Shown: piece after piece, positions 1-35,306 of the stretch | Layout: each line of letters opens with the position of its first letter | Position numbering within the stretch: the stretch's first letter is position 1 | NCBI GenBank assembly: GCA_016882415.1 | Contig: VGQL01000011.1 | Coordinates: 1-35,306 of the forward strand | Direction of reading: 5' to 3' | Length of the DNA stretch: 35,306 nt | From: Cyanobacteria bacterium M_DeepCast_200m_mx_001 | GTDB lineage: Bacteria > Cyanobacteriota > Cyanobacteriia > PCC-6307 > Cyanobiaceae | The notes under the pieces: generated by a model | Seen by the model: only the letters and a program-made list of their open reading frames with translations | Databases searched by the model: none | What the model was told of the DNA's origin: nothing | Translations under genes and position numbers: made by a program

Positions 1-1028
1 TCCTCCAGCAGGCTCTTCTGCGCCCGGGCCAGGGCGGCGGCGGTGCGGCCCCGGTGCGGTTTGTCCTTGAGCTTGGGCAGGGGCACTGCCATCAGGCTCA
101 TCAGGTCGTCGAGGCCGAGGGGCCCCTGGATGCGGTAGAGGTCTTCCGCCTCCACGCCCGTGCCCTCCAGCAGCAGGTCCACCACCGCATCGGGCATCTC
201 GTTGGCCACCTCCAGGCGCACCACCTCACCGCCCATGCGGCGTTTGCGCAGGCCCTGCTGCAGGGCCTCCATCAGGTCATCGGCCTCCAGGTCGCGCAGT
301 TCGAGGTCGGCGTCGCGGGTGACGCGGAAGAAGTAGTGCCCCTCCACCTCCATGCCGGGGAACAGCAGCTGCAGGTTGAAGGCCACCACCTGCTCCAGGG
401 GCACGGCGGTGTACACCGGCCTGGGGTCGTGGTCGCTGAGGTCTACCGGCAGTTCCACGAAGCGCGGCAGATTTTTCTGCGGCACCTTCACCCGGGCGAA
501 CTGCTGCTGGCCGCTGTCGGGGTCGCGGATCAGGGCGGCGATGTTGAGGCTGAGGTTGCTGATGAAGGGGAAGGGGTGGGCCGGATCCACCGCCAGGGGG
601 GTGAGCACCGGGAAGATGGCGTTCTGGAAGTAGGTGTTGACCCACTGCTTCTGTTTCTTGTTGAGGCGGGCGTAATCGATCAGCTGGACGCCCACCTCCG
701 CCAGTTGGTGTTTGAGGTAGAGGCGGTAGTGGGCCTGCTGCTGCTCCAGCAGCGGGTGCAGGGCTTCGCGCACCCGGGCCAGCTGTTGGGTGGGGGTGAG
801 GCCGTCGTCGCTGAGGGTCTGGACGCCCGCCTCCACCTGTGACTTCAGCGAAGCCACCCGCACCATGAAAAATTCATCGAGGTTGTTGCTGAAGATGGCG
901 CTGAACTTGGCCTGCTCCAGCAGCGGTGTGTGCTCACTGAGGGCCTGCGCCAGCACCCGCTGATTGAAGGCAGCCCAGCTCAGCTCCCGGTTGATGTAGA
1001 GCTCAGGAGCAACAACCGGATCCGCCAT
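1..1028 (-). CDS. ppk: Polyphosphate kinase PPK1, N-terminal part (cut by window edge)
   Basis: The gene starts at the ATG complementary to 1026-1028 and runs off the left edge, so about 342 N-terminal residues are visible of a protein that is usually near 700. The start reads MADPVVAPELYINRELSW, followed by FNQRVL, LLEQAKF and NNLDEFFMVRVASL, the classic PPK1 N-terminal signature. The middle carries PFPFISNLSLN and the end LPKLKDKPHRGRT. PPK1 reversibly polymerises the gamma-phosphate of ATP into polyphosphate in the cytoplasm; the catalytic histidines lie in the C-terminal part, outside the window, so activity cannot be judged. It lies 32 bases downstream of the MFS gene on the same strand, and a hairpin at 1034-1050 sits just before its start. 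Confidence 0.95.
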   Translation of the reverse strand, partial: MADPVVAPELYINRELSWAAFNQRVLAQALSEHTPLLEQAKFSAIFSNNLDEFFMVRVASLKSQVEAGVQTLSDDGLTPTQQLARVREALHPLLEQQQAHYRLYLKHQLAEVGVQLIDYARLNKKQKQWVNTYFQNAIFPVLTPLAVDPAHPFPFISNLSLNIAALIRDPDSGQQQFARVKVPQKNLPRFVELPVDLSDHDPRPVYTAVPLEQVVAFNLQLLFPGMEVEGHYFFRVTRDADLELRDLEADDLMEALQQGLRKRRMGGEVVRLEVANEMPDAVVDLLLEGTGVEAEDLYRIQGPLGLDDLMSLMAVPLPKLKDKPHRGRTAAALARAQKSLLE

Positions 1029-1033
1029 GTATC

Positions 1034-1050
1034 GCCAACCTTGTGTTGGC
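1034..1050 (-). other. Hairpin in the ppk leader
   Basis: GCCAAC (1034-1039) and GTTGGC (1045-1050) form a perfect 6-bp stem with a 5-base loop. Read on the minus strand, the hairpin ends 5 bases before the ppk ATG, and the only purine-rich Shine-Dalgarno-like stretch (AAGG) lies in its loop and 3' arm. It is not followed by a T run, so it is not a typical intrinsic terminator for the MFS gene. A role in restricting ppk translation is inference. Confidence 0.4.
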
Positions 1051-1060
1051 AACGTAGCAA

Positions 1061-2317
1061 TCAGATCGTGCCGGATTCGGTGTTCTGGCTGCCACTGCCG
1101 AGTCCACCGGCCACCAGCATCGCCACGCCGCTGAGCACCACGATCCCCAGCCAGAAGGGGCTGCGCTGGCCCAGCAGGTCGTAGGCCAGGCCCGCCAGGG
1201 GCGGGCCGATGAAGCTACCGAGGCTCTGCAGGCCCTGCAGGCTGCCCAGGGCCGCCCCCTGGCCGTCGCCGTCGAGCCGGCGCGACACCAGGGCCCGCAG
1301 GCAGGGGGTCACCAAGCCTGTGCCCAGGGCCAGGATCGCCACGGCGCTGAACACCACCCGTGGGGCGTTATCCGCGGTGGCCAGGGGGATCAGCAGGCAG
1401 CCGACGATCACGAAGCCCAGGCCCGCCAGGGTGAGGCGCCATTCGCCGAAGCGCTGCACCAGCGGACCGATCAGGCCCCCCTGCACCACCGTGGCCACCA
1501 CCCCCACCACCAGGAAGGCGGTGGTGGCCAGCCCCGGGCCCCAGTTGAAGGCCTGCTTGAAATAGAGCACCAGCACGGCGGTGAAGCCGTTGAAGGCCAG
1601 GAAAAAGAGGAAGAAGGCCGCGCACAGGCGGCGCACCTGGGGGTTGGTGAACACCCGCTGCAGGGCGCTGAGGGGGTTGAGATCCCGCTTGCGGGGCAGG
1701 GCTCGGCGCGCCTCGGGCGGATGGGTTTCCGGCAGCAGCCCCAACACCAGCAGCAGGTTGAGCAGGGCAAAGCCCGTGGCGGCCCACACCGGCAGGGTCA
1801 CGTTGATGCTGGCCAGCAGGCCGCCGAAGGCGGGGCCGAGGATGAAGCCCAATCCGAAGGCCACGCCGATCAGCCCGAAGGCCTTGGCGCGGTTGTCCGG
1901 GGTGGAGATGTCCGCCAGCACGGCACCGGCGGTGGCGGCGGTGCCACCGCTGACGCCATCGATCAGGCGGGCGGCAAACAGCAGCACCAGCGGCAGGGTG
2001 CCCCCGGCGGCCCAGGGCACGGCCGGCCAATCGATGCTCACGGTGATGGCGAACAGCCCCAGCCCCAGCACCGACCCGGCCACGCAGGCGGCGATCACCG
2101 GCCGGCGGCCGTAGCGGTCGCTGAGGGCGCCGATCAGGGGTGTGAATGCGAACTGGGCGATGGCATAGCTGCCCGCCAGTAACCCCAGGGTGCGGCCGTT
2201 GCTGGTGAAGCTGGCCAGCAGGTAAGGCAGCAGCGGAAACACGATGCTCTCCCCCAGCCGATCGTTCAGCAGGGTGACGAAGGCGCAGAGGGGGGTGGAG
2301 GGGCGCGAAAGGCGCAC
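1061..2317 (-). CDS. MFS transporter, DHA1/TetA-like efflux type
   Basis: A 418-residue hydrophobic protein with about 12 predicted membrane segments. The loop after the second segment reads GALSDRYGRRPV, the MFS motif A, and the fifth segment contains GVAFGLGFILGPAFGG, which matches the antiporter motif (motif C) of drug:H+ antiporters. This puts it with proton-driven exporters such as TetA or Bcr-like proteins; the substrate cannot be read from sequence. The start MRLSRPSTPLCAFVTLLNDRLGE leaves a short cytoplasmic lead and is the natural one. It is divergent from moaC, with 74 bases between the two starts, and upstream of ppk. Nothing ties it to nitrogen metabolism except position. Confidence 0.85.
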   Translation of the reverse strand: MRLSRPSTPLCAFVTLLNDRLGESIVFPLLPYLLASFTSNGRTLGLLAGSYAIAQFAFTPLIGALSDRYGRRPVIAACVAGSVLGLGLFAITVSIDWPAVPWAAGGTLPLVLLFAARLIDGVSGGTAATAGAVLADISTPDNRAKAFGLIGVAFGLGFILGPAFGGLLASINVTLPVWAATGFALLNLLLVLGLLPETHPPEARRALPRKRDLNPLSALQRVFTNPQVRRLCAAFFLFFLAFNGFTAVLVLYFKQAFNWGPGLATTAFLVVGVVATVVQGGLIGPLVQRFGEWRLTLAGLGFVIVGCLLIPLATADNAPRVVFSAVAILALGTGLVTPCLRALVSRRLDGDGQGAALGSLQGLQSLGSFIGPPLAGLAYDLLGQRSPFWLGIVVLSGVAMLVAGGLGSGSQNTESGTI

Positions 2318-2330
2318 GGCGCACAGCCCG

Positions 2331-2343
2331 GTGATTGCGTCAC
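2331..2343. promoter_or_regulatory. Inverted repeat GTGA-N5-TCAC between MFS gene and moaC
   Basis: GTGA (2331-2334), five bases, TCAC (2340-2343) form a perfect short dyad in the divergent promoter region. It is 13 bases upstream of the MFS start and 48 bases upstream of the moaC start. The half-sites resemble Crp-family half-sites (TGTGA-N6-TCACA), but the spacer is one base short. It may be an operator for one or both genes; chance is also possible. Confidence 0.25.
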
Positions 2344-2391
2344 GATCCCACGGGGGCTGGCCAGGATGGGGGCCCTTGCCTTGCGACCGCC

Positions 2392-2889
2392 ATGGCTCCG
2401 GACACCCCAGCGCTGTCCCACCTCAACGGCCGCGGTGAGGTGCACATGGTCGAGGTGGGCGATCGTCCCCTCACCCGCCGTGAGGCCCGGGCAGAAGGCA
2501 CCATCCGCATGGCGCCGGAGGTGCTGGCCCTGGTGCTGGAGGGGAAGGCCCCCAAAGGCGATGTGCTCGCCGTGGCGCGTGTCGCCGCCATCCAGGGGGC
2601 CAAACGCACCTCTGAGTTGATTCCCCTCTGCCATCCGATCGCCCTCAGCGGTGTGGAGGTGGAGATCGGCCCCACCGCCGATGGGGCTGGTCTGCGGCTT
2701 GAGGCCTGTGCCCGCACCACCGGCAGCACCGGCGTGGAAATGGAAGCGCTCACCGCCGTGCAGGTGGGCCTGCTCACCCTCTACGACATGCTCAAATCCG
2801 CCGACCCCGCCATGACGATTGAGGCTGTTCGCCTGCTGAGCAAGAGCGGCGGGCGCCATGGCACCTGGCAGCGCGCGGCAGAGGCGTGA
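2392..2889 (+). CDS. moaC: Cyclic pyranopterin monophosphate synthase MoaC
   Basis: MoaC turns the 3',8-cyclo-GTP made by MoaA into cyclic pyranopterin monophosphate, the first stable intermediate of molybdenum cofactor synthesis. The 165-residue length fits the family. Diagnostic segments are [18 protein letters not shown] near residues 19-36, [20 protein letters not shown] with LIPLCHPI (55-83), EMEALTAV (117-123) and YDMLKSAD (131-138). The expected catalytic residues Lys55, His81, Asp132 and Lys135 are present, each four higher than in E. coli MoaC. The ATG at 2392 was preferred over an in-frame TTG at 2335 because homology begins a few residues after it. The stop codon overlaps the ATG of moeA (TGATG), so the two are translationally coupled. 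Confidence 0.95.
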
Positions 2890-4124
2890 TGGCGGAGCCC
2901 TACGGCCGAGAAGGGCTGCCGCTGGAGCAAGCCCGCACTCAGATCCTGGAGGCCCTGGTGCCGCTCGGGCGTACGGACACCCTGCCGCTCAGCCAGGCCC
3001 TGGGCCGCACCACTGCGGCCGCGGTGTTGGCTACGGCGGCGGTGCCCGGATTCCGGGCCTCGATCATGGATGGCTACGCCATCGCCGGTGATGCGCAGCC
3101 GCAGCCGGGCGCGCAGTGGGCCCTGGTGGGCTGTTCCGCGGCGGGTGCCCCCTACGGCGCAGCCCTGGAGCCGGGTCAGGCGGTGCGCATCCTTACCGGT
3201 GCAGTGGTGCCTCAGGGGAGTGGGCGGGTGCTGCCCCAGGAGTTGGTGGCGGTGGCGGGCACGCGGCTTGAGCTGGTGCAGCCCTGCGGGGCTAACCCCT
3301 GGATCCGTCAGCCCACGGAGGAGGCGGAGCCGGGCCAGCAGCTGGTGCCCGCGGGGCAGCGTTTGGGGGTGGCCGATCTGGGCCGTCTGGCGGGCTGTGG
3401 GGTGCAAACGCTGTCGCTCACGCGCCGGCCACGGCTGGGGTTGTTGATCAGTGGCGATGAATTGCTGCCGCCGGGTCAGCCCCGCGGCCCCGGGCAGATC
3501 TGGGAGAGCAACGCCACCCTGCTGACGGCCTTGCTGGGCCAACTGGGCTATGGGGTTGCCGATCAGCGGGTGGTGGCCGACCAACCGGAGCCGTTGCGCC
3601 TGGCCCTGCGCGAACTGGCGGAGTCGTGCGATGTGGTGGTGAGCACGGGCGGCGTTTCCGCCGGCGATAGCGATTGGATCCGGCCCCTAGTGGCGGAGCT
3701 GGGGGAGGTGTGCTTCTGGAAGCTGTTCCTCAAGCCGGGGCGACCCTTCGCCTGGGGGCAGGTGGCGGGCACGCCATTTTTTGGTTTGCCCGGCAATCCT
3801 GTGGCTGCCGCCATCACGGCGCTGCAGCTGCTCTGGCCGGCGCTGCAGCGGCTGGAGGGTGCTGAGATTCAGCTGCTGCCACGGCTCAAGGTGCGTCTAG
3901 ATACGCCCCTGAAGCGGGGCTCCGGACGTCCGGAGCTCGCCCGGGCCCGGATGCAGGTGGGCCCGGATGGTGCGGTCTTGGCCCGGGTGGAGGGCAGTCA
4001 GGCTTCAGCCCGGATTGGATCGCTGCAGGGGGCTGATCTGCTGCTGGAGATCCCGGCCGACCAGGGCGACCTGGAGACCGGTGCGGAGCTGTGGGCGCAG
4101 CTGCTGCGGTTGCCGCTGTTCTGA
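2889..4124 (+). CDS. moeA: Molybdopterin molybdenumtransferase MoeA
   Basis: MoeA inserts molybdate into adenylylated molybdopterin to give active Mo cofactor, the step that precedes MobA. The 411-residue length is normal. SIMDGYAI (59-65) and ILTGAVVPQGSGRV (101-114) mark the N-terminal domains; ISGDELLPPGQ, IWESNATLL and STGGVSAGDSDW (252-263) mark the MogA-like catalytic domain, with the conserved Asp in GGVSAGD. KPGRPFAWG and FFGLPGNPVAA (298-308) follow. The ATG at 2889 overlaps the moaC stop by one base; a GTG three bases upstream is also possible. Together with moaC it makes a two-gene plus-strand operon. It ends against moaE at a palindromic junction. Confidence 0.95.
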   Translation: MAEPYGREGLPLEQARTQILEALVPLGRTDTLPLSQALGRTTAAAVLATAAVPGFRASIMDGYAIAGDAQPQPGAQWALVGCSAAGAPYGAALEPGQAVRILTGAVVPQGSGRVLPQELVAVAGTRLELVQPCGANPWIRQPTEEAEPGQQLVPAGQRLGVADLGRLAGCGVQTLSLTRRPRLGLLISGDELLPPGQPRGPGQIWESNATLLTALLGQLGYGVADQRVVADQPEPLRLALRELAESCDVVVSTGGVSAGDSDWIRPLVAELGEVCFWKLFLKPGRPFAWGQVAGTPFFGLPGNPVAAAITALQLLWPALQRLEGAEIQLLPRLKVRLDTPLKRGSGRPELARARMQVGPDGAVLARVEGSQASARIGSLQGADLLLEIPADQGDLETGAELWAQLLRLPLF

Positions 4125-4142
4125 GGGGGATCGATCCCCTCA
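4122..4142. terminator. Palindromic junction between moeA and moaE stops
   Basis: The facing stop codons are the outer ends of an inverted repeat: TGAGGGG (4122-4128) pairs with CCCCTCA (4136-4142) around a 7-base centre that is itself part of a 14-base palindrome (4126-4139, centre ATCGAT). The repeat fills the whole gap between the two convergent genes. It lacks flanking T runs, so it is a bidirectional hairpin that may stop or protect both transcripts rather than a classical intrinsic terminator. Confidence 0.5.
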
Positions 4143-4604
4143 CCAGGGGGTGTTGCCGGTGATCCATTGGCCGTTGCCATCGGCCCGCCATTCCCGCTTC
4201 CAGAACGGCGCCTCATGTTTCAGGGCCTCGAGCAGCTCCTGGCAGCAGCGCTGGGCGGGGCCGCGGCGGTCGGCGGCGATGGCTACCAGCACGATCGCTT
4301 CGCCGGGCAGCACGCGGCCGATGCGGTGCAGGATCAGGCAGCGCTCGACCCCATGGCGCTGGCTGCAGGCGGTGGCGAGGGCGTTCAGTTGCCGCTCGGT
4401 CATGCCCGGGTAGTGCTCGAGCTCGAGGGCGGTGAGCGCTGCCCCATCACTGGCCTGGGCGCGCACGCGCCCGATGAACAGGGCTTCCGCAGCGGCGGTC
4501 CCGGGCTCAGCGTTGCTGTGCTGTTGCTGCCATTGCTCCAGCCGCTTCAGGGGCTCGAAACGCTTGCTCAGCAGCTCAATCTGGAGGTGCGGGGGGTGCT
4601 GCAT
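4140..4604 (-). CDS. moaE: Molybdopterin synthase large subunit MoaE
   Basis: MoaE, with thiocarboxylated MoaD, adds two sulfurs to cyclic pyranopterin monophosphate to make molybdopterin. The 154-residue protein has EALFIGRVRAQ, LELEHYPGMTE, RIGRVLPGEAIVLVAIAADRR and the C-terminal EAPFWKRE, which contains the lysine region that receives the MoaD tail. The ATG complementary to 4602-4604 was chosen because it overlaps the moaD stop by one base (TGATG on the minus strand) and starts the family homology; the longer open frame upstream lies inside moaD. moaD-moaE form a small minus-strand operon pointing into moeA. Confidence 0.93.
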   Translation of the reverse strand: MQHPPHLQIELLSKRFEPLKRLEQWQQQHSNAEPGTAAAEALFIGRVRAQASDGAALTALELEHYPGMTERQLNALATACSQRHGVERCLILHRIGRVLPGEAIVLVAIAADRRGPAQRCCQELLEALKHEAPFWKREWRADGNGQWITGNTPW

Positions 4605-4852
4605 CAGCCGCCGCTGATCGGAGGCAGAAACGCCAATTCGTCCCCGGCCTGGAGGGGTTGATCCGCCGCTGCGAAGGTGTGGTTGATCGCGATGCGCACG
4701 GTCAGCAGATCCCCCCCAAGCCGCAGCTGCTGCCACACCGCCTCGGGGCTGCGGGCCTGCTCGATCGACCACTCCTGTTCACCCCAGCCGGCCGCTTCCC
4801 GCAGCCCGGCAAACAGGCGCACGCGGATCGTGGCGGAATCAGGCCCTGTCAT
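4604..4852 (-). CDS. moaD: Molybdopterin synthase sulfur carrier MoaD
   Basis: A ubiquitin-fold sulfur carrier of 82 residues. It contains RVRLFAGLREAAG, the start of the beta-grasp fold, and ends in LPPISGG; the terminal Gly-Gly is the site of adenylation and thiocarboxylation. The activating enzyme (MoeB type) is not in this window. The start at 4852 gives the normal length; its ATG overlaps the ATG annotated for divergent moaB by two bases, so either one start is shifted or the two promoters lie inside the neighbouring coding regions. Confidence 0.92.
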   Translation of the reverse strand: MTGPDSATIRVRLFAGLREAAGWGEQEWSIEQARSPEAVWQQLRLGGDLLTVRIAINHTFAAADQPLQAGDELAFLPPISGG

Positions 4853-5435
4853 GGCAGCAACGCTAACCAGCAGGAGCGCAGCTGTTTTGAGAGCATGCCT
4901 AGACGCCGTTGTCCTGGAGGCGCCCGCCTTGGCCCTCAGCATCGCCCTGCTGACTGTGTCCGACACCCGGACCCTGGCGGAGGACCGCTCCGGGGATGCC
5001 CTCCAGCTCCGGCTGGAGGCCGCTGGACACCGGCTGGCGGAGCGTGGTCTCGTGCCCGACAACCGCTATCGAATCCGGGCCGAGCTCAGCCGCTGGATCG
5101 CCGACCCCGCTGTGCAGGTGGTGATCAGCAGCGGCGGCACCGGCCTCACCGGCCGAGACGGAACGCCGGAAGCGGTGGCGCCTCTGTTGGATAAGACGAT
5201 CGACGGTTTTGGGGAGCTGTTTCGGGTGCTCTCCTTTGACACCATCGGCACCAGCACCCTGCAGAGTCGCTGCCTGGCGGGGGTGGCCAACGGCACGGTG
5301 ATTTTTGTGCTGCCGGGCTCCCTGGATGCGGTGGAAACCGCCTGGGATCGCTTGATTGCTGCCCAGTTGGACGTCAACACCCGCCCCTGCAACCTGGTGC
5401 AGCTGCTGCCGCGGCTGACGGAGCCGGCGGGATGA
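4851..5435 (+). CDS. moaB: Molybdenum cofactor protein MoaB/MogA family
   Basis: A MogA-fold protein that in this family adenylylates molybdopterin ahead of MoeA-dependent metal insertion. IALLTVSDTRTLAEDRSG, VQVVISSGGTGLTGRD (89-103, the molybdopterin-binding loop), LSFDTIGTSTLQSR and FVLPGSLDAVETAW match E. coli MoaB closely. With the ATG at 4851 there are about 29 residues before the first beta strand, more than the usual 12 or so, and this ATG overlaps the divergent moaD start codon; a TTG at 4887 would give a more normal N terminus and some promoter space. The 3' end overlaps the next gene by four bases (ATGA), linking moaB to the two membrane proteins that follow. Confidence 0.9.
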   Translation: MAATLTSRSAAVLRACLDAVVLEAPALALSIALLTVSDTRTLAEDRSGDALQLRLEAAGHRLAERGLVPDNRYRIRAELSRWIADPAVQVVISSGGTGLTGRDGTPEAVAPLLDKTIDGFGELFRVLSFDTIGTSTLQSRCLAGVANGTVIFVLPGSLDAVETAWDRLIAAQLDVNTRPCNLVQLLPRLTEPAG

Positions 5436-5965
5436 GCCCGGTGCGGCGCCTGCATCAGCTGGTCCGACGTGAACGGCGCCGCGGTCGCCGTTATCAGCCG
5501 CGCTTTGCGCTGTCGCAAATTGCCGTGACCAGCCTCGGGGCGTTGTGCGCCGTGGTGCTGCTGGCCCTGTTCAGTCTCTGGAGCCAACACCCGTTGATCG
5601 TGGCGCCCCTGGGGGCCTCCTGCGTCTTGCTGTTTGGTTACCCCGCCAGCCCCCTGGCCCAGCCCCGCAATCTCCTGCTCGGCAATGGTCTGGGGGCTTT
5701 GGTCGGCATGGCCCTGCTGGCCTGGATCGGCCAGGGGCCTCTGTCATTGGCCCTGGCTGTTGCCATCACCATTCTTCTGGGCCAACAGCTGCGCTGCCTG
5801 CATCCACCGGCTGGGGGTTTGGCGTTTTTGGTGGTGTATCTGGGGGTGCCCTGGGGATTTTTGGTGTTTCCGGTGCTGAGCGGCTCGCTGCTGCTCGTGC
5901 TGCTGGCCTGGGGCTTCAGCCGTTGGGTGCCGGGGGCGGCCACCTACCCACGCCATTGGTTGTGA
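5432..5965 (+). CDS. HPP-family membrane protein, candidate nitrite transporter
   Basis: A 177-residue integral membrane protein with a basic N-terminal tail (VRRERRRGRRY) and about four to five membrane segments. HPLIVAPLGASCVLLFGYP (53-71), AQPRNLLLGN and CLHPPAGGLAFL, with the name-giving His-Pro-Pro at 124-126, identify the HPP family. Cyanobacterial and chloroplast members of this family have been reported to carry nitrite, which fits a locus full of nitrate assimilation genes; here that is inference. The ATG overlaps the moaB stop (ATGA), and its own stop overlaps the next gene by one base, so moaB, this gene and the TauE/SafE gene look like one transcript. Confidence 0.85.
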   Translation: MSPVRRLHQLVRRERRRGRRYQPRFALSQIAVTSLGALCAVVLLALFSLWSQHPLIVAPLGASCVLLFGYPASPLAQPRNLLLGNGLGALVGMALLAWIGQGPLSLALAVAITILLGQQLRCLHPPAGGLAFLVVYLGVPWGFLVFPVLSGSLLLVLLAWGFSRWVPGAATYPRHWL

Positions 5966-6714
5966 TGGCGTTGTTGCCGTTGGCCATGGCCTGTGTGGCC
6001 TTTCTGTATGCCTCGGTGGGCCATGCCGGCGCTTCGGGCTACATCGCGGTGTTGGCGTTGGCGGGCTGGTCGCCGGCCCTGATCAAGCCGGCGGCGCTGG
6101 TGCTGAATGCTTTGGTGGCCAGCCTGGGTTGTTGGAATTTTCTGCGGGCTGGCCACTTCCCCGCGCGCCGGTTTGTGGCCGTGTATGCCCTGGCGGTGCC
6201 TTTGGCCTTTGTCGGGGGTTGGCTCCAGATTCCCGGACCCTGGTTTGAACGGTTGGTGGGGCTGGTGTTGTGGGGATCCGCCTGGCGATTGGGCCAGACC
6301 CCCCACGATCCCCCCAACCTGCGCCCCGCCTCGGTGCCGGCGTTGCTGAGTGTCGGCGGTGGTTTGGGTCTGCTGGCCGGGCTGACCGGCACCGGCGGTG
6401 GTGTCTTCCTCACGCCTTGGTTGCTGACGGCGCGGTGGTGCACCACCCGCCAGGCGGCGGCGGTGTCTGTTCTGTTCATCCTGCTGAATTCCTTGGCCGG
6501 GCTGGCCGGTCTGCTATGGGCACGGCCCAGGGCCCTTGATCCGCTGTCGGGCGAGCCGTTGCTGCTGTGGATCGCCCCAGCCGTGTTGGTGGCTGGTGCC
6601 CTGGGATCGCGGCTGGGGAGTCGCCATTGGCCCGTGGCTTGGATTCGCCGAGCCTTGGCGCTGGTGTTGTTGTTGGCTGGCGGCAAGTTGCTGGGGCTGC
6701 ACCCACTGCGCTGA
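5965..6714 (+). CDS. TauE/SafE-family sulfite/anion membrane permease
   Basis: A 249-residue membrane protein with about eight predicted segments in two similar halves. The first half has FLYASVGHAGASGYIAVLAL and the second SVGGGLGLLAGLTGTGGGVFL, the paired Gly-rich repeats typical of TauE/SafE (formerly DUF81). Members are linked to export or import of sulfite, sulfoacetate and other small anions; substrate cannot be assigned. The ATG at 5965 overlaps the HPP gene stop (TGATG), so it was preferred to upstream in-frame positions that lie inside the HPP gene. Its 3' end faces moaA across an inverted repeat that includes both stop codons. A role in anion balance tied to the HPP protein is a guess from coupling. 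Confidence 0.85.
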   Translation: MALLPLAMACVAFLYASVGHAGASGYIAVLALAGWSPALIKPAALVLNALVASLGCWNFLRAGHFPARRFVAVYALAVPLAFVGGWLQIPGPWFERLVGLVLWGSAWRLGQTPHDPPNLRPASVPALLSVGGGLGLLAGLTGTGGGVFLTPWLLTARWCTTRQAAAVSVLFILLNSLAGLAGLLWARPRALDPLSGEPLLLWIAPAVLVAGALGSRLGSRHWPVAWIRRALALVLLLAGGKLLGLHPLR

Positions 6715-6735
6715 GGCTGGGTTCCCGTCCTCAGC
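6710..6735. terminator. Inverted repeat spanning TauE/SafE and moaA stops
   Basis: GCTGAGG (6710-6716) and CCTCAGC (6729-6735) make a perfect 7-bp stem with a 12-base loop. The TGA of the plus-strand gene lies in one arm and the moaA stop (complement of TCA) in the other. The design is the same as at the moeA/moaE and narB/regulator junctions. No T run follows on either side. Confidence 0.45.
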
Positions 6736-7792
6736 CCCCGAGGTAGGCCATCTCCGCATGGCTGGGGCGCTCACGCTCCAGCTGGGCTTGGCTTCTGTCC
6801 TCGCTGTAGCGGTCGTGTCGCCGTTGCCAGAGCGCGGCGAGGCCCTGGGTCAGGTGTGTCTGGGTGCCGGCTGCGGCCAGCCAAGGTTTGAGGTCGATGC
6901 CGCTGCCCGGATGGGCAAACAGGCAGGTGTAGGCGATGCCATCAGCGGTGACCCGCAGGCGGTTGCAATCTCCGCAGAACGGCTCGCTGACGGAGGCCAC
7001 CATCGCCAGCAGGCCGCCTCCATCCCCGTAACGCCATCGGCGGGCGGTGCCACCGGTGGCCCGGCCCAGGGGCTGCAGGGGCCAGCGGTCACCGATGCGC
7101 TGCAGCAGTTCCGCTGCGGGCACCACCGCCTCCGGCCGCCAACCATTGCGGTTGCCCACATCCATGTATTCGATCAGCCTCAGCTCCAGGCCCCGTTCAC
7201 GGGTCAGCTCCGCCAGCGGCAGGAGTTGATCGTCGTTGAGGCCCCGTTGGATGACGGCATTGAGTTTCAGCTCGCCCGCCGCTGGATCAAAGCCGGCCTC
7301 GCTGGCGTGGTCGATGGCCGCCAGCACCGACGCCAGGGCCCGCTCGCCGGCGTTGGCATCGGCCAGGCCAGCCATGCGGGCCACGCTGGGGCCATCGGCG
7401 CCGTCGAGACTGAGGGTGATCCGATCGAGGCCGGCTTGGCGCAGGGCTCGGGCTCGGGTGGCGGTGAGCAGGGTGCCGTTGCTGGTGAGGGCGACCTCCC
7501 GCAGGCCCCGCTTCCGCAGGGGCTGAACCGCCTTCACCAGGGCTTCCAGCTCGGGGTGGAGCAGTGGTTCGCCCCCCGTGAGCCGCAGGCTGCGAACGCC
7601 GAGCTCCACCGCCGCTGCCACCACCTGCAGCCGCTGCGGGAGGCTCAGCAGATCCGCCGGCTCCTGCCCATCCGGCAGGCAATAGGGGCAGGCCAGGTTG
7701 CAGCGGGCCGTCAGCGAGAGCCGCAGCACGCCGAGGGGTCGCTGAAGCTGGTCGCGGGGGTGTTCGACAGCCGGCGAAGTCGCAGACCCCAG
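6731..7792 (-). CDS. moaA: GTP 3',8-cyclase MoaA (start unresolved)
   Basis: A radical SAM enzyme that with two 4Fe-4S clusters converts GTP to 3',8-cyclo-GTP. The N-terminal cluster motif is RCNLACPYCLPDG, then LRLTGGEPLL and ITLSLDG; the C-terminal cluster motif is EPFCGDCNRLRVTADG followed by YTCLF (C-x2-C-x13-C). The protein ends in Gly-Gly, which MoaA needs for activity. The start is a problem: family homology begins near DQLQRPLGVLRLSL, but in this frame no ATG, GTG or TTG occurs between that point and deep inside mobA (the next upstream ones are near 8005-8050). The coordinate given uses a CTG at 7792. A GTG at 7811, nine bases after the last base of the mobA stop, is well placed but in another frame; one extra base in the G run 7756-7760 would explain it. 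A GTG at 7729 would remove conserved residues. Confidence 0.85.
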   Translation of the reverse strand: MGSATSPAVEHPRDQLQRPLGVLRLSLTARCNLACPYCLPDGQEPADLLSLPQRLQVVAAAVELGVRSLRLTGGEPLLHPELEALVKAVQPLRKRGLREVALTSNGTLLTATRARALRQAGLDRITLSLDGADGPSVARMAGLADANAGERALASVLAAIDHASEAGFDPAAGELKLNAVIQRGLNDDQLLPLAELTRERGLELRLIEYMDVGNRNGWRPEAVVPAAELLQRIGDRWPLQPLGRATGGTARRWRYGDGGGLLAMVASVSEPFCGDCNRLRVTADGIAYTCLFAHPGSGIDLKPWLAAAGTQTHLTQGLAALWQRRHDRYSEDRSQAQLERERPSHAEMAYLGG

Positions 7793-7817
7793 TCTGCTGT
7801 TGCCGCAACACGGGGGC

Positions 7818-8435
7818 TCAGAGCTGGTCAGGTCGGTTGATGTTGTGCAAGAGATCCGCCGTGAAGGGCACGTCGCTGCACGGGATGTTGTCCAGCCAGG
7901 ATTGAAGCCGCCGCTCCCCTCGCTGGATGCAGCTGGCCAGGGAGTCCGCCAGCCCGGCCAGGCTCGGGTAGACCCCCAGCAGGGGTTGGCGTCGCTGCCC
8001 GTCATGGGCCACATGGATTTGCTTCGGCTCCTCCGCGGCCGCGGCCACAAGCCCGTTCAGAACGACCGGCTGCAGGTGTGGCATGTCCACCGGGCACACC
8101 AACAGCCGTTGCTGCGGATGACGTTCCATCAGCCGATGCAGGGCCAGCAGTGGCCCCTCCCAAGGGGGTGGCTCGGTGAGGATTTCCAGCGCCGGCAAGT
8201 TCATCGCCTGGGCGAGCCTTCCATGCTCCGGCCAGCGGCTGAGCAGGGTGATGGGCTGCCGTTGTGCCGCCAGCAGCCGCAGGGTGCGTTCCAGCCACGT
8301 GCCCCCCTCGCGGTGGGGCAACAGCGCCTTGTCGGATCCCATGCGGAGGCTGGCACCACCACTGAGCAGGCAGCACCGCAGGGGGGCGCTGGGCTGTTGT
8401 TCAGGCACGGGCAGCCGGTAGCAACGGATGCCCAT
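7818..8435 (-). CDS. mobA: Molybdenum cofactor guanylyltransferase MobA
   Basis: MobA transfers GMP from GTP to Mo-molybdopterin to form the MGD cofactor needed by NarB. The protein is 206 residues. The nucleotide-binding signature [17 protein letters not shown] lies near residues 23-39, followed by [20 protein letters not shown] (metal-binding Asp) and QPLLGVYP. It ends in [11 protein letters not shown], matching the usual NxNTPEDL-type tail. The ATG complementary to 8433-8435 was chosen; a GTG at 8468 would add 11 residues without homology. mobA is upstream of moaA on the same strand and divergent from cynS, with a 56-base gap. Confidence 0.9.
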
Positions 8436-8491
8436 GGGGCCGCCTTGTATCCATAGGGTCCCGCCCACGTTGCAGCCCTGCCCGAAGGCTC

Positions 8492-8947
8492 ATGACCCTT
8501 TCCCCCCTGGCTTCCACTCTGCTTGCGGCCAAGCGTCGCATGGGCCTCAGCTTTGCGGAGTTGGGATCTCGTCTCGGGGTGGATGAGGTGTGGGTGGCCA
8601 GCTTGATCCATGGGCAGGCCACGGCCACCGCCGCAGAGGCCTCCAGCTTGCTGGAGGCCCTGGCCATTCCTGCTGCGGAGCAGCCCCCCCTGCTGCACCA
8701 ACTCAGCACCTATCCCGTGAAGGGAGCGCTGGATCCGGTGATTCCCACCGACCCGCTCCTCTATCGCTTCTACGAGATCCTCCAGGTGTATGGCTTGCCC
8801 TTAAAGGATGTGATTCAGGAGAAGTTCGGCGACGGCATCATGTCTGCCATCGATTTCACCCTCACCGTGGATCGCCAGGAGGATGCCAAGGGCGACCGGG
8901 TTGTGGTGACGATGAATGGCAAGTTTTTGCCCTATCGCAAATGGTGA
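8492..8947 (+). CDS. cynS: Cyanate hydratase (cyanase)
   Basis: Cyanase decomposes cyanate with bicarbonate to ammonia and carbon dioxide, giving a nitrogen source and detoxifying cyanate. The 151-residue protein has an N-terminal helix-turn-helix-like domain ([21 protein letters not shown]) and the C-terminal catalytic domain. [17 protein letters not shown] and [12 protein letters not shown] contain the catalytic Arg92, Glu95 and Ser118, equivalent to Arg96, Glu99 and Ser122 of E. coli. No cyanate ABC transporter (cynABD) or cynR is nearby. It lies 55 bases upstream of narB on the same strand with no clear promoter between them, so the two are probably co-transcribed. Confidence 0.95.
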
Positions 8948-9002
8948 AGGCGCCACAGCTGCCCTCGCTACGGTGATGTGGTCGACCTGCTGAGGCGTTT
9001 CC

Positions 9003-11135
9003 TTGGCTGCCCCAGACGTAGAGAGTGCCAAGGCCCAGTGCCCCTATTGCGGGGTGGGCTGTGGCCTGGAGCTGAAGCCACCGGCGGATCCCGCCGATCC
9101 CCAGTGGTCGGTGCGTGGTGATCGGGATCACCCTTCCTCCTTGGGGCAGGTGTGCATCAAGGGGGCCACCGTTGGGGAAACCCTGCACCACAACCGGCTC
9201 ACCACGCCGCAATGGCGCCCGAGTCTGGATCAACCCTTCGAGGCGATCAGCTGGGACCGTGCCTTCGAGCTGTTGGTGGCCCAGATCCGCACCACCCTGG
9301 AGCAGCGCGGGCCGCAGGGGCTGGCCATCTATGGATCGGGCCAGTTCCTCAGCGAGGACTACTACGTTGCCAACAAGCTGCTCAAGGGGGCGCTGGGCAG
9401 CAACAACTTCGATGCCAACTCACGGCTGTGCATGAGTTCGGCGGTGGCCGGCTATGCCCGCAGCCTTGGCTCCGATGGCCCCCCCTGCTGCTACGACGAC
9501 CTGGATCTCGCTGATCTGGTGCTGCTGATCGGCACCAATACGGCCGATTGCCATCCGGTGTTGTTTCAGCGGCTGATCAAGCGCAAGCGCAAGCAGCCGG
9601 AAGGGCTGCGGCTGGTGGTGGCCGATCCCCGGGCCACCGCCACCGCGGATGCGGCCGATCTGCACCTGGCGATCCGCCCCGGCACCGATCTGGTGCTGTT
9701 GCATGGCCTGGGCCATCTGCTGTTGGAGCAGCAGGCGCTGAATCAGCCCTACATCGCCGCCCATACCGAGGGATATGCCGAGCTGGAGGCGCTCTGGCGG
9801 CTGTGGACGCCGCAGCGGGTGTGTGATCTTTGCGGCATCGCCGAGGCGGATCTCCGCCAGTTGGCCCAGTGGTGGGCTGAGGCGGCGGGGGTGCTCAGCC
9901 TTTGGTCGATGGGGGTGAACCAGAGCCGCGAAGGCACTGCCACGGTGAGCGGCATCATCAACGTGCATCTGGCCACCGGCCAGATCGGCCGCCCTGGCGC
10001 CGGACCGTTTTCGCTCACCGGACAACCCAATGCCATGGGGGGCCGTGAGGTGGGTGGCCTGGCCCAGCTGCTGCCGGGCTATCGCTTTGTGGCGGATCCC
10101 GAGCACCGCGCTGCGGTGGAACGCCACTGGGGCTTGGCCCCGGGATCGATTTCCGCTGAGAAGGGGCTGGCCGTGTGGGAGCAGATCGAGGCGATGGAGC
10201 GCGGCGAGCTGGGGCTGTGGTGGGTGGCGGCCACCAACCCGCTGGTGAGCATGCCCTGGCTGGATCGCGTACGGGCGGCGGCGGCCCACTGCCCCTTCGT
10301 GGTGCTCAGTGAGGCCTACGCCGGTACGGAAACCGCGGCCCTGGCCCATCTTGTGCTGCCAGCGGCGCAATGGAGTGAAAAGGCCGGCGTGATGACCAAT
10401 TCCGAGCGGCGGGTCACCCTCTGTCCCGCGTTCCGTAATCCCCCCGGTGAGGCGCGCGCCGATTGGGCGATCTTCGCCGAGCTGGGGCGTCGCCTTGGGT
10501 TCGTGGAGCAGTTCAGCTATGGCTCCGCCGCCGAGGTGTATGCGGAGCTGGTGGGGCTCACCGCCGGCCGGGTGTGTGATCTCAGCGGGCTCAGCCATGC
10601 GCTGTTGGCGCAGCACGGCCCCCAGCAGTGGCCCTTCCCCGCCGGCACTGCACCCGGTGGAGGGGCGCCGCGGCTTTACGGCGACCACCACTACCCCACC
10701 CCCAGCGGTCGGGCCCGCTTGCTGGCGGATGCTCCGATGGGCCTGGCGGAACCCCCCGATGACGCCTACCCCCTGGTGCTCACCGTGGGTCGGTATCTCG
10801 GCCACTGGCACACCATGACCCGCACCGTGCATGTGGCCCGGGTGCTCAAGCAGTTCCCGGAGGCGTTGCTCGAGGTGAACCCCGCAGATGCCGAGCGCCA
10901 TGGCTTGGTGGACGGCACCTTGGCGGAGGTCACTTCTCGGCGCGGCAGCCTGCGGGCGCGGGTGCAGGTGAGCGACCGCATCCGCTGCGGCACCGTGTTT
11001 CTGCCCATGCACTGGGGGGCCAGCCAGCCCCAACCCTGTGAGGCCAATCGGCTGATGCATGAGCAGGCGGATGCCATCTCCAAACAGCCCGAGCTGAAGG
11101 CGGCAGCGGTGCGCCTGGCCCCTCTGCCCGCCTGA
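9003..11135 (+). CDS. narB: Ferredoxin-nitrate reductase NarB
   Basis: NarB reduces nitrate to nitrite in the cytoplasm using photosynthetically reduced ferredoxin. The 710-residue protein is the usual length. The N terminus binds a 4Fe-4S cluster through Cys13, Cys16, Cys20 and Cys51 (CPYCGVGC and QVCIKG). Cys143 in SRLCMSSAVAGY is the expected molybdenum ligand of the bis-MGD cofactor. GIINVHLATGQIGRPGAGPFSLTGQPNAMGG and the C-terminal VFLPMHWG region fit the molybdopterin oxidoreductase family. The start is a TTG at 9003: an in-frame stop lies four codons upstream (8991) and no ATG or GTG occurs before the first cysteine. It converges on the Crp-type regulator, with both stops inside one hairpin. 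Confidence 0.95.
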   Translation: MAAPDVESAKAQCPYCGVGCGLELKPPADPADPQWSVRGDRDHPSSLGQVCIKGATVGETLHHNRLTTPQWRPSLDQPFEAISWDRAFELLVAQIRTTLEQRGPQGLAIYGSGQFLSEDYYVANKLLKGALGSNNFDANSRLCMSSAVAGYARSLGSDGPPCCYDDLDLADLVLLIGTNTADCHPVLFQRLIKRKRKQPEGLRLVVADPRATATADAADLHLAIRPGTDLVLLHGLGHLLLEQQALNQPYIAAHTEGYAELEALWRLWTPQRVCDLCGIAEADLRQLAQWWAEAAGVLSLWSMGVNQSREGTATVSGIINVHLATGQIGRPGAGPFSLTGQPNAMGGREVGGLAQLLPGYRFVADPEHRAAVERHWGLAPGSISAEKGLAVWEQIEAMERGELGLWWVAATNPLVSMPWLDRVRAAAAHCPFVVLSEAYAGTETAALAHLVLPAAQWSEKAGVMTNSERRVTLCPAFRNPPGEARADWAIFAELGRRLGFVEQFSYGSAAEVYAELVGLTAGRVCDLSGLSHALLAQHGPQQWPFPAGTAPGGGAPRLYGDHHYPTPSGRARLLADAPMGLAEPPDDAYPLVLTVGRYLGHWHTMTRTVHVARVLKQFPEALLEVNPADAERHGLVDGTLAEVTSRRGSLRARVQVSDRIRCGTVFLPMHWGASQPQPCEANRLMHEQADAISKQPELKAAAVRLAPLPA

Positions 11136-11149
11136 GCGGCAGCTCAGGC
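11130..11149. terminator. Bidirectional hairpin spanning narB and regulator stops
   Basis: GCCTGAGC (11130-11137) and GCTCAGGC (11142-11149) make a perfect 8-bp stem with a 4-base loop. The narB TGA (11133-11135) lies in one arm and the stop of the opposing regulator gene (11144-11146) in the other. It is the best of three such stop-containing repeats in the window and should end or protect transcripts from both sides. There is no T run. Confidence 0.6.
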
Positions 11150-11728
11150 CTCCACCAGTTCCGGTGCGATGCGCAGGCAACGGCCGGGCCCCGCATCCTG
11201 CTCAATCAGGCGCTGCTCCCGCAGGCGGGAGAGCTGGCGGGTCACGGTGACGCGGGTGTGGCCGCTGAGTTCGGCCAGTTCGGCGTGGGTGAGCCGCACC
11301 GGCAGCTCGTACCACTCGCCGCTACGGCGACCCAGTCGCTCCACCAGCAGTTGCAGCAGGGCCTGAATCCGCTGCTCGGCTTCACCGAGATGGCGCAGCA
11401 ACAGCAGGTCGAGAGTCCAGTCGTGCAGGCTGTTGGATCCCACCGGCGGTAGGGCGGAGGTGTCACCCACCAAACGCGTGGGGGTCAGGGCCTGCAGATG
11501 CAGCCGCGAGTTGCGCAGCAGATCCAGGGGCAGATGGTCTCCCGCCTGCAGGAACCCCAGGGTCACCAGCTGGGCCTGGAGGGCCTCCTGGTCGGGGTTG
11601 GAGATGGCCACGCGAAGCAGGCCCGCCTCCACACTGAGGTAGTGGGTGCGCTGCAGCAAATCCTCGTCCAGCAGCATCGTGTGGCCCGCGCGGATTGACA
11701 GCATCGTCGCGGCGTCAGTCGTCGTCAT
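11144..11728 (-). CDS. Small Crp/Fnr-family transcription regulator, NtcA-like DNA-binding helix
   Basis: A 194-residue protein with a degenerate cyclic-nucleotide-binding-like N-terminal half (HYLSVEAGLLRVAISNPDQ at 29-47) and a C-terminal winged helix. RLTHAELAELSGHTRVTVTR (145-164) and LSRLREQRLIE follow the Crp layout, and RVTVTR in the recognition helix is what cyanobacterial NtcA has at this place. The sensor half is unlike NtcA in length and content, so it is probably a separate paralogue with another or no effector. The ATG at 11728 overlaps the end of nrtD by 14 bases; another ATG at 11704 and a long upstream frame exist. Being last in the nrt gene string and facing narB suggests control of nitrate assimilation. 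This is inference; I do not recognise a named orthologue. Confidence 0.8.
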   Translation of the reverse strand: MTTTDAATMLSIRAGHTMLLDEDLLQRTHYLSVEAGLLRVAISNPDQEALQAQLVTLGFLQAGDHLPLDLLRNSRLHLQALTPTRLVGDTSALPPVGSNSLHDWTLDLLLLRHLGEAEQRIQALLQLLVERLGRRSGEWYELPVRLTHAELAELSGHTRVTVTRQLSRLREQRLIEQDAGPGRCLRIAPELVEA

Positions 11729-12566
11729 GGGCGTAGCGGCGGTAGAGGAAGTCGAGGGCGTGGTTGCGCAGCTGGCCGTAGCGCGGATCCTCCTGGATGC
11801 GTTCGAAGTCGCGGGGGCGCTCAAAGGGCACCTCCATGATTTCGCCGATGGTGGCGGAGGGGCCGTTGGTCATCATCACGATGCGGTCGGCCAGGAACAG
11901 GGCCTCGTCGATGTCGTGGGTGATCATCAACACGGTGGGCTTGTGTTCCCTCCAGATGGCCAGCAGCTCCTCCTGGAGCTCCTCCTTGGTGATCGCATCG
12001 AGGGCGCCGAAGGGCTCATCCAGCACGAGCACTTCCGGTTGCACCGCCAGGGCCCGAGCGATGGCCACCCGCTGGCGCATGCCGCCGGAGATTTCACCCG
12101 GCCGTTTGTGGCGGGCCTCCAGCAGCCCCACCATCTCCAGGTGGTGATCCACCACGGCGACCTGGGCCGCCGCATCGAGCTGCGGGCGGGCCGCCTTCAC
12201 GGCGAGGGCCACGTTCTGCTCCACGGTTTTCCAGGGCAGCAGGGAGTAGTTCTGGAACACCACCATGCGGTCGGGGCCGGGCCCTTCGATCGCCTGGTTT
12301 TCCAGGGTGACGCGGCCGCTGCTGGGGGTCAGAAAGCCCGACACCATGTTCAGCAGGGTGCTCTTGCCACAGCCGGAGTGGCCGACCACGCAGATGAATT
12401 CACCCTGGGCCACCTGCAGGTTGATGTCCCGCAGGGCTTCGAAGGGGCCGTTCTTGGTGTTGAACACCTGGCCGACACCGTCGAACACCAGGTAGTGGGG
12501 GTTGCGGCTCAGGTCGCGCTCAAAGGTGCCGGCGCTGGCGGGGGGACGGGTCATGGCGCTGGTCAT
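11715..12566 (-). CDS. nrtD: Nitrate ABC transporter ATPase NrtD
   Basis: One of the two ATPases that power nitrate/nitrite import with NrtB. The 283-residue protein has Walker A GHSGCGKST (62-70), the Q-loop region VVFQNYSLLPWKTV, signature ISGGMRQRVAIARAL, Walker B VLVLDEPFGALD and the switch histidine in MITHDIDEA. It lacks the NrtA-like C-terminal domain found in NrtC, as expected. The ATG at 12566 lies directly after the nrtC stop with one base between; a second ATG four codons later is possible. The regulator gene overlaps its 3' end. Confidence 0.95.
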   Translation of the reverse strand: MTSAMTRPPASAGTFERDLSRNPHYLVFDGVGQVFNTKNGPFEALRDINLQVAQGEFICVVGHSGCGKSTLLNMVSGFLTPSSGRVTLENQAIEGPGPDRMVVFQNYSLLPWKTVEQNVALAVKAARPQLDAAAQVAVVDHHLEMVGLLEARHKRPGEISGGMRQRVAIARALAVQPEVLVLDEPFGALDAITKEELQEELLAIWREHKPTVLMITHDIDEALFLADRIVMMTNGPSATIGEIMEVPFERPRDFERIQEDPRYGQLRNHALDFLYRRYAHDDD

Positions 12567-12567
12567 C

Positions 12568-14562
12568 TCACGAAACGGCGGTGGCGGTGGTGCGGCTGAA
12601 GGGCAGCTGCTCCAGGTAGCGGAGCGGATCGTCCTGATCGAAGGGCAGGCCGCAGGCCAGCGGGATCGGTTGCCGTTCCGGCCGCAGGGCCGGCAGGCCG
12701 GCCTGTTCGAGGGCGGCGCTGCAGAGGTCGTTGCGGTACACCTGCCCCAACAGCTCCAGCCGATTGCCGGGGAAGGGGCACCAACCCCAGCGGCTGAATT
12801 GGGTGAGGATCCAGGCCCCCTCCGCGGGGTTGGCCACATGGGCCCGATCGCCGTGGTAGCGGTTCAGGGGCAGTCGACGACCGCTGGCCTCCCCTGGCCC
12901 CAGGTCGAATTGCCGTTGCAGCGCCAGGGCTGAATCGGTGCCGAGCCATTGGGGTCGGCTCAGCAAGCCCACCAGGTTGTCGTGTTGGCCGCCGTCTTCG
13001 CAGATTTGGCCGCCGCGGATCAGGCCGCTGCAGAGGTCGAGCAGCAGGGCCTCGTTGTTGGCAGCCCAGCCTTCATGGCAGGTGAGCACCTTTTCGGGGT
13101 GGTTGCTCCAGATGTCGAGGTCGGTGGCCACCACGTAGGCCAGCCCGGATTCCACCGCTTTGGCCACCCGGTAGCGGCCGGCGATGAAGCCGTCGATCTC
13201 GCCCGCCAGCAGGGCCGCCTGCATCGCCATCGGCGAGAGAACCTTGAACTCCACATCGCGATCGGGATCGATGCCTCCGCTGGCGAGCCAGTGGCGCAGC
13301 AGCAGTTCCTGCATGCTGCCCTGCTGGCCGATGGCCAGCCGCAGCGGCCACTCCCGCCCCTTGAGCCGCTCCGCCAGGGCGCTTAGCCCGTCGATCTGGA
13401 GGTCGCGGAAACGGCGGGCCAGGCAGATGGCATTGCCGTTGCGGGTCACGGTCATCGGGGTGATGGCCGGCCATGCCCCTTGCCCCTGCAGGCCGAGGTT
13501 GAGGGCCAGCGGCGCGCTCGCGGAGGTGATCGCCACGTCCAGCTCTCCGGAGCGCAGCTGCTCCTCCATCTGCTGCCAGCGGTGGAACACCACCGGAATG
13601 ATCTGGGTGTCGCGTTCAGCAAAGAAGCCCCGCTCCAGGCCCACCGCCAGCGGCGCCACATCGAGGCCGGGCAGATAGCCCAGGCGCACTTTGCGGGGCG
13701 TCAATCCCGCGGCCTTGGCGGTGGAGCTTGGGGCGGCACCGGCCACCGTCGGGGTGGTGAGGGTTTGGCGGTGCTGCTTGAGCCGGCGCTGCTGCTGCAG
13801 GAAGTTGATCAATTCACTGCGCAGCTTGTAGTAGTCCGGGTGCTCCATCACCTCCAGCCGCTGGCGCGGCCGCGGCAGGGTCACGGGCACGATCTGGCCG
13901 ATGCCGGCGGCCGGGCCGTTGGTGAGGCACACCACCCGGTCGGAGAGGAGCAGGGCCTCATCCACCGAATGGGTCACCATCACGGTGGTGACGCCGGCCT
14001 GCTGGCAGATCTGCATCAGTTGCTGTTGCAGGTTGCCGCGGGTGAGGGCGTCGAGGGCCCCGAAGGGTTCATCCAGCAGCAGCAGCTTGGGGCGGATCGC
14101 CAGGGCGCGCGCGATCGCCACCCGCTGCTTCATGCCGCCGGAGAGTTCACCCGGGTGCTTGTCGGCCGCATGGCCCAGGCCCACCAGGGCGATGCTGGCT
14201 TCAATGCGCTCGCGGCGCTCCGCCTCGCCGGCTTCACGCATCACGTTGTTCACCGCCAGGGCGATGTTCTGCCGCACGGTTTGCCAGGGCAGCAGTGAGT
14301 AGTTCTGGAACACCACCATCCGATCCGGGCCGGGATCGGTCACCTGGCGGTTCTCCATCAGGATGCCGCCGGTGTTGGCCTGATCCAACCCCGCCATCAG
14401 GTTGAGCAGGGTGGATTTGCCGCAGCCGGAGTGGCCGATCAGGGAGATGAATTCCCCCTCGGCAATCTGCAGATCGATGTTCTTGAGGGCCACATAGCTC
14501 CCGCCTTTCGGCAGTGGGAAGCTGCGGGTGACGTCGTCGACGGTGAGGAAGGCTTTGGCCAT
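12568..14562 (-). CDS. nrtC: Nitrate ABC transporter fused ATPase/solute-binding regulatory subunit NrtC
   Basis: A 664-residue fusion specific to cyanobacterial nitrate transporters. Residues 1 to about 255 are an ABC ATPase with Walker A GHSGCGKST (43-51), LSGGMKQR (140-147) and LLLDEPFGALD (161-171). After a linker rich in Thr, Ala and Ser, residues from about 288 (RKVRLGYLPGLDVAPLAVG) resemble the NrtA binding protein but lack a signal peptide. In Synechococcus elongatus this cytoplasmic domain mediates inhibition of the transporter by ammonium or nitrate status. The ATG at 14562 overlaps the nrtB stop by one base (TGATG). Confidence 0.96.
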   Translation of the reverse strand: MAKAFLTVDDVTRSFPLPKGGSYVALKNIDLQIAEGEFISLIGHSGCGKSTLLNLMAGLDQANTGGILMENRQVTDPGPDRMVVFQNYSLLPWQTVRQNIALAVNNVMREAGEAERRERIEASIALVGLGHAADKHPGELSGGMKQRVAIARALAIRPKLLLLDEPFGALDALTRGNLQQQLMQICQQAGVTTVMVTHSVDEALLLSDRVVCLTNGPAAGIGQIVPVTLPRPRQRLEVMEHPDYYKLRSELINFLQQQRRLKQHRQTLTTPTVAGAAPSSTAKAAGLTPRKVRLGYLPGLDVAPLAVGLERGFFAERDTQIIPVVFHRWQQMEEQLRSGELDVAITSASAPLALNLGLQGQGAWPAITPMTVTRNGNAICLARRFRDLQIDGLSALAERLKGREWPLRLAIGQQGSMQELLLRHWLASGGIDPDRDVEFKVLSPMAMQAALLAGEIDGFIAGRYRVAKAVESGLAYVVATDLDIWSNHPEKVLTCHEGWAANNEALLLDLCSGLIRGGQICEDGGQHDNLVGLLSRPQWLGTDSALALQRQFDLGPGEASGRRLPLNRYHGDRAHVANPAEGAWILTQFSRWGWCPFPGNRLELLGQVYRNDLCSAALEQAGLPALRPERQPIPLACGLPFDQDDPLRYLEQLPFSRTTATAVS

Positions 14563-15404
14563 CACTTGCCCCCCTTGGCCACCAGATCTCCGACGCTGCC
14601 CACCAGGCGATCGAGGGCCAGACCCACCAGGCCGATCACCACGATCGCCAGAATGATCTGGCTGGTGCTGCTGTCGCCACCGGCGTTGTAGGCATCCCAG
14701 ATGAAGAAGCCGATGCCGCCATCGGCCTTGAGCATTTCGGCGGCCACGATCGCCAGCCACGCCAGGCCGATGGCGATGCGCAGGCCCGTGAACACATAGG
14801 GCGCCGTGGCGGGCATCAGGATGTCGCGCAGGTAACTGCGCTTCCGCAGCCGCAGCACCCGCGCCACGTTGGTGTAGTCCTGTGGGATCTCATTGATGCC
14901 CACGGCGGTGTTGATGATGATCGGCCAGATGGCGGTGATGAAGATCACGAAGATGGCCGCCGTATCCGCCTGCTGAAACAGCAGCAGGGAGATGGGCAAC
15001 CAGGCCAGGGGCGGCACGGTGCGCAGCACCTGGATCAGCGGGTCGAAGCCGCGGCGCAGGAAGCGGTTGAGGCCGATGGCCAAACCCGCTGCGATCCCCA
15101 CCACCGCCGCCAGGGTGTAGCCCACCGCCACCCGCTGCAGGGAGATCAGCAGCTGCAGGCCCAGGCCCTTGGAGGTGCCGCCGTCATCGAAGAAGGGGTT
15201 CACGATGTAGGGGTCCCAGGTCTGGGCAATCACCGTGATCGGGCCGGGAAACCCCTCGCTGCTGAACAGCGACAGGAATTGCCACAGGGCCAGGGTGAGG
15301 CCGATGCAGACCACCGGGGCCTTGATCTGACTGACGAGGGGGGAGCGCAGCCATTGGGCTGAACCCCTGCGCTGGCGGCGGGTGGTGGTGGAAAGACTGG
15401 TCAT
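14562..15404 (-). CDS. nrtB: Nitrate ABC transporter permease NrtB
   Basis: A 280-residue inner-membrane permease of the NrtB/SsuC/TauC type, with about six membrane segments. After a basic N-terminal tail (TTTRRQRRGSAQWLRS), the core includes ALWQFLSLFSSEGFPGP. The coupling loop that contacts the ATPases is around EIPQDYTNVARVLRLRKRS. FTGLRIAIGLAWLAIVAAEML and GIGFFIWDAYNAG are highly typical of this family. The ATG at 15404 was preferred to one nine codons upstream. It is separated from nrtA by 94 bases that hold a strong hairpin, while nrtC overlaps its stop. Confidence 0.95.
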   Translation of the reverse strand: MTSLSTTTRRQRRGSAQWLRSPLVSQIKAPVVCIGLTLALWQFLSLFSSEGFPGPITVIAQTWDPYIVNPFFDDGGTSKGLGLQLLISLQRVAVGYTLAAVVGIAAGLAIGLNRFLRRGFDPLIQVLRTVPPLAWLPISLLLFQQADTAAIFVIFITAIWPIIINTAVGINEIPQDYTNVARVLRLRKRSYLRDILMPATAPYVFTGLRIAIGLAWLAIVAAEMLKADGGIGFFIWDAYNAGGDSSTSQIILAIVVIGLVGLALDRLVGSVGDLVAKGGK

Positions 15405-15459
15405 CGCAACGTGGCCGCACGGGGGCGGCACCGGGAGGGCAAAGGAATCAATCGGGGCA

Positions 15460-15491
15460 GGCGCCGGAGCCCTACACGGGCCACCGGCGCC
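15460..15491 (-). other. Strong intercistronic hairpin between nrtA and nrtB
   Basis: GGCGCCGG (15460-15467) and CCGGCGCC (15484-15491) form a perfect 8-bp stem. Inside it GCCC (15469-15472) pairs with GGGC (15478-15481) around a 5-base loop, with a small asymmetric bulge between the two stems. It begins 8 bases after the nrtA stop on the minus strand and is not followed by a T run. Such a structure after a binding-protein gene usually guards the upstream mRNA from 3' decay and partly stops transcription, giving more NrtA than NrtBCD; for this locus that is inference. Confidence 0.6.
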
Positions 15492-15498
15492 CGTTGGC

Positions 15499-16794
15499 TC
15501 ACTTCAGGGCCTTGATCTTCAGGCCGTTGAGGTAAGCCTGGGGGTTGTTGGCGTCGAATTTGACGCCGTCGAAGAACACCTCAACCCCACGAGAATCGCC
15601 GGCGGGACCATTGCCGTAGCCATTGGCCTTGGCGGCGGCACGCCACAGGTCGCTGCGGTTCACCTTGTTCACCAGGGCCTTGATGTTGGTGCCCTTGGGC
15701 AGATAGCCCCAGCGGATGTCCTCGGTGATGAACCAGGTGTCGTGGCTCTTGTAGGGGAAGGAGGCGTTGTCGGCCCAGAACTTCATCGAGATGTTCTTCA
15801 TGTTGGCCACCTTGCCGGTGCCGAAATCGATGGTGCCCCGCAGGCGGGGCAGCAGGTCATCGGCGTTGGCCTTCACATACTTGTCCTTGGCCAGCATCTT
15901 GGAGAGCTCCACGGTGTTGGCGGGGTTGTCGGCCCACTTCTGGGCCTGTTGCACTGCCATCAGCAGCCGCAGGGTGGCGTTGGGGTTTTTCTTCACCCAG
16001 TCGGCCCGCATGGCGAAGGCCTTCTCCGGGTGATCTTTCCAGAGCTGGCCGGTGATCAAGGCGGTGTAGCCCTGTTTCTTGTTCACCAGGCGCTCGTTCC
16101 AGGGTTCACCCACGCAGAACACATCCATGGTTCCCGACTGCATGTTGGCCACCATCTGCGGCGGCGGAATCACCACCAGGTCGGCCTGCTTGTTGGGGTC
16201 CACGCCATTGGCGGCGAGCCAGTAGCGCATCCAGAGGTCGTGGGTGCCGCCGGGGAAGGTCACGGCCGCCTTGAACTTGTCGCCGGTTTTGTTCTTTTCG
16301 GCGATGGCCTTGGCGATCGTGGGGGTCTGGGTGCGGAATTTGTACTTCTTGAAGTCGTTGGAGGCGGAGATGGCCTGTCCGTTGGTGTTCAGCCGAGCCA
16401 GGATGAACATCGGCACGGGCTTTTTGCTCTTGCTGATGGCGCCGGTGGTGAGCAGATAAGGCATCGGCGACAGGATGTGGGCGCCGTCGATGCCGCCGCG
16501 GGCACCGCCCAGCTCGAGGTTGTCGCGGGTCACGGCCCAGGAGGTCTGCTTCTTGAGCTTCACGCCGCTCATGCCCTGCTTGGCGAAGAAGCCCTTCTCC
16601 TGGGCCACGATCAGGGGAGCGGCGTCGGTGAGGGCAATGAAGCCCAGCTCCACGCTCGTGGTTTCCGGTTTGCCGGGGGCGGCCTGGGCGGGGCTCGCAC
16701 TCAGCAGGCTGGCCACGCCGCCGAAGTGAACAACCACGCCGGTGGCGGTGGCCAAGCCGGAGAGCAGTGCGTTGCGTCGGGTGATGGATGACAT
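15499..16794 (-). CDS. nrtA: Nitrate/nitrite-binding protein NrtA
   Basis: The solute-binding component of the nitrate importer, 431 residues, located on the outer side of the plasma membrane. The N terminus MSSITRRNALLSGLATATG has a twin-arginine pair followed by a hydrophobic stretch and ends in ASPAQAAPGK, so it looks like a Tat-type or similar signal. The mature part begins VELGFIALTDAAPLIVAQEKGFF, close to known NrtA and CmpA, with GGARGGIDGAHILSPMPYL and FCVGEPWNERLV later. NrtA and bicarbonate-binding CmpA are similar; the linked nrtC, narM and cnaT genes favour nitrate. The start at 16794 has no strong ribosome-binding site; a 231-base region lies upstream. Confidence 0.95.
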   Translation of the reverse strand: MSSITRRNALLSGLATATGVVVHFGGVASLLSASPAQAAPGKPETTSVELGFIALTDAAPLIVAQEKGFFAKQGMSGVKLKKQTSWAVTRDNLELGGARGGIDGAHILSPMPYLLTTGAISKSKKPVPMFILARLNTNGQAISASNDFKKYKFRTQTPTIAKAIAEKNKTGDKFKAAVTFPGGTHDLWMRYWLAANGVDPNKQADLVVIPPPQMVANMQSGTMDVFCVGEPWNERLVNKKQGYTALITGQLWKDHPEKAFAMRADWVKKNPNATLRLLMAVQQAQKWADNPANTVELSKMLAKDKYVKANADDLLPRLRGTIDFGTGKVANMKNISMKFWADNASFPYKSHDTWFITEDIRWGYLPKGTNIKALVNKVNRSDLWRAAAKANGYGNGPAGDSRGVEVFFDGVKFDANNPQAYLNGLKIKALK

Positions 16795-17025
16795 GACAAA
16801 TCGACCCTGTGGGGCCGTGCGATCAGGGGAAAACACCTGCGGCCATGGGCTGCACAGGGGCCAGAGCCTGACCGGCCTCACAACAACGGGCCGCCGTCAG
16901 AGCGAATTCAGTGGTTGGCGCACAAGCTGACCAACGGAGATCAAGAGACCACGCGGTCGGCACCTGCTCCCGTCGCCGTTGTTACGGAATACCGGGTTGC
17001 CGCCCCAAACGGTGGCGGGGCGAAC
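16795..17025 (-). promoter_or_regulatory. narM-nrtA intergenic region: likely nrtA promoter and leader
   Basis: This 231-base gap is the longest in the nrt gene string and contains no convincing ORF. Next to the narM stop, CGCCCC (17001-17006) pairs with GGGGCG (17017-17022) over a 10-base loop, a possible terminator or processing hairpin without a T run. Read on the minus strand, 16979-16992 is GTA-N8-CAA, one good half of the NtcA consensus GTA-N8-TAC and one poor half. I found no perfect NtcA box and no strong -10 hexamer. A separate, nitrogen-controlled nrtA promoter is likely from position, but not shown. Confidence 0.35.
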
Positions 17026-17505
17026 CTATCGGCCATGGGTTGGCACCACCTCAGCGAAGGCCGCCTCGAGGTTGTGGTGGTCATGGCCGGGGCGGGCCAG
17101 CTTGCACAGGGCAAAGCGATCCAGCTCCCCCATGCGGCTCCAACGCGATCCGTCGAGGGGCACCCCCCGCTGCTGGGCGGCCCGTGCCACCTCCGCGGGG
17201 AGCTGGCTGGGGTTTTGCCAGGGTTCCCCCTCAGCGGCCGGCAGGGGCTTGGCCTGGCCATCGGCCATGGCGGCGGTGCAGGCCAAGAGGTGTCGGCGCA
17301 ACGCCTGCAGCGCCTCTGGGTCATCGGCCCAGTCCACCAAGGCCTGGCGTTGCGGCTGTGTGAGGGCCAGCCAGTGGTTGAGCTTCAGCTTCAGGCCGAT
17401 CAGATCCAGCTTGCGGCGTACGCACAGGGGGATGCAGCGCCAGGAGCCCACGAAATCCTGTTCGAAGGCGAAGCAGTGGTGGGCATCGGAGGCGCGGGAG
17501 GGCAT
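17026..17505 (-). CDS. narM: Nitrate reductase-associated protein NarM
   Basis: A 159-residue soluble protein of the cyanobacterial nitrate reductase-associated family. In Synechococcus elongatus narM is needed for active NarB, perhaps in cofactor or enzyme maturation; its biochemistry is unsettled. Matching segments are FAFEQDFVGSWRCIPLCVRRKLDLIGLKL near residues 13-42, HWLALTQPQRQALVDWADD and the C-terminal LDRFALCKLARPGHDHHNLEAAFAEV. The ATG at 17505 follows the cnaT stop by six bases, so it is co-transcribed with cnaT. The nrtA gene follows after 231 bases. Confidence 0.92.
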   Translation of the reverse strand: MPSRASDAHHCFAFEQDFVGSWRCIPLCVRRKLDLIGLKLKLNHWLALTQPQRQALVDWADDPEALQALRRHLLACTAAMADGQAKPLPAAEGEPWQNPSQLPAEVARAAQQRGVPLDGSRWSRMGELDRFALCKLARPGHDHHNLEAAFAEVVPTHGR

Positions 17506-17511
17506 GGCCAG

Positions 17512-18591
17512 TCAGACGCAGTGCTGGGCCAGGCGCTGGAGGTGGCGCAGGCTGGTGCCGCTCTCCAGCAGCTGGCGGCAAGCCTGCAGACCCGCTTCGT
17601 GGGACTCGCTGTGCTCCGCCTGCCACAGATAGGTGCCGGCATTCCAGATCAGGGCGGTGGCGAGGGGCCCCTGTCCCCCCAGGGCCGCCAGGGCCTGGGG
17701 GGTCCAGGTGTCCAGGTTGCTCCAGCGGGGATCCTCCCCGTAGCAGCCGTGGTCGCGGGGGTGCAGGATCAGCCGCCCATCGCCGCCGGGCCCCGGCCGC
17801 CCGGTGACGCAGGCGCGGCTGATCGGTAGATCGGTGCTGCCCTCCAGCCCCTTCACGGTGAGCACGTTGGTTTCGCCGGCCAGCGCCAGGGCGTGCCAGG
17901 CGCGGGTTTCCGTGGGGGGGTGCACAAAGCCACTCACCAGCAGGTGCTCGCCGTGGTGGGGGGTCCAGAGCAGTTCCAGGCTGGCCAACGGCGGGCGTTT
18001 GCCGATGTCTTCACGGATGGGGATCAGCACTTCAGCGGCCGCGAAGTGGTCGGGCTGATGCACCAGCGCCAGGTGGCAGTGATCCAGGCAGGACTGCACC
18101 CAGGCGAGGCTGCGGCCAGCGAGCCCCAAACCCAGGCTGGTGAACAGCTCCATGGCGGTGACGCCATATTTCACCGGCATGCGTCGCCCCCCCTGGAGCA
18201 CCACCGGAATGCCGGCGCTGGCCAGCACCAGCGCGGTGAGGGGATAAATGGGAGCCGTGCGGCTGCGTCCGTCGAAGGGAATGCCAAAGCAGACGGCGCG
18301 GCTGCCGCTGCGCAGCTGGGGCCCCTGCCCGCGGTACACATCGAGCATGCCGGTGAGCTCCTGGGGCTCGGGCCGGCGGATGCGATGGGCGATCAGGAAG
18401 GCGCCGATCTGCGCCGGGCTTGCCTCGCCGCTCAGCATCAGCGTGAGGGCGTCGGCGGCCTCCTCGCGGCTGAGGCCACTGCTGGTGTGCTCTCCGCTCC
18501 CCACCTTGCCCAGGTAGGTGCGGAAGCGGTCACGGCCGCAGGGTGTTGCCGCCGGAGGCTGGGGGGGCGCTGTTGGGGCCTGCGCAACCAT
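17512..18591 (-). CDS. cnaT: CnaT-like protein, TrpD-family fold, nitrate assimilation gene
   Basis: A 359-residue homologue of anthranilate phosphoribosyltransferase that is not a tryptophan enzyme. LSREEAADALTLMLSGEASPAQIGAFLIAHRIRR matches the TrpD N-terminal helical domain. The PRPP-binding GTGGD of TrpD is replaced by FGIPFDGRSRTAP, and the KHGNR segment by LQGGRRMPVKYG, so normal PRPP chemistry is doubtful. In Anabaena the homologue cnaT (all0601) is required for expression of the nitrate assimilation operon. Its place beside narM and divergent from nirA supports that identity. ATGs at 18591 and 18630 are both possible; homology starts well after either, near RFRTYLGKVGSGEHTSSG. Confidence 0.85.
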   Translation of the reverse strand: MVAQAPTAPPQPPAATPCGRDRFRTYLGKVGSGEHTSSGLSREEAADALTLMLSGEASPAQIGAFLIAHRIRRPEPQELTGMLDVYRGQGPQLRSGSRAVCFGIPFDGRSRTAPIYPLTALVLASAGIPVVLQGGRRMPVKYGVTAMELFTSLGLGLAGRSLAWVQSCLDHCHLALVHQPDHFAAAEVLIPIREDIGKRPPLASLELLWTPHHGEHLLVSGFVHPPTETRAWHALALAGETNVLTVKGLEGSTDLPISRACVTGRPGPGGDGRLILHPRDHGCYGEDPRWSNLDTWTPQALAALGGQGPLATALIWNAGTYLWQAEHSESHEAGLQACRQLLESGTSLRHLQRLAQHCV

Positions 18592-18667
18592 GCGGCCAGG
18601 GGCACGGCAAGACCCTTGATTCTCCTGCATCGACCCTGCGGCCAGTTCAGGGGACCCGTGGCTGGAG

Positions 18668-18680
18668 GTACGCCGTGTAC
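18668..18680. promoter_or_regulatory. GTAC-N5-GTAC dyad upstream of nirA
   Basis: GTAC at 18668-18671 and again at 18677-18680 form a dyad in the cnaT-nirA divergent region, 76 bases before the nirA ATG. It reads as GTA-N7-TAC, one base short of the NtcA consensus GTA-N8-TAC. A weak -10-like GACACT (18701-18706) lies 20 bases downstream, about the spacing of an NtcA-activated promoter. It could be a variant NtcA site or a target of the Crp-type regulator encoded at 11144-11728. Confidence 0.35.
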
Positions 18681-18756
18681 AGCACTTTGGTAGCGAAGGT
18701 GACACTTCTGTGGTGGGTCGGTTGCGCACCCTGGAGCCCCTTGGCCCGTGGTCGCG

Positions 18757-20274
18757 ATGGCACCTGCCCTCAGCAAAATCGAACAGGCCAAGGCTGAGCG
18801 TTGTGGCCTGGAGCTGGAGCCCCAGCTGGCCCAGCTGGCGGCCCAGGGCTGGGACACCCTGGATGAAGCCACCCTCACCATTCGGCTCAAGTGGCTGGGG
18901 ATTTTCTTCCGCCCCGTCACACCGGGGCGCTTCATGGTGCGGCTGCGCCTGCCCAATGGTGTGATTCATGCCGACCAGTTGGAGGTGCTGGCCGACGCGG
19001 TGGATCGCTGCGGCGAATGGGGCTCGGCCGACATCACCACCCGCCAAAACATTCAGCTGCGCGGCCTGCTGCTGGAGGACATGGCGCCGCTGTTGAGCGC
19101 CATGCAGGCGGTGGGCCTCACCAGCCGCCAATCGGGGCACGACAACCCACGCAACATCACCGGGAACCCCTTCGCCGGCATCGACCCGGAGGAGCTGGTG
19201 GACACCCGCCCCCTGGTGGACGCGATTCAGGCCCGGCTGCTGGCGGATGACGCCCCGCGCAACCTGCCCCGCAAGTTCAACATCGCCGTGGGCGGCGCCC
19301 CCGACAGCTTCCTGCTGCATAACGATCTGGCCTTCCTGCCCGCCGATCGCGATGGCGAGCTGGGCTTCACCGTGATGGTGGGTGGCTTCTTTTCCGCCCA
19401 GCGCAACGAACTGGCCATCCCCCTGGGGCTGTGGCTGCGGGGAGATCAGCTGCCGGGCTTCAGCCTGGCGGTGCTGCGCCATTTCGAGCGCTGCGGCAAC
19501 CGTCAGGCCCGCAACAAGAGCCGTTTGATGTACCTGGTGGATGAGCTAGGGCTAGAGGCCTATCGAGAGGCGGTGCTGGCGGAGTTCTCTGGGCTCGGCG
19601 GGTTGGCCGATCCCCACGATGGCCAGCATCGGGTGACCCGTGCCCCGCGCTCCGGCCTAGGGGTGCAGCCTCAGAGACAGGCCGGCCTGCATTGGGTGGG
19701 GCTGAGTGTGCCCGTCGGCCGCCTGGACGCGGAGGCCATGGCCGAGCTGGCCGCCGTGGCCCGCCGCCATGGCAGTGGCGAACTGCGGCTCACGGAGGCC
19801 CAGAACGTGTTGATCGTCAACGTGCCGGAGGAGGGCCTGCAGGCACTGTTGGCGGAGCCGCTGCTGCAACGCTTCAGCCCCACCCCCGGTCCGCTGATGG
19901 CGGAGGCGGTGAGCTGCACGGGCAATCGCTACTGCAGCTTTGCCCTGATTCCCACCAAAACCACGGCCCAGGCGGTGGTGGAGGAGCTTGAGAGGCGGCT
20001 GGAGCTGCCCCATGCCGTGCGCACCCATTGGACCGGGTGCCCCAATGCCTGCGGCCAGCCCTACATGGGCGAGATCGGCCTGATGGGGGCCAAGGCCCGC
20101 CACGACGGCCAGATGGTGGAGGCGGTGAAGATCTTTTTGGGCGGTGACATGGGGGTTGATCCGAAGTTGGCTGAATTGCATGACAAGGGGGTGCCCCTGG
20201 TGCAACTGGTGCCCGTACTGGAAAACCTGCTGATCGAGCGTTACGGCGCCCGCCGGCGTCCGGCGGCTAGCTGA
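18757..20274 (+). CDS. nirA: Ferredoxin-nitrite reductase NirA
   Basis: NirA carries out the six-electron reduction of nitrite to ammonium with reduced ferredoxin, using a 4Fe-4S cluster bridged to siroheme. The 505-residue protein has two repeated nitrite/sulfite reductase halves: TTRQNIQLRG (94-103) and NPRNITGNPFAGIDP in the first, LRLTEAQNVLIVNV in the second. The four cluster cysteines are Cys387 and Cys393 (SCTGNRYCSF) and Cys428 and Cys432 (GCPNACGQ). No extra C-terminal ferredoxin domain is present. The ATG at 18757 was preferred to an in-frame GTG three codons upstream. The next gene starts eight bases after its stop. Confidence 0.97.
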   Translation: MAPALSKIEQAKAERCGLELEPQLAQLAAQGWDTLDEATLTIRLKWLGIFFRPVTPGRFMVRLRLPNGVIHADQLEVLADAVDRCGEWGSADITTRQNIQLRGLLLEDMAPLLSAMQAVGLTSRQSGHDNPRNITGNPFAGIDPEELVDTRPLVDAIQARLLADDAPRNLPRKFNIAVGGAPDSFLLHNDLAFLPADRDGELGFTVMVGGFFSAQRNELAIPLGLWLRGDQLPGFSLAVLRHFERCGNRQARNKSRLMYLVDELGLEAYREAVLAEFSGLGGLADPHDGQHRVTRAPRSGLGVQPQRQAGLHWVGLSVPVGRLDAEAMAELAAVARRHGSGELRLTEAQNVLIVNVPEEGLQALLAEPLLQRFSPTPGPLMAEAVSCTGNRYCSFALIPTKTTAQAVVEELERRLELPHAVRTHWTGCPNACGQPYMGEIGLMGAKARHDGQMVEAVKIFLGGDMGVDPKLAELHDKGVPLVQLVPVLENLLIERYGARRRPAAS

Positions 20275-20281
20275 GGTGTCG

Positions 20282-21766
20282 ATGCGGTTGCCTGTCAGGG
20301 TGGAGACGGCCGCAACACGCTGGACCGTGGAGGGGGATCCCGAGCACTGGGCTCAGCTGCAGGCCCTGCGCAGGGGCCGGTTGCCACTGCAGCCTTGGCT
20401 CGAGGGCTTGAGTTCCGGCGCGCTGCAGCCTGAGCCGGAGTTGCTGGCGGCCCTGTGGGCGCAGCTCAAGCGTCCGGAGGTGGAACGCCTCCTGGCCAGT
20501 GGGGCGGCGGCGGACGCCGGTCCTTGGTTGGTGGCGGCGCGCCAGGAGTTGCCGGCTCTGGTGGCCACGCCCGCCGTGGTGGAGGCCTGGTTGGAGCCTT
20601 TGCTGGAGCATCAGGTCCAGTGCCCGGCCCGGCAGGCTCGGCAATGGTTGGAGGTGCTGGCGGCGTTCCAGGATCCACGGGTGGCCCAGCGCCTTCGCCG
20701 GGTGGTGCTGGAGGCCAGCCGCCTGGCGATTGAGCCCGGCGCCAGCGACGGGGATCTGCAGGAGCTTTTGCCTCTGCTGCCGCTGTTGGGGCGTCAGCGG
20801 CAACGGCAGGATGCGCCGCTGCTGCTCGGTTGCGCTCTGGATCCGGGCCCCCTGGCCTGGCGCCGCGCGGCCCTGGAGGGGGTGGCGCTGGGGCTCTCGA
20901 CCTGGCCGTTGCCCCTCCTGGTGCCCGCACTTCAGCGGTTGGCGGAGGATCTCTCCAGTGCCCTCGCCGCGGAGGCTCTGGACCTGCTGGCGCGGTTGCC
21001 GCAGGGGCAGCGGGCGTTGCGGGCCTTGCGCACGCGTCCCCTCGATCCCGCCGTGGCGGAGCGGTTGCAGCGGCGTCTGCAAAACAGTCCCTTGGTGCTG
21101 GTGGTGCACGGCCGCCAGGGGGGGGTGATCCCTGCCCTCTACTGCGACCTCGCCCAGCAGCTGAGCCGTCGCCGCGGGGCCCCCGTGCTGGTGCAGGCCC
21201 TCACGGCGGAGGCCCCGGCGGCGGATGCTGCGTTCTGGTTGGCCGCCCAACGGGCTGGGTCGATCACTGTGGTGCCCCTGCTGTTGCTGCCCGGCGAGCA
21301 TGTGCGGCGCGACCTGCCGGCTCTGGTGGCCGGCTGGCGTGCGGCTACCGCCGGCGCCCTGCCCGAGGGCGCCGGCCCAAGCGTGGGTTGGCGGCCGTTT
21401 CTGGGGTCCTGGCCCGCGTGGCAGTCGTTGCTTGGGGATGTGGTGCGCGAGGCTGCTGCCGGTCGCCCCTTCGCCTGGCTGCACCACCCCTTGCAGGGGC
21501 AGCTAGCCCAACGCTTTCTCCACCATCTGGCCCGGGTGTGGGGCCAGGAGGGTGTGCCGGCGGTCGAGCCCGGGCCGGCGCTGCGCCTGGCCTTGGACCC
21601 GGAAGGACCGGCGCTGCTGGTGCCCTACGGCCTGGCGCCCAGTCGCACCGCCGAATCCCTCAACATGGAGGGCGTGGTTCCCCCGTCCTGGGAGGTGCTG
21701 CCCCCCTTGCTTGAGCTGCCCTCCGTGCGCACCTTTCTGTTGGATCGCCTGGAGGCTTTGCCATGA
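20282..21766 (+). CDS. Helical N-terminal domain fused to CbiX/SirB-type chelatase domain
   Basis: A 494-residue protein in two parts. Residues 1 to about 265 are rich in Leu and Ala and look like alpha-helical repeats, perhaps HEAT-like (VAQRLRRVVLEASRL, LPLLVPALQRLAEDL). From about 269, SPLVLVVHGRQGG begins a CbiX/SirB-like domain with His276, and TVVPLLLLPGEHVRRDLPAL holds a second conserved His340; these are the two metal-site histidines of class II chelatases. Since siroheme needs iron insertion into sirohydrochlorin, and the gene sits between nirA and cobA with an ATGA overlap to cobA, a siroheme ferrochelatase role is likely. What the N-terminal half does is unknown; docking to NirA is one possibility. 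GTG at 20276 is an alternative start. Confidence 0.8.
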   Translation: MRLPVRVETAATRWTVEGDPEHWAQLQALRRGRLPLQPWLEGLSSGALQPEPELLAALWAQLKRPEVERLLASGAAADAGPWLVAARQELPALVATPAVVEAWLEPLLEHQVQCPARQARQWLEVLAAFQDPRVAQRLRRVVLEASRLAIEPGASDGDLQELLPLLPLLGRQRQRQDAPLLLGCALDPGPLAWRRAALEGVALGLSTWPLPLLVPALQRLAEDLSSALAAEALDLLARLPQGQRALRALRTRPLDPAVAERLQRRLQNSPLVLVVHGRQGGVIPALYCDLAQQLSRRRGAPVLVQALTAEAPAADAAFWLAAQRAGSITVVPLLLLPGEHVRRDLPALVAGWRAATAGALPEGAGPSVGWRPFLGSWPAWQSLLGDVVREAAAGRPFAWLHHPLQGQLAQRFLHHLARVWGQEGVPAVEPGPALRLALDPEGPALLVPYGLAPSRTAESLNMEGVVPPSWEVLPPLLELPSVRTFLLDRLEALP

Positions 21767-22575
21767 GCGGCGCCGCTCGGGGCACGGTGTATCTGGTGGG
21801 CGCGGGGCCGGGGGATCCGGATCTGCTCACCGTGAAGGCTCAGCGCCTGTTGCAACAGTGCGATGCCCTGGTGTACGACTCGCTGGTGCCCCGCGAAGTG
21901 CTGGCCCTGGTGCCGGCAACTGCGGAGCGGCACTTTGTGGGCAAGCGCCGCGGCCATCATTCCGTTCCCCAGCCCTCCACCAATGCGGTGCTGGTGGAGC
22001 TGGCGGCGCGGCACGCGTGCATCGTGCGCTTGAAGGGTGGTGATCCCTTTCTGTTTGGCCGCGGCGGCGAAGAGGCCGCCCACCTGGAGCGTCACGGTGT
22101 GGCCGTGCAGGTGGTGCCGGGCGTGACCTCCGGCATCGCAGCCCCTGCCTACCTGGGCATCCCGGTGACCCATCGCCGCGCCGGCAGTTCGGTGACCTTC
22201 GTCACCGGCCACGAAGAGATCGACAAGCGCCGGCCCAGCGTCGATTGGCGCGGCCTGGCCCGCAGCACCGATGGCCTGGTGATCTACATGGGGCTGCACA
22301 ATCTCGCCCACATCTGCGGGGAGCTGATGGCCGGTGGCCTGGATCCCTCCACCCCCGCCGCGGCGGTGCAGCAGGGAACGGTGCGCGGTCAGCAGTCGGT
22401 GATTGGTGTCTTGGCGGACCTGGCTGAAGCCGTTCAGCGGGCGGGGCTGGCTTCGCCGGCCATTGTGGTGATCGGGGAGGTGGTGAACCAGCGGGTGCCC
22501 ACCTGCGCTCCGGTGCCGGCGCCGGTGGAGATGCCGATTCCGATTCCGCTGGCGGCGGCGACTACGCCCGGTTGA
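21763..22575 (+). CDS. cobA: Uroporphyrinogen-III C-methyltransferase CobA
   Basis: This SAM-dependent enzyme methylates uroporphyrinogen III twice to give precorrin-2, the branch point to siroheme and cobalamin. The 270-residue protein has YLVGAGPGDPDLLT near the N terminus, VRLKGGDPFLFGRGGEE and VPGVTSGIAAPAYLGIPVTHR, all diagnostic for the SUMT family. There is no fused dehydrogenase/chelatase part as in CysG, so NAD-dependent oxidation of precorrin-2 must come from elsewhere. Its ATG overlaps the upstream stop (ATGA), making nirA, the CbiX fusion and cobA a tight three-gene operon. Its 3' end overlaps the convergent small gene by 14 bases. Confidence 0.95.
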   Translation: MSGAARGTVYLVGAGPGDPDLLTVKAQRLLQQCDALVYDSLVPREVLALVPATAERHFVGKRRGHHSVPQPSTNAVLVELAARHACIVRLKGGDPFLFGRGGEEAAHLERHGVAVQVVPGVTSGIAAPAYLGIPVTHRRAGSSVTFVTGHEEIDKRRPSVDWRGLARSTDGLVIYMGLHNLAHICGELMAGGLDPSTPAAAVQQGTVRGQQSVIGVLADLAEAVQRAGLASPAIVVIGEVVNQRVPTCAPVPAPVEMPIPIPLAAATTPG

Positions 22576-22909
22576 GCTGGCGCTGCGGCAGGCGTGGTCG
22601 GCCCAGGTGAAGCGTCTGCAGGCTCCAGCCCCGATGGGGCCGCGGGCCTTGCTGGTTCAGCCAGGCGTCATCCTCGTGCCGTAGGGCCTCCCGGTCGTCG
22701 ACGTCATGGCCGCTGTACAGCAGCGCGGTGATCCGTTCTGGGTCGATGTCGAGGGCGGCCACCTCCTGCCAGAGCCGTTCGCTGCCACGGGCATCGGCGC
22801 GGCGGATCTGGGCATCCGCCAGTTGTTGGGTGAGCAGCAGCACCAGGGCCTGCTGGGTGCTGGCAGTGAAGCGATCGCGGCTGCTGCAGCTTTGGGTGGG
22901 TGCGGGCAT
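22562..22909 (-). CDS. Small protein of unknown function
   Basis: A 115-residue soluble protein that I do not recognise. Residues 16-65 look like a helical core (TQQALVLLLTQQLADAQIRR, ERLWQEVAALDIDPERITALL), and the C-terminal third is polar and basic (RPHRGWSLQTLHLGRPRLPQ). It has no signal peptide or membrane segment. The stop overlaps the convergent cobA gene by 14 bases. The clear helical pattern, a single ATG start and a gap upstream that fits a promoter support a real gene, but homology was not tested. Confidence 0.6.
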   Translation of the reverse strand: MPAPTQSCSSRDRFTASTQQALVLLLTQQLADAQIRRADARGSERLWQEVAALDIDPERITALLYSGHDVDDREALRHEDDAWLNQQGPRPHRGWSLQTLHLGRPRLPQRQLNRA

Positions 22910-23078
22910 GGCCCCTGGCCGATCGCATCGGCGTTGGTTGTGTCATCAACGCTACCGATCTCCAAGCCACTTGAATCACTGGCCTGTGGAAAGGTTGTTT
23001 GCGTAGTGGTGCGAACCGTGGCGGGCATGCCGTTGCGGTTCATTGGCCCATTCCCCGGCCGCCGGCCACCCCTTCGCC
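22910..23078. promoter_or_regulatory. Divergent intergenic region
   Basis: A 169-base gap between the starts of two divergent small genes must hold both promoters. GTC-N8-TAC at 22942-22955 fits the loose NtcA pattern GT-N10-AC, but this pattern is expected about once per 256 bases by chance. I see no clear -10/-35 pair or hairpin. Confidence 0.25.
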
Positions 23079-23630
23079 ATGTCCGCCCTTCCCATCCAGC
23101 AGGACGCCCTGCAGCACGAAAGCCGATCCCAGGGGCCCGATGGTCGGGCTCCGATGTTTGAGCTGATTCCCTACGAGAAGTTCCGCGATACCCCTGCCGT
23201 TCGGTTCTTTGACATCACCGTTGCCGCGTCGAACGCCCGCGACCTCGTGATCCACGCAGGCCCCGCCGTCAGCCCCCCCGACGAGGAGAAGACCGGCGCC
23301 TGGCAGTTCTATTTGCACCCCCACCAGGAGGACAACCTGCTGGCCCTGCACGGCGGCCGCACCTTTTACCTGGTGAATTTCGGTTGGAATTACCCGTATC
23401 ACATTGTTCGGTTGGAAACCGGCGGCGACATCCTGCGCATCCCGCCAGGCACCTTCCACCGCTCTGTCTCCGATCCCGACGGCTCCGTGGTGCTCAACCA
23501 GGCGGTGCGTGAGGAGGGCGCCAGTGTGGTGCGCGAGTTTCGCGTGTACAACAGCCGGCTGATCCCGCGGCTGTTCGCCACCACCTTCAAGACGGCGCCC
23601 CTACCCAAGCTGCACGGGGTGAGCTGGTAG
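23079..23630 (+). CDS. Cupin-fold protein of unknown function
   Basis: A 183-residue protein with recognisable cupin motifs. Motif 1 is the region of FYLHPHQEDNLL, with His80, His82 and Glu84; motif 2 is GDILRIPPGTFH (117-127), exactly G-x5-P-x-G-x2-H with His127. These four residues would bind one divalent metal. There is no signal peptide. Cupins range from dioxygenases and isomerases to binding proteins, so no reaction can be named. The first 25 residues are polar and poorly structured. An upstream ATG-less extension to 23043 is open, but the ATG at 23079 is best. The neighbours give no function: it faces a tiny conserved-looking gene four bases away. Confidence 0.75.
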   Translation: MSALPIQQDALQHESRSQGPDGRAPMFELIPYEKFRDTPAVRFFDITVAASNARDLVIHAGPAVSPPDEEKTGAWQFYLHPHQEDNLLALHGGRTFYLVNFGWNYPYHIVRLETGGDILRIPPGTFHRSVSDPDGSVVLNQAVREEGASVVREFRVYNSRLIPRLFATTFKTAPLPKLHGVSW

Positions 23631-23633
23631 GCC

Positions 23634-23837
23634 TCAAGCCTCTTGGCGCCAGCGGGGCAGGGCCATCGATTCCCGCTGGTTGAAGCGTTCGCACACGGCA
23701 TAGGCCGCGGGCAGGTTGGCCACCCGCTCCCAGGCCCCTTCGGCCTGCTCGTGGTTCACCACGTAGCCCCCGCCGCCGTCCCGGGCGATCCGGCATCCAT
23801 CCCCTGTGATGCCTACCAGATGAAGCTGACCGCCCAT
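23634..23837 (-). CDS. Small protein of unknown function, 67 residues
   Basis: A compact protein with GGQLHLVGITGDG near its start, then GGGYVVNHEQAEGAWERVANL and AYAVCERFNQ. The predicted strand-helix pattern and Gly-rich turn look like a small folded domain, but I recognise no family. Three starts are in frame (23906, 23858, 23837). The ATG at 23837 is the only one with a good ribosome-binding site, GGAG eight bases upstream, so it was chosen. Its stop lies four bases from that of the cupin gene. Confidence 0.6.
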   Translation of the reverse strand: MGGQLHLVGITGDGCRIARDGGGGYVVNHEQAEGAWERVANLPAAYAVCERFNQRESMALPRWRQEA

Positions 23838-23942
23838 GGACTTCGCTCCGAACTGCATTGGTTCTACGCCCGCTGCCGGGGCCCTGGCCTGTGTGGCTTT
23901 GGCCACGCAAACAATCTTGAGCCTGTTGAAGCAATGCTGAAT

Positions 23943-23974
23943 CGGGCTACCGGATTGCTTCTGATTTGAGCCCG
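23943..23974 (-). terminator. Weak hairpin after the DUF2126 gene
   Basis: CGGGCT (23943-23948) and AGCCCG (23969-23974) can pair over a 20-base loop, starting one base after the DUF2126 stop on the minus strand. There is no T run. It is the only candidate I see for ending the four-gene operon, and the gap 23838-23975 holds nothing else that I can identify. Confidence 0.25.
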
Positions 23975-23975
23975 C

Positions 23976-25997
23976 TCAGAGGCGCAGATCCACTGTGCTG
24001 CAATGCTCCCCGAGGGTTTGGGGCGCGCCGGTAGCGGTTGCGACCGAGGCCCGTGCAGTGGCGCCCTGCGTGAGCGCTTCAAAACCTGTGGACTCGCTCA
24101 CCAGCCGCCAGGCGGCCACCACCTGACCCCCCTCCAGCAGCTCCAGATCCAGGGGCACGTGCACCGGCAGGCAGGGGTGCAGGCAGGGGAAGAGGGCCTC
24201 CTGGCGGAAGCGCACCGCCAGCGGTTGTGTGGGATCCACCGGCCAGGGCAACTGCCGCCCCTGCAGCCGCAGGCCGTAGCGCTGGCGCAGCGCCGTCGAG
24301 GCGATCAGCTCGAAGCGCCGTAGGGAGCTGTCCACAAAGCGGCTGGTGCTGCCCCCCTCCACCGGCGTGTCGCACAGCAGTGGCCAGGGCTCCAGCGCCT
24401 GGCGGATGCTCAGCTCCGCCTCCCCCTGGCGCCAGTGCAGCAGCTCCGGGAAGCGCCAGCCCCAGATGGCCCGGAAGGGCTCCGGATCCAGGTGCAGCCC
24501 GGCCGCCGCCAGGTCGGCCAGCACCTGCTCGAGATCCGCCCACAGCTGGCTCGGCAGCAGGGCCCGGTCGTGCAGTTGATCCCCCCAGGGCCGCAGCCCC
24601 GTGGGGCGCTGCGGTTCCTCCAGTAGCCGCACCACCAGGGCGCGGAACAGCAGCGCCACGGCACTGCTCCAGCGGTGATCCGGCATCGATTCCAGCGCCC
24701 GGAACTCCAGCAGCCCCTGGCAGCCGGCGGTCCAGGCGGGGTTCCAGAACTTGTCGAGGCTGATCTCGCTGCGGTGCGTGTTGCCGCTGCGGTCGGCATG
24801 CAAGTGCCGCAGGGTTTCGCCGATGGCCACCCGCTGATCCCCCGGCGGCAGCTGGGCCAGGGTGCGGTGCGCCAGCTCTAGATCGAGGGCCGCGGCGCTG
24901 CCCTCATCGGGCCGCGGCGCCTGGGAGGCCGGGCCCACGCTGCGGCCGCTGAACAGATACGCCAGGCAGGGGTGGTGCTGCCAGTAGCGCAGCACCGCCA
25001 CCAGCCAGGCGGGCCGGCTGAAGAAGGGATGCTGCTCCAGGTTGGGGCCCCCCAGCAGCAGGTGGTTGCCGCCGCCGGTGCCCTCGCTGCGCTCCCCCTG
25101 CTGTTTCCAGCTGCGCAGTCCCACCGCTGCGCCCGCCTGCTCCAGCAGCTCCATCCAGTCGGCGTACTCCCGCCAGCTGTGGCACACCGGCAGGTTGATC
25201 TCCAGCACGCCCGGGTCGGCCGTGAGCCCCAACACCCGCCAGTGCTCGCCCGTATCCACCGGCAGCAGGCCGCTCAGCTCCGGCGGCCGCCACCCCTGGC
25301 CGTGCCCGGCGATCAGCCCCAGCAGCTGCTCCAGGGGCAGCCGCTCCAGGGGCGGCAGGAACAGCCCCCAGCCTTCGGCATCCAGCTCCAGGGTGAGCAC
25401 CTGCCGCAGGGCGCCTGCGGGGAAGTGCTCCAGGGGCAGCCGCAGCCCCGCCGGTCCGGGGGCACCGCTCAGCTGCCGCAGCTCCTCCTCCAGGGGCCAG
25501 GGCACCGATTGCCAGCTCCCCTGCTCACAGCTGAGGGGCAGGGCCCAAACCCGTTTCTCGGGGGAGAGGGGATCCCGCAGGGGCAGGGGCTGCACCGGGC
25601 AGCCCAGGCCCTGGCCGAGGGCCTCCAGCAGCCTGAGGGCCTCGGCAGCGCTGGGGCAGGGGGCCCCGCCGTTCTGGGGCCAGGGCACCAGGGGCTGACC
25701 CTCCCGGCCGGTGATCAGCCGCAGGGCCCAGCGGGGATTCACCTCGCCGTCGTAGCGCTTGCCGGGGCAGAAGAGCAGCAGGCTGCCGGGCCAGGCTCGC
25801 CGTTGGAGCTCCGCCGCCAGGGCCCGGGCGTAGCGCAGCTTGGTGGGGCCATCGGCCGCCACGCTCCACTCCGCCCCCTGGGGATCCACGGGCACCAGGG
25901 TGGGTTCGCCCCCCATGGTGAGCTGGATGCCGGCCCGCTGCAGCCGCTCCTCCACCGCCGCGGCCGTGCTCTCGAAGGCGGCGGGCAGGTGGGGCAT
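23976..25997 (-). CDS. DUF2126 protein (transglutaminase-associated), stand-alone
   Basis: A 673-residue protein of the DUF2126 family. Diagnostic parts are QLTMGGEPTLVPVD near residue 25, YDGEVNPRWALRL, GGGNHLLLGGPNLEQHPFF, YLFSGRSVGPASQAPRPDE and HRSEISLDKFWNP. In many bacteria this domain is the C-terminal part of a protein of about 1100 residues whose N-terminal part is a transglutaminase; here that part is a separate gene just upstream. The fold has been related to glutamine-synthetase-like or carboxylate-amine ligase proteins by computational work on amidoligases, but activity is unproven. The ATG at 25997 lies two bases past the transglutaminase stop; it is the last gene of the operon. 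Confidence 0.85.
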   Translation of the reverse strand: MPHLPAAFESTAAAVEERLQRAGIQLTMGGEPTLVPVDPQGAEWSVAADGPTKLRYARALAAELQRRAWPGSLLLFCPGKRYDGEVNPRWALRLITGREGQPLVPWPQNGGAPCPSAAEALRLLEALGQGLGCPVQPLPLRDPLSPEKRVWALPLSCEQGSWQSVPWPLEEELRQLSGAPGPAGLRLPLEHFPAGALRQVLTLELDAEGWGLFLPPLERLPLEQLLGLIAGHGQGWRPPELSGLLPVDTGEHWRVLGLTADPGVLEINLPVCHSWREYADWMELLEQAGAAVGLRSWKQQGERSEGTGGGNHLLLGGPNLEQHPFFSRPAWLVAVLRYWQHHPCLAYLFSGRSVGPASQAPRPDEGSAAALDLELAHRTLAQLPPGDQRVAIGETLRHLHADRSGNTHRSEISLDKFWNPAWTAGCQGLLEFRALESMPDHRWSSAVALLFRALVVRLLEEPQRPTGLRPWGDQLHDRALLPSQLWADLEQVLADLAAAGLHLDPEPFRAIWGWRFPELLHWRQGEAELSIRQALEPWPLLCDTPVEGGSTSRFVDSSLRRFELIASTALRQRYGLRLQGRQLPWPVDPTQPLAVRFRQEALFPCLHPCLPVHVPLDLELLEGGQVVAAWRLVSESTGFEALTQGATARASVATATGAPQTLGEHCSTVDLRL

Positions 25998-25999
25998 CG

Positions 26000-26881
26000 C
26001 TAGAGCCGTGCCGAGTTGCTGGAGCCGCTCAGGATCTCGGCGCTGATCGCCCAATCCAGCTCGCTCTCCACCCCGGGCGGCCCGGAAAAGGTGCCGCTCA
26101 CCGCAGCGGTGAGATCGGAGCGGGAGGAGGTGGCCACGGGGATGTAGCGGTCGTCCACCGCCCCCTTGCCGCTGGGGTCGAAGCCCCGCCAGCCGGCCCC
26201 CTGCAGGTACACCTCGGCCCAGGCGTGCAGGTCATAGCGCTCCGGGGCGGGATCCACCAGGTGGTAACCGCTCACGAAGCGCGCCGGCAGCCCCAGGCTG
26301 CGGCAGCACTCGATCATCAGCATCGCCAGATCGCGGCAGGAGCCCACCCGTTCCTTGAGGGTGCGGCCGGCGGGCCACGCGGGCCCCACGTGGCGCTGGG
26401 TGTACTTCACCCGGTCCTGGATGATTTCGATCAGCTGTTGCAGGAAATTGAGGCTGCGGCCATCGCTGCCGATCAGGGCCTCCTGGGCCAGATCGGCGGC
26501 GGAGGCATCGTGCTGGCCGTTGGGCAGCCAGCCCTGCAGGTTGCTGAGCAGGTCGGGGTTGAGCTTGCCGATGGCTACGGGCAGCTGCGCCATCTGCTCA
26601 TCCAGGCAGGCCTCAATCAGCGGAGGGGTGAAGGTTTCCACCTCACTGGTGGCCACCACCGTGAAGCGCTCGGTGTCCCCCAGGAAGCGCGCCCGGGTGA
26701 TGGTGTCGCCACCGGCGGCCATCAGCTCATAGAGCTGGCTGGGGTCGGGGCTGATCTCCAGACGGAAATCGAGCAGGCGCTGGAAGCCATGGGGCCGCGG
26801 CCGCAGGCAGATGCGATGCGGCCCCAGCTGCACCGGCTTGCTGTAGCGGTAGTCGAAGCGGTGAATTAGGCGGGCGCGCAT
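26000..26881 (-). CDS. Transglutaminase-like cysteine peptidase/amidase
   Basis: A 293-residue protein with an N-terminal beta-rich domain (RLIHRFDYRYSKPVQLGPHRI... type, residues 5-23) and a C-terminal transglutaminase core. The catalytic triad is visible: Cys182 in VGSCRDLAML, His219 in DLHAWAEVYL and Asp235 in GFDPSGKG. Bacterial members of this group are thought to cleave or transfer amide bonds rather than cross-link proteins. The gene overlaps the alpha-E gene by 16 bases and is followed by the DUF2126 gene, the usual set. No signal peptide is seen, so the protein is cytoplasmic. Confidence 0.92.
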   Translation of the reverse strand: MRARLIHRFDYRYSKPVQLGPHRICLRPRPHGFQRLLDFRLEISPDPSQLYELMAAGGDTITRARFLGDTERFTVVATSEVETFTPPLIEACLDEQMAQLPVAIGKLNPDLLSNLQGWLPNGQHDASAADLAQEALIGSDGRSLNFLQQLIEIIQDRVKYTQRHVGPAWPAGRTLKERVGSCRDLAMLMIECCRSLGLPARFVSGYHLVDPAPERYDLHAWAEVYLQGAGWRGFDPSGKGAVDDRYIPVATSSRSDLTAAVSGTFSGPPGVESELDWAISAEILSGSSNSARL

Positions 26882-27861
26882 GCCAGGTCGGGACTGGAAA
26901 CAGAAACGGGCTCGGCCAGGCCCGGCAACACGAAGTAGCGGGCGTGGATCAGACCATGCAGGTTATTGAGATCGCTCTGCAGCGCGTCGATCGCTTCATG
27001 AAGCCCACCGCTGATCAGCTCATCAATGCCGGTGTAGCTCCAGCGGGCCAGGGTGAGGCCGCTGAGGCATTCGAGCTCATCCGGGGCGCCGGGCACTGAA
27101 CTGCCGGCCACCAGCCGTAGGGTTTCATGGATCCGCTCCATGCAGTACCGCACCGAGCGGGGGAAGGCGGGATCGAGCAGCAGGAAGGCGGCCACCGCCT
27201 TCGGCGTGATCACCCCCAGCTGCGACTGGCGGAACATCTGATAAGCGCCGGCACTGCGCAGCAGTGAGATCCACTGCAGTTCATCCAGCACGCCGCCCAC
27301 CTCCTCGGGGGTGGGGAGCAGCAGGAAGTACTTCACATCGAGGATGCGGGTGGTCTTGTCGGCCCGCTCGATCAGCCGCCCCAGCCGGCTGAACTGCCAG
27401 GAGAGGTCGCGGCTGAGGGTGGCGTCGGTGACCCCATAGAACAGCTGGCAGCCGCGGCGGATCTCCCGCAGCTGCTCCTGGGGGGGTTGATCCCAGAAGC
27501 TGTCGCTCTCCAGCAGGGTCCAGTAGAGGCTGTTGATCTGCTCCCACATCTCGGTGGTGATCACATCGCGGATCTGGCGCGCGTTCTCCCGGGCCAGGGC
27601 GATGCAGTTGACGATGCTGTTGGGGTTGGCCTCCGCCTTCACCAGGCACTCCACCACCTGCTTGGCGCCGCCGCCGGGGTAGAGGCGGTCGAACAGCTCG
27701 CGGTCGCCGCTGGCATCGATCAGCGGTTGCCAGGGCTCGGCGCTGCCGGGGGGGCAGTCGAGCGCCATGGCCTCGCTGACTTCCACAAAGCGAGAGATGT
27801 TCTCCGCCCGCTCCACATAACGGTTGATCCAGTAGAGGGAATCGGCGACGCGGCTCAGCAT
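26866..27861 (-). CDS. Alpha-E domain protein
   Basis: A 331-residue, mainly helical protein. The start MLSRVADSLYWINRYVERAENISR is diagnostic of the alpha-E family (DUF403), and the conserved NARQIRDVITTEMWEQIN and IERADKTTRILDVKYFLLLP blocks follow. The family nearly always neighbours a circularly permuted ATP-grasp protein and a transglutaminase, and may bind or present the peptide substrate. Its ATG overlaps the ATP-grasp stop by seven bases and its 3' end overlaps the transglutaminase gene, so production of the proteins is coupled. Confidence 0.93.
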   Translation of the reverse strand: MLSRVADSLYWINRYVERAENISRFVEVSEAMALDCPPGSAEPWQPLIDASGDRELFDRLYPGGGAKQVVECLVKAEANPNSIVNCIALARENARQIRDVITTEMWEQINSLYWTLLESDSFWDQPPQEQLREIRRGCQLFYGVTDATLSRDLSWQFSRLGRLIERADKTTRILDVKYFLLLPTPEEVGGVLDELQWISLLRSAGAYQMFRQSQLGVITPKAVAAFLLLDPAFPRSVRYCMERIHETLRLVAGSSVPGAPDELECLSGLTLARWSYTGIDELISGGLHEAIDALQSDLNNLHGLIHARYFVLPGLAEPVSVSSPDLACAPA

Positions 27862-29309
27862 GGGGCTACCTCCTGGGCACCCTCTTCCACGATCCAGGTG
27901 TCCTTGCAGCCGCCCCCCTGGGAGGAGTTCACCACCAGGGAGCCCCGTTTGAGGGCCACGCGGGTGAGGCCGCCGGGGGTCACCCAGGCCCCCTGGCCCC
28001 GCAGCACATAGGGGCGCAGATCCACGTGGCAGGGGTAGAGCTCCCCCTCGCTGAGGGAGGGCACCGTGGAGAGCTCCAGGGTGGGCTGGGCGATGAAGTT
28101 GCGCGGATTGGCGCGGATCTTGTCGGCGAATTCGAGGATCTCCGCCTCGCTGGCGTGGGGGCCGATCAACATGCCGTAGCCCCCGGCCTCCGACACCGCC
28201 TTCACCACCAGCTCGCCCAGGTGGGCCAGCACGTAGGCCTGGTCGTCGGGTCGGGAGCAGAGGTAGGTGGGCACGTTTTCGATGATCGGCTCCTCACCGA
28301 GGTAGTACCGCACCATCTCCGGCACGTAGGCGTAGATCAGCTTGTCGTCGGCCACGCCGGTGCCCGGGGCGTTGGCGATGGCCACCCGGCCCCGCGCGTA
28401 CACCTCCATCAGGCCGCGCACCCCCAGCATCGAGTCGGCGCGGAACACGGCCGGGTCGAGGAAGTCGTCGTCGATGCGGCGGTAGATCACATCCACCGGC
28501 TCCAGGCCGCTGGTGCTGCGCATCCAGACGCGGCCGTCCTGGCAGGCCAGGTCGCGGCCCTCCACCAGGGGGATGCCCATCTGTTGGGCCAGGTAGCTGT
28601 GCTCGAAGTAGGCGCTGTTGAACACCCCCGGGGTGAGCAGCACCACCCGCGGCGCTTCGGTCCAGGGGGCCAGCTCCCGCAGGGTCTGCAGCAGCTGGGA
28701 GGGGTAGCTGTCGATCGGCTGCACGGTGCGGCCGGCGAACAGGCTGGGGAACATGCGCTTCATCACGCGCCGGTTCTCCAGGAAGTAGGCCACCCCCGAG
28801 GGGCAGCGCAGGTTGTCCTCCAGCACTCGCCAGGTGCCCTGGCCGTCGCGGATCAGGTCGAGGCCGGAGATCTGGCACCACTTGCCCAGGGGCGGGTGGA
28901 AGCCCTGCATCTGCGGCCGCCAGCCCTGGGAACTCTCCACGTCTTCCCGGGGGATCACCCCATCCCGCAGGATCCGCTGCTCCCCGTACACATCCGCCAG
29001 AAACAGATCGATGGCCTCCAGCCGTTGGATCAGGCCCCGCTCCAGGCGCCGCCAATCGGCGTGGTCGATCAGCCGGGGCAGGGGATCAAAGGGCAGGATC
29101 CGCTCACCGCCGCGGTTGCCGGAATCGTTGAGCCGGAAGGTGGCCCCCAGGCGCTTGAGCAGCATGCCGGCGGCGGCATGGTTGCGGTTGAGCTCCTCCA
29201 GCCCCAGGGCCCCCAGGGAGGAGAGCAGCGGTTGCAGGGCCCGTCGCGGCTGCTCGCTGGCGCTGAAATACTCGTCGTACCCCTTGCTGGGGCGGTACTC
29301 GGTGAACAT
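27855..29309 (-). CDS. Circularly permuted type 2 ATP-grasp protein
   Basis: A 484-residue protein of the DUF404/DUF407 group, a circularly permuted ATP-grasp fold predicted to form amide or peptide bonds. ATP- and metal-binding segments visible are GLDLIRDGQGTWRVLEDNLRCPSG, VIYRRIDDDFLDP, IANAPGTGVADDKLIYAYVP, VVKAVSEAGGYGMLIGP and a C-terminal LVVNSSQGGGCKDTW. The start MFTEYRPSKGYDEYF is typical. It is the first gene of the operon ATP-grasp, alpha-E, transglutaminase, DUF2126. Comparative genomics has proposed that such operons make and remove a peptide-like modification; no product is known. It lies 87 bases downstream of ureC on the same strand, so read-through from urease is possible. 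Confidence 0.92.
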   Translation of the reverse strand: MFTEYRPSKGYDEYFSASEQPRRALQPLLSSLGALGLEELNRNHAAAGMLLKRLGATFRLNDSGNRGGERILPFDPLPRLIDHADWRRLERGLIQRLEAIDLFLADVYGEQRILRDGVIPREDVESSQGWRPQMQGFHPPLGKWCQISGLDLIRDGQGTWRVLEDNLRCPSGVAYFLENRRVMKRMFPSLFAGRTVQPIDSYPSQLLQTLRELAPWTEAPRVVLLTPGVFNSAYFEHSYLAQQMGIPLVEGRDLACQDGRVWMRSTSGLEPVDVIYRRIDDDFLDPAVFRADSMLGVRGLMEVYARGRVAIANAPGTGVADDKLIYAYVPEMVRYYLGEEPIIENVPTYLCSRPDDQAYVLAHLGELVVKAVSEAGGYGMLIGPHASEAEILEFADKIRANPRNFIAQPTLELSTVPSLSEGELYPCHVDLRPYVLRGQGAWVTPGGLTRVALKRGSLVVNSSQGGGCKDTWIVEEGAQEVAPC

Positions 29310-29396
29310 CGCCGACCTGCGGTGGCGTGATCATGCAGAGCGGCCTGGGCCTTCCGGGTGCGGGTTGCTACCGAACGGATCGTTGGAGCTGGGCCC

Positions 29397-31109
29397 TCAG
29401 AGCAGGAAGTAGCGCTGGGCCATGGGCAGCACCGTTGCCGGTTCGCAGGTGAGCAGCTCCCCGTCGGCGAACACCTCGTAGGTCTGCGGGTCCACCTCCA
29501 CCCGGGGCAGGGCGGTGTTGTTCTTCATGGCGGCCTTACCGATGCCGCCGCGGGTGTTGAGCACGGGCACGCAGGTGCGGCTGAGGCCGAGCTGGCGGGG
29601 GAGGTCGCACTCCAGGGCAGCCTGGCTCACGAAGGTGAGGCAGCTGGGGGCCAGGGCTTTGCCGAAGCTGGCGAACATCGGCCGGCCGTGCACCGGGCCG
29701 GGGGTGGGGATCGAGGCGTTGGCATCGCCCATCTGGGCCCACACGATCGAGCCCCCCTTGAGCACCAGCTCGGGCTTCACCCCGAAGAACCCCGGTTTCC
29801 AGAGCACCAGGTCGGCGAGTTTGCCCACCTCCACCGAGCCCACCTGGTGGTCGATGCCGTGGGCGATGGCCGGGTTGATGGTGGTCTTGGCGATGTAGCG
29901 CTTGAGGCGGGTGTTGTCGTTGCGGGCGCTGTCCTCCGGCAGGGCGCCGCGCTGCACCTTCATCTTGTGGGCGGTCTGGAAGGTGCGGGTGATCACCTCA
30001 CCCACCCGGCCCATGGCCTGGGAGTCGCTGGCGATGATCGAGAAGGCGCCGATGTCGTGCAGGATGTCCTCGGCGGCGATGGTTTCGCGGCGGATGCGCG
30101 ATTCGGCAAAGGCCACGTCCTCCGGGATGCGCGGATCGAGGTGGTGGCACACCATCAACATGTCGAGGTGCTCCTCGAGCGTGTTCACCGTGTAGGGGCG
30201 GGTGGGGTTGGTGCTGCTGGGCAGCACATTGGCCTCGCCGCAGATCTTGATGATGTCCGGGGCATGGCCACCGCCGGCCCCCTCCGTGTGGAAAGTGTGG
30301 ATGGTGCGGCCGCCGATGGCGCGGATCGTGTCCTCCACGAAACCCGCCTCATTGAGGGTGTCGCTGTGGATGCACACCTGCACATCGAACTGATCCGCCA
30401 CCGTCAGGCAGCAATCGATCGCCGCCGGTGTGGTGCCCCAGTCCTCGTGGAGCTTGAGGCCGCAGGCGCCGGCCCGGATCTGCTCTTCGATCGCCTCCGG
30501 CGTGCTGGCGTTGCCTTTGCCGTAGAAGCCCAGGTTCACCGGCAGCCCTTCGGCGGCCTGCAGCATGCGGGCCAGGTGGAAGGCGCCCGGGGTGCAGGTG
30601 GTGGCGTTGGTGCCGGTGGCTGGGCCGGTGCCGCCCCCCATCAGGGTGGTGACCCCGCTGGCCAGGGCGGTTTCGATCTGCTGCGGGCAGATGAAGTGCA
30701 CGTGGGTGTCGATGGAGCCCGCGGTGAGGATGTGGCCCTCGCCGGCGATCGCTTCGGTGCCGGGGCCCACCACGATGTCCACCCCTGCCTGGGTGTCGGG
30801 GTTGCCCGCCTTGCCGATGGCCACGATGCGGCCATCCCGCAACCCCACATCGGCCTTCACGATCCCCCACCAGTCGAGGATCAGGGCGTTGGTGATCACC
30901 GTGTCCACCGCCCCGGCGGCGCGGGTGGTCTGGGCCTGGCCCATGCCATCGCGGATCACCTTGCCGCCGCCGAACTTCACCTCATCGCCGTAGACCGTGA
31001 AGTCGCGCTCCACCTCCAGGATTAGATCGGTGTCCGCCAGGCGCAGCCGATCACCGGTGGTGGGGCCGTAGGTCTCGGCGTAGGCGCGGCGGGAGATGCG
31101 GTAGGGCAT
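29397..31109 (-). CDS. ureC: Urease alpha subunit UreC
   Basis: The catalytic subunit of nickel urease, 570 residues, which hydrolyses urea to ammonia and carbamate. All active-site residues are present two positions after those of Klebsiella: His136 and His138 (DTHVHF), Lys219 (GLKLHEDWG, carbamylated), His248 (CIHSDTLNE), His274 ([13 protein letters not shown]), Cys321 and His322 on the mobile flap (MVCHHLDPR) and Asp362 ([10 protein letters not shown]). It is the last gene of ureD-ureA-ureB-ureC, six bases after ureB. Confidence 0.98.
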
Positions 31110-31115
31110 GGGGGG

Positions 31116-31433
31116 TCAGTCGAGGGGGCCGTTCACCAGGCCGTTGAAGCCGAACACCCTGCGGTCTCCGGCGAAGGGCACCAGCTGCACCTCGCGGCTG
31201 TCGCCCGGTTCAAAGCGGATGGCGGTGCCGGCGGGGATGTCGAGCCGTTGGCCGCGGCAGGCCTCCCGGTCAAACAGCAGCGCCCCATTGGCCTCAAAAA
31301 AATGAAAGTGCGAGCCCACCTGCACGGGGCGGTCGCCGTTGTTGGCCACCAGCACGGTGGTCACCGGCCGGCCGGCGTTGAGCTCCAGCTCACCGGGTTC
31401 GGGGATCAGTTCGCCGGGAATCAGGGGGGCCAT
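31116..31433 (-). CDS. ureB: Urease beta subunit UreB
   Basis: A 105-residue structural subunit. It starts [21 protein letters not shown] and contains [39 protein letters not shown] and [12 protein letters not shown], all standard. It forms the trimer of heterotrimers with UreA and UreC and holds the bound metallocentre region closed. Fifteen bases separate it from ureA and six from ureC. Confidence 0.97.
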
Positions 31434-31448
31434 GGCTTGGAGATGGGA

Positions 31449-31751
31449 TCAGCGGATGGGGTCGTGCAGGGTGACGAGCTTGGTGCCATCGGGGAACACC
31501 GCCTCGATCTGCACCTCGTGCACCAGTTCCGGCACCCCCTCCATCACCTGCTCGCGGCTGAGCCAGGTGGTGCCCTCCTGCATCAGCGCCGCCACGGTCT
31601 TGCCGTCGCGGGCCCCCTCCAGCACCTGGAAGCTGAGCCAGGCCACCGCCTCCGGATGGTTGAGCCGCAGGCCGCGGTTGAGGCGCCGCTCCGCCAGCAG
31701 GGCCGCAGTCACGATCAGGAGCTTGTCCTTCTCCTGAGGGGTCAGGTGCAT
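31449..31751 (-). CDS. ureA: Urease gamma subunit UreA
   Basis: The 100-residue smallest urease subunit. [37 protein letters not shown] and [22 protein letters not shown] are the family signatures, with normal length. It follows ureD after an 84-base gap in which I see no gene; that gap could hold an extra promoter or just a leader. Confidence 0.97.
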
Positions 31752-31835
31752 GGCAGGCGCAAGGGGGGCGCAGGGGAGGCGCAGACCAACTGCGCTGTGG
31801 GCTCACTCTGACTGGCCTGGCAACGGCCGACCGGT

Positions 31836-32771
31836 TCAGGCTGAACAGTTCGGCGCCGCCAGCGCCGCCAAGGGCTGCTCCTGAAATGGCCACACCCTTG
31901 GCAGCTCCGGCGCCGCCTGGCCCCGCTCCGCCCGGATCAGGGCCCAGAGCCGGCTGAACCAGAAGCGGGCCGCCTGGCTGGAGCCGCCGCGGTAGCGGGC
32001 CACAAGCCCCTGCTCCAGGGCCCCGCAGGCCATGGCGCCCTCGAGGCCGCGGCGGGCATCCCGGGCCGCCGCCAGCAGCGCCGCCAACGCTTCGGCCGCC
32101 AGTGGTTGCGGCGCCGCCCACACCAAAGAGCCAAACACCGGCTCCCCCGCCAGGCCGTGCTCCCCCTCCAGGGCGGCACCCCCCAGCTCCAGCCGATCCA
32201 CCAGTTCAAATCGGGGCCCGCTGGGCCCCTGGCGGCGAATCTCCAGGCTGGAGCGCCAGCAGCCCTGCTCCAGCCCCTCACCGGCGGCGGTACGCCCCAG
32301 CCGCACCACCTCCGCCGCCAGAAAACTGGCGTCCGTCGCCAGCTCCACCGTGGCCTGCTGGTCATACAGCGCACCGGCGTAGAGCACCAGCTCCTGGGGC
32401 AGCCACTCCAGGTCGCTGCCGGAGTCCAGGGCAAACACCAGCTGCTGCTGTGCCCAGCGGCCGGCCGGATGGCTGCGGGAGCGTCCGATGCTGCCGTACA
32501 CCTTCTGGGCCGCCACGCTGGTGAGCAGGGCGCGGCTGCCGGCCCCGAGGCTCGCCTCAATGCGCAGCTGATCGCCACCCACCAGCCCACCGGCGGTGTG
32601 CAGCAGCGGCAGTTCGCAGTGGCCGCTGGCCTGGGCAAAGGCCCGCTGCAGCTTCAAGGGGGAGCGGGCACCCCCCTGGTGGCGGGTCTGGCCCCGGTGC
32701 TGTTCAAAGCGCAGGCTGGCGCTGCCCCGCCAGGGGGCTGGGGCCGGGGCTGACTCTGTGGCGGCGTGCAT
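31836..32771 (-). CDS. ureD: Urease accessory protein UreD
   Basis: UreD binds apo-urease and, with UreF and UreG, forms the complex that delivers nickel. The 311-residue protein has TRHQGGARSPLKLQRAF, LLHTAGGLVGGDQLRIEASLGAGSRALLTSVAAQKVYGS and WLPQELVLYAGA, typical of the family. Three ATGs are in frame, at 32870, 32792 and 32771. The last was chosen because GGAG lies nine bases before it and the WRGSASLRFEQ homology starts soon after. It is divergent from ureE. Confidence 0.93.
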   Translation of the reverse strand: MHAATESAPAPAPWRGSASLRFEQHRGQTRHQGGARSPLKLQRAFAQASGHCELPLLHTAGGLVGGDQLRIEASLGAGSRALLTSVAAQKVYGSIGRSRSHPAGRWAQQQLVFALDSGSDLEWLPQELVLYAGALYDQQATVELATDASFLAAEVVRLGRTAAGEGLEQGCWRSSLEIRRQGPSGPRFELVDRLELGGAALEGEHGLAGEPVFGSLVWAAPQPLAAEALAALLAAARDARRGLEGAMACGALEQGLVARYRGGSSQAARFWFSRLWALIRAERGQAAPELPRVWPFQEQPLAALAAPNCSA

Positions 32772-32805
32772 CAGCCCATGCTCCGCGGCCATGGCCCGTT
32801 GTTTG

Positions 32806-32819
32806 GTAGTTCTGGTGAC
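32806..32819. promoter_or_regulatory. NtcA-like GTA-N8-GAC site in the ureD-ureE region
   Basis: GTA (32806-32808) and GAC (32817-32819) are eight bases apart, matching the relaxed NtcA pattern GT-N10-AC with one deviation from GTA-N8-TAC. It lies 34 bases before the ureD ATG and 49 bases before the ureE ATG. Cyanobacterial urease genes are often under NtcA control, so a site is expected here. No -10 hexamer at the right distance is evident, and the pattern is common by chance. Confidence 0.3.
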
Positions 32820-32868
32820 ACAACTCTGCGCCGCCGCTGGCGAGGCTGCGCCCTGTGATCGATCGGCC

Positions 32869-33348
32869 ATGCAGCAGAGCGGCGCGGTGACCCTGGTGGA
32901 GCGGCTGGCCCCCTCCGATCAGCGGCCGCTGCCGCTGCTGCAGTTGCCCCTCGATGCGGATCAGCGCACCAGCCTGCGCGGCCACCGCCGCAGCGCCTGC
33001 GGCCGCGATCTGGTGTTGCAGTTGCCCCGGGGCGCCGCCCTGCAACCCGGAGAACGGCTGCTCAGCGCCGATGGCGCCCTGCAGGTGCAGGTGGTGGCGG
33101 CACCGGAGCCGGTGATGGAGGTGCGCAGCGCCGACCCCTTGGCCCTGCTGCAGGCCGCTTATCACCTGGGCAATCGCCATGTGGCCATGGAACTGCATGC
33201 CGACCGGCTGGTGCTGCTGCACGACAGCGTGCTGGCCGATCTCCTCGAGCGTCGGGGGCTGCAGGTGGTGAGCCGCAGGGCGCCCTTTGCGCCGGAGGCC
33301 GGCGCCTATGCGGGACCTGAGCATCATTCCCACAGCCATGGCCACTGA
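32869..33348 (+). CDS. ureE: Urease accessory nickel chaperone UreE
   Basis: UreE carries nickel to the UreDFG complex. The 159-residue protein has an N-terminal RTSLRGHRRSACGRDLVLQLPRG domain, the central metal site region YHLGNRHVAMELHADRLVLLHD and a His-rich tail EHHSHSHGH that can store nickel. The tail is shorter than in Klebsiella but clear. The ATG at 32869 is the only good start. Its 3' end overlaps ureF by 11 bases. Confidence 0.95.
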   Translation: MQQSGAVTLVERLAPSDQRPLPLLQLPLDADQRTSLRGHRRSACGRDLVLQLPRGAALQPGERLLSADGALQVQVVAAPEPVMEVRSADPLALLQAAYHLGNRHVAMELHADRLVLLHDSVLADLLERRGLQVVSRRAPFAPEAGAYAGPEHHSHSHGH

Positions 33349-34009
33349 GGCGGCCCGGCTGCGGTTGTTCCAGCTGGTGAGTCCGGCCCTGCCGGTGGGA
33401 GCGTTCAGCTACTCGGAGGGGCTGGAGGTGCTGGTGCAGCGGGGTGCTCTGTCGGACGCGGCGGCCGTTGAGGTCTGGCTGCAGGCGGAGCTGCAGCGGG
33501 GTGCCGTGGCGGTGGAGGCGGCGGCGCTGCAGCCCCTGCAACGGGCCCTGGCCACCGCGGATCGGGCCGCGGCCACCGCCTTGGATGGATGGTTGCTGGC
33601 CCAGCGGGAGGCGGCGGAACTGCGGGCCCAGCAGCGCCAGATGGGCCAATCGCTGCTGCAGCTGCTGGCGGATCTGGGCTGGCCGCTGCCACCGGTGCTG
33701 GCGGACGCCGGCCTGGCCTGGCCAGCGGCCTTCGCCTGGGCTGCCCACTGCCTGGAGCTCGATTCCCCCGCCGTGGAGGAGGCCTATGTCTACGGCTGGG
33801 TTGCCAACCAGCTCAGTGCGGCGGTGCGGCTGGTGCCGTTGGGGCCCACCCAGGCCCAGCGGCTGCAGCTGCAGCTGGCCGAGCTGATCGCCGAGCGGGC
33901 CGCCGCCCTGGCCGTCGCGGACCCCCACAGTCTCTGGAGCGGTGGGGTGGGGGCGGGATTGGCTCAGCTCCAGCACGCCGAGCTTTATTCGCGCCTGTTC
34001 CGCAGCTGA
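33338..34009 (+). CDS. ureF: Urease accessory protein UreF
   Basis: UreF is a helical protein that gates GTP hydrolysis by UreG during nickel insertion. The 223-residue protein contains LFQLVSPALPVGAFSYSEGLE near the N terminus, and the C-terminal VRLVPLGPTQAQRLQLQL block is typical. The ATG at 33338 gives the usual short N terminus; an ATG at 33308 is also in frame. After it, where ureG is usual, comes an ABC transporter permease gene 33 bases downstream. Confidence 0.94.
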   Translation: MATEAARLRLFQLVSPALPVGAFSYSEGLEVLVQRGALSDAAAVEVWLQAELQRGAVAVEAAALQPLQRALATADRAAATALDGWLLAQREAAELRAQQRQMGQSLLQLLADLGWPLPPVLADAGLAWPAAFAWAAHCLELDSPAVEEAYVYGWVANQLSAAVRLVPLGPTQAQRLQLQLAELIAERAAALAVADPHSLWSGGVGAGLAQLQHAELYSRLFRS

Positions 34010-34042
34010 GCAGCGCCGCGGGAATCCCCCCACAATGCGCCC

Positions 34043-34927
34043 ATGCTTGCCATCTGGATCGGCGCCATCGACCAGGGCCTGGCCTACGCCGGCCTGGCCC
34101 TGGGGGTGTACCTCACCCTGCGGGTGCTCAACTTCGCCGACATCACCGTGGACGGCTCCTTCGCCCTCGGAGGTGGCAGTGCGGCCCTGTTGCTGAGCCA
34201 GCAGGTGGCGCCCCCGCTGGCCCTGCTGGTGGCGGTGGCGCTCGGAGCCCTGGCGGGCACCGCCACCGGCCTGATCCACACCCGTCTGGGGGTGAATGAC
34301 CTGTTCGCCGGCATCCTCACCACCACCGGCCTCTACTCGATCACCCTGCGGCTGATGGGCCGCTCCAACATCCCGCTCACCGATCTGCACCTGGCCTTGG
34401 ATCAGCTGCCGGATCTGGGGCTGGGCTCCGATGGCCGTTGGCTACTGGCCCTGCTGCTGGTGATGGTCGGCCTGATCGCCCTGCTGGCGCTGCTGCTGGC
34501 CACCGACCTGGGGCTGGCGCTGCGGGCCATCGGCAACAACGCGGTGATGGCCCGCTCCAACGCCATCAGCACACGCCGCGGCCTCACCCTCGGCATCGCC
34601 GCCGGCAATGGTCTGGTGGCCCTGGCCGGTGCCTTGGTGGCCATGTACCAGGGCTTCGCCGACGTGACCATGGGCATCGGCTCCCTGATCCTCGGCCTGG
34701 GGGCGGTGATCGTGGGCGAATCGGTGCTGCGCCCCCGCACGGTGCCCCAGGCCCTGCTGGCGGTGGTGCTGGGCTCGGTGCTGTTCCGGGCCATGATCGC
34801 CCTGGCCCTGCAGCTGGGCATGGAGCCGGTGGACCTCAAGCTGGCCACGGCCCTGCTGCTGCTGGCGGCCCTGGGGCTGGGCCGTCTGCGCATTCCCGGG
34901 GTGTCGGATCCGGGAGGTGGCCGGTGA
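34043..34927 (+). CDS. ABC importer permease, COG4120 type
   Basis: A 294-residue membrane protein with eight to ten segments. VYLTLRVLNFADITVDGSFALGG, RLGVNDLFAGILTTTGLYSITLRLMG and DLGLALRAIGNNAVMARSNAIS mark the uncharacterised ABC permease group COG4120, distantly related to branched-chain amino acid permeases. Partner binding proteins are of the TrpX/ABC_sub_bind type, and some systems carry tryptophan or tyrosine. The stop overlaps the ATPase start (GTGA). The substrate is unknown; coupling to urease genes could be chance, or could mean a nitrogen compound. It is not related to the UrtB/UrtC urea permeases. Confidence 0.85.
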   Translation: MLAIWIGAIDQGLAYAGLALGVYLTLRVLNFADITVDGSFALGGGSAALLLSQQVAPPLALLVAVALGALAGTATGLIHTRLGVNDLFAGILTTTGLYSITLRLMGRSNIPLTDLHLALDQLPDLGLGSDGRWLLALLLVMVGLIALLALLLATDLGLALRAIGNNAVMARSNAISTRRGLTLGIAAGNGLVALAGALVAMYQGFADVTMGIGSLILGLGAVIVGESVLRPRTVPQALLAVVLGSVLFRAMIALALQLGMEPVDLKLATALLLLAALGLGRLRIPGVSDPGGGR

Positions 34928-35306
34928 GCCTGGAGATTCAGGATCTGGCCTGGGGCCATCCGCAGCCCGGTGGCGGTTGGCGGCAGCTGTTCGAGGGCTT
35001 CCAGCTCAGCTGCCCCACGGGTCAGTTTGTGGTGGTGATCGGCAGCAACGGCTCCGGCAAGTCGACGTTGCTCAATCTGGTGGCGGGCACCCTGCGGGCC
35101 AGTGGCGGCTCGGTGCGGCTGGAGGGCCGTGAACTGCTGCGGCTCCCGGAGCACCGCCGCGCCCGGGCCATCGGCCGGGTGATGCAGAACCCCCTGGATG
35201 GCACCGCCCCGGGGCTCACCATCGCCGAAAACCTGCGGCTGGCGGAATGCCGCCGCCGCCCCCTGTTCAGCCCCCGCGCCCTGCTGGGGCTGCACCCCTC
35301 CCGCGC
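34924..35306 (+). CDS. ABC importer ATPase, COG1101 type (cut by window edge)
   Basis: About 127 N-terminal residues of an ABC ATPase from a GTG start that overlaps the permease stop. Walker A is GSNGSGKST (40-48), and the Q-loop region VMQNPLDGTAPGLTIAENLRL is the hallmark of the ATPase that partners COG4120 permeases. The signature and Walker B motifs lie past the right edge. The binding-protein gene is expected downstream. Confidence 0.88.
   Translation, partial: MSLEIQDLAWGHPQPGGGWRQLFEGFQLSCPTGQFVVVIGSNGSGKSTLLNLVAGTLRASGGSVRLEGRELLRLPEHRRARAIGRVMQNPLDGTAPGLTIAENLRLAECRRRPLFSPRALLGLHPSR

Follow-up and report, generated by a model that had tools for sequence, protein, structure and literature searches.

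How does translation of moaA begin where the moaA frame offers no ordinary start codon? The question is raised by a stretch of 35,306 nucleotides from Cyanobacteria bacterium M_DeepCast_200m_mx_001 (hereafter, the window), in which moaA follows mobA on the minus strand. As a sequence-only reading of this DNA had correctly noted, ATG, GTG and TTG are absent from the moaA frame from the aspartate codon at 7753 up to an ATG at 8005, which lies inside mobA and is the nearest canonical codon upstream of a GTG in the moaA core (7729). This absence is not improbable by itself, because 22 codons would lack all three triplets with a probability of about 0.44 at the triplet frequencies of the window's minus strand; the oddity is that a gene cannot be expressed without a start. 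That reading left four options, namely an assembly error, an inactivating frameshift, a programmed slip and a CTG start, of which the comparison described below supports the last and speaks against the other three.

The moaA gene and its neighborhood

The window (contig C11) belongs to a fragmented genome of 1.18 Mb (100 contigs, 62.85% complete) that is closest, among named organisms, to cyanobacteria of the Cyanobium and Synechococcus type. On the minus strand, mobA (7818-8468, its start coordinate being that of the open reading frame list; stop TGA 7818-7820) precedes moaA, the gene for GTP 3',8-cyclase (6731-7792), whose intact frame runs from a putative start codon, CTG (7790-7792), to the stop TGA at 6731-6733 without internal stops. 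The moaA product matches TIGR02666 over profile positions 3-336 of 336 (E 3.5e-83), scoring 279.4 bits against a curated cut-off of 284.05, and Pfam Radical_SAM with 95.4 bits, above the cut-off; relatives and the gene neighborhood support the identification. Its core holds CNLACPYC, an instance of the radical-SAM CxxxCxxC motif near the N-terminus. The mobA product matches TIGR02665 (E 1.1e-24) with 87.5 bits, under the cut-off of 151.85.

Both genes form part of a compact molybdenum cofactor cluster (2446-11132) that comprises moaC, moeA, moaE, moaD, moaB, moaA and mobA together with a cyanase gene and a probable nitrate reductase gene. The moaB and cyanase matches exceed their cut-offs, and those of moeA, moaE and moaD fall below theirs. 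The molybdopterin oxidoreductase at 9003-11132 is probably the nitrate reductase NarB, all family models scoring below cut-off. Outside the cluster, a gene at 1064-2317 on the minus strand encodes an MFS transporter that resembles Tet(A)-type efflux pumps (208.4 bits against a curated cut-off of 475) and is probably an ordinary multidrug-type transporter.

The mobA-moaA junction in relatives

The moaA junctions of 253 loci were surveyed together with that of the window (254 records in all); the loci include 80 selected among the matches listed in a junction DNA search. The core motif was not found in 47 records, which gave no row and include loci other than moaA, mobA-only loci, many moaA loci from other phyla and truncated copies from genome G007. 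Records identical over 120 bases were merged, which left 145 distinct junctions, a few of them non-cyanobacterial. An ATG (130 junctions) or a GTG (11) occurs 8-30 codons before the core in 141 of the 145, well above the fraction of about 0.56 predicted for a random run of 22 codons with the composition of the window, although having such a codon is no proof that it is used. The four junctions with no ATG, GTG or TTG in this interval are those of the window, of genomes G163 and G018, and of locus L064. Ordinary picocyanobacterial moaA genes encode the same protein and follow mobA wherever the end of mobA was located in the relatives, but they start with ATG or GTG, and it is this canonical start that is missing in the window, G163 and G018.

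The fourth case is of a different kind. In L064 (L168 encodes the same protein), with the core near position 3033, mobA and moaA share a continuous frame that spans about 607 codons between stops, the next GTG lying at codon 31 before the core, and the locus represents a MobA-MoaA fusion that occurs naturally in a related cyanobacterium. It resembles the window in that moaA has no start 8-30 codons before the core; however, mobA of L064/L168 has no stop and is in one frame with moaA, whereas mobA of the window ends at a TGA and is in another frame.

The junction DNA search, in which 351 bases were compared with 400 family genomes drawn evenly from a larger group, gave matches in 155 genomes. 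Among the matches listed, G163 was the only one besides the window to cover the whole junction (83% DNA identity over 351 bases), and the next matches were those of G024 (query bases 193-350) and G018 (146-350). Searches extended to the genus of G163 (6 genomes, 5 matching) and to that of G284 (42 genomes, 35 matching), many of whose genomes were already within the 400, gave no additional whole-junction match. The closest moaA by protein, that of G007 (88%), was also considered; because the G007 contig starts only within moaA (query residue 50), this copy is uninformative about the start.

In both G163 and G018, the comparison of close relatives that the sequence-only reading had proposed revealed the same moaA frame as in the window, again with no ATG, GTG or TTG. 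The moaA frame is intact, and two more genomes share both the frame and the absence of a canonical start. When the window, G163, G018 and G024 were aligned, the distance from the CTG at 7792 to the core was equal in all four, without insertion or deletion. The segment AGCAGACTGG (7789-7798, minus strand), which spans this CTG, is invariant, and the indels of the spacer, several in number, all lie upstream of it. Since the length from CTG to core is the same, the five-G run (7756-7760, plus strand), where the sequence-only reading had required the loss of one base to bring a GTG at 7811 into the moaA frame, carries no added base relative to the three other genomes; on the coding strand it reads as five C in the window, G018 and G024, and as four in G163, by a substitution and not a deletion.

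These observations bear on three of the four options. The run and the GTG (7809-7811, minus strand) that had been named as the natural start are both present, the GTG being one base off the moaA frame and in the frame of mobA, but this GTG is not conserved in the aligned relatives. An inactivating frameshift at the run is contradicted by the same frame and the same length from CTG to core in G163 and G018. A programmed slip from the GTG encounters, besides its lack of conservation, a variable spacing between the mobA stop and the core (94 nt in the window, 95 in G163, 93 in G018 and 92 in G024), so that no fixed frame relation is available for a slip to use. An assembly or sequencing error in the window, which its fragmented and incomplete genome might suggest, is hard to credit, because G163 has the same frame, the same CCG at codon -16 and the same CTG across a junction that differs at the DNA level, and G018, whose genome is 97% complete, likewise has no start, in neither case with a change of length at the run.

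The fusion in L064/L168, together with the window's moaA frame, which is open far into mobA, raises another possibility: that a MobA-MoaA fusion protein is made by recoding at the mobA stop, through a +1 shift, which in the window would occur at CTC TGA. This appears highly improbable. In G018, mobA and moaA share one frame with a TGA between them, and the four stop-to-core distances differ in such a way that three separate types of recoding would have to be invoked. Furthermore, the RNA of the window's junction is predicted to fold no better than shuffled sequences (z +1.50; 192 of 200 shuffles were at least as stable).

Candidate start codons

The conserved beginning of the protein limits where the start may lie. 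The moaA profile match begins at an aspartate (codon -9 relative to the core; 7751-7753, minus strand). This residue is shared by all 102 distinct cyanobacterial rows and by all 12 rows from other phyla, and an arginine at codon -5 (7739-7741, minus strand) is equally invariant in both sets. These counts exclude duplicates as well as rows that lie close to a sequence end or have a stop within the last 10 codons, and the rows from other phyla are the 12 of 26 loci (L093-L118) that matched the pattern. Because both residues are invariant, the start should lie above 7753.

The only ordinary in-frame start near the core is the GTG at 7727-7729 (minus strand), which lies within the conserved core GVLRLSLT, after the aspartate; the window, G163 and G018 all have it, and an automatic gene caller would be expected to select it. 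Translation from this codon would yield an N-terminally shortened MoaA and is unlikely, since both invariant residues would be removed. Immediately upstream of it, changes are mostly synonymous and the amino acids are conserved: over the 12 codons preceding the core, the four aligned genomes differ at four, all at third positions and three of them synonymously. The predicted anti-Shine-Dalgarno pairing above it is only -0.2 to +1.2 kcal/mol in the four genomes, and several relatives (e.g., L025-L028) have no counterpart of this GTG, which thus is not a general start. All pairing energies given here were calculated with a string taken as the anti-Shine-Dalgarno end of the ribosome.

Above 7753, the candidates are few. 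The moaA frame of the window contains CTG at 7792 (codon -22) and at 7831, the latter inside mobA, and the CTG at 7792 is the sole in-frame near-cognate codon between the mobA stop and the aspartate. G163, G018 and G024 carry a CTG at the corresponding position, and this is the only near-cognate codon common to the window, G163 and G018 in that interval; the others are ATC (-25) and ACG (-17) in G163 and ACG (-16) in G018. In G018, an in-frame TGA at codon -31 closes the frame above, so that CTG (-22) and ACG (-16) are the only near-cognate codons left upstream of the core. Codon -16 is ATG in G024 and in many other genomes, ACG in G018, and CCG in both G163 and the window (7772-7774, minus strand). 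Codons -22 to -13 vary more freely among the four genomes than those nearer the core, show no clear constraint at the protein level and are constant only at CTG (-22) and GTC (-14). Predicted anti-Shine-Dalgarno pairing above the CTG amounts to -10.4, -6.3 and -5.7 kcal/mol in G163, G018 and G024, respectively, and is weak (-2.0 kcal/mol) in the window.

Several points count against a CTG start, namely the bases before the CTG, the weak pairing in the window, the lack of clear protein-level constraint on codons -22 to -13, the 25-nt gap between the mobA stop and the CTG, the rarity of CUG starts, and the dN/dS values of moaA (window and G007) and cynS (window and G163) given below. The bases at -1 and -2 are G and A, and a section of PMC5622118 cites a suggested role for pyrimidines at these positions in cyanobacteria. 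The same source reports that 2 of 61,358 reconstructed AUG starts switched to CUG, and initiation complexes are described as less stable on CUG in a portion of PMC11497404. According to a passage of PMC10666635, 25 nt is long for re-initiation and the efficiency is expected to be low, although studies with coupling across longer gaps are also cited there. Re-initiation after mobA would accordingly be inefficient, and either independent initiation or tolerance of a low output must be assumed.

Nevertheless, of the four options that had been proposed, the CTG start is the best supported, the codon being in frame in all four aligned genomes, and the comparison suggests that moaA probably begins with a lineage-specific CUG at the CTG at 7792. 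The sequence of events may have been as follows. The moaA gene would have lost the ATG that relatives carry 16 codons before the core, this codon having changed to ACG, as in G018, and then to CCG. Ribosomes would now start at the CTG six codons upstream of the former ATG, presumably with a low yield.

Selection on moaA and its history

The loss of the ATG might instead have silenced the gene, leaving moaA to decay in this lineage. The moaA dN/dS is 0.317 for the window and G163, a pair in which cynS gives 0.105, and 0.41 for the window and G007, the highest of the 16 pairs computed, against 0.104-0.323 in eight pairs without the window, G163, G007, G018 and G024. On the other hand, mobA of the window and G163 has a similar value (0.294), and the 352-353 codons that the moaA match covers are free of stops in the window, in G163 and in G018. 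Each of the five genomes compared (G000, G018, G024, G007 and G163) has a single strong moaA match, any second match being weak, and further genes of the cofactor pathway have been kept along with the probable nitrate reductase: moaC is matched in four of the five, with no match in G163, and the nitrate reductase is matched in all five, in G163 only over residues 2-104, at a contig end. Decay is thus quite unlikely, and selection on moaA is purifying, perhaps relaxed, although a recent silencing is conceivable. G020, which belongs to the same genus and is 99% complete, gave neither a strong moaA match nor a mobA match at E 0.001, and may be without molybdenum cofactor synthesis.

In a moaA protein tree of 65 rows, from which G007 is absent and in which bootstrap values had not settled and 22 forks remained open, the window and G163 are sisters (98/99), and G018 is not placed beside G024. 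G163 is assigned to another genus, and its only strong moaA (L143, contig C79) is this sister of the window's; the contig also carries a partial nitrate reductase gene and cynS. This may reflect horizontal transfer or misbinning of the contig; either way, the G163 junction stays a separate sequence. Compared in blocks of 60 bases, the moaA loci of G018 and G024 (L013/L016) are identical at 55-58 bases over a stretch that starts 66 bases upstream of the core and ends about 230 bases downstream of it, and at 39-52 bases farther on, a mosaic that probably reflects recombination.

The CTG start proposed here is an uncommon case of an already known phenomenon, natural bacterial CUG starts being described as rare in a part of PMC5622118. 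As in the cases treated in that part, a conserved gene has lost its AUG, and CUG is the sole near-cognate codon that the genomes share; the differences are that the CTG lies six codons above the former ATG and that its use is deduced from comparison only. A literature search on the moaA start codon and the molybdenum cofactor in cyanobacteria returned no title on the subject, and neither CUG nor CTG occurs in the main text, as available, of PMC13339759. It is tempting to speculate, although this is doubtful, that the sole moaA of one picocyanobacterial lineage relies on a conserved CUG as a built-in low-output setting for the first step of molybdenum cofactor synthesis. To our knowledge, common gene finders do not consider CUG starts, and genes that use them would therefore be shortened or missed in annotation. 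A CUG case that is kept in more than one species, with relatives that carry ACG and ATG, would show how a gene survives the loss of its AUG.
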